DNA of 56,177 bases from an uncultured Eubacteriales bacterium (lineage in GTDB: Bacteria > Bacillota > Clostridia > Peptostreptococcales > Anaerovoracaceae), in the NCBI GenBank assembly GCA_900320285.1, contig ONRQ01000004.1:1-56177 (forward strand). The letters are read 5' to 3'. Positions 1-56,177 of the stretch are shown piece by piece (the first letter of the stretch is position 1; each line of letters opens with the position of its first letter). The translations under genes were made by a program, and so were the position numbers. Under the pieces are notes generated by a model. The model had not been told where the DNA came from, ran no database searches, and saw only the letters and a list, made by a program, of their open reading frames with translations.

Positions 1-67
1 GCAGACCGACTTACACGTTGCACGTGTCACGCGAGGAATGTAAGGGCTATGCCCGTATAAAGAACAA
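1..67. other. Unassigned left edge, probably the tail of an upstream gene
   Basis: This stretch ends at a terminator hairpin, so it is probably the 3' end of a gene outside the window. All three plus-strand frames are open at position 1 and two of them stop before the hairpin, at about 42 and 60. None gives a recognisable C-terminus, so no product is named. It also contains a short inverted repeat (CTTACA at 10-15 with TGTAAG at 39-44). Confidence 0.3.
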
Positions 68-100
68 CCCCGCGTTAGACGCGGGGATGTGTTTTTATTT
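68..100 (+). terminator. Rho-independent terminator
   Basis: CCCCGCG (68-74) pairs perfectly with CGCGGGG (80-86) around a 5-base loop, followed after four bases by a T-rich run (91-100). It separates whatever lies to the left from the genes of this window. Confidence 0.85.
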
Positions 101-110
101 ACCGGCACGT

Positions 111-140
111 TTAGCAATAATGCGCTTATTATGGTAAAAT
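111..140 (+). promoter_or_regulatory. Candidate extended -10 promoter
   Basis: TAAAAT at 135-140 is preceded directly by TGG (132-134), an extended -10 arrangement. A weak -35 (TTAGCA, 111-116) lies 18 bp upstream. The predicted start of transcription falls near 146-148, only a few bases before the ATG at 151, so a transcript from here would be almost leaderless for that small frame and could also run into the ATP-grasp gene at 308. Confidence 0.45.
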
Positions 141-150
141 ATAAATAACT

Positions 151-270
151 ATGGGCAAATCGCAAAACTCCAACAGAATAAGAGCGATAATGAAGAAGGC
201 CGGCAAGGCGGCAGGCAAGATAAAAGCCGCGGTCAGGGACTTCCTTGTTAAGGTGAATCCGGGCCCATAA
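151..270 (+). CDS. Possible 39-residue cationic amphipathic peptide
   Basis: This small frame starts with ATG and ends with TAA. Residues 9-35 alternate so that I10, I13, M14, A17, A21, I24, V28, F31, L32 and V35 fall on one helical face and K15, K16, K19, K23, K25, R29 and K34 on the other, an amphipathic basic helix. There is no signal peptide and no Shine-Dalgarno sequence. The extended -10 at 135-140 would make the message nearly leaderless. It could be a host-membrane-active peptide, a toxin-like peptide, a nucleic-acid-binding peptide or a chance frame. I do not recognise a family, and the function is unknown. Confidence 0.35.
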   Translation: MGKSQNSNRIRAIMKKAGKAAGKIKAAVRDFLVKVNPGP

Positions 271-307
271 AAATCTGTTATTACACCACGGGATAATTAA
301 ACTGTCA

Positions 308-1435
308 ATGAAGAAAAGAATTCTTATACTTGGCGCAGGCAATGCGCAGATTGATGCAATCGAATACTGCAAGGCTCACGGATACGAGGTAGTCGGATGC
401 AGTTACACTACAGTGGACTGCGGGATCCCTCATCTCGACATCTTTGAGCAGGTAGACATAAAAAGCATAGAAGGAGTAAAAGCGCTTGCTGAGAAGTACG
501 GCGTGTCAGCCGTCTATTCAGTCGGTTCGGACCTCGCGATGCCTACTGTCATGAAGGTGAGCGAGCAGCTGGGTCTTCCTCACTTCATTACTGCGGAAGC
601 GGCTGAGATATGCCATTCCAAAGGCAGGATGCGGGAGACTCTGGGAGAAGGCTTTGAAGGCAATGCCGCGTTCAGGGTGTGCAGCACGCTTGAGGAGGCT
701 CTTGAGTACAGCAGCTTTCCGGGCATGATGAAACCTGTCGATTCCCAGGGGCAGAGAGGCTGCTTTAAGGTTGAATCGGCTGAAGATATCAGGGAACGCT
801 TTGCCGCGTCTCTCGATTACTCTTTCGAGGGCAAGGTGATCATCGAGGAGTTCATCGACGGGCCTGAAGTATCAGTCAATGCATATATGCAGGACGGAAA
901 GATGAAATTCGCGTTAGTGAGCGACCGCTACGCTTTCGATGAGCTGCCGGGCGGCATAATAAAGGAGCATAGGGTCCCGTCGTCATTCGCTGATGAAGAG
1001 GCACAGGCTAAAACGGTGGATCTGGCAGCAAGAGTTGCGGCTAAGATCGGCATAAACAACGGTCCGTGCTACTTCCAGATAAAGCTCAAAGACGGAAAAG
1101 AACCGGTAATCCTTGAGGTAACGCCTAGACTTGACGGCTGCCACATGTGGAATCTGATCAAACACTACTGCGGAGCCGACCTGCTCGAGGCATGCTTCAG
1201 ACAGCTGCTCGAGGGAGAATCGGTGCTCGATGGCGAATACAGCATGCCGCGCGAGGAGTACAGCCTCATATTCATGAGCAGGGAGCCTAACACAAAGTTC
1301 TCGAAAGCTGACTTCGATACCGAAGGCGCGGAATACGTATGCTACTACTATAACGACGGCGACAGAGTTCTGAAGATCAACGGCTACATGGAAAAATGCG
1401 GATACATCATCCGCAAAACAGGCCGCACTATCTGA
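308..1435 (+). CDS. ATP-grasp carboxylate-amine ligase family protein
   Basis: ATP-grasp enzymes activate a carboxylate as an acyl phosphate and join it to an amine or thiol; this one is cytosolic. The N-terminal pre-ATP-grasp domain opens with a nucleotide-fold loop (ILGAGNAQ, residues 6-13). The central domain carries the ATP-binding lysine in MMKPVDSQG (about 140-150), the hinge IIEEFIDGPE (about 179-188) and the metal-binding VILEVTPRLDG (about 265-276). At 375 residues it has a usual length for an amino-acid ligase of this superfamily. The substrate cannot be read from the sequence. The neighbours (CapK-like adenylating enzyme, epimerase) suggest modification of a sugar or surface glycan with an amino acid or similar group. 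A second ATP-grasp protein lies at 14795. The start is supported only by a weak upstream purine tract. Confidence 0.85.
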   Translation: MKKRILILGAGNAQIDAIEYCKAHGYEVVGCSYTTVDCGIPHLDIFEQVDIKSIEGVKALAEKYGVSAVYSVGSDLAMPTVMKVSEQLGLPHFITAEAAEICHSKGRMRETLGEGFEGNAAFRVCSTLEEALEYSSFPGMMKPVDSQGQRGCFKVESAEDIRERFAASLDYSFEGKVIIEEFIDGPEVSVNAYMQDGKMKFALVSDRYAFDELPGGIIKEHRVPSSFADEEAQAKTVDLAARVAAKIGINNGPCYFQIKLKDGKEPVILEVTPRLDGCHMWNLIKHYCGADLLEACFRQLLEGESVLDGEYSMPREEYSLIFMSREPNTKFSKADFDTEGAEYVCYYYNDGDRVLKINGYMEKCGYIIRKTGRTI

Positions 1436-1448
1436 CTTGGAGGAGAAA

Positions 1449-2756
1449 ATGGGCATTCAGAAAAAGCTTAAAAACGTATATACAGTCTGGTACCTGCTGA
1501 CACTCAGAAGAACGCTCGACGGTGATCCGAAGAAGATCAAAGCCGACCAGAACCGCAGGATCCACAGGCTGATGAAGAAGGCATATAAGATACCTGTGTA
1601 CAGGGAGAAGTTCGAGCAGTCGAGAACGACTCCGGATGATTATCATTCGGCAGAGGATCTCGCGAAGTTCCCTACTCTCACAAAGCCTGAGCTGCGTCTG
1701 TGGATGCAGAAGGAGTGGGACGATCATCCTGAGAAGCATGACGACATCAACATACTCAGCACGAGCGGATCGTCGGGCACGCCTCTCAAGATGCTCTACA
1801 CTCAGAAGGAGCAGGCCTGCAGCGACGCCAACTGGGCGAGAGCACTCAAGGCAGCCGGATACAAGCCGTTGTTCGGCAAAATGTATTCGTTCTCGACGAG
1901 CCATAAGGGCCCGCGTAAGAAGAACAGAGACTCCATCATCCAGAAGTTCGGTCTGATGCGCCGCAAGGTAGTAGGCGAGGATCACATCGTCGGAGACGGA
2001 ATTGCGGATCTGATCGCGGACATCAATGATTACAAGCCTGACCTCATCTGCCTGCGCCGCAACGTAATGGTGCGCATGGTGCAGTATGCTGAGGATCACG
2101 GACTTGAGATCCATAAGCCGAAATTCTACGCACCTATCAGTGAGATGGTAGACGGCGTTACGCGCAGGATGCTTGCAAAGACGCTCGGCGACGGACTTAT
2201 CGATGCATACGGAGTATCCGAGATGGGAAGCTTCATCTATGAGATTCCGGGCAAGCCGTACAGGCTGGTCGCGAACGACATCGCAGTTGCCAACGTTTAT
2301 AACGACAAGAACGAGCTCGCAGACGACGGACGTATTCTCGTTACATCGCTCTACAAGCAGACATATCCGCTCATCAACTACGAGACCATGGACCTCGGAA
2401 AGTCTTTCGTAAAGGACGGCATCCGCTACTTTACGGACATCGAGGGACGTGTAAACGACCTTGTAAAGCATGAGGGCGGTGCTGATTCCTCGGCTCTGCA
2501 GCTCATGAGGATCGCGAACCACACGGTCGGACTCTCGCAGTTCAGATTCATAGAAGAGACATATCACGACATGAAGATCCAGCTTGTTGCCGATCCGTTC
2601 AACGAGTCGATGACAAAAGAGGAGATCGAGGACCGCTTCATTACCGAGGTCACCAAGCTGTACGGGGACGAGTTTAAGATCACTATAGAGTGGCTCGATG
2701 AGCTTCCACCGGATCAGACAGGAAAGCAGAGATGCTTCGTCTGCAAAGTTAAATAA
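1449..2756 (+). CDS. CapK/phenylacetate-CoA ligase-like adenylate-forming enzyme
   Basis: This is a member of the ANL (adenylate-forming) superfamily, the branch of phenylacetate-CoA ligase and the capsule protein CapK, which activates a carboxylic acid with ATP. Visible motifs are the phosphate-binding loop STSGSSGTP (about 107-115), the YGVSEMGSF segment (about 254-262) and the Y-x-TDIEGRVND hinge (about 323-333). The C-terminal small domain ends in TGKQR, the usual position of the catalytic lysine. I chose the ATG at 1449 because GGAGGA (1439-1444) sits directly upstream; an in-frame TTG at 1437 overlaps that site. It starts 13 bases after the ATP-grasp gene, so both are probably cotranslated. 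Its acyl substrate is unknown. Confidence 0.82.
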   Translation: MGIQKKLKNVYTVWYLLTLRRTLDGDPKKIKADQNRRIHRLMKKAYKIPVYREKFEQSRTTPDDYHSAEDLAKFPTLTKPELRLWMQKEWDDHPEKHDDINILSTSGSSGTPLKMLYTQKEQACSDANWARALKAAGYKPLFGKMYSFSTSHKGPRKKNRDSIIQKFGLMRRKVVGEDHIVGDGIADLIADINDYKPDLICLRRNVMVRMVQYAEDHGLEIHKPKFYAPISEMVDGVTRRMLAKTLGDGLIDAYGVSEMGSFIYEIPGKPYRLVANDIAVANVYNDKNELADDGRILVTSLYKQTYPLINYETMDLGKSFVKDGIRYFTDIEGRVNDLVKHEGGADSSALQLMRIANHTVGLSQFRFIEETYHDMKIQLVADPFNESMTKEEIEDRFITEVTKLYGDEFKITIEWLDELPPDQTGKQRCFVCKVK

Positions 2757-2787
2757 AAAAGTTAATTTAAAAAAGGAGAATCAAAAA

Positions 2788-3456
2788 ATGAAATTATTCA
2801 GAAGGTACAGAAGATCACTTTCGGTATTGCTGATGGCGGTAATGCTGTTCACAAGCTTCACGGTCGTATCGTTCGGAGCCAGCGGCACAAAGAAGACGAC
2901 GCTCTACAACGATGTTCTTGTGAGCGGCAGCTACGCATATTGCTCCGTACCTACGGGCATCTACCGCGTTAACCTTAAGACAAATAAAGTACAGCGCATC
3001 GTAGACAACTCAGAGACCTATGAGATCACCGGAGCTCTGTTCGGAATGAAGATACATAAGAAATATCTGTATTATATGGGTACTGGTGGTACAGGTAGCC
3101 CTCTTTGCAGAGTCAGGAAGAGCGGAGGAAAAGCAAAGCATCTTGACTCTGTGTACAACTACGCGATAAAGAACGGCAAGATATACTATGAGTGCTATGA
3201 TTACAAAACAGAAAACGACGCAAAAAAAGTCATGAAGCTCAACGGAAAGAGCAAAAGGAAGAGCTCATACAAGGTCAGAGCTAAATATAAAAATACAAAC
3301 AAAAAAGGCTACAGTCTCAGGTACGTGAATACCGGCAAAAGGGAATATTACGCCGATTATGAGGAATACGTGCCGGTGGTAGAGTCATACCTTGTGAGGC
3401 CGGGAAAAAGCAATGTGTTAATAAACAGATACTATGATGTAAGCGAAATTTATTAG
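2788..3456 (+). CDS. Secreted propeller-like (DUF5050-type) protein
   Basis: The 222-residue product starts with a Sec signal peptide: RRYRR, then a hydrophobic core at about 10-28, with cleavage probably after FGA. The mature part is rich in tyrosine, lysine and glycine with short beta-strand motifs such as YLYYMG, LCRVRKSGGKAK and KIYYECYDY, typical of the DUF5050/prolow-density-like propeller repeats found in clostridial surface proteins. No catalytic motif is visible. The start is the ATG after AAAAGGAG (2771-2778); the frame is open further upstream into the previous gene, but no start there has a comparable ribosome site. It lacks an LPxTG motif or a membrane anchor, so retention is probably by charge. 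Confidence 0.65.
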   Translation: MKLFRRYRRSLSVLLMAVMLFTSFTVVSFGASGTKKTTLYNDVLVSGSYAYCSVPTGIYRVNLKTNKVQRIVDNSETYEITGALFGMKIHKKYLYYMGTGGTGSPLCRVRKSGGKAKHLDSVYNYAIKNGKIYYECYDYKTENDAKKVMKLNGKSKRKSSYKVRAKYKNTNKKGYSLRYVNTGKREYYADYEEYVPVVESYLVRPGKSNVLINRYYDVSEIY

Positions 3457-3477
3457 AAAGCCCGAGAACTACAGAAA

Positions 3478-4371
3478 TTGAAAATAGCAGTAACAGGTGC
3501 GAGCGGTTTTATAGGTACAGAGCTGCTTGCTGTATTGAATAAGAGAGATGATGTCAGCGTTATTGCGCTCACAAGAGACGCTTCGGGCCATGAGGATTCC
3601 GAACGCTGTGAGTGGCGCAGCACGGGCTATTCGTTTGAAGGCCTTGTGAGCGCGCTCGAAGGAGCGGATATAATAATCCATCTTGCGGGCGTGCGCGGCA
3701 CCGAGAACGATCCGGTGAAGTTCCTGGTCAACGAGGTGATGACTGACCGCATAGTTCAGGCGATGTGGAGATGCCACGCAAAGCGCATAGTTTTTGCGTC
3801 GACCATGTCTGTCTACAACGATGACAGTCAGATGCCGTGGACAGAGGATGCGCCGCTGAAAGGGCGGTCATGCTACGGCGATTCCAAGGCAAACTGCGAG
3901 CGGACCATCAGAGAATACGCTGAGAAGCACGACATAACCTACGGCATTGCGCGCATAGCACAGGTGCTGGGTGAGGGCGAGAAGCGCCGCGGCATGATGA
4001 ACGTGTTCCTCGACACAGCGCGCGACCACGGTACCATAAAGGTGATGGGCAAAAGTGTGCTTAAGAAACAGTACATCTACGTAAAGGATCTTGTCGAAGT
4101 GCTCACCATACTGGCGCTGGGCAATGAGAATTACAAAGCTGACAGCAATATAATCGTTAATGTCGGCATGCCTGAAGCTTACAGCAACCTCGAGGTAGCG
4201 CAGATAGTAAACGAAGTGTACGGCAACCCGACTCCGATAGATTATGATGATTCATATCCGGAGAAGGGCAGACCGTTCCACATGGATATAAACAGACTCA
4301 GGAAAGAGCTGGGCTACGAGCCGCTGGACATGAGAGAAGCGGTGACAGCATTCAGAGATCACAAGGCGTAG
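3478..4371 (+). CDS. NAD-dependent epimerase/dehydratase
   Basis: This is an extended short-chain dehydrogenase acting on nucleotide sugars. GASGFIG (residues 7-13) is the NAD-binding loop, and FASTMSVY (about 101-108) with Y-G-D-S-K (about 133-137) supplies the Ser/Tyr/Lys catalytic set. At 297 residues it is slightly shorter than classical UDP-glucose epimerases. The exact sugar is not predictable. The start is a TTG at 3478 with only a weak ribosome site; no better start precedes the Rossmann motif, which begins at residue 2. It sits in the run of genes that leads to surface glycan functions. Confidence 0.85.
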   Translation: MKIAVTGASGFIGTELLAVLNKRDDVSVIALTRDASGHEDSERCEWRSTGYSFEGLVSALEGADIIIHLAGVRGTENDPVKFLVNEVMTDRIVQAMWRCHAKRIVFASTMSVYNDDSQMPWTEDAPLKGRSCYGDSKANCERTIREYAEKHDITYGIARIAQVLGEGEKRRGMMNVFLDTARDHGTIKVMGKSVLKKQYIYVKDLVEVLTILALGNENYKADSNIIVNVGMPEAYSNLEVAQIVNEVYGNPTPIDYDDSYPEKGRPFHMDINRLRKELGYEPLDMREAVTAFRDHKA

Positions 4372-4394
4372 GGAAGAAGCGCAAAAAGGACGGT

Positions 4395-5207
4395 ATGAAG
4401 AGAAGGATCGCAGCATTATTAATAATCGCAGCCATGCTCATAGGCTGCATGCCGCTAATGGTAATGGCGGAGGATTCCGCTGCACCGGCGGCAGCAGGGA
4501 CAGGCAGCACGGCTGAACAGAAAGCGGCACCTGTGACGAGACAGGTCCACCTTCTTATGGTAGATAACCGCAAGGACAACAAGCGTGTCGTCAAGGAGTT
4601 CAAGAAGGTAGGCGTAAAGGTCACTACCGTATACAGCCTGAAGAAGGTCGATCCTGATAAATATGACGGCCTCATTATTCCGGGCGGTCACAATATCGAT
4701 CCGAGGATGTACGGCGCCAAACGCAGCAAGTACACGTACGGCACCAGCATAAAGAAAGACAGGATGCAGGTTGAGGCGGTGAAGAGATTTGCTGAAGCGG
4801 GCAAGCCGGTACTCGGTCTGTGCAGGGGATGCCAGCTCATCAATGTCGCGTTCGGCGGAACGATAAAGCAGCACATCAAGTGGCACAAGGGCTACCGCAA
4901 GGTAAAGAACGTCAAGGGTTACTGGATGTACAGCATCTACGGATCAAAGCGCAAGACCTACCACTTCCATCACCAGTGCGTGAAGAAGCTGGGCGAAGGC
5001 CTGGTCGCAACATCATATGACGTAAAGAGCAAGCACATCGAGTCCATACAGCACATATCACTGCCTATATATGGCGTGCAATGGCATCCGGACTGCAATA
5101 CAAAGAAACAGGGAAACAAGTTTTTCAAAGAATTCAAGAAAGTCTGCCTTGAAAATATGGCTGAGCAGCAGGCTAAAAATGAAAGCGCCGGTCAGAAAGT
5201 CGAATAG
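4395..5207 (+). CDS. Exported class I glutamine amidotransferase (peptidase C26-like)
   Basis: The catalytic domain resembles gamma-glutamyl hydrolase/PuuD. The nucleophile is C143 in GLCRG, the oxyanion region is IIPGGHNIDPRMYG (about 94-107), and H231 lies in QWHPD. The usual Glu after HP is Asp here, a change shared with the paralogue at 12092. Unlike cytosolic PuuD, the protein has an N-terminal signal with a possible lipobox (L15-I16-G17-C18) followed by an Ala-rich linker, so it should act outside the membrane, as a lipoprotein or a secreted protein. A gamma-glutamyl bond in peptidoglycan or in a polymer decoration is a reasonable target, but this is inference. The start follows AAAAGGACGG, and it lies 11 bases before the next gene. 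Confidence 0.85.
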   Translation: MKRRIAALLIIAAMLIGCMPLMVMAEDSAAPAAAGTGSTAEQKAAPVTRQVHLLMVDNRKDNKRVVKEFKKVGVKVTTVYSLKKVDPDKYDGLIIPGGHNIDPRMYGAKRSKYTYGTSIKKDRMQVEAVKRFAEAGKPVLGLCRGCQLINVAFGGTIKQHIKWHKGYRKVKNVKGYWMYSIYGSKRKTYHFHHQCVKKLGEGLVATSYDVKSKHIESIQHISLPIYGVQWHPDCNTKKQGNKFFKEFKKVCLENMAEQQAKNESAGQKVE

Positions 5208-5218
5208 GATCCCGGGTA

Positions 5219-6175
5219 ATGGAAAAGAGAAGAGCAAATAAGAAAACACTTATAACATTGATAATAATCATGCTGTTGCTGGTTGTAGCCGCACTGGCAT
5301 GGATACTTCATATGGGCAAAGCGGATAAACCTGCCGCAAAGCCTGAGACCACGCAGGATGAGCAGGCTGCCCAGGAAGATGAGCAGAAAAAGGCGGAAGA
5401 GGAAGCTGCCCTTAAGAAGAAAACAGAAGACGAGAAGATAGCTTCACATGTGTACTCCCACCGCGGATCAGCCGGCCCTGAGGAGCATTCTTTCAAGGCT
5501 TACGATGCCGCGATCGAAGCCGGTTCGATAAACATTGAGCAGGACGTAGTCATGTCATCAGACGGTGTGCTCTACGTTTCACACGACCTCAATGCTGTTA
5601 CCATGACCGGATATAACGGCATGTATGAGTACATAAGCTCCGAGACAGTCGACGGACTCAAGACTGAGGCGGGGAACAAGATACTCCGTCTGAGCGAAGT
5701 GTTTGATCACTATGGCAAGGACGTGAATTACATAATCGAACTCAAGGACAACAGCGATAAATGTCTCCTGGCCTTTGAACAGCTGGTGGATGAGTCCGGA
5801 TTAAGCGATGTCATAACGGTTCAGTCGATGAAGGCGGAGACGCTCGAGATACTCGATAAAAAGTATCCTGACATGCCTAAGCTGTTCGTTTGCTGGAATC
5901 AGGGAGATTTCGATTATGTGCTGGACAAGCCTTATGTGGATATCATCTCGGTAAGAGCAGAGGTTGAAACGGGCATACTCACTGAAAGCAACTGCAAGGC
6001 GGCTCATGAAGCGGGTAAGAAGTTCAGCGCGTGGACGCTCGATACAGAGGACTCGATCAAAAAAGCCATCGACATGGGTGTAGACACATACTTCACCAAC
6101 GATACGCCTCTTGCGCTGGAAATCGAAAGAGAATATGGGTTGAAGGTACGCAGCGGGAGCAATGATGCAGAGTAG
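5219..6175 (+). CDS. Membrane-anchored glycerophosphodiester phosphodiesterase
   Basis: GDPD-family enzymes hydrolyse glycerophosphodiesters to glycerol 3-phosphate and an alcohol. The protein has one N-terminal membrane helix (about 10-30), a charged Glu/Lys/Gln-rich linker (about 37-75) and then the TIM-barrel domain. Key residues are H81-R82-G83 with E88/E89, the metal-binding E107-x-D109 and the second histidine H122-D123. The orientation places the enzyme outside the cell, where it could trim glycerol-phosphate teichoic acid or lipid headgroups. That fits the TagF-like polymerase gene at 26904. The next gene begins 9 bases downstream, so transcription probably continues into the cassette. 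Confidence 0.88.
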   Translation: MEKRRANKKTLITLIIIMLLLVVAALAWILHMGKADKPAAKPETTQDEQAAQEDEQKKAEEEAALKKKTEDEKIASHVYSHRGSAGPEEHSFKAYDAAIEAGSINIEQDVVMSSDGVLYVSHDLNAVTMTGYNGMYEYISSETVDGLKTEAGNKILRLSEVFDHYGKDVNYIIELKDNSDKCLLAFEQLVDESGLSDVITVQSMKAETLEILDKKYPDMPKLFVCWNQGDFDYVLDKPYVDIISVRAEVETGILTESNCKAAHEAGKKFSAWTLDTEDSIKKAIDMGVDTYFTNDTPLALEIEREYGLKVRSGSNDAE

Positions 6176-6184
6176 GTATCATAT

Positions 6185-6487
6185 ATGAACATTGATAAGG
6201 CTACTATTATAGAAGCAATCAAAAGCCATAATGAACTTGCAACAGATCATTATGCTGAAGTAATGGCAGAAAAAATCGTCAATGAGCTTGATGAGCGCCT
6301 TGAAAAAAATTTAATCGAATGGGTCAATAATGAGGAGATTTCCGATCTCTGGATAGGCACATACTGTGTCAACGCAATAATGGCTATTCGCGGGGACAAT
6401 AACTTCCTCGATGCTTTGCTGACTATGAACCTTTATCTTCAGGATGAGGACAAAGGAACAAGAAGGATCTGGAGAGGAAGAAGATGA
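6185..6487 (+). CDS. Small helical protein of the VirD4/metallopeptidase cassette, unknown function
   Basis: I do not recognise this 100-residue protein. It is predicted to be soluble and mainly helical, acidic in its first two thirds and basic at the very C-terminus. The central WIGTYCVNAIMAIRG and the following LDALLTMNLYL look like a compact hydrophobic core. Its ATGA overlap with the metallopeptidase gene (4 bases) implies translational coupling. By analogy with small proteins encoded beside secreted effectors, it could be a chaperone or adaptor; this is inference only. Confidence 0.6.
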   Translation: MNIDKATIIEAIKSHNELATDHYAEVMAEKIVNELDERLEKNLIEWVNNEEISDLWIGTYCVNAIMAIRGDNNFLDALLTMNLYLQDEDKGTRRIWRGRR

Positions 6488-7977
6488 GCTTCTTAGATAG
6501 AATGCTTAACCCCGGATATGGGAATCATCCTACAGCCTACGGCCAGCTAAGCGACAGAGATCTGTTTGGAATGTACAGAGGCGAAGTGTGGAGTGGACTC
6601 AACGAGAGTTCCCGGCGGCAGCTTCTGCAGGAGACTGTAAACCGGGCAGCTGCATCAATGGGTGAAAAAGGTTCATGCGAAGTAAAATTTGCAGATATGA
6701 GCCCCGATACTTTCGGCCGCCAGCATGGAAGTGTAATAGAAATCAATAAAGATATCTTTACAAACGATATGCTGCACGCTAATGTTTGCGGCCAGTCCAT
6801 CGATGTTCCTTTTAAGGATTCAAATTATAAAGCTCTCGAAACTGTACTGCATGAGAATATACACGCCTGGCAAAACCAGTGTGTTGATGGCACTATCGAT
6901 CATCCGAACAAAGAACTCATAGATGAGTATCGGGCAAACGGCTTCACGCCTTCGGAGGTTACGGATAAGAATGGTGTTCAGAGAAATGGTTCTCAGTATC
7001 TTAGCGGTCTGGATCCTGATCATGGAAATCATCTTTATTATTTCCAGTCAACGGAAAGGGACGCGCATAAGTTTTCGGAAATCCAGACACAGGAAATAGT
7101 CGATCAGAATCTAAAAAACTTCGGACCTGATGAAACAGCAGATGCCTACAAAGCAGATGTCGAGGAAAACGGCTTCCAGGCAACCTGGAATGAAGCAAGA
7201 GAACAATTCGGATATGATGATTTTGAGAAAGATATTAATAATACTCTCAAGAACAGCTACAACGGAACAGATATAGAAGTAAATCCGGAGATGGAAGCTC
7301 TCGTTCATAACGAAATGGCTGAGAGCTATGACGAACAACATGGCATCCGAGCAAATGAAAATCAGGCTGTTGAAGAGAATCCGGAACAGAATGGTGAACA
7401 ATCAGAAGGGGACAAAGAAATGAGAGGACGCAATCCCGAAACATGGCCTGAACAGCTTGATCTTACAGATCAGCCAGAGACCTATGGAGAAGATTCTCCG
7501 ACTGTGGAGGACCCGGAAGTCGAAAAATGGCAGCGGCTGAGTGAAGTTCCTTTCGCCGGAGATCAACGGAATAGCGAGACTGAAGAGAGCCCTGATGAGC
7601 TTGCTCCACAGCAGGCATCAGAGCAGGCGCCACAGCAGGCACAAGCTGCTGAAGAGTCGCCAGCCGAGCTTGCACCGCAGCAGGCATCAGAGCAGGCACC
7701 ACAGCAGGCACAAGCTGCTGAAGAGTCGCCAGCCGAGCTTGCACCGCAGCAGGCACAAGCTGCTGAAGAGTCGTCAGCCGAGCTTGCATCGCAGCAGGCA
7801 CAAGCTGCTGAAGAGTCGTCAGCCGAGCTTGCATCGCAGCAGGCATCAGAGCAGGCACAAGCTGCTGAAGAATCGCCGGCGGATCTGGCCCCACAGTATA
7901 ATCAGCAGGAACCTTCGACAGCTCCTTCAGAGAATGAATCTGAAGACGAAGAGAGAAGACAAGGATACTCATACTAA
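6484..7977 (+). CDS. HExxH metallopeptidase-like protein with repetitive Gln/Ala/Glu tail
   Basis: The N-terminal half (about 1-260) carries a zincin motif, H123-E124-N-I-H127, inside LHENIHAWQ. E and D residues in ELIDEY (about 144) and STERDAH (about 187-193) are candidates for the third zinc ligand. There is no signal peptide and no membrane helix. From about residue 270 the chain is acidic and low in complexity, and from about 366 to 470 it is built of tandem units of the type AAEES-P/S-AELA-P/S-QQ plus an ASEQAPQQ spacer, which are almost identical in DNA. It ends in a charged tail. The ATGA overlap with the preceding gene and the VirD4-like ATPase 15 bases downstream suggest one functional unit. 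It may be an exported effector or a processing protease, but neither is shown. Confidence 0.75.
   Translation: MSFLDRMLNPGYGNHPTAYGQLSDRDLFGMYRGEVWSGLNESSRRQLLQETVNRAAASMGEKGSCEVKFADMSPDTFGRQHGSVIEINKDIFTNDMLHANVCGQSIDVPFKDSNYKALETVLHENIHAWQNQCVDGTIDHPNKELIDEYRANGFTPSEVTDKNGVQRNGSQYLSGLDPDHGNHLYYFQSTERDAHKFSEIQTQEIVDQNLKNFGPDETADAYKADVEENGFQATWNEAREQFGYDDFEKDINNTLKNSYNGTDIEVNPEMEALVHNEMAESYDEQHGIRANENQAVEENPEQNGEQSEGDKEMRGRNPETWPEQLDLTDQPETYGEDSPTVEDPEVEKWQRLSEVPFAGDQRNSETEESPDELAPQQASEQAPQQAQAAEESPAELAPQQASEQAPQQAQAAEESPAELAPQQAQAAEESSAELASQQAQAAEESSAELASQQASEQAQAAEESPADLAPQYNQQEPSTAPSENESEDEERRQGYSY
7579..7893 (+). repeat. In-frame tandem repeat inside the metallopeptidase gene
   Basis: A 45-bp unit (15 residues, QAQAAEES-P/S-AELA-P/S-Q) recurs with near-identical sequence. 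In some copies it is interrupted by a 24-bp spacer encoding QASEQAPQ. The first copy (around 7579-7609) and the last are degenerate. Neighbouring copies share the same silent changes, which indicates recent duplication and makes length variation between strains likely. Confidence 0.85.
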
Positions 7978-7992
7978 ATAGGAGCTTGAACC

Positions 7993-9315
7993 ATGGCAAT
8001 TGTTAGAAATGTCAATTCAGAGATGCCGATATTCGGAGATCATCTTTCTGATAGATGCGACTATAAAGATAAGAATCCTCTGTATATGATGCCAGGAACC
8101 AATATACGTGGTGAGTCGTTATTCATCCCTATCGGTGAAAAGCTCCTGTCAAGGCATATGCTTTTCCTGGGCGGTATAGGCACGGGAAAAACCAATGCGA
8201 TGAACTGCTTCATCAGAAACACAAGGCGCATATTGGGCGAGAACGATGTGGCGATCATCTTTGATACAAAAGGTGATTATTATAAGGAGTTTTATGCACC
8301 CGGTGACATTGTAATAAGCAATGACGAAAGAGCAACCGGTGAATCCGGGGTCAATTATTGGAATATCTTCAATGAGATCTCTGCGGATGACAGGATCGAG
8401 GAAAACGTTTCTGAAATCACAAAATCCATATTCGCAGAGAAGACAGAAAGATCAACACAGCCTTTTTTCCCGAATGCTGCCAGAGACCTGTTGTATGCAC
8501 TTATACTCCACATACTCAGGACGGAATCTCTGAAGGACAGACGCAACAACAAGTCTCTGCGGGCTTACCTTGATATGATGACGCCGGGACTGATGAAGGG
8601 AGTGCTTGAGCAGCACAAGGATCTGAAGGCCATGCAGTCATACATAGATGATGAGACATCTGGTCAGACTCTCGGTGTGCTGTCTGAACTCCAGCAGGCA
8701 GTCAGAGAGGTATTTGTAGGAAACTTCAAGAAACCCGGGACGATCTCCCTTCGTGAAATCGTAAAGAACAAGGGCGGCAAAGTTGTATTTATCGAGTATG
8801 ATCTCGGCCTCGGGGAAGTCCTTACACCTATCTACAGGCTGCTGATAGATCTGGCGATAAAGGAGGCTCTGAGCCGCAAGGAGAATGAAGGAAATGTTTA
8901 TTTCTTCATAGATGAGTTCCGCCTGCTCCCAAAGCTGACACACATGGACGATGGCATCAACTTCGGCAGGAGCCTGGGAGCAAAATTCTTCGTGGGAATA
9001 CAGAATATCAACCAGGTGATCGCTGCATACGGAGAGGACGTAGGCAGAAGCATGCTGTCGGGATTCGGTACTACATATGCTTTCAGGATAAATGACAGCC
9101 TGTCGAGAGAATTCATAAAGAATCTGTCTGGGAAAAACATAAAAAAGCAGACCTTTATGTCCAGCGTTCAGAATCAGGGTATTTCTGAGCAGCTGAGAGA
9201 AGCATATGTTATCGAAGATGCAGATATCAATAACCTGAGGATAGGAGAGTCCATAGTAACAACTATAGCAGGCGAACCGTTTGTCTTCAGATTCAATGAA
9301 TATATAAGGGCGTAG
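7993..9315 (+). CDS. VirD4/TraG-like AAA+ ATPase (type IV coupling-protein family)
   Basis: This is a RecA-fold ATPase of the VirD4/TraD/HerA group. Walker A is G60-G-I-G-T-G-K66-T67, and Walker B is FFIDE (D307, E308), followed by RLLPKL and the GRSLGAKFFVGIQNINQ sensor region typical of TraG-like C-terminal domains. At 440 residues it lacks the N-terminal membrane helices of conjugative coupling proteins, so it is soluble or recruited by a partner. Conjugative ATPases of this kind select DNA or protein substrates. No relaxase, VirB4 or other mating-pair gene is visible in this window. Tight spacing with the metallopeptidase upstream and the zinc-ribbon membrane proteins downstream suggests these are its partners. 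The start follows TAGGAGC. Confidence 0.88.
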   Translation: MAIVRNVNSEMPIFGDHLSDRCDYKDKNPLYMMPGTNIRGESLFIPIGEKLLSRHMLFLGGIGTGKTNAMNCFIRNTRRILGENDVAIIFDTKGDYYKEFYAPGDIVISNDERATGESGVNYWNIFNEISADDRIEENVSEITKSIFAEKTERSTQPFFPNAARDLLYALILHILRTESLKDRRNNKSLRAYLDMMTPGLMKGVLEQHKDLKAMQSYIDDETSGQTLGVLSELQQAVREVFVGNFKKPGTISLREIVKNKGGKVVFIEYDLGLGEVLTPIYRLLIDLAIKEALSRKENEGNVYFFIDEFRLLPKLTHMDDGINFGRSLGAKFFVGIQNINQVIAAYGEDVGRSMLSGFGTTYAFRINDSLSREFIKNLSGKNIKKQTFMSSVQNQGISEQLREAYVIEDADINNLRIGESIVTTIAGEPFVFRFNEYIRA

Positions 9316-9342
9316 TATCACTGCTGTTATAAGGAGGTCATA

Positions 9343-10128
9343 ATGTTTTGCGAACATTGCGGTAAGGATATTGGGAACGCGAGAGATTTCTGCCCTCACT
9401 GTGGAATGCCTATTGAGAGTGAGCCGGCAGCACCGGTCCGGAATGAAAGGCCTGCGGTAAACAGGATGAGTTCCAGCTCAATAAGCAACTCCGATATGCG
9501 CGGAACATCCGGCGCTTATTCAGCATCAGTAGCAGGTAAAGTAGACAATATCGTCCTTGCCGAGGGGGAAATCGTTGTAAAAAGATACAATTGTGTTGAT
9601 GTCAAAGGCGTAAAGGGTTATCTGACGGTTACAAACAAAAGAATGATGTTCAATTCTTTTGGCGCAAACAGTCGCTACAGTCAGGAAGTGACGCTTTCAT
9701 CTGTATCGGGCCTCAGATGCCACAGAGGCATAAACTTTGATGCCGGAAGAATAATACTTGGAGGCATAATTATACTCATCGCACTTTATCTTATGATTTC
9801 TCTGGGAAAGTACTCAAGCAGGATGATAATGATCGGGGTCTTTGCTATCGTAATAGGAGCAGTGATTATATATTCAGGCATAAAGAAGACTTTTCTTATC
9901 CGAGTATTTGCAAAGGATGTCAGTTCGTCACCGATAAGCATCGGTCAGGGGCCACGGTCACTGTGGGGCAATTCAGCACTGTATGCATTTGAAAGTGAGC
10001 CTACACCGGAAACAGACGTAATGCTCAATGAACTGGGGGCAATGGTACAGGATCTTCAGACGATGGGGGATCTGGCGATCGATAAATGGCAGAACATGGT
10101 AAGCCAGCAGGAGTTGCCGTCATTATAA
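9343..10128 (+). CDS. Zinc-ribbon, PH-like domain and two-helix membrane protein
   Basis: The N-terminus is a zinc ribbon (C3, C6, C17, C20). A Ser-rich linker leads to a bacterial PH-like region (about 65-130) with GYLTVTNKRMMFNS, the usual pattern of these domains. Two membrane helices follow at about 138-158 and 162-182, then a soluble C-terminal segment. The ribbon and PH-like domain are probably cytoplasmic. Such proteins are common scaffolds in clostridia, and no enzyme motif is visible. It has a good ribosome site (AAGGAGGT, 9331-9338). It is placed 27 bases after the ATPase and 12 before the next zinc-ribbon protein. Confidence 0.72.
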   Translation: MFCEHCGKDIGNARDFCPHCGMPIESEPAAPVRNERPAVNRMSSSSISNSDMRGTSGAYSASVAGKVDNIVLAEGEIVVKRYNCVDVKGVKGYLTVTNKRMMFNSFGANSRYSQEVTLSSVSGLRCHRGINFDAGRIILGGIIILIALYLMISLGKYSSRMIMIGVFAIVIGAVIIYSGIKKTFLIRVFAKDVSSSPISIGQGPRSLWGNSALYAFESEPTPETDVMLNELGAMVQDLQTMGDLAIDKWQNMVSQQELPSL

Positions 10129-10140
10129 AAGGAGATCTTT

Positions 10141-11202
10141 ATGGCAAGCCGATTTGAAATATTATACAAACTGGATCAGCAGACTTACTCTGTCGGACTG
10201 CCGGTGGTGATTACAGGAGGCAATCTGCTTCAGGATAATTACAACGGAAGACTGTTTGCCCAGCTGAAACTTAAGAGCATTTCATTCAGACAGATTTCTG
10301 CGGTAGAGGTCATGATCCAGACGATGGATAATTACAACAGGCTGGTTGAAACCATTGCATTTGTCTATGACAATCTGCGCCTGTACCGTGATAATACTGC
10401 CGGAGATGATATTAGTATTCCTCTTGAGGATAACAGGGGAAAAAAGTTGAATGCCGTTGTTACCGCTGTGGTGGATTCTTCAGGGAATGAATGGCGTGAA
10501 AACGCCCCTAAGGTGAGTGTCATTGAAGAAGCAGCACCGCTTGAAAGCCGTCTGGACGGAGATAAACAGCTTGCAAAGCAGTACCGCCTGAAATACGGTT
10601 TTGAACATAATTATGCACCGACAGTAGGCGAGGGCATCTGGACCTGCTCATGCGGTGCGATCAATCTGGATGAAGAGGATGCATGCCATTCATGCGGATT
10701 TCTCAGAAAAGAGATAATGAATCCAGACTTTAATGCGCTTGAACAGGATAAACGCCAAAGACAGAAGAAGGAAAAAGAGCACACTCGCAATATTATTATT
10801 ATCGGAATCGCAGCTGCTCTTGTTCTTGCTATTGGCATAATAGTTATATCTGTAATATCGCCAAAGGAAACCTTCGAGGATGAGTATTATGACGAGTCAT
10901 ATGAAGAAGAGTATCCTGTTGAAGAAGCCGCGGACGAGGGCTACGAAGATCCATATTATATTGTTGATGAAGTGTATTATACCCAGGCGGTGCTTAAGGT
11001 AAGGGAAGGTCCGGGCAAGGACTATAGACAGCTTACCCGTGATGAACTCGCAGGTGAAGATTATTACAATTCTGAAGATTATCCTGATGCACTGCTGAAA
11101 AAGGGCAGTCCTGTCGTATGCCTTGAGATGTCAGGCGACTGGATGAGGATCGAATCAGGCTGGATATGCGTCAGGGATGGTGACGAAACGCTGGTAGAAT
11201 AA
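10141..11202 (+). CDS. Zinc-ribbon membrane protein with extracytoplasmic SH3-like domain
   Basis: The N-terminal region (about 1-130) is a beta-rich domain that I do not recognise. A RanBP2/rubredoxin-like zinc ribbon (WTCSCGAIN...CHSCG) lies at about 166-185. It is followed by a Lys/Arg-rich segment, one membrane helix (about 218-240), a strongly acidic Glu/Asp/Tyr linker (about 244-280) and a C-terminal bacterial SH3-like domain (VLKVREGPGKDYRQL to the end). The positive-inside rule puts the ribbon inside and the SH3-like domain outside, where such domains often bind peptidoglycan. It starts after AAGGAGATC. The build matches the neighbour at 11216: an inner ribbon, one helix and an outer binding domain. 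Confidence 0.72.
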   Translation: MASRFEILYKLDQQTYSVGLPVVITGGNLLQDNYNGRLFAQLKLKSISFRQISAVEVMIQTMDNYNRLVETIAFVYDNLRLYRDNTAGDDISIPLEDNRGKKLNAVVTAVVDSSGNEWRENAPKVSVIEEAAPLESRLDGDKQLAKQYRLKYGFEHNYAPTVGEGIWTCSCGAINLDEEDACHSCGFLRKEIMNPDFNALEQDKRQRQKKEKEHTRNIIIIGIAAALVLAIGIIVISVISPKETFEDEYYDESYEEEYPVEEAADEGYEDPYYIVDEVYYTQAVLKVREGPGKDYRQLTRDELAGEDYYNSEDYPDALLKKGSPVVCLEMSGDWMRIESGWICVRDGDETLVE

Positions 11203-11215
11203 GCGGGAGAAAGAA

Positions 11216-12085
11216 ATGGCTAAGTATTGTAAGTATTGCGGAAAACAAATAGGTGATGATGCTCAGTTCTGCAGGTTCTGCGGAATGAAATTCGATGCTG
11301 CCCCTGTGCAGGAGGATTCTATAGGTCTGAACACCGGAAATGAAAAAGTACAGGAACCGAAGCCTGTGACTGTGGAGCCTGAAAGAACAAAAACTGTATA
11401 TGCTCCTGCTTCTTATAAAAAGCCTGAACACAGGGAACAGCTTTATACTCCGCCTGAAGCAACTGAAGCAGCTGCTTCAGATATTACTTCAGGAAACAAA
11501 AGAGTTCTGATCATTGCAGCAGCAGTAGTTTTGATAGCAGCTATCATCGGAGGAGTTGTGATCGTGCTGAACCTGCACAAGGACAAGGTACCGGCTGTTA
11601 TCCCGGAATCTGCCATTGAATTCGAAGGAAGACACTATGAGGTATATAATGAGTCCATGTCGTGGAATGCTGCAAAGGACGCCTGCGAGGCAAAAGGCGG
11701 TCATCTGGCAACAATAACGAATGCAGATGAGCAGGCGTTCATAGAGGTGCTTCTTGAGGACAGCGGGCTTAAGAAGTACCACTATTGGCTCGGCGGTACG
11801 GACCGCGAGCAGGAAGGTGCCTGGAAGTGGTTGACTGAAGAGGATTTTGCCGGATATACAAACTGGGAACAGGGAAAAAATACACAGCCTAATAACAATG
11901 AGAGCAATGACCCTGAGCATGGAGAGGATTATATGGAGATCCAGACCACTAAACCTGTGGACAACTCAGGCGAGTATATGAAATGGAATGACATATGCGA
12001 GAGCGGCAATTCCAAGAGCAATCAGGGATCACCGTGGTTCTATTCGCAAGAACATTTCGGATATATCTGTGAGTGGGAAGAGTGA
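11216..12085 (+). CDS. Zinc-ribbon membrane protein with extracytoplasmic C-type lectin domain
   Basis: Residues 5, 8, 19 and 22 are the cysteines of an N-terminal zinc ribbon. After a flexible linker a single membrane helix spans about 97-120. The remainder (about 132-289) is a C-type lectin-like domain. WNAAKDACEAKGGHLATI, YWLGG and GAWKWL are landmark motifs; Q-P-N (224-226) occupies the calcium-site position of the EPN/QPD motif, W-N-D (257-259) is the second ligand motif, and C157 with C285 is the expected long disulfide. QPN is intermediate between the mannose-type EPN and galactose-type QPD signatures, so sugar specificity is open. The topology suggests an outward lectin with an inward ribbon that could contact the ATPase complex. 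Confidence 0.82.
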   Translation: MAKYCKYCGKQIGDDAQFCRFCGMKFDAAPVQEDSIGLNTGNEKVQEPKPVTVEPERTKTVYAPASYKKPEHREQLYTPPEATEAAASDITSGNKRVLIIAAAVVLIAAIIGGVVIVLNLHKDKVPAVIPESAIEFEGRHYEVYNESMSWNAAKDACEAKGGHLATITNADEQAFIEVLLEDSGLKKYHYWLGGTDREQEGAWKWLTEEDFAGYTNWEQGKNTQPNNNESNDPEHGEDYMEIQTTKPVDNSGEYMKWNDICESGNSKSNQGSPWFYSQEHFGYICEWEE

Positions 12086-12091
12086 TATTTT

Positions 12092-12883
12092 ATGACAGAT
12101 AAAAGAGCAGGCAGAAACAGGATACTGACCGCTCTCATAGCACTGATGCTGATAGTGATAGCTGCGATTGGCGGTTATCTTTATGGCCACGGCAAGACAG
12201 CAATATCGGAAGAAGAGGAAGTGATCCCATCAACTGAAAGGGCCCCGGTCGCTGTCATATGCGACTACGATACAGAGGATGCGGAACGAGTTCAGCAGTA
12301 TATGAAAAAAGCGGGGTTTGATGTTGAAAGGATCGGTCTTATCGAAGATCTTGATGTCGATAAATACGATGCGATTGTAATACCCGGCGGCCACAGTGTG
12401 ACACCTAGCATGTATGGAGCGGAGAGACACCCTAAGACAAAGGATACGGATGTAGATAAGGACAGGTTCCAGTTTGCCGCGGTACAGATGTTTATTGAAG
12501 CGGAAAAACCGGTCCTTGGCATATGTCGCGGAGAGCAGCTTGTCAACAATGTGCTTGGAGGAACGACCATACAACACATGGATGAGGGCTGGCATAAAGA
12601 ATACAGAACAGTAAGGATAGCAGAGGGAACCTGGCTTTATGACCTTCTGGGCACCGAAGCATCAACATATCATTATCACCACCAGTGTGTCGATGAACTT
12701 GGCGACGGACTCTATGCTACACAATGGGATCCTGAAACCGGTCACATCGAGGCATATGAGCATAAAAAGCTTCCTGTTTACGGACTGCAGTGGCATCCTG
12801 ACTCAATGGATGATGCAGGAGTAGAAGTGTTTAAAGAATTCAGAAAAGTTGTTGAAGAATATATGAGAGGCGAAAGTAACTGA
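12092..12883 (+). CDS. Membrane-anchored class I glutamine amidotransferase (peptidase C26-like)
   Basis: This is a paralogue of the protein at 4395. One N-terminal helix (about 11-30) serves as an anchor and places the enzyme outside. The catalytic cysteine is C145 in GICRG and the histidine is H235 in QWHPD. As in the paralogue, the usual Glu of the C-H-E triad is Asp, and both share HYHHQCV-type and PSMYGA/PRMYGA loops. The family hydrolyses gamma-glutamyl amides. The natural target outside the cell could be a gamma-linked glutamate in the wall or in a decoration. It starts 6 bases after the lectin gene and ends 1 base before the GTG of the next, so it is probably cotranscribed with both. 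Confidence 0.84.
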   Translation: MTDKRAGRNRILTALIALMLIVIAAIGGYLYGHGKTAISEEEEVIPSTERAPVAVICDYDTEDAERVQQYMKKAGFDVERIGLIEDLDVDKYDAIVIPGGHSVTPSMYGAERHPKTKDTDVDKDRFQFAAVQMFIEAEKPVLGICRGEQLVNNVLGGTTIQHMDEGWHKEYRTVRIAEGTWLYDLLGTEASTYHYHHQCVDELGDGLYATQWDPETGHIEAYEHKKLPVYGLQWHPDSMDDAGVEVFKEFRKVVEEYMRGESN

Positions 12884-12884
12884 A

Positions 12885-13853
12885 GTGAGTAGTAAGACAG
12901 AATATTCAATAGTAATACCATGCTACAAATCATCGCATACGATCAGGGCGGTGGTCGAAGAGACCGCGGCTGAGATGGAGAGGCTGGGAAAGACGCCTTT
13001 CGGATTTGTGCTGGTCGATGACTGCTCGCCTGACGGCGGGGAGACGGCCAGGGAGCTGAAAGCTCTGGCTGAAGACCATGATTATGTAACGGCAGTTTGC
13101 CTGGCGCACAACGGCGGTCAGCACAATGCCCTCATATGCGGACTGAATTACGCGGACGGCGATGTCATAATCTTTATGGATGATGACGGGCAGACGCATC
13201 CGTCCCAGCTCGAGACCATGCTGGGAGGACTCGATGACGATCACGACGTCGTTTACGGTTACTATGACGACAAGAAGCATTCGGGCTTCCGCAATTTCGG
13301 CTCATGGTTCACTCACACGACTGTAAGGATCCTCATCGGCAAGCCGAAGGACATGAAGACTTCGAGCTTCGTATGCATGAAGAAATATGTAAGGGACAGC
13401 ATCATAACATACCCTGCGCATTATACTCAGATGCAGGGGCTGATCCTCAGAACGGTCACTACCGACCGCATCGCAAGCGTGCCTATTCAGCACTTTGACC
13501 GCGCTTACGGACAGTCAGGTTATACGCTCAAAAAGCTGCTGAGCCTGTGGTCCAATATCGCCGGATTCTCCGTAGTGCCGCTGCAGATGGCACAGAGATT
13601 CGGAGTGTTCACAACGGCATGCGGAGTCCTGGGACTCATATGGCTGCTGGTCCGCAAGATAATCAGCAAGACGAAGATCGCCGGCTGGACATCCACGATG
13701 ATGACCATGATCATTCTGGCGGGCATCATAATCCTGACCCTCGGCATTGTCGGAGAATACGTCGGGCGGGTGTTCCTGACGATGGGCAATTACCCGCAGT
13801 ACGTTGTCAGGGAAGTATACGGTGAAAAGAAAAAGCAGGAAGGAGACAAATAA
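12885..13853 (+). CDS. GT2 polyprenyl-phosphate glycosyltransferase (GtrB/ArnC-like)
   Basis: Enzymes of this type load a sugar from a nucleotide donor onto undecaprenyl phosphate at the inner face of the membrane. The GT-A domain shows VIPCYKSSHTI (about 8-18), VDDCSPDGG (about 45-53) and the metal-binding MDDDGQTHPS (about 97-106). QSGYTLKKLLSLW leads into two C-terminal membrane helices (about 232-255 and 263-290), the hallmark of GtrB/ArnC/DPM1-like proteins. GTG start at 12885. It ends directly against the ATG of a second protein of the same family. The partners downstream (small flippase pair and GT-C-like protein) complete the usual three-component scheme. Confidence 0.87.
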   Translation: MSSKTEYSIVIPCYKSSHTIRAVVEETAAEMERLGKTPFGFVLVDDCSPDGGETARELKALAEDHDYVTAVCLAHNGGQHNALICGLNYADGDVIIFMDDDGQTHPSQLETMLGGLDDDHDVVYGYYDDKKHSGFRNFGSWFTHTTVRILIGKPKDMKTSSFVCMKKYVRDSIITYPAHYTQMQGLILRTVTTDRIASVPIQHFDRAYGQSGYTLKKLLSLWSNIAGFSVVPLQMAQRFGVFTTACGVLGLIWLLVRKIISKTKIAGWTSTMMTMIILAGIIILTLGIVGEYVGRVFLTMGNYPQYVVREVYGEKKKQEGDK

Positions 13854-14795
13854 ATGCTTATATCAATAGTAATCCCCTGCTACTATTCCAGGAATACGAT
13901 CCGCAAGGAAGTCGAGATGATACTCGAAGAGTTTGCGAAGAACGACGGCTATGACTGCGAATTCGTGCTCGTAAACGACGGGTCAACAGACGGAACATAC
14001 GATGAGATCAAGGCTCTGCACGAGGACTATCCGTGCGTTAAAGGCGCCAATCTGATGCACAACTTCGGTCAGCACAACGCTCTCATGGCGGCGCTCAATT
14101 TCGCTGAGGGCGATTACGTGATGGGAATGGACGATGATCTGCAGACACACCCGTCGCAGATGTTCAAGCTGGTACATAAGATAGAAGAAGGCTATGACAT
14201 GGTGTACGGTGTATATCCGGTCAGGCACAATTCACCTATAAAGAATCTCACATCGAAGATCAACAAGGTCACTTCGAGAGTGATGCTCGAGAGGCCTAAG
14301 GAGATAGAGTCCAGCAACTTCTGGATCATCACAAAGGCAGTAAGGGACGAGGTCATCAAGTACGACACATTCAATCCGTACGTGGACGCGATTTTCTACA
14401 GAGTCACGCACAATATCGGAATGGTGGAGATCGAGCACTTCGCGCGCGAGACCGGACATTCGGGCTACACATTCGGAAGACTTCTCAAGCTGTGGCTCGC
14501 GTACTGGAACTTCTCGGTGGTGCCGCTGAGGATATCGTTCTTCGTAGGAACGTTCTCATTCATAGCGGGCATACTGTTTATAATTTACATAATCATCAAC
14601 AAGATACTGTCGCCTGATCTGCCTGTAGGCTGGTCATCGACGATGTGCGTCATGGCCCTGTTCTTCGGAATAGTGCTGATGGTGCTCGGAATCGTGGGAG
14701 AGTATCTGGGAAAAATAATACTTATACTGAACAAAACTCCGCAGTACATAATACGCGAGACTGTGGGGTTCGATGACAAAAAAGGGGTAGACTGA
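13854..14795 (+). CDS. GT2 polyprenyl-phosphate glycosyltransferase (GtrB/ArnC-like), second copy
   Basis: Same architecture as its neighbour: VIPCYYSRNTI (about 6-16), NDGSTDGT (about 41-48), MDDDLQTHPSQM (about 92-103), then HSGYTFGRLLKLW and two membrane helices. The two copies are clearly related but far from identical, so they may load different sugars or form a heteromer. AGGAGA (13841-13846) is the ribosome site. Its TGA overlaps the ATG of the ATP-grasp gene by one base, so translation is coupled. A role in making Und-P-linked sugar for extracytoplasmic transfer follows from family knowledge; the sugar is unknown. Confidence 0.87.
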   Translation: MLISIVIPCYYSRNTIRKEVEMILEEFAKNDGYDCEFVLVNDGSTDGTYDEIKALHEDYPCVKGANLMHNFGQHNALMAALNFAEGDYVMGMDDDLQTHPSQMFKLVHKIEEGYDMVYGVYPVRHNSPIKNLTSKINKVTSRVMLERPKEIESSNFWIITKAVRDEVIKYDTFNPYVDAIFYRVTHNIGMVEIEHFARETGHSGYTFGRLLKLWLAYWNFSVVPLRISFFVGTFSFIAGILFIIYIIINKILSPDLPVGWSSTMCVMALFFGIVLMVLGIVGEYLGKIILILNKTPQYIIRETVGFDDKKGVD

Positions 14796-16006
14796 TGAAG
14801 AAGATCATGATACTCGGCGCAAGCGTGTATCAGGTGCCGCTGATAAGAACGGCTAAGCGCATGGGACTTTATACAATAGTTTCGAGTATACCGGGCAATT
14901 ATCCGGGGTTTTCGGATGCAGACAAGGTCTGCTACATCAACACAATAGACAAGGAAGCCATCCTTAAGGTCTGCAAAGAGGAAGGTGTAAGCGGAATCTG
15001 CACTTCAGGCACAGACGTAGCCGTTGCTACGATTGGTCATGTAAACGAGGCGATGGGCCTCGCAGGCATATCCGAAGAAGCTGCCGTCAAGGCCTGCGAC
15101 AAGTACGAAATGAAGAAAGCCTTCGCAGCCGGCGGAGTTTCGGCTTCGAAATTCATTAAAGCCGAGAGCCTCGATGAGGCATATGCCGCAGCTGAAGAGA
15201 TAGGATATCCGGTAGTCGTTAAGTGCGTGGACAGCTCGGGAAGCCGCGGTATCAACGTGGTGGATTCCAGGGAAGAGCTGAAGGAGGCTTATGAGGCGGC
15301 CGTGGGATACTCCCACAAGAGCTATGTGCTCGTTGAGGAGAAGCTTAACGGCAAGGAGATAGGCGTCGACGGCATGGTCAAGGACGGCGAGGTCATGCTC
15401 ATCGCTCCTCACACGAAATACACGTACAAGTTCAAAGGCGCCACGATCCCGGCGGGGCATTCGTTCCCGTACCGCAACAGTGAAAAGGTGCTTGCGGAGA
15501 TCGACAAGCAGGTGACTCTGGCGGTAAAGGCGCTCGGGCTCAATAACTGCGCGTTCAACTCTGACGTGTTTGTGGACGGAGAGAATGTATATATCATCGA
15601 GATGGGCGGCAGAGCCGGTGCTACGGGCATCCCTGAACTCATATCGATCTACTACGGCTTCGACTTCTACGAGAAGATGATAGAGAATTCTCTCGGTAAA
15701 ATGGACGATCTTGGCATATCCGATAAGAGGACTGCCTGCATGTCCAAGCTGCTGATGAGCCCGGTTGACGGCACCATAACTTCTATAGACGAAGATGCCA
15801 TTGACAAGATAAGAGCCCGCGGTTATGATATCGTTCTTGACTACAAGGTGGGTCAGACTGTTGAGCAGATGCACAACGGCACCACCAGGATAGGACACCT
15901 GATAGCGCGTACTGACGATGAGCAGATCGTGAACGGTGTCATGGACGAGATCTACGCAGCGATCTGCGCTGACGGGACTCCAATGAAGGATTTATGGAAA
16001 AAGTAA
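14795..16006 (+). CDS. ATP-grasp ligase (carbamoyl-phosphate-synthase/L-amino acid ligase-like)
   Basis: The 403-residue protein has a pre-ATP-grasp domain (ILGASVYQVP, 6-15), the ATP-binding VVVKCVDSSGSRG (about 134-146), the hinge YVLVEEKLNGKE (about 175-186) and the metal and carboxylate loop YIIEMGGRAGATG (about 268-280). The C-terminal module resembles the lid domain of L-amino acid ligases. It condenses a carboxylate with an amine using ATP. It is locked between two lipid-sugar glycosyltransferases and a flippase pair (1-base and 13-base overlaps). That suggests it acylates an amino sugar before or after lipid loading, for instance the 4-amino sugar expected from RmlB and WecE at 24509-26894. 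That link is inference. Confidence 0.85.
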   Translation: MKKIMILGASVYQVPLIRTAKRMGLYTIVSSIPGNYPGFSDADKVCYINTIDKEAILKVCKEEGVSGICTSGTDVAVATIGHVNEAMGLAGISEEAAVKACDKYEMKKAFAAGGVSASKFIKAESLDEAYAAAEEIGYPVVVKCVDSSGSRGINVVDSREELKEAYEAAVGYSHKSYVLVEEKLNGKEIGVDGMVKDGEVMLIAPHTKYTYKFKGATIPAGHSFPYRNSEKVLAEIDKQVTLAVKALGLNNCAFNSDVFVDGENVYIIEMGGRAGATGIPELISIYYGFDFYEKMIENSLGKMDDLGISDKRTACMSKLLMSPVDGTITSIDEDAIDKIRARGYDIVLDYKVGQTVEQMHNGTTRIGHLIARTDDEQIVNGVMDEIYAAICADGTPMKDLWKK

Positions 16007-16374
16007 AGACATACGGACTTCTTCACTTATGCATAATGGTGTTCTCTTTTACAGGCGTATTTGCCAAGGCGGCCGCCAACGCGTATAACGCAGGCGGCTT
16101 CACCAACCCGCGCCTGTATCTTTTTGTGTTTGCAATGCTTATGGTGTGCGTAGTATACGCGCTAGCGTGGCAGATAGTCATCAAGAACATCAGCCTGCAT
16201 GTCGCCTATGCAAACCGGAGCGTTTATCTGATCTGGGGGCAGATCTGGGCGGTTACCATATACAGTGAACATCTCAACCTGAAGAACATTATCGGACTTG
16301 CAGTAGTGCTTCTGGGAGTAATAATAGTTACCCTCAACACGAACTATGACGAGGAAGGGAGGGAGACAGCATGA
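15994..16374 (+). CDS. SMR/EamA-type small membrane protein (ArnE/ArnF-like subunit 1)
   Basis: This 126-residue protein has four predicted membrane helices (about 7-27, 42-63, 73-92 and 98-118). The pattern of the small multidrug resistance fold is seen in ANRSVYLIWGQIWAVTIYSEHLNLKNIIG. With the following gene it resembles the heterodimeric ArnE/ArnF flippase, which moves undecaprenyl-phosphate-linked aminoarabinose across the membrane. It overlaps the ATP-grasp gene by 13 bases and the second subunit by 4. I infer export of the lipid-linked sugar made by the GT2 enzymes. An unrelated small-molecule exporter is possible but less likely in this context. Confidence 0.8.
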   Translation: MEKVKTYGLLHLCIMVFSFTGVFAKAAANAYNAGGFTNPRLYLFVFAMLMVCVVYALAWQIVIKNISLHVAYANRSVYLIWGQIWAVTIYSEHLNLKNIIGLAVVLLGVIIVTLNTNYDEEGRETA

Positions 16375-16706
16375 ACATCTACTTGCTGATGCTTTTCATC
16401 GCGACCTTCTTCTCGGCGGGTTCGCAGGTGCTGCTCAAGCAGAGCGCCAAAATGGAGCACAAGAGCTGGATCTACGAGTACCTCAACTGGCGCGTGATCA
16501 CGGCTTACTTCATCGCGTTCTCCGTGCTCTTCGTCAACACATGGGCGTTCACGAAGGTCGACATGAGGTATGGCTCGGTCATCGACACATTCACATACGT
16601 ATTCGTAATGCTGCTGTCGTACTTCCTGCTCAAGGAGAAGTTCAACAGAAAGCAGCTGATAGGCAATCTTATAATCATTGCCGGCGTATTGATTTATACG
16701 CTATAA
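16371..16706 (+). CDS. SMR/EamA-type small membrane protein (ArnE/ArnF-like subunit 2)
   Basis: The 111-residue product again has four helices. SAGSQVLLKQSAKM in helix 1 and YGSVIDTFTYVFVMLLSYFLLKEKFNRKQLIGNLIIIAGV are typical of EmrE/ArnF-like proteins. ATGA overlap with the previous gene means stoichiometric expression, as expected for a heterodimer. The signature acidic residue of EmrE in helix 1 is not obvious, which agrees with a lipid-sugar flippase rather than a proton-drug antiporter. A long imperfect palindrome begins about 11 bases downstream. Confidence 0.8.
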   Translation: MNIYLLMLFIATFFSAGSQVLLKQSAKMEHKSWIYEYLNWRVITAYFIAFSVLFVNTWAFTKVDMRYGSVIDTFTYVFVMLLSYFLLKEKFNRKQLIGNLIIIAGVLIYTL

Positions 16707-16716
16707 AGCGATAAAA

Positions 16717-16884
16717 GGGCGCAAGCTGATGCCGGAAACATATCCCACCCGGTATCAGACGCTCATCGTTTTATGCTACCTTTTGTTAGAGCTTTAGGCA
16801 GTTACTTTATTATAGAGCGATAATATTGCTCAAAGTCGACATTCCGCTCGAGTCGGGTAGGATATGTTTCCGACCGCTTGCGCC
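16717..16884. repeat. Long inverted repeat with about 100-base loop
   Basis: The left arm (about 16718-16750) and right arm (about 16853-16884) pair through GGCGCAAGC, CGGAAACATATCC and ACCCG, broken by a 6-versus-3-base internal loop and one mismatch. The loop is AT-rich and contains a small hairpin (GAGC at 16816-16819 with GCTC at 16828-16831) and TATTAT/GATAAT motifs that could serve as a -10. It fills the gap between the flippase pair and the GT-C-like gene. It may be a regulatory structure or the remnant of a small inverted-repeat element. Confidence 0.7.
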
Positions 16885-16911
16885 GTATTGTTCAATACAC
16901 TAGATAACACA

Positions 16912-18681
16912 ATGGAAGATAATAATTACACGGAAAAACACAGTGCAAATAACGCTGTAGAAACAACTGCAGAAAAGAAGAAGAACCGCGCATGGGCATT
17001 CTGGCTGATTTCGATTGCCGTCAATCTGGCGATCCTGTTTGCTGTGCTGCACTTTGCGCCGATGTATTACGAGACAAATGATGACTACTCAATAGCCTGC
17101 AAGATTGCCGAGGGCTATCCGTACGTAGGCTTCGTCAATTACTATCTGTGCCGTGTGCTCATAGTGCTGCAGAAGATGTTTACCGGTGTGAATATATTCA
17201 TGCTTTCACAGATAGTAATGTCGTGCATAGCGTTCACTGCTGTGTACAGGGTACTCATCGAACGAAGCAGGGAGGTCACCGAGTGGCTGCTGGCTGCTGT
17301 AGTGATAGCTTTCTTCTCTTTTGATCACTACAGTGCCATACAGTTCACCAAGACTTCGGCTCTGCTGATGGCTTCCGGACTTCTGTATGTGGCTGATGCC
17401 TATACAAGACGTAAAAACATTCTGGCGTATATTGGCGGTTTCCTGCTGTATTTCATCGGAGTGTCATACAGGCAGATGGGCATGTTCCCGGCACTATCGT
17501 ACATATGTCTGTTCATGCTTGTCTGGTGGATACTTAACGGAAAAGAGTACTTCAAGGGCAAAAAGCCGGTACTGGAGATTGGTCTGATCCTGGTAATAGT
17601 CGCTTTGCTCGTAGTGCCATATCCTTTCGACATGCAGTCAGACCGCATGAACGCATCAACTCCTGAGCTCGCTCTGGCAAGGGAGTATCAGGCGGAACGC
17701 ATCAAGATCACGGATTATCCGCTGGTCGATAACTACGAGAAATTCAAGGATGAGTATGACGCGGTGGGTATCAGCGAGAACGACATACTCACTATCGACA
17801 GGTTCGTGCTCGACTATGACGGAGCCGCATCGCTTGAGAATCTAAAGACCATCAACAAAATCAACGCGCCGGCTCTTTCAACGTATATGACGGTGGAGAA
17901 AGCCGTTAAGAAGTTTGTAAAAAAGACACTTAAGGCTCTGAAGGAACGCAGCTTTACCGGCATGCATATCATAGCGCTTGCGTTTATATGCGTATTCATG
18001 CTGCTGGCTGTAAGACCTAAGAGCTGGATATACATACCGCTCATAGGCGCGCTCACGGTCGCCCTCTACATAACTATTTACTACATGCAGAGGACCAATT
18101 ACCGGGCGTTCTATGTGGCCGATGTGAGCGCGACGTTCTGGCTGCTCTACGTTATTATGGCTGAGGGCAAGGAACCTGAGAGAAAAGCGTGGCGCAAATG
18201 GTCAGGACGCCTGCTCTGCATACTTGCGGCCGCGGCGCTGCTGACGCTCTTCCCTAAAGCTGTAAAGATAGAAGAAGCGAAAGCGGCTCATAATATAGAT
18301 ACAGTTGCGAGCGAAGAAGTCACAGCTTATCTTGAGAGCCACCCTGACAAGTTCTATATCATGCCTACACCTATTCAGAAATGGCCTGCAACATATCTTG
18401 ACCCGCTGGCCCCTGCAAAGATGCAGGACAACTGCACCAACACCGGCGGATGGGAAGCAATGACACCTTCTAGGCTTAACTTTCTTGCGGAGCACGGTAT
18501 GAGCAACCCGGTGAAGGATCTCATAGACAATCCGGATGCGCTCATGTTCGGAAAGTACAAAAAAGACATGCTGCTTGAGTACTACAATAAGTGGTACGGA
18601 AGCGAGGATAAAACTATAGTTTTCGAGCAGGTCGATGAGGTAACAGATATACCGATTTACAAAGTTGTCTCGGTTGACTAG
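16912..18681 (+). CDS. GT-C-like polytopic membrane glycosyltransferase
   Basis: This 589-residue protein has about ten predicted membrane helices and a C-terminal soluble domain. The first outer loop holds E-T-N-D57-D58-Y, matching the acidic motif by which GT-C enzymes use polyprenyl-phosphate sugars at the outer face. It is the natural third component after the GT2 enzymes and the flippase pair: it would transfer the sugar to an outside acceptor such as a wall polymer. I placed the start at 16912; an in-frame ATG at 16864 lies inside the inverted repeat and would add an unlikely N-terminus. Neither start has a clear ribosome site. The C-terminal part (about 460-589) is hydrophilic and extracytoplasmic. 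Confidence 0.75.
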   Translation: MEDNNYTEKHSANNAVETTAEKKKNRAWAFWLISIAVNLAILFAVLHFAPMYYETNDDYSIACKIAEGYPYVGFVNYYLCRVLIVLQKMFTGVNIFMLSQIVMSCIAFTAVYRVLIERSREVTEWLLAAVVIAFFSFDHYSAIQFTKTSALLMASGLLYVADAYTRRKNILAYIGGFLLYFIGVSYRQMGMFPALSYICLFMLVWWILNGKEYFKGKKPVLEIGLILVIVALLVVPYPFDMQSDRMNASTPELALAREYQAERIKITDYPLVDNYEKFKDEYDAVGISENDILTIDRFVLDYDGAASLENLKTINKINAPALSTYMTVEKAVKKFVKKTLKALKERSFTGMHIIALAFICVFMLLAVRPKSWIYIPLIGALTVALYITIYYMQRTNYRAFYVADVSATFWLLYVIMAEGKEPERKAWRKWSGRLLCILAAAALLTLFPKAVKIEEAKAAHNIDTVASEEVTAYLESHPDKFYIMPTPIQKWPATYLDPLAPAKMQDNCTNTGGWEAMTPSRLNFLAEHGMSNPVKDLIDNPDALMFGKYKKDMLLEYYNKWYGSEDKTIVFEQVDEVTDIPIYKVVSVD

Positions 18682-18703
18682 CATCTTTATTAATTGATAT
18701 AAT
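18674..18703 (+). promoter_or_regulatory. Sigma-A-type promoter
   Basis: TTGACT (18674-18679) and TATAAT (18698-18703) are separated by 18 bp. The -35 overlaps the end of the preceding gene. It should drive the L,D-transpeptidase gene, with a leader of about 65 bases. Confidence 0.75.
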
Positions 18704-18711
18704 ATCTTTGT

Positions 18712-18725
18712 TTAACATCTGTTAA
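18712..18725. promoter_or_regulatory. Candidate operator palindrome at the transcription start
   Basis: TTAACA and TGTTAA form a perfect 6-bp inverted repeat separated by TC, about 8 bases after the -10 box. Its position over the start site suits a repressor site. The binding protein is unknown. Confidence 0.4.
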
Positions 18726-18775
18726 TATTTACAGAACAATCGTTATTACTAAAAAAGAAAGAGAAGGAATCAAAC

Positions 18776-20353
18776 ATGCGTAAAAGAATTCTTGCGATCC
18801 TTATGGCATTTGCTCTCTTCGTTGTGATGGGTCCTGTCGAGATGTTCGCATTTGCGACAGACGACGAAGAAGCTGCTGAGGGCACAAAAGTCGAAATGCA
18901 GTCTGAAGAAGCAGACGCTGAAAACGGTGAGGCAGGAGATGCTGTCGTTGAAGGCGAAACAACTCCTGTAGAAGAAGCAGTAGAAGAAGCTGCTCCGGCT
19001 GAGGGAGAAGCAGTAGAAGAAGCTGCTCCGGCTGAAGGAGAAGCAGCCGAAGAAGCTGCTCCGGCTGAGGGAGAAGCAGCTGAAGAAGCTGCTCCGGCTG
19101 AGGAAGAAGTAACACTTGAACAGGCTAATGTAGCGAGTCTTACCATTACGGTAGGCGCTGTAACAGCAAGTTCTGTACAGATGTCATGGGCAGAAACGCT
19201 TGATGCCGGAGAGACTCTTACAATCAAATATGCCGGTGGAGAACTGGCGGGCGTTACAGGCAATTCCTGCACAGTTTCAGGCCTTACTGCAGCAACTGAT
19301 TATACATTTGAGTTTTTCTCAGGCAGCAACAAGGTTGGTCAGGCAAAAGCCACAACAGCTCCTGGTCAGGTTCCTGCATTCAGAAAAGTGTCCAGCTACA
19401 AGACTGTAGTCCTCAAATGGAATGCAGTTCCTGGTGCATCCAAGTATGAGATCAAGGTAAATGGTGCATTATACGGCAGCACAAGCGGTACCTCACTGAC
19501 ACACAAAGTCGGCTCAGAAAAGGATATCATCAATCTTTTAAACAAAGGCAAGGGCGAAAAGTACTCCGGCAACCTTGACGGCAAGGACCGCTTCACCTAT
19601 ACGATCAGTGCAAAGGACGCAAACGGTAAAGTCCTGGCTGAATCAACAACAACAGGTGATATCGTAAAGACTCTGTACTACAAGCTCACTTTCAAGGGCG
19701 GCGCTACACTTACCAGCCACTCCGGCGGCAAGAAGAAGATCAATATCAAGAAGGGCGCAGTAGTCTATGCAAGAGGCTTCACAAATGGTAAGTACATCTT
19801 CGACTACCAGTGCAAGGATGGCAAGGTCAGAACTTTCCATACAATGAAGATCAGAGTTAAGGCTAAGCTTTCACCGCATATCACTGCTATCAAGAACAAG
19901 AGAGGTGAGAATACACAGCCGGCTTATACTGTTGAAGAGGCAGAGCAGTATGCAAATGACCGTGGTATCAAGAAGGCAACTTCAAAGTACATGATCTGGG
20001 TCAACCTGTTCTCGCAGAAAGAGTATATCTTCAAGAAGGTAAGCGGCAAGTGGAGAATTGTGACTGCAAACGGATACGGCCTCAAGAACAAGGTAATGGC
20101 TGCACTCCCTGTATCAACAGGAAAGGCTTCAATGCCTACAGCTACAGGATCCACAAAGATCAACCGTAAGCTCAAGAGCCAGCACGGAACACCACTGTGG
20201 AATGTCACAAAGTACTTCTCGGTACACGGTGTACAGAAGAGATGGCCGAAAGTCGGCTGGCCTGAATCAGGCGCATGCGCAAGAAACCAGATGCCTAACG
20301 CAAAGTGGATCTACAATAAGATCCCTAAGTACACAAGGGTATTCGTACACTAA
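18776..20353 (+). CDS. Secreted L,D-transpeptidase (YkuD-like) with acidic repeats
   Basis: L,D-transpeptidases make 3-3 cross-links in peptidoglycan or attach proteins to it. After a signal peptide (about 1-27) comes an acidic stretch with four EEAAPAEGEA-type repeats (about 70-112), a fibronectin-III-like domain (about 120-200), a second Ig-like region (about 200-300) and the YkuD-like domain (about 370-525). The catalytic cysteine is C501 in ESGACARN. The usual SHGC motif is therefore SGAC here, with the upstream VHG histidine about 34 residues before it. The ending AKWIYNKIPKYTRVFVH is characteristic. It has its own promoter (18674-18703), an AGAAGGAA ribosome site and a terminator after the stop, so it is a single-gene unit. 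Confidence 0.83.
   Translation: MRKRILAILMAFALFVVMGPVEMFAFATDDEEAAEGTKVEMQSEEADAENGEAGDAVVEGETTPVEEAVEEAAPAEGEAVEEAAPAEGEAAEEAAPAEGEAAEEAAPAEEEVTLEQANVASLTITVGAVTASSVQMSWAETLDAGETLTIKYAGGELAGVTGNSCTVSGLTAATDYTFEFFSGSNKVGQAKATTAPGQVPAFRKVSSYKTVVLKWNAVPGASKYEIKVNGALYGSTSGTSLTHKVGSEKDIINLLNKGKGEKYSGNLDGKDRFTYTISAKDANGKVLAESTTTGDIVKTLYYKLTFKGGATLTSHSGGKKKINIKKGAVVYARGFTNGKYIFDYQCKDGKVRTFHTMKIRVKAKLSPHITAIKNKRGENTQPAYTVEEAEQYANDRGIKKATSKYMIWVNLFSQKEYIFKKVSGKWRIVTANGYGLKNKVMAALPVSTGKASMPTATGSTKINRKLKSQHGTPLWNVTKYFSVHGVQKRWPKVGWPESGACARNQMPNAKWIYNKIPKYTRVFVH
18983..19114 (+). repeat. Four 33-bp in-frame tandem repeats
   Basis: Units start at 18983, 19016, 19049 and 19082. Each encodes an 11-residue acidic Ala/Pro-rich segment (EEAAPAEGEA plus V or A) in the L,D-transpeptidase. 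They differ at a few silent positions. Confidence 0.85.
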
Positions 20354-20372
20354 TCATTAAGTAAAATAAAGC

Positions 20373-20409
20373 AAAGAAGCGTCTCCAGCGCGGGACGCTT
20401 CTTTGATGT
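20373..20409 (+). terminator. Terminator hairpin after the L,D-transpeptidase
   Basis: AAAGAAGCGTC (20373-20383) pairs with GACGCTTCTTT (20394-20404) over a 10-base loop. The 3' arm ends in TTCTTT, and the symmetry means it may work in both directions. Confidence 0.75.
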
Positions 20410-20439
20410 ATATGGCAGACATAATTAATAGCTGAAACG

Positions 20440-21726
20440 ATGAACGGACTGAAGAAACTGTTTGTAAATTCGAATAATATAATGCGCGACAGCTACATCT
20501 GGAACACGATGTCGGCATTTCTTTTCGCGCTTCAGTCTGCCATAGTCCTTCTGGTGATTACCAGAACCAACGGGCTCGAGGATGCCGGTGTGTTTTCGAT
20601 CGCGTATGCAGTCGGAAGCCTTATGTATTACGTCGGAGAATACGGCGTGAGAAAGTATCAGGTGAGCGATGTAAACGAGGAGCTCAGCTTTACTGACTAT
20701 CACTCGCACAGAGTAGTTGCCTGTGTCATAACAATTATCGCAAGTGTGATCTACACTGTAGTCTGCTTTAAATGGCGCGGCTATTCGGGCTATAAGGCAT
20801 ACATAGTGTTCATGGTCTGCATGGTAAAGGTTGTGGAGGCTTATTCGGAAGTATACTTCGGAAGATACCAGCAGGTCGGAAGACTTGATGTTTCAGCAAA
20901 GACCAATCTCTACAGGACCTTCATAGGCATGGTGGCCTTCATGATCGCGCTCGCGATCACTCACGACATGGCGCTCTCGATGACAGTATGGCTTGTCGCG
21001 GTGATCATAGCTTTCCTGACTTCCAGCCTTGCGGTCATGAAAGACTTCGCAGAGCTTGAGTTCAGGTTCAACTGGAAAAATATACTGAAGATATTCATCG
21101 ATTGCTTCCCGCTGTTCGCAGGCTATTTCATGCTTCTGTATGTAAGCAATGCGCCGAAATACGCTATCGATGCCTGCATGACCGACACTGACCAGGCCTG
21201 CTACAACTTCATATTCATGCCTGTATTTGCGATCGGCCTTTTCGCCAACTTTATCTTCAATCCGATACTGGTGGATCTGGCTCATAAATGGGAGGATTCA
21301 GAGATAAAGGGATTCACAAAGATCGTAGTCAGACAGATCTTTGTCATACTGGCGATCACTCTGCTGGCTATAGCTGTGGCTCTCACGATAGGATGCCCAG
21401 TGCTGGGGATCATGTATCATGCAGATCTTTCGGCTTACAAAATCGACCTGGCGATACTCATGATAGGAGGCGGCATGCTTGCTCTGGTCAACTTCTTTGC
21501 CGTAGTCATCACTGTCATGAGATTCCAGAAGCATCTGACCGCGGGATACATAGTGCTTGCAGTACTGGCCGGACTGACAGCAAACAGAGCTGTTTCAGCT
21601 TATGGCATAAGAGGCGCCTGCGTCCTCTATACCGTGCTGCTGGCAATACTGTCGTTCGTATTTGCGATCATGACATTCTATTTTATAAAGAAAGCGCCGT
21701 CCCATGCTGAGGACAGCGCTGGTTAG
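20440..21726 (+). CDS. Wzx-like polysaccharide flippase (MOP superfamily)
   Basis: The 428-residue protein has about twelve predicted membrane helices and the general pattern of O-antigen/teichoic-acid translocases of the MOP exporter superfamily. A conserved-looking N-terminal segment, FLFALQSAIVLLVITRTNGLEDAGVFSIAYAVGSL, resembles the start of Wzx-type proteins, and the region around GEYGVRKYQVSDVNEE is the first charged loop. It would flip a lipid-linked repeat unit outwards for polymerisation. It has no strong ribosome site. It follows a terminator, so a weak promoter in 20405-20439 or read-through must supply it. It converges on the leftward gene at 21757. Confidence 0.83.
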   Translation: MNGLKKLFVNSNNIMRDSYIWNTMSAFLFALQSAIVLLVITRTNGLEDAGVFSIAYAVGSLMYYVGEYGVRKYQVSDVNEELSFTDYHSHRVVACVITIIASVIYTVVCFKWRGYSGYKAYIVFMVCMVKVVEAYSEVYFGRYQQVGRLDVSAKTNLYRTFIGMVAFMIALAITHDMALSMTVWLVAVIIAFLTSSLAVMKDFAELEFRFNWKNILKIFIDCFPLFAGYFMLLYVSNAPKYAIDACMTDTDQACYNFIFMPVFAIGLFANFIFNPILVDLAHKWEDSEIKGFTKIVVRQIFVILAITLLAIAVALTIGCPVLGIMYHADLSAYKIDLAILMIGGGMLALVNFFAVVITVMRFQKHLTAGYIVLAVLAGLTANRAVSAYGIRGACVLYTVLLAILSFVFAIMTFYFIKKAPSHAEDSAG

Positions 21727-21756
21727 AAGCTGTTATGTATCTGGTCAGAAAGCTTT

Positions 21757-23853
21757 TTACTGTCTGACTTTGTAAATATCCACGTCTTTGTTGGAGAAGA
21801 CCTTTTCATAATCTGCCGAGCTCAGATCAGGAGTTGGGTAGATTTTTTGTGTCACCATTACATAATCAACTCCGAGTTCGCGGGCGTCGTCTCCGCGGGT
21901 TTCGCTTTCAGGATCATACAGCTTGTCTGTATTCTTTATCATTTCACGGCGCTCTTCGGCTTCGACATCGGTAAAGGTGTAGCCTGAGCCTTCCAGATAG
22001 AAATTCCTTATTGCGTATGCAGCATACATGAAGTGGCAGTGGTGCCATCTGTTGACGATGGAATAATCCTTGCCGCCCATGGACTTGTACATCTGAGTTG
22101 CGAACAGGGCATCCTCAGGGGTGTTCTGCTTGATCCACTTTGTTGCTTCGTACTCTTCAGCCGACAGTGTCTTGTACTTGTCGTAAGTTGAGGCCGGGTC
22201 GGCATGCTTCATCACAGCCGGCAATGTGTCTCTGTAGCACATCGCGAGGGTTGCTGTCGTCAGTATGAGCACGGCGAAGAACCATATCTTTGAGAGAACA
22301 AGAAGCGCAGAAATAAACTTGCTTGTGATCTCCTCCTTATCCTCAAAGAACCAGAATACTATCAGAGGAGCGAATATGAGAGTCGCGACACCGAAATATA
22401 CCTGGCTGTGGCCTGAGTACCTCAGCAGCATCATCGCTACGAATCCCACGAATGCCGACGCATAAACAGTTACCTTCGCGAAGTCGTAATCCTTATCTCC
22501 CTTGATGACAAGTATGAGCTCGCGGAGATATCCGATCGCGAACGGCAGAGCGTAGATCGTAAAGAAGACGATCAGGAAGAGTACCAGGATAATCATAAGT
22601 CTAACTGTGGAAGGAATACCCATTCCCTTGAGAATCTTTGTCACGTCGGACTTCCAGAAGCATACTCCGACGATCTTTCCGAAGGCGAAGATCGAATCAC
22701 CGCCGACTCCGTTGGACCCGTTCAGCGCAAGCAGGAACTGGTACACGAAGAAAAATCCTGCTGACGGGAAGAGTGTAGGCATAAGAGCTTCTTTAAAGGA
22801 GACCCTTCTGAGTATGATTCCGAGAAGGAATGTGCCTATAAGGCCGCCTGCAAGCACAAGCCCGAGTGGGGCCTTGATGCCTGTGAGCAGCATGGTCAGT
22901 ACAGTCAGCAGCACAACGGAACGCACCTTTTTAGTTCTCTCCGGCTGCCGGAAATATACATTCAGCACGATGACAGCAGCAATTATGCAGGCTGCCGAGA
23001 AACCGGCGTAGTTCTCGTTGATGAAAAGCATCCTGAACATGTATGAAGTAGAAATGCTCCTGCCTATGAATACGTTGGACAGAAGGAAGGAGAGCGCATA
23101 CACACCGGCTCTGTCCTGCCTTCTGCAGAAGCATTTGAACATTGCGTACATGGAAATGCCCATGAGCGCAGTCGTAAGGTATGGCGTACACGACATGACC
23201 AGGAAGTCCGGAGCCATGCCGAAGAGTATGACCGGGACTGCCAGCAATATCTGCGAGAATATATGGTAGTGGACTATCCTGCCCGCCACGAGCGGATCGA
23301 CCAAAGGGTATCCGTGCGAGAGGGAGCCGATGAGGCTCATCTGATATGCCTTGTCGAGGCTGACATGGACGTTCTGTGCGTATTCAGGCGACATGTACTG
23401 GAACTGCGTAAACATGAATACATAGGCCATGAGCAGAGCCATAAACAGATAGAATGCCGCAGGAATGTCAGTAAGAGATACCTTGCGGATAAGAAGAGGA
23501 CCTCGTCTTCCTCCTGCTATAAGACATATATACAGAGCGGAAAGCACGGGGCCCAGGGCATAGAGCATGATCCTCGGGCCGGTTGCCTGAGTGATGAAAT
23601 ACTCTAAAACGACAAGCGACCAGCCGGCAAAGAAAGATACCAGCAGATCAGCGGACGCGTGACCGGAGCTGAATCCGGCCAGACGGACGATAAGCAATCC
23701 CGGAAGCAGTACGTAGAACGCGATGAACGCGAAAAACAGAAGCAGTCCCGGAACGCTTGTGTGATATACAAAAAGCGAAACAAGTACCATCGCGAGCATC
23801 GCAATGGTACTTATGATTCTTACTGTATTTGAGAGACCTCCGGAAGATTTCAA
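21757..23853 (-). CDS. Large GT-C-like membrane protein
   Basis: This 698-residue leftward gene encodes about fourteen membrane helices (roughly 12-560) and a C-terminal soluble extracytoplasmic domain (about 565-698). The late ATKWIKQNTPEDALFATQ segment is typical of GT-C-type and related wall-glycan membrane proteins, where it follows the last helix. A specific reaction cannot be assigned. It may transfer a polyprenyl-linked sugar or act as a polymerase. The start is a TTG with a perfect GGAGG six bases upstream; the stop of the preceding gene lies 10 bases before it, so both are cotranscribed. Confidence 0.7.
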   Translation of the reverse strand: MKSSGGLSNTVRIISTIAMLAMVLVSLFVYHTSVPGLLLFFAFIAFYVLLPGLLIVRLAGFSSGHASADLLVSFFAGWSLVVLEYFITQATGPRIMLYALGPVLSALYICLIAGGRRGPLLIRKVSLTDIPAAFYLFMALLMAYVFMFTQFQYMSPEYAQNVHVSLDKAYQMSLIGSLSHGYPLVDPLVAGRIVHYHIFSQILLAVPVILFGMAPDFLVMSCTPYLTTALMGISMYAMFKCFCRRQDRAGVYALSFLLSNVFIGRSISTSYMFRMLFINENYAGFSAACIIAAVIVLNVYFRQPERTKKVRSVVLLTVLTMLLTGIKAPLGLVLAGGLIGTFLLGIILRRVSFKEALMPTLFPSAGFFFVYQFLLALNGSNGVGGDSIFAFGKIVGVCFWKSDVTKILKGMGIPSTVRLMIILVLFLIVFFTIYALPFAIGYLRELILVIKGDKDYDFAKVTVYASAFVGFVAMMLLRYSGHSQVYFGVATLIFAPLIVFWFFEDKEEITSKFISALLVLSKIWFFAVLILTTATLAMCYRDTLPAVMKHADPASTYDKYKTLSAEEYEATKWIKQNTPEDALFATQMYKSMGGKDYSIVNRWHHCHFMYAAYAIRNFYLEGSGYTFTDVEAEERREMIKNTDKLYDPESETRGDDARELGVDYVMVTQKIYPTPDLSSADYEKVFSNKDVDIYKVRQ

Positions 23854-23863
23854 AGACGGCCTC

Positions 23864-24370
23864 CTATTGCTTCTTGGTCAGAACTGTGTAGATTGGATCT
23901 TCATTATCGGTATCGATCATCATCAGATTGCCGCCGCTGCTGAATGCAAGGTCAAAATTGAAGATCTCATTATTCATATGGAGATGATCTCCCTGGTCTT
24001 CCCATGTGCCGCTGAGAGGTTCTTCTGTGATCTCACCTTCCCAGGTTCCGTCTTCCTTAACGGTTATATCGATGCTTCCGTACAGATAGTGTGCCTGATC
24101 GGAAGTGGCTTCCCACTCACCGTAGTAATCGGAAACCTCTTTCTTTACTGTTTCAACTACTGCGCCGTCACCTTCCTCGTCGAAAGCAATGCCATTTCCT
24201 TCTTCCATCTCCTGAAGCTCGAAATCATCGGAATCTGTCAGATCGTTAGGATCAGCTTCTTCTTCGACAACGATTTCCGTGGAGTCGTTGTGCTTTGTTA
24301 CGATAAATGCGCACATAGCTGCTATAAGTGCAAGTGCTATAAGAAGGAATATGATGTATTTTTTCTTCAT
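23864..24370 (-). CDS. Small membrane-anchored lipocalin-like protein
   Basis: The 168-residue product has one N-terminal helix (about 4-22), a very acidic linker (about 33-70) and a beta-rich domain (about 75-168) with YYGEWEATS, TWEGEITEEPLSGTWE and a C-terminal strand, a layout like small lipocalin-fold domains. No catalytic residues are evident. The frame is open far to the right but overlaps the rmlB gene there. The ATG at 24370 has AGAGG eight bases upstream and begins the signal anchor, so it is the real start. It is the first gene of a leftward pair, divergent from rmlB. Confidence 0.7.
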   Translation of the reverse strand: MKKKYIIFLLIALALIAAMCAFIVTKHNDSTEIVVEEEADPNDLTDSDDFELQEMEEGNGIAFDEEGDGAVVETVKKEVSDYYGEWEATSDQAHYLYGSIDITVKEDGTWEGEITEEPLSGTWEDQGDHLHMNNEIFNFDLAFSSGGNLMMIDTDNEDPIYTVLTKKQ

Positions 24371-24438
24371 TCTTTTTGCCTCTTTTTTACTAATCCGCGC
24401 TGCGACATGCCTGAGCGATGCCGTATGCGCCGTATCAA

Positions 24439-24467
24439 TTGAAAATATAAGTGTAATTAAGTATAAT
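24439..24467 (+). promoter_or_regulatory. Strong promoter of the rmlB operon
   Basis: TTGAAA (24439-24444) and TATAAT (24462-24467) are separated by 17 bp, near consensus. Transcription should start near 24475, about 35 bases before rmlB. It is the only clear promoter before the terminator at 37333, so it may serve the whole wall-polymer operon. Confidence 0.8.
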
Positions 24468-24508
24468 ATATTGAATGTTTTTTGTAAATTCAAAGGAGTG
24501 CTGATAAT

Positions 24509-25528
24509 ATGAAAATCCTCGTTACCGGCGCAGCCGGATTCATCGGAAGCAATTTCGTTTTTCACATGCTCAAAGAGCATCCTGATTATGATATCGTAGG
24601 TCTCGACGCGCTTACTTACGCGGGCAATCTGGAGACACTCGCACCGGTCATAGATGACCCTCACTTCAAATTCGTGAAGGCGGATATTACAGACGCGGAA
24701 GCGATCGACAAGCTGTTCGCGGAGGAGAAGTTCGACATTGTAGTCAACTTCGCCGCTGAGTCGCATGTTGACAGATCGATTGAAGATCCGGGCCTGTTCC
24801 TGCGCACCAACATCCTCGGCACACAGGTGCTCATGGATGCGTCGCTCAGGTATGGAGTGAAGAGGTTCCATCAGGTCGGTACTGACGAGGTATACGGTGA
24901 TCTGCCGCTCGACAGACCTGATCTCTTCTTCGTAGAGACAATGCCGCTGACAGCTTCGAGTCCATATTCCGCATCGAAGGCTTCGGCAGACCTGCTGGCT
25001 ATGGCATATCACAGAACATTCGGACTGCCGGTAACCATCAGCAGATGCTCCAACAACTACGGACCTTACCAGTTCCCTGAGAAGCTGATCCCGCTCATGA
25101 TCGCGAACGCAACGGCTGACAAGCCTCTTCCGGTCTATGGTGAAGGACTCAATGTAAGAGACTGGCTCTACGTAGAGGACCACTGCAGAGCTATCGACCT
25201 TGTGATCCACAACGGCAGAGTAGGCGAAGTATATAACATCGGCGGACACAATGAGAAGGCAAATATCGAGGTCGTAAAGATCATCCTCAAGCAGCTCGGC
25301 AAGCCTGAGAGCCTGATCACATACGTGACTGACCGCAAGGGCCACGATCAGAGATACGCGATCGACCCTACAAAGATCCATGACGAACTCGGCTGGCTGC
25401 CAGAGACAAAGTTCGAGGATGGCATCAAAAAGACTATTCAGTGGTATCTGGATAACGAAGACTGGTGGAAGAACATCGTCAGCGGTGAATATCAGCAGTA
25501 TTACGAAAAGATGTATGGAAATCGCTAA
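24509..25528 (+). CDS. rfbB: dTDP-glucose 4,6-dehydratase
   Basis: RmlB/RfbB converts dTDP-glucose to dTDP-4-keto-6-deoxyglucose with bound NAD. The Rossmann loop is GAAGFIGS (7-14). The active site shows T125-D126-E127, Y153 and K157 (YSASK), and the GPYQFPEKLIPLMI and RDWLYVEDHCRAI segments are diagnostic. Length 339 is normal. No rmlA, rmlC or rmlD is found in the window, so the donor is made elsewhere and the product is probably used by the following aminotransferase rather than turned into rhamnose. Ribosome site AAAGGAG. Confidence 0.95.
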   Translation: MKILVTGAAGFIGSNFVFHMLKEHPDYDIVGLDALTYAGNLETLAPVIDDPHFKFVKADITDAEAIDKLFAEEKFDIVVNFAAESHVDRSIEDPGLFLRTNILGTQVLMDASLRYGVKRFHQVGTDEVYGDLPLDRPDLFFVETMPLTASSPYSASKASADLLAMAYHRTFGLPVTISRCSNNYGPYQFPEKLIPLMIANATADKPLPVYGEGLNVRDWLYVEDHCRAIDLVIHNGRVGEVYNIGGHNEKANIEVVKIILKQLGKPESLITYVTDRKGHDQRYAIDPTKIHDELGWLPETKFEDGIKKTIQWYLDNEDWWKNIVSGEYQQYYEKMYGNR

Positions 25529-25532
25529 ATCT

Positions 25533-25725
25533 GCGCTATTTGCATAAACTCCGTCCGCTAGCGCTCCGTCGTCGTGAGTCTCTGTTCGTCCGGCTTTGCC
25601 GGCTGGAGAGCTGTGTCGACGCGCTACGCTTGCGACCGGTCAGCTCTTAGCCAGCCGCCTGCAGCCTCCTCACGAGACTCATAGCGACTCCTACGCGGCG
25701 CGTCCTTCGCTTATGCAAATATCGC
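25533..25725. repeat. Compound imperfect palindrome of about 190 bases
   Basis: Three nested stems are visible. The outer ends GCGCTATTTGCATAA (25533-25547) and TTATGCAAATATCGC (25711-25725) pair in 14 of 15 positions. TGAGTCTC (25575-25582) pairs with GAGACTCA (25674-25681). Inner CGGCTGG and AGAGCTG (about 25600-25613) pair with CAGCTCT and CCAGCCG (about 25641-25657) around a two-base bulge. GC-rich segments lie between. It fills the gap between rmlB and wecE inside an operon. It could be a small inverted-repeat mobile element or a structured RNA that tunes expression of the downstream genes. Confidence 0.75.
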
Positions 25726-25763
25726 TTATTGAATCATTTAATTAATACAAGGAGATTAGAGAA

Positions 25764-26894
25764 ATGATCAGTTTCAATGTTCCTCCGTATATTGGCAAAG
25801 AACAGGATTACATTATGGACGCCATCAATGCGCATAAGATCTGCGGCGATGGACAGTTCACCAAGAAATGTAACGCATGGATCGAAGATAAGATGGGTGC
25901 GCACAAGGCGCTGCTTACCACATCGGGTTCGACCGCGCTTGACATGGCTGCGATCCTGACTGATGTGGGCCCTGGCGACGAGGTCATTCTGCCTTCGTTC
26001 ACCTTCGTTTCGACTGCGAACGCTTTTGTGCTCAGGGGCGCGAAGCTGGTCTTTGTAGACATAAGACCTGATACACAGAATATCGATGAGAAGCTGATAG
26101 AAGAAGCGATCACGGATAAGACTAAGGTCATCGCTCCTGTCCACTATGCCGGCGTAGGCTGCGAGATGGATACCATCATGGATATCGCAAAAAGGCACAA
26201 TCTGCTTGTTGTCGAGGATGCCGCTCAGGGTGTCAATGCGTTCTACAAGGGAAGAGGCCTCGGAAGCATAGGCGATTTCGGCTGCTACAGCTTCCATGAA
26301 ACCAAGAACTACAGCATGGGTGAAGGCGGAGCTCTGCTGATCAGAGACGATGACAAGGCTGAAAGAGCTGAGATCATCAGAGAGAAGGGTACTGACAGGA
26401 GCAAGTTCCTGAGAGGTGCTGTCGATAAATACACATGGGTGGACATGGGATCGTCATATCTGCCGAGCGAGATGAACGCTGCGTATCTGCTTGCTCAGCT
26501 CGAAGAAGCGGACATGATAAACGAGAACAGGCTCGCAAGCTGGAATGCTTACTATGAGCTGCTCAGCCCGCTCGCTGATGAAGGCCGCATCGTTCTGCCG
26601 GTAATACCGGAAGAGTGCGCGCACAACGCCCACATGTTCTACATCAAAACAAAGGACATCGAGGAGAGAACGGCTCTCGCGTCATTCCTCAAGGAGAACG
26701 GAATACTTGCCGTGTTCCACTATGTACCTCTTCACAGCGCGCCTGCAGGATCTAGATTCGGCAGATTCTTCGGAGAAGACAGATACACGACCAATACTTT
26801 CGAGCGCCTGCTGAGGCTGCCGATGTATTACGGTCTGAAGCCTGAGGAAGTCGAATATATAGCAGATAAGATCAAAGAGTTCTACGCTAAATAG
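25764..26894 (+). CDS. wecE: DegT/DnrJ/EryC1 aminotransferase, WecE-type
   Basis: This PLP enzyme most resembles dTDP-4-amino-4,6-dideoxygalactose transaminase. The PLP lysine is K181 in SFHETKNYSMGEGG, a segment characteristic of WecE, and D152 (VVEDAAQG) contacts the cofactor ring. Length 376 matches the family. With RmlB directly upstream it should yield dTDP-4-amino-4,6-dideoxygalactose (or the gluco form), an amino sugar precursor of a surface glycan. A strong AAGGAGA ribosome site (25749-25755) lies after the palindrome. The assignment to the 4-amino product follows from family knowledge; the stereochemistry is uncertain. Confidence 0.88.
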   Translation: MISFNVPPYIGKEQDYIMDAINAHKICGDGQFTKKCNAWIEDKMGAHKALLTTSGSTALDMAAILTDVGPGDEVILPSFTFVSTANAFVLRGAKLVFVDIRPDTQNIDEKLIEEAITDKTKVIAPVHYAGVGCEMDTIMDIAKRHNLLVVEDAAQGVNAFYKGRGLGSIGDFGCYSFHETKNYSMGEGGALLIRDDDKAERAEIIREKGTDRSKFLRGAVDKYTWVDMGSSYLPSEMNAAYLLAQLEEADMINENRLASWNAYYELLSPLADEGRIVLPVIPEECAHNAHMFYIKTKDIEERTALASFLKENGILAVFHYVPLHSAPAGSRFGRFFGEDRYTTNTFERLLRLPMYYGLKPEEVEYIADKIKEFYAK

Positions 26895-26903
26895 GAGTCT
26901 TTA

Positions 26904-28526
26904 ATGGCCGGAAAAGCACCTCAGCCTTGGATAGGGCTGGTCACTAAAAAAATAAAAGAAGAAAACGTCTGCATGATAGTGAGCGGTCTTTGCCTTACCA
27001 GGTATAAAAATGCCAAAGGCCCTCTCGACACCCGGGAACTGCGCATCATCACGCAGAACAATGATGATGCCATAAAGATCAGCTTCGGAAAAAGATATGG
27101 TCTGCCGGGACCGAGATCCTTCCGCATGAACACCTACAGGATGGAGATCGATCTCAGCATAGCTGCCGGTTTCGACATTCAGAATAAGCTTATAGCGCTC
27201 TATAAGGATCAGTACGAAGGCTTCGTTGCGTATGAAGTAGCGGACAGGCGAGTCGGGCAGAACAGAAACGGCCCGCTGTTCGTACATGACGGCATAACAT
27301 TCTATCTGAGGCAGAACAAATACAACAGGGCTGTACTGACGGTACGTGATACAAACAGATATGACAGTCCTGAGGAACAGGCAAGGCTCGAAAGGGCTGC
27401 AAAGAACGCAAAAAAGCTGAAGGACCTCGACATCATCTTCATGTACGAGAAGCACTGCGCGAAATACGAAGAGAGCGCGTCGGTGCTTTATGAGAAGCTG
27501 ATCGACATGGGCTATGACAACGCGTATTTCGTTGTTGACACGTCCATACCGACAGTCAGGGACCTGCCTGAGAAGTATAAAAGGAACCTCATCGAGAAGG
27601 ACAGCGACAAGCATCTTGAGTACTTCTTCGCGAGTGAAAAGTTCATCTCGACTGAGACGCTGGAGCATGCTCTGCAGCTCCGCGTGGCCAACAAGGCCGC
27701 GATGGACAAGATCACGAAAGAGCCGCTGTCATACGTTTTTCTGCAGCACGGGCCGACTTACATGATCTCGCTCAACAAGGAGAACAGGAGCGGTTTCCTC
27801 AAGAAACCGTGGATGAAGCTCCACAAGACAGTTGTTTCCTCTGAACTCGAGGCTCAGCACTTCATCGAGCTCGGCGGCATGGAGAGAGATGATCTCTATA
27901 TAACCGGCATGGCCAAGTTCGACAGGGCGTTCAGGCACGAAGGAGCAGACCGTGTGGTCATCATGCCTACATGGCGCAGATGGGAGCTCAACCAGGCCAG
28001 GGAAGATATCACGCAGACGAATTACTACAAAATGATGCGTCTGATGTATGATTCAGTGCCGGCAGACCTTAAGGACAAGGTCATCATTCTGCCGCATCCG
28101 CTGATGGCTGAGAGGTTCGCGGATATCGCCAGGACCGGAGCTGCTGAGGACGCGGAGATGTGCAAGAGGATCGTGGTTCCTGACAGCTATGAGGGTGTAC
28201 TCAGGGACACTGAAGTGCTGATCACCGATTACTCGTCGATATCCTATGACGCTTTTTACCGCGGTGCAAAAGTCATATTCTACTGGGCGGAGAAGGATGA
28301 GTGCATGACGCATTACGGCGAAGGCACAAAGCTCATGCTGAATCTTGATAACGTGTTTGGCCCTGTGGCGATGAATGGCGAAGATATAACCGCGGCAGTA
28401 AAAGAAAACTACGGAGCCCCGCAGAGGCAGGACTACCTTGAGAAATACAGAAAGATTATTGAGTTCCATGACGGAAGGAATACGGAGCGCATAATCGAAC
28501 ATCTGAAACAGGATGGTGTAATCTGA
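26904..28526 (+). CDS. CDP-glycerol glycerophosphotransferase (TagF-like)
   Basis: TagF-like enzymes transfer glycerol phosphate from CDP-glycerol to a growing teichoic acid at the inner membrane face. The catalytic domain (about 180-535) carries FLQHGPTYM, LYITGMAKFDR, VIMPTWRR, IILPHPLM and ITDYSSISYDAFYRG, all standard for this family. The N-terminal part (about 1-170) is a beta-rich domain often seen in clostridial members. No CDP-glycerol synthase gene is in the window. It follows wecE by 9 bases with AGGAG. It may be the polymerase or a primer-adding enzyme of the wall polymer made by this operon. Confidence 0.88.
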   Translation: MAGKAPQPWIGLVTKKIKEENVCMIVSGLCLTRYKNAKGPLDTRELRIITQNNDDAIKISFGKRYGLPGPRSFRMNTYRMEIDLSIAAGFDIQNKLIALYKDQYEGFVAYEVADRRVGQNRNGPLFVHDGITFYLRQNKYNRAVLTVRDTNRYDSPEEQARLERAAKNAKKLKDLDIIFMYEKHCAKYEESASVLYEKLIDMGYDNAYFVVDTSIPTVRDLPEKYKRNLIEKDSDKHLEYFFASEKFISTETLEHALQLRVANKAAMDKITKEPLSYVFLQHGPTYMISLNKENRSGFLKKPWMKLHKTVVSSELEAQHFIELGGMERDDLYITGMAKFDRAFRHEGADRVVIMPTWRRWELNQAREDITQTNYYKMMRLMYDSVPADLKDKVIILPHPLMAERFADIARTGAAEDAEMCKRIVVPDSYEGVLRDTEVLITDYSSISYDAFYRGAKVIFYWAEKDECMTHYGEGTKLMLNLDNVFGPVAMNGEDITAAVKENYGAPQRQDYLEKYRKIIEFHDGRNTERIIEHLKQDGVI

Positions 28527-28537
28527 AAAACTGTCAA

Positions 28538-30229
28538 ATGTTTGGAAAAGCAAGCATTAAAAGAATAACAGCAATACTTCTCACCGTGATGATGGTTTTT
28601 ACTGTGCCCGGATTTGCGGAAGCTGCGGATGCCGCACAGGAAAACACCGCTTATTCAGATGAGTATGCTGCTGAACATGCTTCGGAAGCAGACATGACGG
28701 ATGCTTCTGCCGACGATATGAACGGGGATCCGGCTGATCCGGCTCCGTCGGATCTGAATGCTGACGATAATACTGAAACTGAAGGCGCTGCTGATAATGC
28801 AGATAATAATGCAGATACTGTACAGCTGGAGGCAGCAGAAGCCACACAGGAAGGGGAAACACCTGCTCCTTCAGAGGAGGAAGCGCTGCAGGAGATAAAG
28901 ATCTATGCGGCAGGCGAGGACGGCTCAATAACCGTTGTGTGGTCAGCGGTCGCCGGCGCAGAGTATTATATTGTGCGCCTCGATAACAATGCTGTCGGAA
29001 CAAAAGTTACAATTTCCGGAGGCACCGCGCTCAAAACAGTCATAAAAGCTCCCACCGGTGCAGCTCACAGCATCACGGTAGAGGCATACCGCAGCCGGCC
29101 TGAGGCTGAAGGCGGAGATCTCATTATCGGCAAAGGAAAGCTCGATAATATCAGACCGTCAGCCCGCAGCAGGATCACAAAGAAAACCGCATCGGCGCTG
29201 GGCCTGGGCATCAACCTGAGAAAAATGCTCGGGGAACCTTACAACGGGTATGCTGTTGTGCAGGGCGGATGTACCGACGGAACTTATGCTTACAGCCTGC
29301 TGGTATCATCGGGCAATCAGAAGGGAAGGATCCTGAAGAGCCGTGTCGGAACAGGCACTGTCGTTGCGAAGTCAAAAGTCATCAACATCTGCCACGGCAA
29401 TGGAATGACGCTGAACACAAAGGACAGGAAGCTTGTCATAGTTGGCAGGGAAAGCCGCAGAAACCAGCTCACGATCGTTAACGCGGACAATCTTTCCGAC
29501 GTTTCCTATGTGAATGTAAACTACAGTAACTCCGGTTACTGGAACAAGACCAAGGGTAACGGACTTTCGTGCATTTCATACATACCTAAGTATGATTGCT
29601 ATGTTGCCCTGCAGAGGAAGACCCACGAGCTGCTCATACTGGATAAGTACTTCAGAGTGATAGGCCAGGCGGGCACTAAGATCACTGCGAAATACCCGGG
29701 TGTATACCAGGCGATGGACGCGGACGAAAGGTATGTGTACCTGCTTCTGAGCTATCACAGCAGCAGACAACCTTACAATATAGTACTTGTACTTGACTGG
29801 AACAGTGAAAATCTTCTTGATGTCGCGAACGGCAGCAAGAGTTACATAAATAAGAGATGGCTGTGCAACAATAACGGCAGCGGCGAACCGGATACCGTTA
29901 TACGCATCAATACTCCACACGAAGCCGAGAACATCTATCACATAGAGCAGGGAAACGGCACTTCGAAGTTCTACCTGTCTGAATACTATAACAACCCTAA
30001 GTACAAAAAGGTCAAAAAGACCAAGACCGTAAAGGTCAAGTGGAAAAAGGTTAAGAAGAAAGTAAAGGTCAAGTGGAAGAGAGTAAAGAAGAACGGAAAG
30101 TGGAAGTGGAAATATAAATATAAATGGAAAAAGGTCTGGAAATACAAAAAGAAAAAGAAGAAGGTAAAAGTCAAAGTATTCCAGTATTTCAACAGGGCCG
30201 GTTATGTATATGACCTTGGAACCTTCTAA
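28538..30229 (+). CDS. Secreted propeller-like protein with lysine-rich C-terminus
   Basis: A signal peptide (about 1-29) is followed by an acidic Asp/Ala/Asn linker (about 30-120), a fibronectin-like domain (about 122-200) and a propeller-like region (about 215-480) with repeated YAYSLLV, KLVIVG, CYVALQ and VYLLLS strands. Residues about 488-547 are extraordinary: more than half lysine, alternating with Val, Trp and Tyr, without any acidic residue, before a short beta ending. No enzyme motif is seen. It is placed between the TagF-like and TagO genes, so it is probably made together with the polymer. The cationic tail may hold it to the anionic wall. No convincing ribosome site precedes the ATG. 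Confidence 0.62.
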   Translation: MFGKASIKRITAILLTVMMVFTVPGFAEAADAAQENTAYSDEYAAEHASEADMTDASADDMNGDPADPAPSDLNADDNTETEGAADNADNNADTVQLEAAEATQEGETPAPSEEEALQEIKIYAAGEDGSITVVWSAVAGAEYYIVRLDNNAVGTKVTISGGTALKTVIKAPTGAAHSITVEAYRSRPEAEGGDLIIGKGKLDNIRPSARSRITKKTASALGLGINLRKMLGEPYNGYAVVQGGCTDGTYAYSLLVSSGNQKGRILKSRVGTGTVVAKSKVINICHGNGMTLNTKDRKLVIVGRESRRNQLTIVNADNLSDVSYVNVNYSNSGYWNKTKGNGLSCISYIPKYDCYVALQRKTHELLILDKYFRVIGQAGTKITAKYPGVYQAMDADERYVYLLLSYHSSRQPYNIVLVLDWNSENLLDVANGSKSYINKRWLCNNNGSGEPDTVIRINTPHEAENIYHIEQGNGTSKFYLSEYYNNPKYKKVKKTKTVKVKWKKVKKKVKVKWKRVKKNGKWKWKYKYKWKKVWKYKKKKKKVKVKVFQYFNRAGYVYDLGTF

Positions 30230-30251
30230 AGGCCATTGACTGCAGTAAAAA

Positions 30252-31484
30252 ATGTTAGGAACAAATTATTACCTTGCCAAAATAATAGAAGCGCTTGTCA
30301 TCAGTATCGTGGTCGCGTTCGCGACTGCTCCGCTTAGCATACGCATAGCGCACAAGCTGGGAGTTATCGACAGGCCTAAGGATGCCAGGCGTGTCCATAA
30401 GAAACCTATACCGCGTTTCGGCGGAATGGCGATCTTTCTGGGCTCCATGGCAGCCATGCTGATACCTGCCGGGATGAATGAAAAAATCAAGATCGCGATG
30501 ATAGGCGGTCTGCTTATGTATCTGCTCGGAATAGCCGATGACATAAAGAATCTGAAACCGGCAATCAAGTTCCTGGGACAGTTTCTGATCGCAAGCATTG
30601 TGTATGCGCTCGGTATAAGGATCACATTCATAAGCAACTACTTCGGGGCGAGCGTAACTGATTCGCACGCAAATGTCATACTGAGCGCCGGAGTCGCGTA
30701 TTTTATAACTGTGCTGTGGATCGTAGGCATCACCAACGCGGTGAACCTGATGGACGGACTGGACGGTCTCGCTGCCGGCTCGGTGGCGATCATGTCGCTC
30801 TGTCTTGCATACATAGCTTACATTCACGGAGTCAGACTCGGATCCATGCCGGTCTGCATAGCACTCGTAGCAGTGGCAGGCGGATGCATCGGATTCCTGC
30901 CGTACAACTTCTCGCCGGCGAAGACGTTCATGGGAGACGGAGGAGCTCTGTATCTCGGATACATGATAGCAGTGCTCTCGGTGATATCACCGCTCAAGCG
31001 CGCGACTGTAGTCGGAGCTCTGATCCCTATGCTGACCCTGGCAGTGCCTATCTTCGATACGGCATTTGCGATGCTGAGACGTGTGCTCAGGCATGAATCC
31101 ATAATGAAGGCTGACAAAGGCCATCTCCACCACCACCTGATGGCGGCAGGATTCGGCCAGAGGCGTTCAGTACTCATAATGTACGGTATCGTGGGCATCA
31201 TGGGAGAGGTCGCGATACTGATTAGCAGAGAGCTGTATAAGGACGCGATCCCGCTCTTCCTGATAGCGCTCCTTTATCTCGGCATTATCATAGTACCAAA
31301 GAGATCGAAAAAGGGCATAAAGAGGATCATAACGCAGGATACGAGCGAACTCGAAAAGGAATATTTTACAGAGTATCTCAACTATGAGCGCGAGAGGCGC
31401 AAGGAGCTGCGCGAGGCAGCAAAAGCCGCAGCTGAGGCTCATATAGATGAAGAAGAAAAAGGACCGGAAGATAAACTTGAGTAA
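30252..31484 (+). CDS. tagO: Undecaprenyl-phosphate sugar-1-phosphate transferase (TagO/WecA-like)
   Basis: TagO starts teichoic-acid or glycan assembly by transferring a sugar phosphate, usually GlcNAc-1-P, to undecaprenyl phosphate. About eleven membrane helices are predicted. Diagnostic motifs are GIADDIKNLKP (about 94-104), NAVNLMDGLDGLAAG (about 157-171), KTFMGDGGALYLGY (about 219-232) and the HLHHHL histidines (about 295-300). A charged helical tail (about 365-410) extends into the cytosol. It overlaps the following LCP gene by 38 bases, so initiation and final attachment enzymes are translationally linked. The ribosome site is poor. Confidence 0.92.
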   Translation: MLGTNYYLAKIIEALVISIVVAFATAPLSIRIAHKLGVIDRPKDARRVHKKPIPRFGGMAIFLGSMAAMLIPAGMNEKIKIAMIGGLLMYLLGIADDIKNLKPAIKFLGQFLIASIVYALGIRITFISNYFGASVTDSHANVILSAGVAYFITVLWIVGITNAVNLMDGLDGLAAGSVAIMSLCLAYIAYIHGVRLGSMPVCIALVAVAGGCIGFLPYNFSPAKTFMGDGGALYLGYMIAVLSVISPLKRATVVGALIPMLTLAVPIFDTAFAMLRRVLRHESIMKADKGHLHHHLMAAGFGQRRSVLIMYGIVGIMGEVAILISRELYKDAIPLFLIALLYLGIIIVPKRSKKGIKRIITQDTSELEKEYFTEYLNYERERRKELREAAKAAAEAHIDEEEKGPEDKLE

Positions 31485-32781
31485 TACAGAAACAAAAGCT
31501 AAAAGAGAAAAGAAGATGCCGGTGGATAAACACGGGAGAGTAATGAAAAGGAGAGCATTCCCGCGAAAACCGGTGTATATAATCGCGATACTGCTTATGG
31601 CTGTCGCAGCCATAGTATTTCTTGGCATGATGATAATTGCCAATCTGCTGCCTTCTGATCTTACGATCATCGTTTCGGTGATCGTGGTCGTGCTGCTCAT
31701 GCTGACATGCTTCATGCTGTCGAGCAGATACAGGTGGAAAAGGATAGTAGGCATAGTAATAGGCCTTATATTCGTTCTTGTTCTGGCTTCGGTCACGGGC
31801 TTCATGAAGAGCACATATGCAACGATGAACCAGATAAGCGCTGCAGGAATCAGCGCTGAAGGGCCTCATGCAAAGAGTGTGGATGTCACGGGTGAGGCGT
31901 TCAACATCTACATAACGGGCATCGACCAGTGGGAAGAAGAGAAGGGCTACGACCTTGAGCGAAGCGACGTCAACATGATAGTGACGGTCAATCCGGTCAC
32001 AAAGAAAGTCCTGCTCACATCCATACCGCGTGATTCGTACGTTAAGCTCCACACCGCTCAGGCGATGGACAAACTGACGCACACCGGAGTCTACGGAGTG
32101 GATGAGACCCTCAATACTGTTGAAGACTGGCTGGGCGTTGACCTGAATTATTATGTAAAGATGAACTTCACCGCGGTGAGAGATATCATCAATGCCATGG
32201 GCGGCATACGCGTGTATTCGCCTGTGGAATTCGACAGCAGCCTGAGACCTTATCACTATAAAAAAGGATGGAACGATCTCGGAGGAAGACAGGCGCTGTT
32301 CTTCGCGCGTGAGAGACATGCTTTCGAAGGCCAGGACGCCATCAGAGTCGAGAACCAGCAGAGAGTCATGAAGGCGATCATCAAGAAGATGACTTCGTCC
32401 ACCACACTGCTGACCAGTTACGATGATGTAATGGCTGCCGCCGGAAAGAACCTGTCAACCAACATGTCCTCAGGAGACATGACCGAGCTGGTCAAGATGC
32501 AGATCACCGATCTCGCGGAGTGGGACATCCAGTCGCAGAAGATCACCGGAGAGTACGGAGAAGACTATGTAGCTTCGCTCTCGCAGAAGAATAAATACTC
32601 CGTTTATTACACCGATGCCGCGTCGGTCAAGAAATGCGTCGATGCCATCCAGGCTTTACAGAATCCTTCTGTCAGAGAGAAGGAAGAAGCCCTCAAAAGC
32701 ACGAGCAAGAGCTTTGTGATCAACTACCTGAACATGGTCGCAAATAAAATAAAAGAAGGTAAAGAGGATACAGATAATTAA
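31447..32781 (+). CDS. LytR-CpsA-Psr (LCP) family glycopolymer transferase
   Basis: LCP proteins move an undecaprenyl-pyrophosphate-linked polymer onto peptidoglycan outside the cell. Three N-terminal helices (about 42-120) precede the LCP domain (about 145-330). Visible motifs are ERSDVNMIVTVNP, LTSIPRDSYV, DKLTHTGVYG, MGGIRV and ARERHAFEGQDAIRVENQQ, including the arginines that bind the pyrophosphate. I kept the ATG at 31447, inside tagO; ATG 31516 is a possible later start. Next to TagO and TagF-like genes it is the likely attachment enzyme of this operon's polymer. Confidence 0.9.
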   Translation: MKKKKDRKINLSNTETKAKREKKMPVDKHGRVMKRRAFPRKPVYIIAILLMAVAAIVFLGMMIIANLLPSDLTIIVSVIVVVLLMLTCFMLSSRYRWKRIVGIVIGLIFVLVLASVTGFMKSTYATMNQISAAGISAEGPHAKSVDVTGEAFNIYITGIDQWEEEKGYDLERSDVNMIVTVNPVTKKVLLTSIPRDSYVKLHTAQAMDKLTHTGVYGVDETLNTVEDWLGVDLNYYVKMNFTAVRDIINAMGGIRVYSPVEFDSSLRPYHYKKGWNDLGGRQALFFARERHAFEGQDAIRVENQQRVMKAIIKKMTSSTTLLTSYDDVMAAAGKNLSTNMSSGDMTELVKMQITDLAEWDIQSQKITGEYGEDYVASLSQKNKYSVYYTDAASVKKCVDAIQALQNPSVREKEEALKSTSKSFVINYLNMVANKIKEGKEDTDN

Positions 32782-33888
32782 GTGAAACGTATTTTCAGTA
32801 AAAACTCAATCAGGGCCATAGTTTTTCTATGTATAACGGTCCTGCTTATAGCGGGCTGCAGTAAAGTCTTCGGCTTTGCGGACCCGGACCGCACAAATAC
32901 CGTATTGGACCAGTTCTATGAACTTGAGGACAATACGGTTGAATGCGTCTTTTTTGGATCAAGTGTTGCGCAGAGAGCCTACGTAACACCGGTCGCATAT
33001 CACGATTACGGAGTGCCTGCATACACGCTTGCAACAGGCACTCAGCCTTTTGTGCTGACAAAATATCTGATGAAGGAAGCTCTGAAGACCCAGACACCGA
33101 AGCTCTTCGTAGTTGAGCTTAAGGGCGTCAATAAGAGCGCTGACTGGGTAGGGGATATCCATATCCGCAGGGTAGTCGACAACATGAAACCGTCTCTTAA
33201 CAGGTTCCAGGCGATCAGGTCAGCCGTCACATTTGTACCTGAAGGCGCAAATGACGTCGATTCAACGGGGCTTTCCTATTACTTCCCTATCATCAAATAT
33301 CATTCACGCTGGAATCCTTCAAAGCGCATCAAGGCTTATGAGGATGTGGATTACTACAACGGCTGGTCGCCAAATGCCGGCTACACCTTTAAGGTGAAAA
33401 AGATAACTCCTGTCCCATACGATGATCATACTCAGCAGATAGATCCTCCTACAGAGGAGGTGCTTGTGGACCTTCTGGATTACTGCGATACGCTTACGGA
33501 CACAAAGGTTCTGTTTGTTATGCCGCCATATCAGGCAAGCGAAGAAGGCATAGGCAAGATGAATTACGCAAAGAATATAGTGGAGTCGAGAGGATATGAA
33601 GTACTCAACATGCTTCCTGCCGAAGCCCGCGAGGGAATCGGACTCAACGACAATTCTTGCTATTACAACAGAGAGCATCTGAATTATTATGGATCTCTCA
33701 TATATACGAAATTTTTCTTCAATTACATCAAGGAACACTATGGTATTGAGGATCAGCGCGACAAACCGGGCCATGAAGCCTGGGAGAAAGAATACGACAG
33801 GCTGATGAGTGACCTCGAAACGAAATATCAGGTCAGATACATAGACATGATGGCTGATGTAAACAAGGTTGAAAGGGGTGATAAATAA
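32782..33888 (+). CDS. dltD: DltD-like SGNH-fold protein
   Basis: DltD is an extracytoplasmic SGNH enzyme that acts in the last step of teichoic-acid D-alanylation. The N-terminal anchor (about 10-26) has a possible lipobox ending at C26. The nucleophile region is FFGSS (S60/S61), and the C-terminal catalytic block is N296-R-E-H299-L-N. In DltD an Asp lies three residues before the histidine; here it is Asn (codon AAC). The protein is intact (368 residues) and starts with GTG directly after the LCP stop. Position and size support a DltD role, but the substitution suggests changed chemistry. Confidence 0.7.
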   Translation: MKRIFSKNSIRAIVFLCITVLLIAGCSKVFGFADPDRTNTVLDQFYELEDNTVECVFFGSSVAQRAYVTPVAYHDYGVPAYTLATGTQPFVLTKYLMKEALKTQTPKLFVVELKGVNKSADWVGDIHIRRVVDNMKPSLNRFQAIRSAVTFVPEGANDVDSTGLSYYFPIIKYHSRWNPSKRIKAYEDVDYYNGWSPNAGYTFKVKKITPVPYDDHTQQIDPPTEEVLVDLLDYCDTLTDTKVLFVMPPYQASEEGIGKMNYAKNIVESRGYEVLNMLPAEAREGIGLNDNSCYYNREHLNYYGSLIYTKFFFNYIKEHYGIEDQRDKPGHEAWEKEYDRLMSDLETKYQVRYIDMMADVNKVERGDK

Positions 33889-35534
33889 TGTCATTTACTT
33901 CTTTCGCTTTCCTGGTATTTGTAGCCATTGTTGTTCTGGCATATTACATCACACCTGCAAAATATAGATGGATCGTACTCCTTCTGGCGAGTTACGGCTA
34001 TTATCTGCAGGCGAGTCCGAAGTCGTTCATATTCATACTTACCACGACAGTCGTAACTTTCTACGGCGCTAAGAAGATCGACGAGGAGAACCTGCTGCAG
34101 AAGGCATATCTGGCCGAGCACAAAACCACTCTTTCACGTGATGAAAAGAAGGCTTACAAGGAGTCAGTAGCCAAAAGGAAGAAGCGCGTTCTGGTGCTCG
34201 CACTGGTGATAGACTTCGGTATCCTGATACTTCTCAAGTACTTCAGATATTACCTCGACGTTCTGGGTATCGGACTGTTCAAGGGAGACATCCTTATACC
34301 ACTGGGTATCTCGTTCTACACATTCCAGTCGACGGCCTACCTGATAGACGTATACAGAGCTAAATACGGGGCAGACAAGAATCTCGCGCAATTCGCATTG
34401 TTCGTATCTTTCTTCCCGCAGATAGTGCAGGGACCTATCGCCCGCCACGACCAGCTTGCGGCTCAGCTTTATGAAGGCCATAAGTTCAGATATGAGAACC
34501 TCGCGCACGGCGCGCAGCTGATGCTGTGGGGATTCTTCAAGAAGCTCGTCATCGCGGACAGGATAGGGCTGCTGGTAGGTGAAGTCTTTACGGACTGGAA
34601 AGATTACAGCGGATGGGTCGTCATTCTAGGCGCACTCTGCTATTCCATCCAGCTTTACATGGACTTCAGCGGAGGCGTTGACATAGCCCGCGGAGTTGCC
34701 CAGCTCATGGGCATAGACATGACGCGAAACTTCAGAAGACCTTACTTCGGCGACAGCCTGGAGGAGTTCTGGCACAGATGGCATATCTCGCTGAGCTTCT
34801 GGACTCGTGACTACATCTTCTTCACTGTAGCGCTGTCAAAGCCTATAGGAAACCTGGGCAAGAAGGCGCGCAAGGTGTTCGGAGACCGCATCGGCAAGAT
34901 GGTTCCGGTGTTCATAGGCAACTATCTCGTATTCCTGTGCATCGGTATGTGGCAGGGAGGCGAGCTGCAGAATGTATGCTACGGTCTGTACAATGCTACG
35001 GTCATCTGCCTGGCTGACCTGCTTGCGCCGTATTTCGTAAACTGGAAAAAGGCGCTGCATATAAAAGACGGAAGCAAGGCATGGCATGTGTTTGCGATGA
35101 TAAGGACTTACTGCATCGTTTCGTTCGGAAGGATCTTCTCGAACGGTCAGTCGTTCCGTGCCAGCATACACATGATAAAATCGCTGTTCATCCCTTATAC
35201 GGGCGGCTTCATGACTGCCTACAAGGGCTTCGAACTTACCAAGTATGACTATCTCGTTCTCTTCGTTGCTATCGCGGTCGTCTTCTGGGTGAGCGTGAAG
35301 CAGGAGAGGATGTATAACGAAAAGATGGCCAGAAAGAGCTCCGGAGGCGGCATCATCGAAATGGCCGGTGACGACGAGGGAGCAGGTACTGACGCTGAGA
35401 TGAGAGAGTACATCGACACCAAGTCAACTCTCGTCAGATGGTGCCTCTACCTGGCACTCTTCCTGGCGGTGCTCATCCTGGGCGTATACGGACCGGGATA
35501 TGACGCTTCGGTCTTCATTTACAGAGAATTCTAG
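33888..35534 (+). CDS. dltB: DltB-like MBOAT acyltransferase with substituted histidine
   Basis: MBOAT proteins move acyl groups across or at the membrane; DltB takes D-alanine from DltC. Eleven or more helices are predicted. The core is clear: PLGISFYTFQSTAYLIDVYR, FPQIVQGPIARH, YMDFSGGVDIARG, NFRRPYFGDSLEEFWHRWHISLSFWTRD (H299). However, the next landmark, normally a Trp-His-Gly, reads M-W-Q356-G, and the following YGLYH position is N369. Both codons (CAG, AAT) are one base from histidine. At 548 residues it is longer than DltB (about 400) owing to a charged loop (about 61-100) and a C-terminal extension. It overlaps the DltD-like stop by one base. Confidence 0.8.
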   Translation: MSFTSFAFLVFVAIVVLAYYITPAKYRWIVLLLASYGYYLQASPKSFIFILTTTVVTFYGAKKIDEENLLQKAYLAEHKTTLSRDEKKAYKESVAKRKKRVLVLALVIDFGILILLKYFRYYLDVLGIGLFKGDILIPLGISFYTFQSTAYLIDVYRAKYGADKNLAQFALFVSFFPQIVQGPIARHDQLAAQLYEGHKFRYENLAHGAQLMLWGFFKKLVIADRIGLLVGEVFTDWKDYSGWVVILGALCYSIQLYMDFSGGVDIARGVAQLMGIDMTRNFRRPYFGDSLEEFWHRWHISLSFWTRDYIFFTVALSKPIGNLGKKARKVFGDRIGKMVPVFIGNYLVFLCIGMWQGGELQNVCYGLYNATVICLADLLAPYFVNWKKALHIKDGSKAWHVFAMIRTYCIVSFGRIFSNGQSFRASIHMIKSLFIPYTGGFMTAYKGFELTKYDYLVLFVAIAVVFWVSVKQERMYNEKMARKSSGGGIIEMAGDDEGAGTDAEMREYIDTKSTLVRWCLYLALFLAVLILGVYGPGYDASVFIYREF

Positions 35535-35552
35535 ACAAGGAGGTATCCGTAT

Positions 35553-37070
35553 ATGATAAGAAACGCACTTGAATATCTTGAGATCAGCGCGAAAAACTAT
35601 CCTGACAAGATTGCTCTTGAGGATGAACACGAGAAGCTGACTTACACGGAATACATAACCAGGGCGAAGACTCTAGGCACATACCTTCTCAAAAACGGTC
35701 TGGAGGAGTACAGCAATAAGCCGGTCGCAGTCATAATCGACCGCAACATCCGCTCCATAGTCGCTTTCATGGGAGTGCTGTACACAGGGAACTTCTACGT
35801 GCCTATCGACTACAGCCTGCCGGCAGAAAGAATCCAGCTCATATACGATACCCTCGATCCGATAGCTGTCATAGACGCCCGTACCAATACCGGGAAAGCC
35901 GTGGAAGGAGCAATAGACTTCACTGAGGCTTCGACAGGGATGGAAATAGATGAGGAGCTTCTGAAAAAAGTCAGAAGCGAGGCCATCGACACCGACCCGA
36001 TCTACGGGATATTCACATCGGGTTCGACAGGCGTGCCTAAGGGTGTAGTTATATGCCACCGCGGAGTCATAGACATGGTGGAGGCGTTCGCTGAGACCTT
36101 CGGCTTCGATGACGGAATGGTGCACGCGAATCAGGCTCCGTTCGACTTTGACGTATCGGTCAAGGATATATATAACGCAATGAGGAACGGCGGTTCCATA
36201 GTCGTGGTTCCGAAGAAGCTGTTCCTGCTGCCGAAGCTCCTGCTTGAATTCCTTGTAAAATACAAGGCGAATACGCTCATCTGGGCTGTATCGGCGCTCA
36301 GAATAGTTTCGGACTTCAAGGCGTTCGGTGCGGTCGATGAAAAGCCGCAGATGAGATACATAATGTTCTCCGGAGAGGTTATGCCTATCAAGGCGCTCAA
36401 TTACTGGATGGACAACATACCTGAGCCTATGTACGTCAACCTTTACGGACCGACGGAGATCACCTGCAACTGTACCTACTGCATCATAGAGGGCAAGCAG
36501 GACGAGCTGAAGGCTCTGCCGATAGGCAAGGCTTTCGTAAACACAAAGGTTGTGCTTCTTGACGAGAAGAGAGAAAAGCCTGTAACGAAGCCGGGAGATG
36601 TTGGCGAAGTATGCGTAGGAGGTGCGGGACTTGCGCTCGGCTACTGGAACAACCCTGAGAAGACTAAAGAGGCGTTCTTCCAGAATCCGGCCATAACGGA
36701 GCATCCGAGCCTGCTTTACGGAACCGGAGACATGGCATATTATAATGAAGACGGAAATCTGGTATTCGCGGCCAGGAGAGACTTCCAGATCAAGCACATG
36801 GGCCACAGAATAGAGCTCGGTGAGATCGAGGTCGCGCTCAACGCGATACCGTTCATAGATACTTCGTGCTGCCTCTACGATGAGGAGAGAAACAAGATCG
36901 TCTGCTTCTATCAGTCGCAGAGCGATGACACAAAAGCGATAATCAAATTCCTGAGCGACAAGCTGCCTAAATACATGTGGCCGAACATATTCAAAAGATA
37001 TGACAGGCTGCCGATGAACAAGAACAGTAAGATCGACAGGGTAAAATTAAAAGAAGAGATCAGAAAATAG
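35553..37070 (+). CDS. dltA: DltA-like amino acid adenylation enzyme
   Basis: DltA activates D-alanine with ATP and loads it onto the carrier DltC. The 505-residue length is the family norm. Motifs include GIFTSGSTGVPKGV (152-165), QAPFDFDVSVKDIY (194-207) with the Asp that binds the substrate amine, NLYGPTEITC, and the hinge ARRDFQIKHMGHRIELGEIE. The C-terminal lysine lies in NKNSKIDR. In known DltA the substrate pocket contains a Cys in FCGE that selects D-alanine; here the equivalent is S273 (FSGE). The acyl group may therefore not be D-alanine. AAGGAGGT is an excellent ribosome site. Confidence 0.85.
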   Translation: MIRNALEYLEISAKNYPDKIALEDEHEKLTYTEYITRAKTLGTYLLKNGLEEYSNKPVAVIIDRNIRSIVAFMGVLYTGNFYVPIDYSLPAERIQLIYDTLDPIAVIDARTNTGKAVEGAIDFTEASTGMEIDEELLKKVRSEAIDTDPIYGIFTSGSTGVPKGVVICHRGVIDMVEAFAETFGFDDGMVHANQAPFDFDVSVKDIYNAMRNGGSIVVVPKKLFLLPKLLLEFLVKYKANTLIWAVSALRIVSDFKAFGAVDEKPQMRYIMFSGEVMPIKALNYWMDNIPEPMYVNLYGPTEITCNCTYCIIEGKQDELKALPIGKAFVNTKVVLLDEKREKPVTKPGDVGEVCVGGAGLALGYWNNPEKTKEAFFQNPAITEHPSLLYGTGDMAYYNEDGNLVFAARRDFQIKHMGHRIELGEIEVALNAIPFIDTSCCLYDEERNKIVCFYQSQSDDTKAIIKFLSDKLPKYMWPNIFKRYDRLPMNKNSKIDRVKLKEEIRK

Positions 37071-37081
37071 GAGGAAGCAAA

Positions 37082-37309
37082 ATGGAAGAACTGCTTAGGA
37101 TCATGAGTGAGGTAAGGCCAGACATCGACTTTGAGACAGAGACCAGACTTATCGATGACGAGATGCTCGATTCACTTGATATCGTTGCGATCGTAACGGA
37201 TGTCAATGATGAATTCGATGTTGAGATCAATGTAAACGACCTGCTTCCTGAGAACTTTAACTCGGCCAAGGCACTGTACGAGCTCATCCAGAAGCTGCAG
37301 TACGAATAA
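37082..37309 (+). CDS. dltC: DltC-like acyl carrier protein
   Basis: The 75-residue acidic protein is a phosphopantetheinyl carrier. The attachment serine is in LDSLDI (about 30-35), followed by DEFDVEI and a helix ending. It follows the DltA-like gene by 11 bases with GGAGGA, and no other adenylating enzyme is adjacent, so they are surely partners. It is the last gene before a terminator and completes the order dltD-dltB-dltA-dltC. Confidence 0.9.
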   Translation: MEELLRIMSEVRPDIDFETETRLIDDEMLDSLDIVAIVTDVNDEFDVEINVNDLLPENFNSAKALYELIQKLQYE

Positions 37310-37332
37310 ACAATACGACCTAAATAACGGGT

Positions 37333-37376
37333 ACAGCCGGGACATATGCCCGGCTGTCTGATTGTATAAACATTTT
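37333..37376 (+). terminator. Terminator hairpin after dltC
   Basis: ACAGCCGGG (37333-37341) pairs perfectly with CCCGGCTGT (37349-37357) around ACATATG. The T-run is distant (37372-37376), so termination may be incomplete. The arms resemble those of the hairpin at 44914. Confidence 0.65.
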
Positions 37377-37384
37377 TCAGGGAC

Positions 37385-38629
37385 ATGCAGAAGAAGCGCT
37401 CAATAAACAGAATACTGCTGATAATAATTCTGCTGCTGCTTTGCGCCTGCGCCGCAGCCGTGGCGTTCCTGCTGAGACACGCTGATACACTGAAAGAGAA
37501 TGAAGCGTCAGAAAAAGCTGAAGCGGAGGCAGAAGCTGAGACAGAGATGGATACTGATGCCAATGCGGTCATCTTTGCTGCGTCGGATTATCAGGCTGAT
37601 TCTCATTTCGATGATCCCGGAGATAATCTGGACAGAATACTGTCAGCGGTGGATCATGACGGCGTGCATCCAGACGCGGCCATCATCTGCGGTGATTATA
37701 CAAATGACGCAAAGCTTCACGACTACCAGCTGAGTCCCGAAGAGTCCATAGAAGAGATCCGGAGTGTGATAAACAAGGACGCTCCTTTTGTGAACGAAGG
37801 TAATATCATCTTCGTGCAGGGCAACCACGACAAGCTTACTGAGCCTATCTCGGAAAGCGGTCTGCACGAGTTTGATGATTATCTGGTCTACGTGCTCAAC
37901 ACCGAGAACGACTTCCCGTGGAAGCAGGGCAAGGTCCAGGGGTGTCATTTCAAGGTAAGCAGGGCAGCTTCCGAGATGAAGAAGTGCTTCGATAAACTCA
38001 TTGAGGAGGGAGAGACCCGCCCGGTGATAATCGCGGGACACGTTCCGCTTCACTATACCGCGAGGACCTCTTCAAAGCACACGACAGGCGACAACCTGTA
38101 CTCGTCACTCATCTTCGATGTGGTGAATGGAGCAGCGTCCGATCTGGATATCATCTATCTGTTCGGGCATGATCATTCAAAGGGATGGGACTGCTATATG
38201 GGAGGAAGCTGCGTGTACAAGGCTCCCGGAGATAAGATCATAATCCCGGAATTCGATGATAATGACATCGTATCTGACCGCTTCACCGAGCGTACTCTGG
38301 GATTCACATACATGAACGCGGGATATACAGGCTACTACATGAACTGCGCGCCTGATGAGTACAGCAGTGATCCGGATTCACAGTACCGCGCGGCTGACGA
38401 GACGCTTACGGGCAGCGTGATCGAGGTCTATGACGACAGGATAGAGATCACCCGCTATGATGAAAACGGAAAGCACGCTCTCGGTTCGGCCGGAGAGGCA
38501 GATCCGTACAAAGGCGGGATAGACGACGGACTTATAGGATCTCAATATTACAGCAAGCCGGCCGCGAGCCCGGCGGTAATAGACCGCAAAGCTCCGCAGG
38601 AGCAGGAAGAGCTGCCGGACGCAGCATAG
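37385..38629 (+). CDS. Membrane-anchored calcineurin-type metallophosphoesterase
   Basis: This is a two-metal phosphoesterase outside the membrane. The N-terminal helix (about 9-30) is followed by a Glu/Ala linker. Metal motifs are SD68-Y-Q70 (the usual D-x-H is D-x-Q, as in several known branches), G103-D104, GNHD (about 149-152), AGHVPLH and GHDHSKG. It may cleave phosphodiesters or phosphomonoesters of a wall polymer or lipid. It lies just after the terminator of the dlt set and is probably transcribed by read-through or a weak local promoter. The ribosome site is short and close to the ATG. Confidence 0.82.
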   Translation: MQKKRSINRILLIIILLLLCACAAAVAFLLRHADTLKENEASEKAEAEAEAETEMDTDANAVIFAASDYQADSHFDDPGDNLDRILSAVDHDGVHPDAAIICGDYTNDAKLHDYQLSPEESIEEIRSVINKDAPFVNEGNIIFVQGNHDKLTEPISESGLHEFDDYLVYVLNTENDFPWKQGKVQGCHFKVSRAASEMKKCFDKLIEEGETRPVIIAGHVPLHYTARTSSKHTTGDNLYSSLIFDVVNGAASDLDIIYLFGHDHSKGWDCYMGGSCVYKAPGDKIIIPEFDDNDIVSDRFTERTLGFTYMNAGYTGYYMNCAPDEYSSDPDSQYRAADETLTGSVIEVYDDRIEITRYDENGKHALGSAGEADPYKGGIDDGLIGSQYYSKPAASPAVIDRKAPQEQEELPDAA

Positions 38630-38666
38630 GAATTGTCCTTGAAACGCCAGGGATGATATGGCAATC

Positions 38667-38707
38667 TATAATAAGCAGCAGCTTTCATTAATACATACAG
38701 AAGCTGC
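38667..38707 (+). promoter_or_regulatory. Possible -10 box and leader hairpin before moxR
   Basis: TATAAT at 38667-38672 has no good -35 at the usual distance (a TTGAAA lies 22 bp upstream). Just downstream GCAGCTT (38678-38684) pairs with AAGCTGC (38701-38707). It could be the promoter region of the MoxR gene group. Confidence 0.4.
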
Positions 38708-38733
38708 AGATGAATTGACAGGGAGGACCCAAA

Positions 38734-39696
38734 GTGCAGGAAAAAACTATACAATCAATATTTCAGGCTACAAAGAAGATAGAAGCCGAAATAGGAAAAG
38801 TAATCATAGGAAAAGACGATGTGATCCACAAAGTGCTTATGGCTATTCTGGCAAACGGACATATCTTGCTTGATGACGTACCGGGAGTTGGAAAGACATC
38901 GCTTGCAGTAGCTCTTGGAAAGACACTTGGGCTCGAATATAACAGAATTCAGTGCACACCTGACGTGCTGCCTTCAGATATAGTCGGTTTCTCAGTGTTC
39001 AACAGAGAGAGCGATTCCTTCACATATATGCCTGGCATTATAAACAATACGAACCTGCTTCTTGCGGATGAAATAAACCGTACATCGAGCAGGACTCAGG
39101 CTGCTTTGCTGGAGGCCATGGAAGAGCATCAGGTGACCGTAGACGGCATTACACATGCGCTGCCTGATCCGTTTATCGTAATTGCTACAGAGAACCAGGT
39201 AGGTGCTGCAGGTACGCAGATGCTGCCTCATGCCCAGATGGACAGATTCCTCGTCAGACTTACTGTCGGTTATCCTGACAAGGAAAGTGAGATCGATATT
39301 GTCCGCGGAAGACAGACTGAAGATCCATATGCAGGACTGAAAAAAATAGTGACTACTGCATCGGTAAAAACCATGCAGAGGGCAACGCTTATGGTCACCA
39401 TAAAGGATTCCCTTGTAGGGTACATAGTTGACCTGTGCGAAGCATCGCGCGTAAGTCCGAGCACAGAGCTTGGCATAAGCCCTCGAGGTTCCATTGCCGT
39501 GAGCCATATGGCAAAGGCATCAGCTCTTTTACATGGCAGGGACTATGTAAATGAAGAAGACATCAGAGACGTCTTCTGTGATGTGTGTTCTCATCGTATC
39601 ATCCTGAATCAGAGAGAGCGCGCTGCCGGCACTCAGACAAGGGAAGTGCTGGAGCAGATACTCAGCAGCGTAAAGGCGCCGTACAACGTACAGTAA
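38734..39696 (+). CDS. MoxR-family AAA+ ATPase
   Basis: MoxR ATPases act as chaperones, usually with DUF58/vWA partner proteins. Walker A is DDVPGVGKTS (47-56, K54), and Walker B lies in LLLADEINRTSSRTQAALLEAMEE. The sensor region VIATENQ and the lid with SPRGS are typical. Length 320 is standard. The GTG at 38734 has GGGAGG upstream. It heads a compact run with DUF58 (12 bases downstream), a TgpA-like membrane protein and a lipoprotein, a known pairing often linked to envelope integrity. Confidence 0.92.
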   Translation: MQEKTIQSIFQATKKIEAEIGKVIIGKDDVIHKVLMAILANGHILLDDVPGVGKTSLAVALGKTLGLEYNRIQCTPDVLPSDIVGFSVFNRESDSFTYMPGIINNTNLLLADEINRTSSRTQAALLEAMEEHQVTVDGITHALPDPFIVIATENQVGAAGTQMLPHAQMDRFLVRLTVGYPDKESEIDIVRGRQTEDPYAGLKKIVTTASVKTMQRATLMVTIKDSLVGYIVDLCEASRVSPSTELGISPRGSIAVSHMAKASALLHGRDYVNEEDIRDVFCDVCSHRIILNQRERAAGTQTREVLEQILSSVKAPYNVQ

Positions 39697-39708
39697 CAGG
39701 AGCAGCTG

Positions 39709-40848
39709 ATGCGCAGAAACGTTATAGTCTGGGTATTACTTATATTATCCGCGCTCATCCTGTATCTGTTTTCGAACGATACTGTGACGCTTGCGCTTCT
39801 GGTGGCGCTGATTGCAGCGCTGCCGGCTTCTTATGCCTTGCTCAGGCTTACTGCAGGCAAAGTTGAGCTGGAACTGAAAGACGCAGGCCTTAAGGATGAG
39901 CACAGGCTCTTTGAGCTGAGTTTTAAAAACAAAGGCGTGATCCCGGTCGCTTTAGTGGAGACGATGGCACAGTGCACAAATCTCCGTACCGGAGAAACCG
40001 AATCCTTTGCGATAAACAAAAGCCTGGGGCCTAATGGAACAAAAACAGCTAATCTCGAAATAATACCGGGGCATGCGGGCAGATATGAGCTGTCGGTAAG
40101 CTCCGCAGTCGTAAGAGATCCGCTCGGAATATGGAAAAGAAAAATAGAATTTGACGGACATGAGGGTGTGACCATAATGCCCGAACTGTTTGTAATGAAT
40201 ATCGTTCCGGCGGGTGTTTCTGCCATGCCTGAGAGCGATGCGGAGTCAGCCAAAGTCAGAGGATCTGTCTCAGGCGACATGATAGATATAAAGGAATATG
40301 TACCGGGAGATCCGGTCAGGAACATACACTGGAAGCTTTCGGAGAAGCTGGATAAGCCTCTTGTCAGAGTGCTGGGCAGCCCTGTATCTGATCAGTATCT
40401 TATAATACTCGACAACCCGGCAGAATTGGCACACGATCCGGCCGCGCTCGATACGGTAGCTGCGGTCTATGCATCTCTGATACACACTCTGAGGCTGAAC
40501 GATATAATCTGCCACACAGGATGGACGGACCCTGATACAGGCAGGGCTGTCATAAGAAGAGTAGCTGACGAAAGCGAGGAGGCTGCAGCAGCAGACGAAT
40601 ATCTGGCTGTGCCGGCATACATGCCAAGCGCGTTTTCCAGGATCAGCAGGGACATAGCAGATGCCAGATATGCGCATGTAGTCATAGTCAGTTCACACAT
40701 TCCGCGCAATATGGATGTGCTGGCAAACGGATGTAATGTAACTATTCTGAAGTACGGCGACCATGGCAGCTTTACAGAGGGCAGCATAACAGTCGTAGGA
40801 TTCCAGGCACCGACTTACAAGAGCGATACGGCCGGAATGGAAATATAG
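39709..40848 (+). CDS. DUF58 domain protein
   Basis: Two N-terminal helices (about 5-45) anchor the protein. An outer or cytosolic beta domain (about 52-150) follows. The DUF58 signature IDIKEYVPGDPVRNIHWK lies at about 185-202, followed by a vWA-like domain (about 218-345) with YLIILDNPAE and VVIVSSH. DUF58 proteins are regular partners of MoxR ATPases. It is likely to be acted on by the upstream MoxR protein. Function in the cell is not defined beyond this association. Confidence 0.88.
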   Translation: MRRNVIVWVLLILSALILYLFSNDTVTLALLVALIAALPASYALLRLTAGKVELELKDAGLKDEHRLFELSFKNKGVIPVALVETMAQCTNLRTGETESFAINKSLGPNGTKTANLEIIPGHAGRYELSVSSAVVRDPLGIWKRKIEFDGHEGVTIMPELFVMNIVPAGVSAMPESDAESAKVRGSVSGDMIDIKEYVPGDPVRNIHWKLSEKLDKPLVRVLGSPVSDQYLIILDNPAELAHDPAALDTVAAVYASLIHTLRLNDIICHTGWTDPDTGRAVIRRVADESEEAAAADEYLAVPAYMPSAFSRISRDIADARYAHVVIVSSHIPRNMDVLANGCNVTILKYGDHGSFTEGSITVVGFQAPTYKSDTAGMEI

Positions 40849-40865
40849 ACCGGCTTTGTGATTGA

Positions 40866-42266
40866 ATGAAAGTAAACTTAAACATAAAAGATAAAATCAG
40901 AATAAAAGAGCTTGTTAAGAAAGGCAAGGGACTTCACTTCAGGCGCAGAATCAAAACAAGTGAAGGCAGTGCTCCTGCGAGCGAAAGCTTCGGGGCGAGG
41001 GTGTATTCATCAGAGCCTATACTGAAGATGGAAGAGCCGAATAAACAGGCTGCCTGGAAGACTGGCCTTGTCAGCAATATTGCGTGCGCGATTCTGCTGA
41101 CGACGATACCGGCTCTGTTTTGCATGAGCATAGACTCACCTGAGTTCATTCCGTTTGTCCTGACATGCCCGGTAATAATTATGGTCATTGCGACCATAGA
41201 TTCCGTGAAACCGGGAAAAATCAGATGGATAGCGTCTGCCGTCGCTGCGGTGATACTGCTGGCTGCGGCTATTATATGGCGTACTGAGATCTTCGGAGGT
41301 TTCAGCATGCTCGTCAACCGCTTTTATGATACTGCCGAGGAGGCCCAGGCGTATTTATATGACAGACTTCCGGCAGGATACGATGCAACTGATGGCGAAG
41401 CAAAGGCCGGACTGGCATGGGCGTCAGCCTTTTTAGGCCTGATAGGAGCTCTTCCACCAGCGAAGATGAGGCGCGCAGTAAGCGGAGCGATCGCAATAAT
41501 AATAATGCTTGTGTTTGCATATTATGGCATTGTTCCTTCCGCGATCTGCATCGCAGTGATGATAGCTGCCCTGATAACAGCGGTAGCGCACGGAAATATG
41601 CTTTCCTTCATTCCTGTCATACTGGCGGCACTGGTCCTGTTCGGAGCAATAATGCTTGTCGATCCGGGTGAGAACTACGGTATTTCGCGTATGAACGAGA
41701 ACTTCAGAGACAGGTTCGCGTTGGATTCTGCTCTCCTCGAAAGTGATTACTCGCAGTATGACGATATGGAAGAAGACTATGACGAAAGCGAGTACGATGA
41801 AGAGGAAGATTACGAAGAAGATGAACCGGAGATCGTCACATATGCTGTTATCGGCTTCATAATTCTGGCGGTGGCAGCTTTAGGAGCGGCGGCATACCTG
41901 CTGTACAGGCGCATTTCGAAGAAGCGTGCTGAAAACAGAAAGGGCATAGACAGCCCGGATGCGCGTGAAGCTGTTACAGCAATGTTCCCTTATGCGGTCA
42001 GGTGGCTCAAAGGCTATGGCATCGAACAGACAGAGCCTTCGTTCACGTCAATGGAGCCTGCGCTGAAAAGCGTGTTTTCCGAAAGCTATGCGACGCTCTT
42101 TATGGATATGTACAAAGTATGGAGCGAAGCTGCATACAGCGATCATGATGTTACGGACCGGACAAGACTGGTCATGGAAGCATTCACCAGAGATACAGTT
42201 ACTCAGGTAAAAAATAAGTGCAAACTCAGGGACAAGCTGAGACTGCATCTGCGATACGCACTTTAA
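40866..42266 (+). CDS. TgpA-like membrane protein lacking the transglutaminase core
   Basis: MoxR-DUF58 pairs are often followed by a TgpA/transglutaminase membrane protein. This one keeps the frame: a cytosolic basic N-terminus, N-terminal helices (about 68-145 and 180-268), an outer segment, a late helix (about 322-345) and a cytosolic DUF4129-like tail (about 360-466). The expected Cys-His-Asp domain between helices is absent. In its place is a short stretch followed by a very acidic Asp/Glu/Tyr block (about 298-318). It is intact and in frame. A separate secreted transglutaminase-like protein is encoded at 51162. The ribosome site is weak. Confidence 0.65.
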   Translation: MKVNLNIKDKIRIKELVKKGKGLHFRRRIKTSEGSAPASESFGARVYSSEPILKMEEPNKQAAWKTGLVSNIACAILLTTIPALFCMSIDSPEFIPFVLTCPVIIMVIATIDSVKPGKIRWIASAVAAVILLAAAIIWRTEIFGGFSMLVNRFYDTAEEAQAYLYDRLPAGYDATDGEAKAGLAWASAFLGLIGALPPAKMRRAVSGAIAIIIMLVFAYYGIVPSAICIAVMIAALITAVAHGNMLSFIPVILAALVLFGAIMLVDPGENYGISRMNENFRDRFALDSALLESDYSQYDDMEEDYDESEYDEEEDYEEDEPEIVTYAVIGFIILAVAALGAAAYLLYRRISKKRAENRKGIDSPDAREAVTAMFPYAVRWLKGYGIEQTEPSFTSMEPALKSVFSESYATLFMDMYKVWSEAAYSDHDVTDRTRLVMEAFTRDTVTQVKNKCKLRDKLRLHLRYAL

Positions 42267-42278
42267 CGGGAGCTGAAA

Positions 42279-43673
42279 ATGAAAAGGAACAACAGATCGA
42301 AAATTTCAAAAATAATGATACTGTTCTCAGCTGTTGTGCTGATGATGCTTTTATGTGGCTGCCGCACAAGGATTTCGAACAACACAGAAGTGGTCGGAGT
42401 GGTGCATGACGACAGCGGAATGCTGCAGGAGTCATATCAGGTGCGCAGAGATGAGCTCGGAATCCCTGTTGCTGAGCCTCCTCTGTTTCCGGGATCAGAG
42501 TCCGAAGACGAAGACTACGACTACGATGAGTATGATGAAAGCAACGATGACTTCGACAGTAACGAACAGGAAAGCCCTGTCGAGGACGAAACTGTACAGG
42601 AGAAGGACGAGAAAGACAAAGATAAAACTACAACTACAACCAATACGACATCAAACAGTACAACTCAGGGAAACAATAGCACAAGAACAAGGACTACTCC
42701 TGTGAAAAGACCGGTAAGTAAACCTTCCGCAACACAGACTACACAGGTAAAGGTTACTCTTAATGTTAATGGTGAAGGGGCGAAATGCAGTAAAAAGACG
42801 TTAGTAGTTAAAAAGAATTCGACTTACGGCGCGCTCCCTACGCCTACAAGAAGCGGGTACGACTTCGATGGCTGGTATACCGCAAAAGAAAAAGGCAGCA
42901 AGGTGACTGCAAAAACAAAGGTCACGTCAAGCAAGGCGCATACTTTATATGCGCACTGGAAGGAGATCGAAGCCAAGACATACACGATCACGTTTGACGG
43001 AAACGGCGACGGAGACGAGGTCGAGCTGAGCAGCACCGAGATGACGGTCAAGGAAGGCGGTAAATATGAAAGCATGCCTTCCGCAAAGAGAGAAAAGTAC
43101 AAATTCACCGGATGGTTCACCGAACCGTCAGGAGGTAAGCAGATAAAGAGCGGTGCAAAGTTTACAGCCAATGAAGACCAGACGCTGTACGCTCAGTGGG
43201 AAGAAGATCTCCTTAACTGGTGGAAAAATGAAGTCAGCGTTGCTGCAAATGATGTCCCGGATAGCGTTGATGTCGTAATATATGGCGGAGCGAGCACGTC
43301 AAAGAAAAAGGTAATAGAAGCCTGCAAGGGAAACGTCGTAAATGATGTTACGGATGACAGCATTGTCATTAAATTCCTGAAAGACTATTCAGAGGAAACA
43401 GCGGCAGAAGAAGCTGAAAAAATACATGAGGAGCTTAATGGCACGCCTGAAGACGGCGGGTCGGAAGAGGAAGGCTCCGGAGAGGAAGGCTCCGGAGACG
43501 AAATAAACCCTACGATCATCATTGTTTCTAATGATGCTGTGGAAGGTAGTGACGGACAGAAGCTGGTTTATAAGATAACATTGCTCGATGTACTGCACGG
43601 AGGATCAGGCCTGGACTATGAAGCGGCGGCTTCTGATCTGGATGTCGATATCTATTATCCGTACACATATTAG
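42279..43673 (+). CDS. Lipoprotein with two InlB-type B repeats
   Basis: The signal peptide ends in a lipobox-like L-C-G-C (C at about 27-28), so the protein is probably lipid-anchored. An acidic Asp/Glu/Tyr block (about 68-115) and a Thr/Asn-rich linker (about 115-155) precede two Listeria-Bacteroides (Flg_new) repeats (about 155-228 and 232-308), recognisable by GYDFDGWYT and YKFTGWFTEP with TLYAHW and TLYAQW. The C-terminal part (about 310-464) has two small alpha/beta segments of unknown type separated by a Gly/Glu/Ser linker. These repeats are found in surface adhesins. Start after GGGAG; operon member with the MoxR group. Confidence 0.75.
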   Translation: MKRNNRSKISKIMILFSAVVLMMLLCGCRTRISNNTEVVGVVHDDSGMLQESYQVRRDELGIPVAEPPLFPGSESEDEDYDYDEYDESNDDFDSNEQESPVEDETVQEKDEKDKDKTTTTTNTTSNSTTQGNNSTRTRTTPVKRPVSKPSATQTTQVKVTLNVNGEGAKCSKKTLVVKKNSTYGALPTPTRSGYDFDGWYTAKEKGSKVTAKTKVTSSKAHTLYAHWKEIEAKTYTITFDGNGDGDEVELSSTEMTVKEGGKYESMPSAKREKYKFTGWFTEPSGGKQIKSGAKFTANEDQTLYAQWEEDLLNWWKNEVSVAANDVPDSVDVVIYGGASTSKKKVIEACKGNVVNDVTDDSIVIKFLKDYSEETAAEEAEKIHEELNGTPEDGGSEEEGSGEEGSGDEINPTIIIVSNDAVEGSDGQKLVYKITLLDVLHGGSGLDYEAAASDLDVDIYYPYTY

Positions 43674-43684
43674 CAAAAATAGAA

Positions 43685-44836
43685 ATGAAGCAAAGAATAT
43701 ACAGATACGACAACATAAAGGCATTCCTTATATTCCTGGTAGTGCTGGGACATATGACGACGGACTACGTGTCGGATTCCCATCTTGTAAGATGGACGAC
43801 ACTGTGGATATACACGTTCCACATGCCTGCCTTCATATTCCTTTCTGGACTCGTACACAAGCACTACATCACTGAAGAGAGAGCTTCACTTGGGATAAAG
43901 GGCGAGACGCGCATGCGCTGGGATAAGTTCCTTGGATTCTTCCTCTGCGGATACGGTCTCAAGATATTCCTGCAGTTCACCAGAACTCTCATGGGCCAGC
44001 ATCCGCTGTGGCACTGGATAGAGGAGCCGGGGATCCCGTGGTACCTCTTCGTTATGGCCGAGTATGAGCTGCTCTTCTATCTTATGCGCAGGATCGACGC
44101 AAAGGTGAAGCCTTGGATGATGATCACGGGAGCCTTTGCGCTGAGCGCGGTAATCGGATACTTCCCGTCTGTCGGCGATGCATTCTGCCTCTCGAGAATG
44201 ATCAACTTCCTTCCGATATACATGATCGGATACTACCTCGATATGGAGAAGGTCAACGAATTCCTGTCAGGCAAGAGCTGGCTTAAGATCGCCGGCTGGA
44301 TAGGGATCATCATATCGCTGGCTGTATGTGCTATGGGAGACTGGGGCATGTACAGCTGGAGGAAGTGGTTCACGGGAAGGCGCTCATATGAGTTCCTGAA
44401 TCATTTCTTCAGTTATGCCTATGACAACGGCTGGTGGATAAGGCTGGCTGTATGGGCAGTAGCAATTGCGATCACTTTGTGCATAATCTCGGTAATACCG
44501 GATAAGGATTTCGGATTTGTCACGACCGTCGGATCGCGCACACTGAACGTTTACTTCTGGCACAGACCGCTGTGTTATTTGTTCCGCAACTGGGCAGTGC
44601 TGCCGAAGCTGTTCGTACTCTTCGGAGGTACATACAACGAGGCTGTTGCAGGGCAGGCGAAGGGGCTTGCGTTCGCGGGGCATGATGGATCGATGCTGGC
44701 AGCATATGCGGTGTACATACTGATCGCGGCAGCAATGACAGCATTATTCAGCCTGAAGGTATTTGAGCATCCATGCAGTGATTTGATGAAGCTCGCAGCA
44801 GGAATATGTGGAGGAAGGAAAAAACAGGAGGCATAA
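43685..44836 (+). CDS. Acyltransferase 3 family membrane protein (OafA/WecH-like)
   Basis: The 383-residue protein has about ten helices. RYDNIKAFLIFLVVLGH (about 6-22) contains the conserved histidine of the family, and the segment YTFHMPAFIFLSG follows. These enzymes acetylate or succinylate sugars on surface glycans. The acceptor could be the wall polymer encoded upstream. It begins 11 bases after the InlB-repeat gene without a strong ribosome site and ends before a promoter-hairpin leader. Confidence 0.87.
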   Translation: MKQRIYRYDNIKAFLIFLVVLGHMTTDYVSDSHLVRWTTLWIYTFHMPAFIFLSGLVHKHYITEERASLGIKGETRMRWDKFLGFFLCGYGLKIFLQFTRTLMGQHPLWHWIEEPGIPWYLFVMAEYELLFYLMRRIDAKVKPWMMITGAFALSAVIGYFPSVGDAFCLSRMINFLPIYMIGYYLDMEKVNEFLSGKSWLKIAGWIGIIISLAVCAMGDWGMYSWRKWFTGRRSYEFLNHFFSYAYDNGWWIRLAVWAVAIAITLCIISVIPDKDFGFVTTVGSRTLNVYFWHRPLCYLFRNWAVLPKLFVLFGGTYNEAVAGQAKGLAFAGHDGSMLAAYAVYILIAAAMTALFSLKVFEHPCSDLMKLAAGICGGRKKQEA

Positions 44837-44862
44837 AAACGGCGTTACCTGCACGCTTTTAA

Positions 44863-44892
44863 TTGTGGCTGAAATAGTATACATGCTATAAT
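44863..44892 (+). promoter_or_regulatory. Promoter of the leucine-rich-repeat gene leader
   Basis: TTGTGG (44863-44868) and TATAAT (44887-44892) are separated by 18 bp. Transcription should begin about 15-20 bases before a strong terminator-like hairpin, so most transcripts may stop after some 50 bases. Confidence 0.65.
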
Positions 44893-44913
44893 CATAAGGG
44901 TATTATTGCGATA

Positions 44914-44951
44914 CAGCGCGGGACATTTTGCCCGGCGCTGTTGCTTTTTTT
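44914..44951 (+). terminator. Terminator or attenuator between acyltransferase and LRR genes
   Basis: CAGCGC-GGG (44914-44922) pairs with CCC-G-GCGCTG (44931-44940) with one bulged G, followed by TTGCTTTTTTT (44941-44951). It ends the upstream operon and also lies between the TATAAT box at 44887 and the next gene, so expression of that gene requires read-through. Confidence 0.8.
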
Positions 44952-44989
44952 AAACAAAAAAACAAATTGCCGTGGAAAGGATAAGAGAC

Positions 44990-47900
44990 ATGGAGAAGAG
45001 CAAGAGACTTCTGGCGATATTGTTATCGGTAATAATGATAGCAACGTATATGCCGACCATAGCATTTGCGGCTGCAGAGGACGGAAGTGACAATAATGAG
45101 GGTGATGAACTAATAACAGAAGAACCTCAGATGACATTAGACGAGTCAGATGAAGGTCTTATGTATGCTGCAGGTGAAGAAATTCCGACGGCTTACAGTG
45201 GAACCTGGGGGAGCCTTAAGTGGGGTTTGACATACGACGGTGATCTCATCATTAGTGGTATCGGGCCTATGAAGAGTGATAACTGGAACGGCAGTGCAAG
45301 CAGCAGCTCCTATCCATGGCGGAGAGACCACAATAATGAAATCAAACATGTCATAATCGAAGAAGGCGTGACAAGTATCGCGAGTTCCGCCTTTATGGAC
45401 AGCACGGTTGAATCTTTCAGCATTGCAGATTCCGTAAAAAGCATTGACACATATGCATTCAGAAACTGTGACAATTTAACAGAAATAACTGTTCCTGCCA
45501 GTGTCCTGTCTTTTGGAAATAATGTGTTTTCAGACTGTACCGGACTGACATATGCGTCACTGGAAGAAGGGAACGTCGAAGTAGGCAAAGGTATGTTCTC
45601 AAGCTGTTCGTCACTCAGTAGGGTCAGCCTTCCTGAAGGCCTGAAAACGATACAGGACTCTGCTTTCAGTAGCTGCACATCACTCACAGACATTAATCTT
45701 CCTTCGGGGCTGGAAACAATAAAAGGGAGTGCTTTTTATAACTGCTCATCGTTGCTCTCTGTTTCAATTCCTTCGACGACCACTTATATTGGAGCAGGTG
45801 CATTCTTTTCCTGTAAGAATCTCGAGGAATTATATATACCGGCATCAGTTGAAGAACTTGGAGGGGCTCTGTTTGGCGGATCCGGCTCCAGCGGCAAAAA
45901 CTGCATTCTGAAAAGGATCACTGTAGATGGGAAGAATGGGAATTACAGATCTGTAGATGGTATCGTTTACAATAAATCTATGACTAAACTGATTGAATGT
46001 CCGGTGAATATAGAGAAAGACTCTTTTACTGTTCCGGCTTCAGTTAAAGAAATTGGAAGCAGTGCATTCTCCTGTAACAATACTCTGAAATCCATTTCTT
46101 TCGAATCAGGCAGTCAATTGAATACGATTGGAGGCAGTGCATTCTGGTATGCAGATATCAGCCAGATAAGTCTTCCTGAGGATCTGGAAATAATAGGTGA
46201 TCATGCTTTCCACTTCTGCAATTCACTTGAAACGATAGTGATCCCTGACAAAGTGACCAGTGTCGGATATGAAGCTCTGAGAGATTGTAAAAAGCTTAAA
46301 GAAGTCTATTTCGGGAAAAATGTAGAAACTCTTGGGGACTGGTGCTGCAGCTATTGCCCACTCCAGAAGGTGGTGCTGCAAGAGAACATAGAATCTATTG
46401 GTACTATGAGCTTCTATGGTGATTCAGCCTCCTGGAATGTACAGGTCTATATAAAGGCAATGGTAGCACCTGCGATCACCGATGCGATGCTCGCGGAAAG
46501 ACGGTACGGGTCCATGGCATTCCATGTTCCGGTACATTCAGTGGGATATAATGAAGGAAACTGGAAGCCATATAAGGAAAATATGCGATATGACCAGGAT
46601 GATATTATTTATCACACTAATTCCGGCCGAAAGCTGACTGAAGATGATCTTTATGGGGATTACTACAGTTTTCTTAATAATAAGGAATACAACAAGAAAA
46701 CCGAGCGGTTGTGGGGCGATATGAATGCCATTAATGCTGAACGAACAAAGATAGATAATGGAGGCGCAATCTTCATCAGCAATATGAAGCAGCTGGCTGC
46801 GAGCAGTGTTATCAACAGTACGATATCCCTTGTAACGGGTAAATATTATAACCAGGATGAATTAGAGATGGCTGTGGCGCTGAACTATATTCAGACTCTC
46901 AGCGAAGATGAGGATATTTCTGCTTATAATATTTCAAAAGTCAAAAAGAAATTAAAAAACTATAAAAATGTCAATACTATTATTAAGTCCGGAATAAAGA
47001 ATAAAGAAGAACGGGACATGCTTGCAAAGGCCCTTGAAAGCGACTTCTGGTCTGAAGAAGAGGCCAGGGATATTATACGTTCAACTGAGGATAACTGGGG
47101 GGAGATAGACTCAATTTTCAGTGCTGCCGGAGAGACGGTCAATGCGGCAGAGGTAGCAGCAACAGTTGTTATCACATCCAGTGCGAATCAGCAGCTGGTC
47201 AGTGATCTTATGGAGGTCGTTGATCCGGATACAGCATTATATCGAGGCCTGAAGAGCATACAGAAGATACAAAAAAGTAGCAAGGGAGGAGAAATTATAA
47301 AAAGGCTTATCATAAATCATGGATTTGACGAGATTTCATCATTTATGACAAAGCAAGGCATAGGAAGGCTGTCAAGTCTCATTGCAGGTACAGGGGGCAT
47401 AGAGGTTGGCATGGCTACTGCAGTTGCAGGTCTTGGTTATTGGGTAATAGGCTCTATTGCTGACAATTTCTATGCTAACTCCGATGAAGTAGTGACCTCG
47501 ATAATTGCAGTATCGAATCAAAGTGCTTTAATGTGTTCTGTGACAGATCTCCGTCAGAAAATGATCGAAGCAGGAAGCGGAGCACCTTTCAGAGAAGAAT
47601 ATACACTTGCTTATAAAGCGTATCTTGTATCGCTGAAAAAAGGGGTGGATGATGTATTGTCTGCGGCTAAGGAAGGCAAGGCAAAGGAAAAGCTTGAAGC
47701 TGACAGTGCAGCTCTCGAGGATGATCTTACATATAATAAGTACATAAAAGCCTGCCTTAAGGAGGCAAACAAAGATCTGAAATACACAATAGTAAAAAAC
47801 AATGCCATCATTCTCGGAATCAATAAGGCAGATGAAAGTAAAAGAGACAGTGCTCAGTCTGCAATATCACTAAAGGCATCAGCAATAACCTCGGATACAG

Positions 47901-49309
47901 ATTCGGGTGATGAGGAAAGCGATAGTGAAGGCCTTATATATGTGGATATCCCGGATACGATTGACGGAAATGAGGTTACGGGAATTGGCAGCAAAGTATT
48001 TGAAGACAATAATAGTGTTCTGGAAATATATGTTCCGGACAGCGTAAAAACTATAGACGAAGAGGCTTTCTCAAATTGCTCCAAGCTTAGAACAGTACAT
48101 CTTGGCAGTGGTATACAGACGATAGGAGCTAAGGCTCTTCCTGATAATGAAGGTCTGCATATCATAACGGATGATACTGACAAAATTCAGTCGGTCATTC
48201 AGAACGGTGAATATCAGAATGCGGACAGCATGGTAATAGAGGAAGGTGAAACGGAGCTATCGGAAATACGTATTTCTAAGAATCCTGAAAAACTGGAGTA
48301 CCATATGAGCGAAATCGCAGAGCCTGATGCGGAAGATATTTCCGAGGGAAGGTACACTGCAGCTGACCTGACAGGGCTTGAATTGACAGCTATATACAGT
48401 GACGGCTCTGAAGAAACAGTAACTGATGGCTTTTTAGGTTACTTTGACGAAAAGAAGATAGGTGAGAACACAATTACTGTTTATTATAAGGACAAGTCGG
48501 TTTCGTATTCTGTCCAGGTGGATGCAGATGAGTGCCCGTATGAGATTTCATATGTTGATAGCTTTGGGGATGATATTGCCGAAAAAGTACGCGGTACAAA
48601 ACTTGCGGGCGATGAATTAACTATTGAGGTTCCTGAAATCAGCGGTTATGATCCGCTGGATGAGCCACACACTGTGACAATCGCTGCTGACAATAATTAT
48701 AAGGTGCACTATTCCATACATCGCAAACCGTCGATATGGGATGCAGTAATCACTTTATCAGGAAACAGTTTTAAATATACGGGAAGTGCCATAATTCCTA
48801 GTGTGAGTGTAGTATACAATGAGATAGTCCTTGAAGAAGGCAAAGATTATACGCTTTCTTATCAGGATAATATTGCCCCGGGTACTGCTTCGGTAGTTGT
48901 TAAGGGCTGCGGAGATTATGTTGGAAAAGAGACAGTAAATTATGTGATTGAAAGTCCTGCTCCGAGCGTCAAACCTGTTGTTACTCCGCAGAGCTCAGAA
49001 ATAACCGACCTCAAGCCTGTAAAGATATTGAAGCCAAAAGCCGGCAAGAAGTCCGTCGTGGTCAAGTGGAAGAAGCTCAGCAAGTCTAAACTCAAGAAAA
49101 TCAAGAAGATTGAGATCCAGTATGGTTTGGATAAGAACTTCAAGACAGGCTTTAAATCGACATTTGCCAGTGCAAAGAAGACTACAAAGAAGATAAGCAA
49201 GCTGAAAAAGGGCAAGAAATACTATGTACGCATAAGAGCGTATACAAAGTCCGGAGGCGTGGTGCACGTTTCAAAGTGGACAAAAGCAAAAGCATTCAAA
49301 GTAAAATAA
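44990..49309 (+). CDS. Giant BspA-like leucine-rich-repeat surface protein
   Basis: The 1439-residue protein starts with a signal peptide (about 1-27) and an acidic segment. BspA-type leucine-rich repeats fill about 85-510 (units like SITSIASSAFMDST, TSIGSSAFSCNN). A long helical part without repeats (about 530-955) includes a hydrophobic Gly/Ala-rich stretch at about 790-825. Another LRR block (about 975-1065), an Ig-like group-3 domain (about 1085-1180), a MucBP-like domain (about 1180-1235), a further Ig-like domain and a lysine-rich fibronectin-like C-terminus follow. There is no LPxTG. The ATG at 44990 has AAAGG nine bases upstream. BspA-like proteins are host or co-bacterial adhesins; the helical middle is unassigned. 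Confidence 0.8.
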   Translation: MEKSKRLLAILLSVIMIATYMPTIAFAAAEDGSDNNEGDELITEEPQMTLDESDEGLMYAAGEEIPTAYSGTWGSLKWGLTYDGDLIISGIGPMKSDNWNGSASSSSYPWRRDHNNEIKHVIIEEGVTSIASSAFMDSTVESFSIADSVKSIDTYAFRNCDNLTEITVPASVLSFGNNVFSDCTGLTYASLEEGNVEVGKGMFSSCSSLSRVSLPEGLKTIQDSAFSSCTSLTDINLPSGLETIKGSAFYNCSSLLSVSIPSTTTYIGAGAFFSCKNLEELYIPASVEELGGALFGGSGSSGKNCILKRITVDGKNGNYRSVDGIVYNKSMTKLIECPVNIEKDSFTVPASVKEIGSSAFSCNNTLKSISFESGSQLNTIGGSAFWYADISQISLPEDLEIIGDHAFHFCNSLETIVIPDKVTSVGYEALRDCKKLKEVYFGKNVETLGDWCCSYCPLQKVVLQENIESIGTMSFYGDSASWNVQVYIKAMVAPAITDAMLAERRYGSMAFHVPVHSVGYNEGNWKPYKENMRYDQDDIIYHTNSGRKLTEDDLYGDYYSFLNNKEYNKKTERLWGDMNAINAERTKIDNGGAIFISNMKQLAASSVINSTISLVTGKYYNQDELEMAVALNYIQTLSEDEDISAYNISKVKKKLKNYKNVNTIIKSGIKNKEERDMLAKALESDFWSEEEARDIIRSTEDNWGEIDSIFSAAGETVNAAEVAATVVITSSANQQLVSDLMEVVDPDTALYRGLKSIQKIQKSSKGGEIIKRLIINHGFDEISSFMTKQGIGRLSSLIAGTGGIEVGMATAVAGLGYWVIGSIADNFYANSDEVVTSIIAVSNQSALMCSVTDLRQKMIEAGSGAPFREEYTLAYKAYLVSLKKGVDDVLSAAKEGKAKEKLEADSAALEDDLTYNKYIKACLKEANKDLKYTIVKNNAIILGINKADESKRDSAQSAISLKASAITSDTDSGDEESDSEGLIYVDIPDTIDGNEVTGIGSKVFEDNNSVLEIYVPDSVKTIDEEAFSNCSKLRTVHLGSGIQTIGAKALPDNEGLHIITDDTDKIQSVIQNGEYQNADSMVIEEGETELSEIRISKNPEKLEYHMSEIAEPDAEDISEGRYTAADLTGLELTAIYSDGSEETVTDGFLGYFDEKKIGENTITVYYKDKSVSYSVQVDADECPYEISYVDSFGDDIAEKVRGTKLAGDELTIEVPEISGYDPLDEPHTVTIAADNNYKVHYSIHRKPSIWDAVITLSGNSFKYTGSAIIPSVSVVYNEIVLEEGKDYTLSYQDNIAPGTASVVVKGCGDYVGKETVNYVIESPAPSVKPVVTPQSSEITDLKPVKILKPKAGKKSVVVKWKKLSKSKLKKIKKIEIQYGLDKNFKTGFKSTFASAKKTTKKISKLKKGKKYYVRIRAYTKSGGVVHVSKWTKAKAFKVK

Positions 49310-49390
49310 GTCAAATCCCAAATAAGAACAATGACTTTTCTTAACTGAACCTCATTTTACATTTCTCATTGAGACTATTGGCACTGACGC

Positions 49391-49420
49391 TTGCGGCGCT
49401 TTTGTAGCACATGATATAAT
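49391..49420 (+). promoter_or_regulatory. Promoter of the coiled-coil gene leader
   Basis: TTGCGG (49391-49396) and TATAAT (49415-49420) are separated by 18 bp, the same spacing and a near-identical -35 as at 44863. A hairpin follows at 49442. Confidence 0.65.
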
Positions 49421-49441
49421 CGGTCAGGTAATAAAAAGTTG

Positions 49442-49475
49442 GCAGCACGGGGCTGATCGCTCCGCGCTGCTGTTT
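49442..49475 (+). promoter_or_regulatory. Leader hairpin before the coiled-coil gene
   Basis: GCAGC-A-CGGG (49442-49451) pairs with CCGCGCTGC (49462-49470), with one A-C mismatch, then TGTTT. It resembles the hairpin at 44914 but its T-run is weak, so it may slow rather than stop transcription. Confidence 0.5.
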
Positions 49476-49490
49476 ATGAAAGAAGAAAGC

Positions 49491-50126
49491 ATGTTATTTC
49501 AGAAACTGAACAAACTTAATTCAATGAGGAAATCCACCGCAGCAATACTGGCAGTTCTGCTGGCCGCTGCGTGTATCGCGGATGTATACCAGACACGCCA
49601 GGCAGAGATTAAAGCCATGCAGAATCAGGGCGTCGCGAAGATGAAGGAGTCTGTAGATACTGAAGCATACAGAGAAGCTGAACGCAATGAGATAGAGAAG
49701 ATTTTCGAAAGCACAGAGGCTGCAATACGTGAGTCTAAGGACCAGGAGGAGATTGACGCCCTGGTCGAAAAGGCTGTCGAAGAAACTGCCGGTTTCAAGA
49801 CGGACGCAGTCTACGCGAAGGAAGAAGAAGGTATCGCAAAGCTTAAGGCGGCAGTGGATCCGGATCTTTACAGAGAAGCTGAGCGGAAAGAGATAGAGAA
49901 GATCATCGAAAGCACAGTAGCGGCGATAAGCGAGTCTGAAGATCAGGCAGAGATAGACGCGCTGATCGAAAAGGCGACCGGTCAGTTCGCGGAGTTCAAG
50001 ACAGACGCGGAATATTCACAGGAAGAAGCTGCGGCAGCTGCAGCGGCTGCACGTAAAAAGAGCAAGAAGAAAAAATCTTCAGGCAGCAGGGGCTGCGTAG
50101 GTAATAATGCAGATCTCTACAACTGA
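49491..50126 (+). CDS. Exported coiled-coil protein with two 67-residue repeats
   Basis: A short basic N-terminus and hydrophobic segment (about 13-28) act as a signal or anchor. Two helical repeats follow, from about residue 51 and about residue 118, each with VD-x-YREAER-EIEKI-ES-AAI-ES-DQ-EIDALIEKA and a FKTDA-Y ending, reminiscent of FIVAR-type helical modules. An Ala-rich helix, a KKSKKKKSSGS segment and a Cys-containing C-terminus finish the 211-residue protein. No enzyme motif is seen. I chose ATG 49491 because the ATG at 49476 lies at the base of the leader hairpin; either is possible. Its end overlaps the start of the next gene. Confidence 0.6.
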   Translation: MLFQKLNKLNSMRKSTAAILAVLLAAACIADVYQTRQAEIKAMQNQGVAKMKESVDTEAYREAERNEIEKIFESTEAAIRESKDQEEIDALVEKAVEETAGFKTDAVYAKEEEGIAKLKAAVDPDLYREAERKEIEKIIESTVAAISESEDQAEIDALIEKATGQFAEFKTDAEYSQEEAAAAAAAARKKSKKKKSSGSRGCVGNNADLYN

Positions 50127-51165
50127 TACAGTATATAAATCGGAAAAAGGGCAAACTGAGGGATTGAGAGGCTCAAAAAAACGGGTCTCTCAATTCTCGT
50201 ATATAAAGACAGCGGCATGCTTTGCCATAGTAGTGCTGCACTGCTACAACAACGCCAGAGTCTATCATTCCGAGGTGCTGACTGAGGGACAGATCACGAC
50301 GGCATATGCGGTGTGCGCTTCGCTTATGTGGGCTGTACCGTGCTTCCTGATGGTGACAGGGGCACTGCTTCTCGACAGAGAGCGGGTGATCCCGCCTTCG
50401 AAGCTGTTCGGTAAGTACATCATGCGCATGGTCGTCGCGCTGGTGGTGTTCACCGCGATATTCACCGTGATAAAGCACGATCCGTCCTCGGGCACAAGTA
50501 TAATCAGCGAGTTTGCTGAAGGCATCATGTTCAACCACTGCATGGCATATCTCTGGTACCTTTACATGATGATCGCGATATACCTGCTGATGCCGCTTTT
50601 CAAAGCCATAGTCAACAGGGCGACAGACAGGCAGCTGGCGATACTGACTGCGGTGCTCCTGATAATCTGCTCCGTACTTCCGCTGGCGTCATATCTGGGC
50701 GTAGACGCGGCACTTTACATCCCTACATGGATAGTATACGGAGCGTATCTGTTTATAGGGTTCCTGCTTTACAGGCACAATATGGACGAGCGCTTAGCGG
50801 CGGTTCTGCTGGTGCTGTGCACCATAGCGCTGCCTCTCATTACAGTAAAGCTAGCACCTACAGAGATCGATTCTGCGGGACTGACTTCATATAACTCGCC
50901 GCTCGTGGTGATGCAGTCTGCGGCTGTATTCTCCCTGATGCTGAGGATAAAGCGTGAAGCAGGCAGGCTGATCGAAAGCATCGACCGGTGCTCATTCGGC
51001 ATCTACCTCATCCACATGATATTCATAAGACTTACGATGAAGGAGCTGGGATTCAATCCTTTCGACTATGGTCCGGCAGGATTCATTGGCGCGGCCGTAG
51101 TGTTCTTCTCGGCGTCATTCGCGATAACCTACATTTTCAAAAGGATAAAAAGGAGTATTGTATGA
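50107..51165 (+). CDS. Acyltransferase 3 family membrane protein, second copy
   Basis: About ten helices are predicted in 352 residues. FSYIKTAACFAIVVLHCYNN contains the family histidine in the first helix, and CFLMVTGALLLDRER is the next landmark, both in the style of WecH/OafA O-acetyltransferases. It probably acetylates a surface sugar. The ATG at 50107 overlaps the previous gene by 20 bases; a TTG at 50164 is a possible later start close to the first helix. The stop overlaps the next start (ATGA). Confidence 0.83.
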   Translation: MQISTTDTVYKSEKGQTEGLRGSKKRVSQFSYIKTAACFAIVVLHCYNNARVYHSEVLTEGQITTAYAVCASLMWAVPCFLMVTGALLLDRERVIPPSKLFGKYIMRMVVALVVFTAIFTVIKHDPSSGTSIISEFAEGIMFNHCMAYLWYLYMMIAIYLLMPLFKAIVNRATDRQLAILTAVLLIICSVLPLASYLGVDAALYIPTWIVYGAYLFIGFLLYRHNMDERLAAVLLVLCTIALPLITVKLAPTEIDSAGLTSYNSPLVVMQSAAVFSLMLRIKREAGRLIESIDRCSFGIYLIHMIFIRLTMKELGFNPFDYGPAGFIGAAVVFFSASFAITYIFKRIKRSIV

Positions 51166-52190
51166 AAAAGAAACTTGCCGTTCTGATCGCAGCAGCGATA
51201 CTCATCACCTCGATGCCTTTTTACGCATTTGCCGGTGATGAAACAGGTACGGATGCAGAAAACCAGCTTGTAAGTACAGGAACCGTTGAGGAAACGGCTC
51301 CCGCACCTGCGACCAACCAGGTCATAATGGTAAACGGAAAACTCTGCTATTACAATGCTGCAGGGCAGCCTGACATGTCTGATGGCTGGAAGAACGCTTC
51401 GAACGGTACGTACTTTGTGCGCTCAGGAGTCATCGCCACTTCGCCGGTAATGATGACCGGAACACAGACGGTCACAAAAAAGGTGAAGGTCTATTACAAC
51501 AAGAAGAAAAAGAAATGGCAGACCAAGAAGATCAAAGGCGCCAAGACAAAGTATAAAAAGAAAAAGGTCACTGTCACCGGAAAGCAGCTCTATATGTTCG
51601 GCAGCGACGGCAGGCTCATAACTACGAAAGGACTCTTTAAATATAACGGGAATGAGTACTACGGGCTTGGCGGCGGAGTGATCAAGACAGGATGGGCCGC
51701 GATCAAAAACAATGCCATGTACTTCGATAAAAAGACCGGCATCATGGTCAAGAACAAGAAGGTAGGTTACCTGAAGATACCTAAAAGCGGAAGACTCGGG
51801 AAAGCTTACGCGCTGGGAGTAAAGCAGCTGGATAAAAGCGGCTGGTCGCTGAAGAAGGCATACAAGTTCTCGTATAAGATCAGATATCAGGGAAGATGGT
51901 ACAGGGCAAAGAACTCAGAAACGTACGCGATCAAAGGCTTTACCAAGAAGAAGGGAAATTGCTATGTAATGGCTGCGACTTTCTATATCATGGCGAAGCT
52001 TCTCGGCTACGATGTGCATCAGGTTGCAGGCAAGGTCGACCTTCCTCATTCCTGGACGGTGATTAAACAGAACGGCAGAGAGTGGGTATACGATCCGAAC
52101 TTCAGAAACGAGACCGGACGCAACGGCTGGAAAATTTACTACGGCAAGAAGGGGACCTGGAAATACAACCACTACCATAAGATGAACTAG
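51162..52190 (+). CDS. Secreted transglutaminase-like protein with wall-binding repeats
   Basis: A signal peptide (about 1-24) precedes repeats similar to glucan/choline-binding modules (YYNAAGQPDMSDGW, YYGLGGGVIKTGWAA, MYFDKKTGIM; about 55-200), with a lysine-rich insertion at about 106-136. The C-terminal domain (about 215-342) has the Cys-His-Asp set of transglutaminase-like cysteine proteases: C267 in GNCYVMA, H296 in PHSW and D311 in YDP. It may cleave or cross-link wall peptides or proteins. ATGA overlap with the acyltransferase gene and AAGGAG upstream fix the start. The frame is open further upstream but there it overlaps the acyltransferase. Confidence 0.78.
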   Translation: MKKKLAVLIAAAILITSMPFYAFAGDETGTDAENQLVSTGTVEETAPAPATNQVIMVNGKLCYYNAAGQPDMSDGWKNASNGTYFVRSGVIATSPVMMTGTQTVTKKVKVYYNKKKKKWQTKKIKGAKTKYKKKKVTVTGKQLYMFGSDGRLITTKGLFKYNGNEYYGLGGGVIKTGWAAIKNNAMYFDKKTGIMVKNKKVGYLKIPKSGRLGKAYALGVKQLDKSGWSLKKAYKFSYKIRYQGRWYRAKNSETYAIKGFTKKKGNCYVMAATFYIMAKLLGYDVHQVAGKVDLPHSWTVIKQNGREWVYDPNFRNETGRNGWKIYYGKKGTWKYNHYHKMN

Positions 52191-52231
52191 CTGAGTATCG
52201 ACCGCAATGCTGAAAATAAGTAAAAAAAGTA

Positions 52232-52260
52232 TTGCATTTGCATAGTCGATTGAATAAAAT
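52232..52260 (+). promoter_or_regulatory. Promoter of rpsF-ssb-rpsR
   Basis: TTGCAT (52232-52237) and TAAAAT (52255-52260) with 17-bp spacing. Transcription should start near the first hairpin of the leader. Confidence 0.65.
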
Positions 52261-52264
52261 ATAT

Positions 52265-52322
52265 GGGCGCGTCATATGGGCGCGCCCTAATTTATTACTT
52301 TCTGCGCAGGGCAAACCTGCGC
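52265..52322 (+). promoter_or_regulatory. Two-hairpin leader of rpsF
   Basis: GGGCGCG (52265-52271) pairs with CGCGCCC (52281-52287), and GCGCAGG (52304-52310) pairs with CCTGCGC (52316-52322). The second ends 13 bases before the GGAGG ribosome site. In many bacteria the rpsF leader binds the S6-S18 pair for feedback control; whether either hairpin does so cannot be told by eye. Confidence 0.5.
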
Positions 52323-52347
52323 CAAAAAGACCACAGGAGGTGTCAAC

Positions 52348-52635
52348 ATGAGAGATTATGAACTTCTATTCGTGCTTGATCCAAGCCTGGACGAAGAGAC
52401 TAAGGCAAACCTCATTGAGACAGTAAAGTCTGTTATCAATGCTGGCGGCGAGGCCGGTGAAGCTGATGTTTGGGGCGACAGAAGACTTGCTTACAACATC
52501 AACAAGAAGAACACAGGATACTATGTAGTACTCCCGTTCAAGGCCGAAGCAGATCTGCCGAAGGAACTCGACAGAAGACTCAGGATCAATGAAAACGTTA
52601 TGAGACATATCATCGTTTGCCAGGACGAAGAGTAA
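52348..52635 (+). CDS. rpsF: 30S ribosomal protein S6
   Basis: S6 binds 16S rRNA with S18 in the platform of the small subunit. The 95-residue sequence opens with MRDYELLFVLDP, continues with WGDRRLAYNINKKNTGYYVV and ends in LRINENVMRHIIV, all typical. AGGAGGTG (52336-52343) is a very strong ribosome site. The order rpsF-ssb-rpsR is the classic Gram-positive arrangement, and it marks a housekeeping block next to the accessory region. Confidence 0.97.
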   Translation: MRDYELLFVLDPSLDEETKANLIETVKSVINAGGEAGEADVWGDRRLAYNINKKNTGYYVVLPFKAEADLPKELDRRLRINENVMRHIIVCQDEE

Positions 52636-52654
52636 TCAGAAGGGAAGGTAAGTT

Positions 52655-53137
52655 ATGAACAGTGTAATACTTATCGGAAGACTTGCCAGAGACCCTGAAC
52701 TCAGCTACACGCCGAATACCCAGTCCGCGGTATGCCGTTTCACTATCGCAGTGGACAGACCGAGAAGACAGGGCGAAGACCAGGGAGCGGATTTCATCCG
52801 TATCACCGTCTGGGGCAGACAGGCTGAGACTTGCGACCGTTACCTCAACAAGGGAAGACAGGTCGCCGTCATGGGTAGGATCCAGACAGGAAGCTACAAA
52901 AACAGAGAAGGTGTCACAGTCTATACGACTGACGTCGTAGCCGACAGAGTAGAATTCCTCGGCAGCGGCAATGGTGGTGGACAGGGCGTAAGCCGCGATA
53001 CGTTCACCGGCAGAGAGCCGAACTTCGGCGGCAGCATGACACAGGACACCGGCTTCAGCGCACCGCAGGATGCCTTCACAGGCTTCGACGACATGCCTGA
53101 TACATTCCAGGCAGCTGAAGATGATATTCCATTCTAA
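52655..53137 (+). CDS. ssb: Single-stranded DNA-binding protein
   Basis: SSB coats single-stranded DNA in replication and repair. The OB fold spans about 1-108 ([62 protein letters not shown]). A Gly-rich flexible tail leads to the acidic tip EDDIPF that binds partner proteins. Length 160 is normal. It lies 19 bases after rpsF. Confidence 0.97.
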
Positions 53138-53157
53138 GAAAGGGGAGAGCACGAATC

Positions 53158-53409
53158 ATGGAAAGAAATTCAAGACCTAAGCGCATGAATACAGGCATCA
53201 GAAGACGTAAAGTCTGCCAGTTCTGTGCTGACCAGGACAAGAAGATCGACTACAAGGATGCAGAGACTCTTAAGAAATACATCACAGAGAGAGGTAAGAT
53301 CCTCCCTAGAAGAGTCACAGGCACATGCGCAATGCACCAGAGAGCAGTTGCGAAGGCTATCAAGAGAGCCAGAGTAGTCGCGATACTGCCATTCGACGCA
53401 GATCAGTAA
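53158..53409 (+). CDS. rpsR: 30S ribosomal protein S18
   Basis: The 83-residue protein carries [17 protein letters not shown] and the end block [35 protein letters not shown]. The C-x-x-C pair with the later Cys and His (TCAMH) is the zinc-binding form of S18. It is preceded by AAAGGGGAG and followed by a strong terminator. Confidence 0.97.
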
Positions 53410-53419
53410 AAAATTAAGG

Positions 53420-53453
53420 GATCCGCAGGATATGATCCTGCGGGTCTTTTTCT
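53420..53453 (+). terminator. Strong terminator after rpsR
   Basis: A 12-bp stem (53420-53431 with 53435-53446, loop ATG) is followed by TTTTTCT. Confidence 0.92.
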
Positions 53454-53474
53454 AATTCCAATATAAAAGGGAAT

Positions 53475-55043
53475 ATGCCGGACAATACAGCAGAGAAAGT
53501 AAAAAGGACCTTAAAGAGGACTGCCGGAGAAGGCAGACGCAAAAAGCGCATAAATCTCAGTCCCGCCAAGGCACGCAGATGGCGCTGGTTCTTTTCTGTT
53601 GCCGCTGTTTTGCTCGTTGCATACCTTGCCCTTGCAATAGTGATGGCAGTCAACCACTATAAGACCTATCCGGGCAGAGTCGAGAGAGACTCCATATGTT
53701 CCCCGGGCAGAGGTGCTGACTACATCGTCATCGGCTGGGACGAGGCGCATAACGCGAAGAAGTATAAGGTCTGGTATAAAGAGAACGAAAAGCCTGAAGA
53801 GAAAAAGAAACCGGCTGCAGCAGAGGAGCCGGCAGAAGAAGATCAGGCTGCAGAAGAAGCGGCTGAAAAGGAAAAAGAGGAAGTCGTGATCGATGACAGC
53901 TGGACAGCGCTCGAGACCAAAGTGCCTGAAATCACTGTAAAAGATCTGAAAAAGGACACATCATACTCCTTTATTATCCGGGCCGACAGCAAGGAGAAGG
54001 AAGGAATTCCGACAGAGCCGCGAAGCTTCAGCACCAAGAAATCCCAGATGATAAAGGTCAGCAAAAAGATAACCAAATTCACGTTCAGTGAGCCTTTCAG
54101 ATTAAAGGCAGACGCTCAGACCGATCTCATGTATGAGTCCAGCGATCCTGAAGTCGCGGTGGTCGATCCTGAAACGAACGAGATAAAGGTCACCGGCGAA
54201 GGCGATACAGAGATCACTGTTACAGCAAAATCGACAGTCGAATACGAGAGCACCAGCAAAGTGGTGGAACTCAAGGTAATTGATTCCACGCCTGTGAATG
54301 CCGGAGGAGCATCGCCGCGCATCATTTATCATCTCGACCCGGACAACTGCGAAGTGGTCAAGAGGATCACAGGTGCCGGCGGAGCTGTCATACCTCAGGG
54401 ACTCGCATATACGGGGGACAAATATATTATCTCTTACGGCATGGGAAGTCCTAACCGCATTATAAGCTTTGACGTAGAGGGCGACGGCAAGGATGTCAGT
54501 GTGCCTAAGATATCGATGGGCCATCCAAACGGATTCACATACGCAAATGAGAACGGAATATGTTATTGCGTGAAAGGCTGGACATCGAAGGCGTTTACGT
54601 ATGAGCCGACTTCAAACAGTTATGGAACGATCAACCTGTCGTACGGATGCTCGGGCATCGGCTATGACAGAAAAGAGAAACTTCTCTACACCTGCTCGCG
54701 TACCGCGATGGTTGCGTATGACATCAGCGACGGCTACAGCGTCAAGTACAGATGCGGAGTGGTAAAGCACAGCGGTACTGTATATACTCAGGACTGCGGA
54801 GGCCATGCGGGCATAATGCTCAGATGTCTGTCCGGAAGCAGCAAGCACGGTACCAACTACATCGACCTTTACGATATGAAGAACGGCCGTTATCTCGGTA
54901 CGTTCTCCTGCGACCTCTCTGAGGTGGAGAGCTGCATAGTCGATAACGACGGCTTCCTTGAGATACTGGCCAACAACTCCGGCAGTGAGGACTATATCTG
55001 GAAGACGGATCTGAATATCGAAACGCTGGGAGAAGGACTTTAG
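53475..55043 (+). CDS. Membrane-anchored propeller-like protein with Ig-like domain
   Basis: A basic cytosolic tail (about 1-36) and one helix (about 37-57) anchor the protein. The outer part has a fibronectin-III-like domain (about 62-176) interrupted by a Lys/Glu/Ala-rich insertion (about 98-133), a group-2 bacterial Ig-like domain (about 193-272, YESSDPEVAVVDPETNEIKVTGEGDTEI) and a propeller-like region (about 280-522) with YIISYGMGS, ICYCVKGW, LLYTCSRTAMVAYD and ending EDYIWKTDL. No active site is visible. It resembles the protein at 28538 in plan. Ribosome site AAAAGGGA. Confidence 0.68.
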   Translation: MPDNTAEKVKRTLKRTAGEGRRKKRINLSPAKARRWRWFFSVAAVLLVAYLALAIVMAVNHYKTYPGRVERDSICSPGRGADYIVIGWDEAHNAKKYKVWYKENEKPEEKKKPAAAEEPAEEDQAAEEAAEKEKEEVVIDDSWTALETKVPEITVKDLKKDTSYSFIIRADSKEKEGIPTEPRSFSTKKSQMIKVSKKITKFTFSEPFRLKADAQTDLMYESSDPEVAVVDPETNEIKVTGEGDTEITVTAKSTVEYESTSKVVELKVIDSTPVNAGGASPRIIYHLDPDNCEVVKRITGAGGAVIPQGLAYTGDKYIISYGMGSPNRIISFDVEGDGKDVSVPKISMGHPNGFTYANENGICYCVKGWTSKAFTYEPTSNSYGTINLSYGCSGIGYDRKEKLLYTCSRTAMVAYDISDGYSVKYRCGVVKHSGTVYTQDCGGHAGIMLRCLSGSSKHGTNYIDLYDMKNGRYLGTFSCDLSEVESCIVDNDGFLEILANNSGSEDYIWKTDLNIETLGEGL

Positions 55044-55047
55044 TAAC

Positions 55048-55095
55048 AGCCTGAAATCTGATATCCTTATGTCAGAAATCGGGCTATTTCTTTGA
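55048..55095 (+). terminator. Terminator after the propeller gene
   Basis: AGCCTGA and TCTGA (55048-55061) pair with TCAGA and TCGGGCT (55072-55085) around an AA/AA internal loop; ATTTCTTT follows. The following gene starts 18 bases after it, so some read-through is expected. Confidence 0.7.
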
Positions 55096-55112
55096 TAAAG
55101 AGGAACATAAAA

Positions 55113-56039
55113 ATGATAAAAACCGTAGGCATTATAGGCGCGGGCTCAGTCGGCAGCGCCCTGATGTATGAGATGTATAGCAGAGACCCTGAGAACGTTT
55201 ACCTGCTCGCAACAGGGGAACGTGCCGAGCGCCTCAGAACAAAGGGAATATCGGTCAATAACGAGGTCTTCAATCCTAAGGTCTATTCGGATCCTTCGCA
55301 GAACATCCATATCGACCTTCTGATCCTTGCCGCCAAGACATACAGCATGGATTCGGTAATAGAAGATATCCGTCCGCTGATCGACAAAGACACTATTCTG
55401 CTTCCGATCGAAAACGGCATCACAACTTCGACCCGTCTCGAGAAGGAATTCCCTGAAAACCGCGTTTTCTACGGAGTAGTGCTCAGGACCGATGCTCACA
55501 GGATGAGCCGCAGGGTCTATTACCGCACGCTTGGTGAGATGCAGATCGGCTATGCGGAAAACTACGATCCTAAGCCTGAAGTAACGGAAGCATACGAAAG
55601 ACTCAAAGAGCTTGGGATAAATGTAAAAGTGTATGAAGACATGCGCAGGGCAAAATGGCGCAAGTGGATGCTGAATACCGGCGCCAGCCAGACGGCAGTA
55701 GAAGTTCAGGCGGAATGCGGATTCTTCGGGCAGGTCGAGGAAGTCAGGGCTCTGATGAAGATGCTCATGGACGAGATCCTCGAGATCGCCTGGGCAGAAG
55801 GGGTCAACCTTACAGAGGAAGACCGTGATGACATCATAGAGATCCTCGTCAACTTCCCGCCGGACAAGAAGATGTCCATGCTTCAGGACTATGAGGCCGG
55901 CAGACCTATAGAGATCGACGAGTACGCCGGCGAAGTCGTGAGACTGGGCAAAAAGCACGGTATACCTACACCGGCTAATGAGATCCTCTATCTGGCAATC
56001 ACCGCGCGTCAGAAGATCTCAGAGCTCCGCAAGGGCTAA
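55113..56039 (+). CDS. Ketopantoate reductase family protein (PanE/ApbA-like)
   Basis: PanE reduces 2-dehydropantoate to pantoate with NADPH in coenzyme A synthesis; the family also contains enzymes for other 2-keto acids. GIIGAGSVGSAL (about 6-17) binds the nucleotide, LAAKTY contains the expected catalytic lysine region, IENGI the conserved Asn, and KWRKWMLNTG the second lysine. The C-terminal helical domain with EIDEYAGEVVRLGKKHGIPTPANE is typical. The ATG at 55113 has AGAGGAA upstream; an in-frame TTG at 55092 overlaps the terminator. No other pan gene is near, so the exact substrate is not certain. Confidence 0.82.
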   Translation: MIKTVGIIGAGSVGSALMYEMYSRDPENVYLLATGERAERLRTKGISVNNEVFNPKVYSDPSQNIHIDLLILAAKTYSMDSVIEDIRPLIDKDTILLPIENGITTSTRLEKEFPENRVFYGVVLRTDAHRMSRRVYYRTLGEMQIGYAENYDPKPEVTEAYERLKELGINVKVYEDMRRAKWRKWMLNTGASQTAVEVQAECGFFGQVEEVRALMKMLMDEILEIAWAEGVNLTEEDRDDIIEILVNFPPDKKMSMLQDYEAGRPIEIDEYAGEVVRLGKKHGIPTPANEILYLAITARQKISELRKG

Positions 56040-56055
56040 CATCAAATAAGATACT

Positions 56056-56080
56056 AAAAAAGGAGCAACGGCGTTGCTCC
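56056..56080 (-). terminator. Leftward terminator for a gene beyond the window
   Basis: GGAGCAAC (56062-56069) pairs with GTTGCTCC (56073-56080) with a 3-base loop. The run of six A at 56056-56061 gives a U-tail only on the minus strand, so a leftward gene probably lies beyond the right edge. Confidence 0.65.
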
Positions 56081-56098
56081 TCAGACTGTAGACAAAGT

Positions 56099-56126
56099 CT
56101 CGATCGAAAGGTCGAGGCTTTTCTAT
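56099..56126 (+). terminator. Rightward terminator after the PanE-like gene
   Basis: CTCGATC (56099-56105) pairs with GGTCGAG (56110-56116) over a GAAA loop, followed by GCTTTTCTATT. Confidence 0.75.
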
Positions 56127-56177
56127 TGACGAAAAAAATTTCGAATCTGCCGCACCCTTTCGCATGAAGCCGGAGCG

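What the first reader, a model, noticed from the sequence alone, without database searches (positions are those of the whole stretch)
6185..12085. Six-gene cassette: metallopeptidase, VirD4-like ATPase and zinc-ribbon surface-display proteins
A soluble VirD4/TraG-like ATPase is encoded with no relaxase, VirB4 or mating-pair genes in view. Instead there is an HExxH protein with a repetitive tail (coupled by ATGA to a small helical protein) and three membrane proteins that share an inward zinc ribbon and differ outside: none, SH3-like, C-type lectin. The logic of an ATPase, a cargo and partner, and outward binding modules suggests an undescribed export or contact-dependent system. Spacing is 6-28 bases throughout.
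Basis: inference. Interest (0 to 1): 0.78.

Follow-up and report, generated by a model that had tools for sequence, protein, structure and literature searches.

The report
Toxin-export cassette with tagged cargo
A bacterium carries a compact gene cassette, with relatives in several bacterial phyla, that pairs swappable toxin-like proteins and protector genes with a DNA-pump-like motor, and each motor lineage goes with its own short tag at the tail end of those proteins, which looks like a previously unrecognised way of exporting weapons.

Summary
The six genes are real and operon-like. They belong to a recurring module: a soluble TrwB/VirD4-type ATPase (g3) beside variable cargo genes, mostly in Clostridia but also in contigs of Chloroflexi, Bacteroidota and others. 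A g4-type membrane protein (zinc ribbon, PH fold, transmembrane hairpin) lies within four genes in 41 of 46 well-flanked loci.

Cargo have swappable N-terminal domains. 6 of 30 scanned are nuclease-toxin families in Pfam, and 2 of 10 scanned partners are SUKH immunity families. A disordered tail follows, then a short tag (window: GYSY). Among related ATPases the last four residues follow the ATPase, not the toxin domain (0 of 5000 permutations). In one locus two unrelated cargo share a near-identical tail.

VirB4-type genes are undetected in 6 of 17 carriers, two of them 99% complete. In seven genomes whose cassette contig is known, no VirB4-type gene or relaxase lies on it. One sister genome shows the empty site.

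Best reading: a polymorphic effector-immunity system whose coupling-protein-like ATPase selects cargo by C-terminal tag and, with g4, exports it. Linkage, swapping and tag co-variation are shown by sequence; export, killing and toxicity of the window's own cargo are inferred. My paper searches found no description.

The parts
6185..6487 (+). g1: 100-aa partner of the HExxH cargo; candidate immunity protein or chaperone
   Evidence: No Pfam family up to E=1. Matches at E=5.4e-8 an HMM built from nine ~100-aa proteins adjacent to HExxH cargo elsewhere; homologue at the same place in L040.
6484..7977 (+). g2: cargo protein; N-terminal HExxH metallopeptidase-like domain, long tail, C-terminal tag
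   Evidence: No Pfam family. Alignment of 16 HExxH-domain proteins: invariant H123, E124, H127 and E191; 16 members near this ATPase family in the 77 loci.
6850..6864 (+). HExxH motif (HENIH) of g2
7597..7845 (+). repeat-coded Q/A/E-rich tail of g2
   Evidence: Tandem repeats with 69- and 45-base units, 96-97% matches.
7963..7974 (+). C-terminal tag GYSY of g2
   Evidence: Y-[ST]-Y ending also on the adjacent cargo of L044, L045, L046, L047 and L049, which have ATPases of the same branch.
7993..9315 (+). g3: soluble TrwB/VirD4-type ATPase
   Evidence: PF10412 6.2e-43, PF02534 5.4e-17; best solved relative TrwB, 1.4e-12; Walker A pattern in 75 of 77 and Walker B pattern in 76 of 77 ATPases of the set.
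8170..8193 (+). Walker A of g3 (GGIGTGKT)
9343..10128 (+). g4: membrane protein (zinc ribbon + bacterial PH fold with inserted TM hairpin + C-terminal helices), core partner of the ATPase
   Evidence: g4-family HMM match within 4 genes of the ATPase in 59 of 77 loci, and in 41 of 46 with at least 3.5 kb on both sides; fold.
9742..9876 (+). predicted TM helical hairpin of g4 (residues 134-178)
   Evidence: AlphaFold model helices 134-154 and 159-178, block pLDDT 91-97.
10141..11202 (+). g5: zinc-ribbon-like motif (by eye), one TM, SH3-like outer part; accessory
   Evidence: Family (cluster c8) in 4 of 77 loci; SH3_3 below cut-off.
11216..12085 (+). g6: zinc ribbon, one TM, C-type lectin domain; accessory
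   Evidence: Lectin_C 7.9e-14, Zn_Ribbon_1 9.3e-7; homologue with lectin domain in L049.
6176..12884 (+). stretch between the GDPD and glycosyltransferase genes (cassette plus a downstream peptidase C26 gene) that is absent from a sister genome
   Evidence: In G008 (L159) GDPD and the glycosyltransferase gene are 9 bases apart.

Best explanation
This is a polymorphic effector-immunity cassette with its own delivery motor. Cargo proteins carry an exchangeable N-terminal toxin or enzyme domain, then a long disordered tail, then a C-terminal tag of about four residues (often [Y/M]-x-[Y/M/L/I]). The soluble T4CP-like ATPase (g3), expected to be a hexamer like TrwB, recognises the tag. It docks on the membrane through the g4 protein, whose TM hairpin may stand in for the two-helix membrane domain that ordinary coupling proteins carry in cis. 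ATP hydrolysis threads the cargo out of the cell. The small neighbour gene is an immunity protein (SUKH type in some loci) or a chaperone. Zinc-ribbon/TM proteins with lectin-like or other outer domains may hold the apparatus in the wall or bind target cells. Shown by sequence: linkage, toxin and immunity domains in some loci, domain swapping, tag-ATPase co-variation among related ATPases, and no detected VirB4-type gene on known cassette contigs or anywhere in several genomes. Inferred: tag binding, hexamer, membrane docking, export, delivery and killing, and toxicity of the window's own HExxH cargo.
For: Toxin domains: Tox-GHH (L045, L054, L056), Tox-HNH-HHH (L104, L052) and GH-E (L113), 6 of 30 scanned cargo above Pfam cut-off; 30 of the 67 genes at position -1 were scanned. 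Immunity: SMI1_KNR4/SUKH-1 beside a GHH toxin (L045) and Syd/SUKH-2 beside an HNH toxin (L104), 2 of 10 scanned partners above cut-off. Tag: 63 adjacent cargo chosen by position and length, not by motif. In pairs with close ATPases (tree distance under 0.8) and no BLAST similarity of the toxin part, last-four similarity is 1.80 against a null of -0.13+-0.35, 0 of 5000 permutations; with HMM-related pairs also removed 1.77 (77 pairs, 42 loci), 0 of 4000; N-terminal, residue 60-63 and -30..-27 segments show nothing, -12..-9 shows a smaller effect. One domain takes different endings with different ATPases: GHH with SYSY, NDISM, NNVSM, GYGY. Two unrelated cargo in L045 end SEGESSEEDQSYSY and SEGESSEEEQSYSY. 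Tails are low in hydrophobic residues (median 0.12 against 0.36 in control genes) and 48 of 63 cargo genes end within 30 bases of the ATPase gene. g4-family gene within four genes in 41 of 46 well-flanked loci that were found by the ATPase alone. No PF03135 or AAA_10 hit in G243 or G090, both 99% complete.
Against: No experiment shows export. 24 of 30 scanned cargo, and the window's own cargo and partner, have no toxin or immunity family above cut-off, so toxicity there is by analogy. Partners of clusters c3 and c13/c45 go with unrelated cargo, so they are not specific immunity proteins. 5 of 46 well-flanked loci lack a g4-type protein within four genes (L105 has one further off). Over all ATPase distances the tag trend is weak (last-four Mantel rho -0.114, 138 of 2000 permutations as extreme). 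Only 32 of 63 cargo fit the simple pattern, and some ParB-like cargo end otherwise (AYYR in L065, GAEQ in L050, SAEL in L114). A divergent branch (L116, L118, L119) shows neither tag nor g4. The g4/ATPase genome co-occurrence is partly circular, because the four genomes with both gave rows to the g4 profile.
Confidence: 0.6

Rival explanations
1. Intracellular defence: the ATPase senses foreign DNA or phage, as HerA-type ATPases do, and recruits or activates nuclease, peptidase and other effectors through their tails; partners keep the effectors silent. Nothing is exported.
For: PADLOC models for mads_8 (8.7e-12) and HerA (2.8e-6 and weaker) match part of g3. Nuclease cargo and partner proteins would fit an abortive-infection layout too.
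Against: Domains found are Pfam families named as toxins, and immunity families. The main partner is a membrane protein, and zinc-ribbon single-TM proteins lie within five genes in 32 of 77 loci. Cargo tails are very low in hydrophobic residues.
Confidence: 0.2
2. Accessory coupling protein: the ATPase hands tagged cargo to a T4SS or other secretion machine encoded elsewhere in the genome.
For: Classical T4CPs work this way (recalled, and PMC6536674 passages). Relaxases are found in 11 of 17 and AAA_10 genes above cut-off in 5 of 17 carrier genomes or records.
Against: G243 and G090 (99% complete) have no PF03135 or AAA_10 match, and G090 no relaxase either. WXG100 proteins of T7SS are undetected in 14 of 17. 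The g4 family lies beside the ATPase in 41 of 46 well-flanked loci. Other VirB subunits and other secretion systems were not searched.
Confidence: 0.12
3. Remnant of a conjugative element (decayed ICE).
For: The ATPase is of the T4CP family. A Curtobacterium relative (39% identity) lies on a 546-kb plasmid that has an AAA_10 gene above cut-off about 64 kb away.
Against: Walker motifs kept in 75 and 76 of 77, a recurrent compact layout and tag-ATPase co-variation are not decay. No relaxase or VirB4-type hit on the cassette contig in the seven genomes whose cassette contig is known.
Confidence: 0.04

Closest known systems
Bacteria-killing T4SS of Xanthomonadales (X-T4SS)
   Same: VirD4-family ATPase, effectors with a C-terminal recruitment signal, immunity genes usually upstream of effectors (PMC6536674, passages read).
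   Different: There the signal is the ~120-residue XVIPCD and all twelve class A T4SS subunits are present. Here the tag is a few residues, VirB4-type genes are undetected near the cassette, the ATPase lacks an N-terminal membrane domain and the partner is a PH/TM protein.
Classical polymorphic toxin systems (T5SS, T6SS, T7SS/LXG, PVC and others)
   Same: Toxin families Tox-GHH, Tox-HNH-HHH and GH-E and SUKH immunity; domain swapping.
   Different: Polarity is reversed: toxin N-terminal, tag C-terminal. Zhang et al. [quoted passage not shown] A 2025 paper (PMC12419801, passages read) does list a T4SS VirD4-binding domain among delivery hallmarks of some toxins.
T7SSb (EssC ATPase, LXG toxins)
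   Same: Toxin export in Gram-positives by an FtsK/HerA-type ATPase with small partners; EsaC has a PH-like fold (PMC3482391, passage read).
   Different: No WXG100 match in 14 of 17 carriers; the ATPase is TrwB-type and single-domain.
Type IV coupling proteins (TrwB, VirD4, TraG)
   Same: Homology over the TrwB domain (PF10412 6.2e-43; TrwB structure 1.4e-12).
   Different: No membrane domain in cis (1 of 77 has a TM call before Walker A), no relaxase or VirB4 on the known cassette contigs; all NCBIfam coupling-protein models below their cut-offs.
Dot/Icm effectors with C-terminal E-block (PMC3096851, abstract read)
   Same: Short glutamate-rich C-terminal signals recognised for type IV translocation.
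   Different: The ending here is Y/M-x-Y/M/L in many loci and varies by ATPase lineage; Dot/Icm genes were not searched.
T4SS of the Streptococcus suis 89K island
   Same: Reported protein secretion by a Gram-positive T4SS with VirD4 (PMC12857230, section 22 read).
   Different: That system has VirB1, B3, B4, B6, B8 and VirD4; no polymorphic toxin array or C-terminal tag is described in that section.

Membership tests
Polymorphic toxin system | Toxin domains of the recognised families | tested here: met
   6 of 30 scanned cargo above Pfam cut-off for nuclease toxin families; the window's own cargo has none.
Polymorphic toxin system | Adjacent immunity gene | tested here: met
   SUKH-1 (L045) and SUKH-2/Syd (L104) beside toxins, 2 of 10 partners scanned; IFS in L068 below cut-off. 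In the window g1 is only a candidate.
Polymorphic toxin system | Toxin domain exchanged while the trafficking part is kept | tested here: met
Polymorphic toxin system | N-terminal trafficking part with C-terminal toxin (classical layout) | tested here: not met
   Named toxin domains lie in the N-terminal part (GHH of L056 at 320-387 of 717) and the tag at the C-terminus.
Type IV secretion system | VirD4-family ATPase | tested here: met
   Pfam and solved-structure matches; NCBIfam coupling-protein models match below cut-off.
Type IV secretion system | VirB4-family ATPase encoded with it | tested here: not met
   PF03135 in 1 of 17; AAA_10 in 11 of 17 at 1e-3, 5 of 17 above cut-off; none on the cassette's contig in the seven genomes where that contig is known. 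One plasmid record has one about 64 kb away. The PF03135 control rings in 1 of 14 genomes, the AAA_10 control in 10 of 14.
Type IV secretion system | Other VirB subunits (VirB1, VirB3, VirB6, VirB8) | not tested
   Not searched by profile.
Conjugative element | Relaxase beside the coupling protein | tested here: not met
   PF03432 in 11 of 17 genomes or records; in G000 on C35 and C63, cassette on C44; none on the cassette contig in the seven genomes where it is known.
Type VII secretion system | WXG100 proteins in the genome | tested here: not met
   Matches in 3 of 17, none in G000, which is 78.6% complete.
X-T4SS (bacteria-killing) | Effector C-terminal signal specific to the ATPase | tested here: inconclusive
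   Tag-ATPase co-variation shown; binding not testable here; XVIPCD not searched as a profile.
HerA-type defence system | Defence against phage | not testable with these tools
   Only partial PADLOC matches.
Export system | Cargo found outside the cell, dependent on the ATPase | not testable with these tools
   Needs an experiment.

The most novel reading that the evidence does not exclude
A new, minimal protein secretion system spread over several phyla: a soluble T4CP-type hexamer plus a PH-domain/TM-hairpin ring forms the whole inner-membrane pump, selects antibacterial toxins by an evolvable C-terminal 'zip code' of about four residues matched to each ATPase lineage, and works without any VirB machinery.
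Probability: 0.45. Interest if true: 0.93.

Novelty: new variant of a known kind. Interest (0 to 1): 0.84.

Why it matters
[quoted passage not shown] Zhang et al. 2012 found no classical polymorphic toxins using T4SS (passages read). This module offers a small set of genes in which the question can be tested, and the natural tag-ATPase matching gives ready-made specificity experiments. It would also point to many unnamed toxin and immunity families, and to a reversed toxin layout that searches built on N-terminal trafficking domains would miss.

Tried and rejected
Classical conjugation: rejected because VirB4-type genes and relaxases are undetected on the known cassette contigs; some of these contigs are short (about 9 kb in G090 and G231), so this alone is weak there. 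T7SS as the exporter: rejected on WXG100 in 14 of 17. Phage origin: two scans of viral contigs gave no relative. PADLOC defence families: only partial matches. Mantel tests over all ATPase distances were weak (last-four 138 of 2000, last-five 234 of 2000), so the tag signal is confined to related ATPases. The regular expressions for the tag were written after seeing tails; the permutation tests use no pattern. Residues -12..-9 also show ATPase-linked similarity (2 of 4000 at distance under 0.8), so the tag may be longer than four residues. Genome co-occurrence of g4 and ATPase (5 and 7 of 391, both in 4; nominal P=1.8e-7): not used as an independent test, because the four genomes gave rows to the g4 profile; three ATPase genomes (G231, G362, G109) lack a g4 match and one g4 genome (G257) lacks the ATPase. 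Fold of the HExxH domain: no confident match (best E 0.54; non-significant rows include a lethal-factor-type peptidase); not pursued. g4 in Foldseek alone: best E 3.7e-3. HExxH as a marker of this system: rejected, since its profile hits 14 of 391 genomes, only 3 of them (G000, G231, G243) with the ATPase subfamily; several distant relatives lie beside other VirD4-like ATPases. Empty site: two relatives fetched; G008 shows it, in G003 the GDPD gene lies at a contig end and tells nothing. Rows dropped: four of 80 loci whose ATPase my gene caller did not return (L051, L069, L093, L117); 63 of 77 loci kept in the tag test (same-strand upstream gene within 350 bases, 100 aa or more, not g4 family). 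L066 matches the GHH HMM made here (3.6e-29) but no Pfam family at 0.05. Gene calls in fetched loci come from my own simple caller and may miss starts or small genes; 'ParB-like' is a label from recall without Pfam support.
Full report
WHAT IS THERE. The six ORFs at 6185-12085 are as described. g3 is a soluble ATPase of the TrwB/VirD4 coupling-protein family (PF10412 at 6.2e-43; TrwB structure at 1.4e-12); NCBIfam coupling-protein models match it only below their cut-offs. g2 has an HExxH motif and a repeat-coded tail. g6 has a zinc ribbon, one TM and a C-type lectin domain. g4 scores just below the Pfam zinc-ribbon cut-off; the g5 ribbon is seen only by eye and its SH3 match is below cut-off. 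Among 40 related genomes the ATPase is found in 2, the window's own and G009, both in the genus, which makes up 24 of the 40. In 391 genomes of the class 44 match the single protein at 1e-3, and 7 match the subfamily profile at 1e-40, the window's own included.

INSERTION. In a same-genus genome (G008, L159) homologues of the window genes at 1437, 3478, 5219 (GDPD), 12885, 13854 (two glycosyltransferases) and 14795 lie in the same order, and GDPD and the first glycosyltransferase gene are 9 bases apart. The cassette and a downstream peptidase C26 gene fill that gap in the window; the window genes at 2698 and 4395 also have no match in that stretch. The second relative fetched (G003, L160) has GDPD at its contig end and is uninformative. 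The cassette is therefore most likely an accessory insertion.

THE FAMILY. One scan of the species-genome collection gave 227 candidate stretches and 185 relatives, of which the best 80 were returned: by record title mostly Clostridia and other Firmicutes, with Chloroflexi, Chitinophagaceae/Niastella, and bins labelled Cloacimonadota, Bdellovibrionota, Micrococcales and Bathycorpusculum (archaeal, from recall). Most records are metagenome bins. My gene caller recovered the ATPase in 76 of 80 loci; with the window this makes 77. A g4-family match lies within four genes in 59 of 77, and in 41 of 46 loci with at least 3.5 kb on each side. Three Chloroflexi loci (L058, L073, L074) and L063 have two g4-family genes in tandem. 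In 391 genomes the g4 profile hits 5 and the ATPase profile 7, with 4 shared; the nominal P of 1.8e-7 is overstated because the four gave rows to the g4 profile. The one g4 genome without the ATPase has a zinc-ribbon/TM gene beside it and a transposase-like gene (recognised from recall) next to that pair.

CARGO. The gene just upstream of the ATPase is highly variable. Of 30 cargo scanned, out of 67 same-strand genes at position -1, 6 exceed Pfam cut-offs for nuclease toxin families: Tox-GHH in L045, L054 and L056, Tox-HNH-HHH in L104 and L052, GH-E in L113. L070 matches WHH below cut-off. Of 10 partners scanned, 2 exceed cut-offs for immunity families (SUKH-1 in L045, Syd/SUKH-2 in L104), and L068 matches IFS below cut-off. 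HMMs built here find GHH in 5 cargo, a ParB-like domain (my label) in 9 and the HExxH domain in 16. Four HExxH proteins carry a second domain behind it (GHH in L056, ParB-like in L050, L055 and L087), so HExxH may be a processing domain there rather than the toxin. HExxH cargo have a g1-like partner in 10 of 16, a zinc-ribbon partner (c3) in 5 of 16 and none called in 1. g1 matches the partner HMM built without it at 5.4e-8, and L040, with a 39% identical ATPase, keeps g1-HExxH-ATPase in order.

THE TAG. Cargo end in tails poor in hydrophobic residues (median 0.12 of positions -80 to -11 in 58 cargo of 160 aa or more, against 0.36 in 314 control genes) and then a short motif. A strict pattern fits 28 of 67 genes at position -1 and 12 of 695 same-strand genes at all other positions, ATPase and g4 included. 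Of the twelve, four carry a cargo domain seen elsewhere (L045, L046, L112, L115), four more have cargo-like tails (L049, L073, L075, L106) and four do not look like cargo. A looser pattern fits 32 of 63 cargo, against a mean of 1.6 (maximum 8) in tail shuffles and 33 of 455 other genes. Both patterns were written after seeing the data. The pattern-free test is stronger: among pairs of loci with close ATPases (tree distance under 0.8) and no BLAST similarity in all but the last 40 residues, last-four similarity is 1.80 against a null of -0.13+-0.35 (78 pairs, 0 of 5000), and 1.77 (77 pairs, 42 loci, 0 of 4000) after removing pairs that share an HMM family or any BLAST hit. Segments 2-5, 60-63 and -30..-27 show nothing; -12..-9 shows a smaller effect (2 of 4000). 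Over all distances the trend is weak, so the code seems to change between lineages. GHH ends SYSY (L045, L049), NDISM (L054), NNVSM (L056) or GYGY (L066); the ParB-like domain ends GYSY, GYGY, GIGY, YYGY, GMTL, DMSM, and in three cases otherwise (AYYR, GAEQ, SAEL). In L045 two unrelated cargo share 13 of their last 14 residues. Two Bacteroidota cargo end in QKR instead.

NO CONJUGATION MACHINE FOUND. In 17 carrier genomes or records PF03135 hits 1 and AAA_10 hits 11 (5 above cut-off); 6 have neither, among them G243 and G090, 99% complete. The control rings in 1 of 14 genomes for PF03135 and 10 of 14 for AAA_10. Relaxases occur in 11 of 17. In the seven genomes whose cassette contig is known (G000, G009, G243, G401, G362, G231, G090) none of these hits lies on that contig. 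On the Curtobacterium plasmid an AAA_10 gene lies about 64 kb from the ATPase relative. WXG100 proteins occur in 3 of 17. The window's genome is 78.6% complete, so absence there alone would prove little. Other VirB subunits were not searched.

MECHANISM. Putting these together, I read the module as an ATPase that picks up tagged cargo and, with g4, moves it across the membrane; partners protect or chaperone; zinc-ribbon single-TM proteins, found within five genes in 32 of 77 loci, are accessory. The alternative of an intracellular defence system remains open (0.2).

KNOWN OR NEW. The nearest functional parallel is the bacteria-killing T4SS of Xanthomonadales (PMC6536674, passages read). Zhang et al. 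[quoted passage not shown] PMC12419801 (passages read) lists a T4SS VirD4-binding domain among delivery hallmarks of some toxins. A 2025 review (PMC12857230, passages and section 22 read) treats effector translocation by Gram-positive T4SS as a long-standing question, with one reported case. Nine searches of an open-access library aimed at such a module listed no paper whose title or shown abstract describes it; I read passages, a section or an abstract of five papers in all, and most subscription journals are not held.

Noticed in passing
window 4395-5207 and 12092-12883: Two peptidase C26 (class I glutamine amidotransferase-like) paralogues flank GDPD and the cassette; neither has a match at the corresponding place in the sister genome G008 (L159).
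   Followed up: partly
L124 7117-9812 and 9901-11451 (G257): A g4-family gene and a zinc-ribbon/TM gene without the ATPase, next to a transposase-like gene: possible remnant of the cassette.
   Followed up: partly
L116, L118, L119 around the ATPase: A divergent ATPase branch without g4 or tag, with Hsp70-like and von Willebrand-like genes (by eye) and a different conserved downstream set (clusters c27-c29): possibly another system.
   Followed up: no
L054 11355-15460; similar clusters in L056 and L070: Downstream zinc-ribbon, VWA-domain and Ser/Thr kinase genes (Pfam, for L054 only): possible phosphorylation control in one lineage.
   Followed up: no
L150, L153, L156, L158: Distant relatives of the HExxH domain, some in multi-TM proteins, in neighbourhoods with other VirD4-like ATPases.
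   Followed up: no
L043 7373-9491 (G233): HExxH protein directly followed by a more distant ATPase relative and, two genes on, a multi-TM HExxH protein; a similar multi-TM HExxH protein lies downstream of the ATPase in L039.
   Followed up: no
window 18776-20353: Secreted-looking protein with an acidic, alanine- and proline-rich repeat region near its N-terminus.
   Followed up: no
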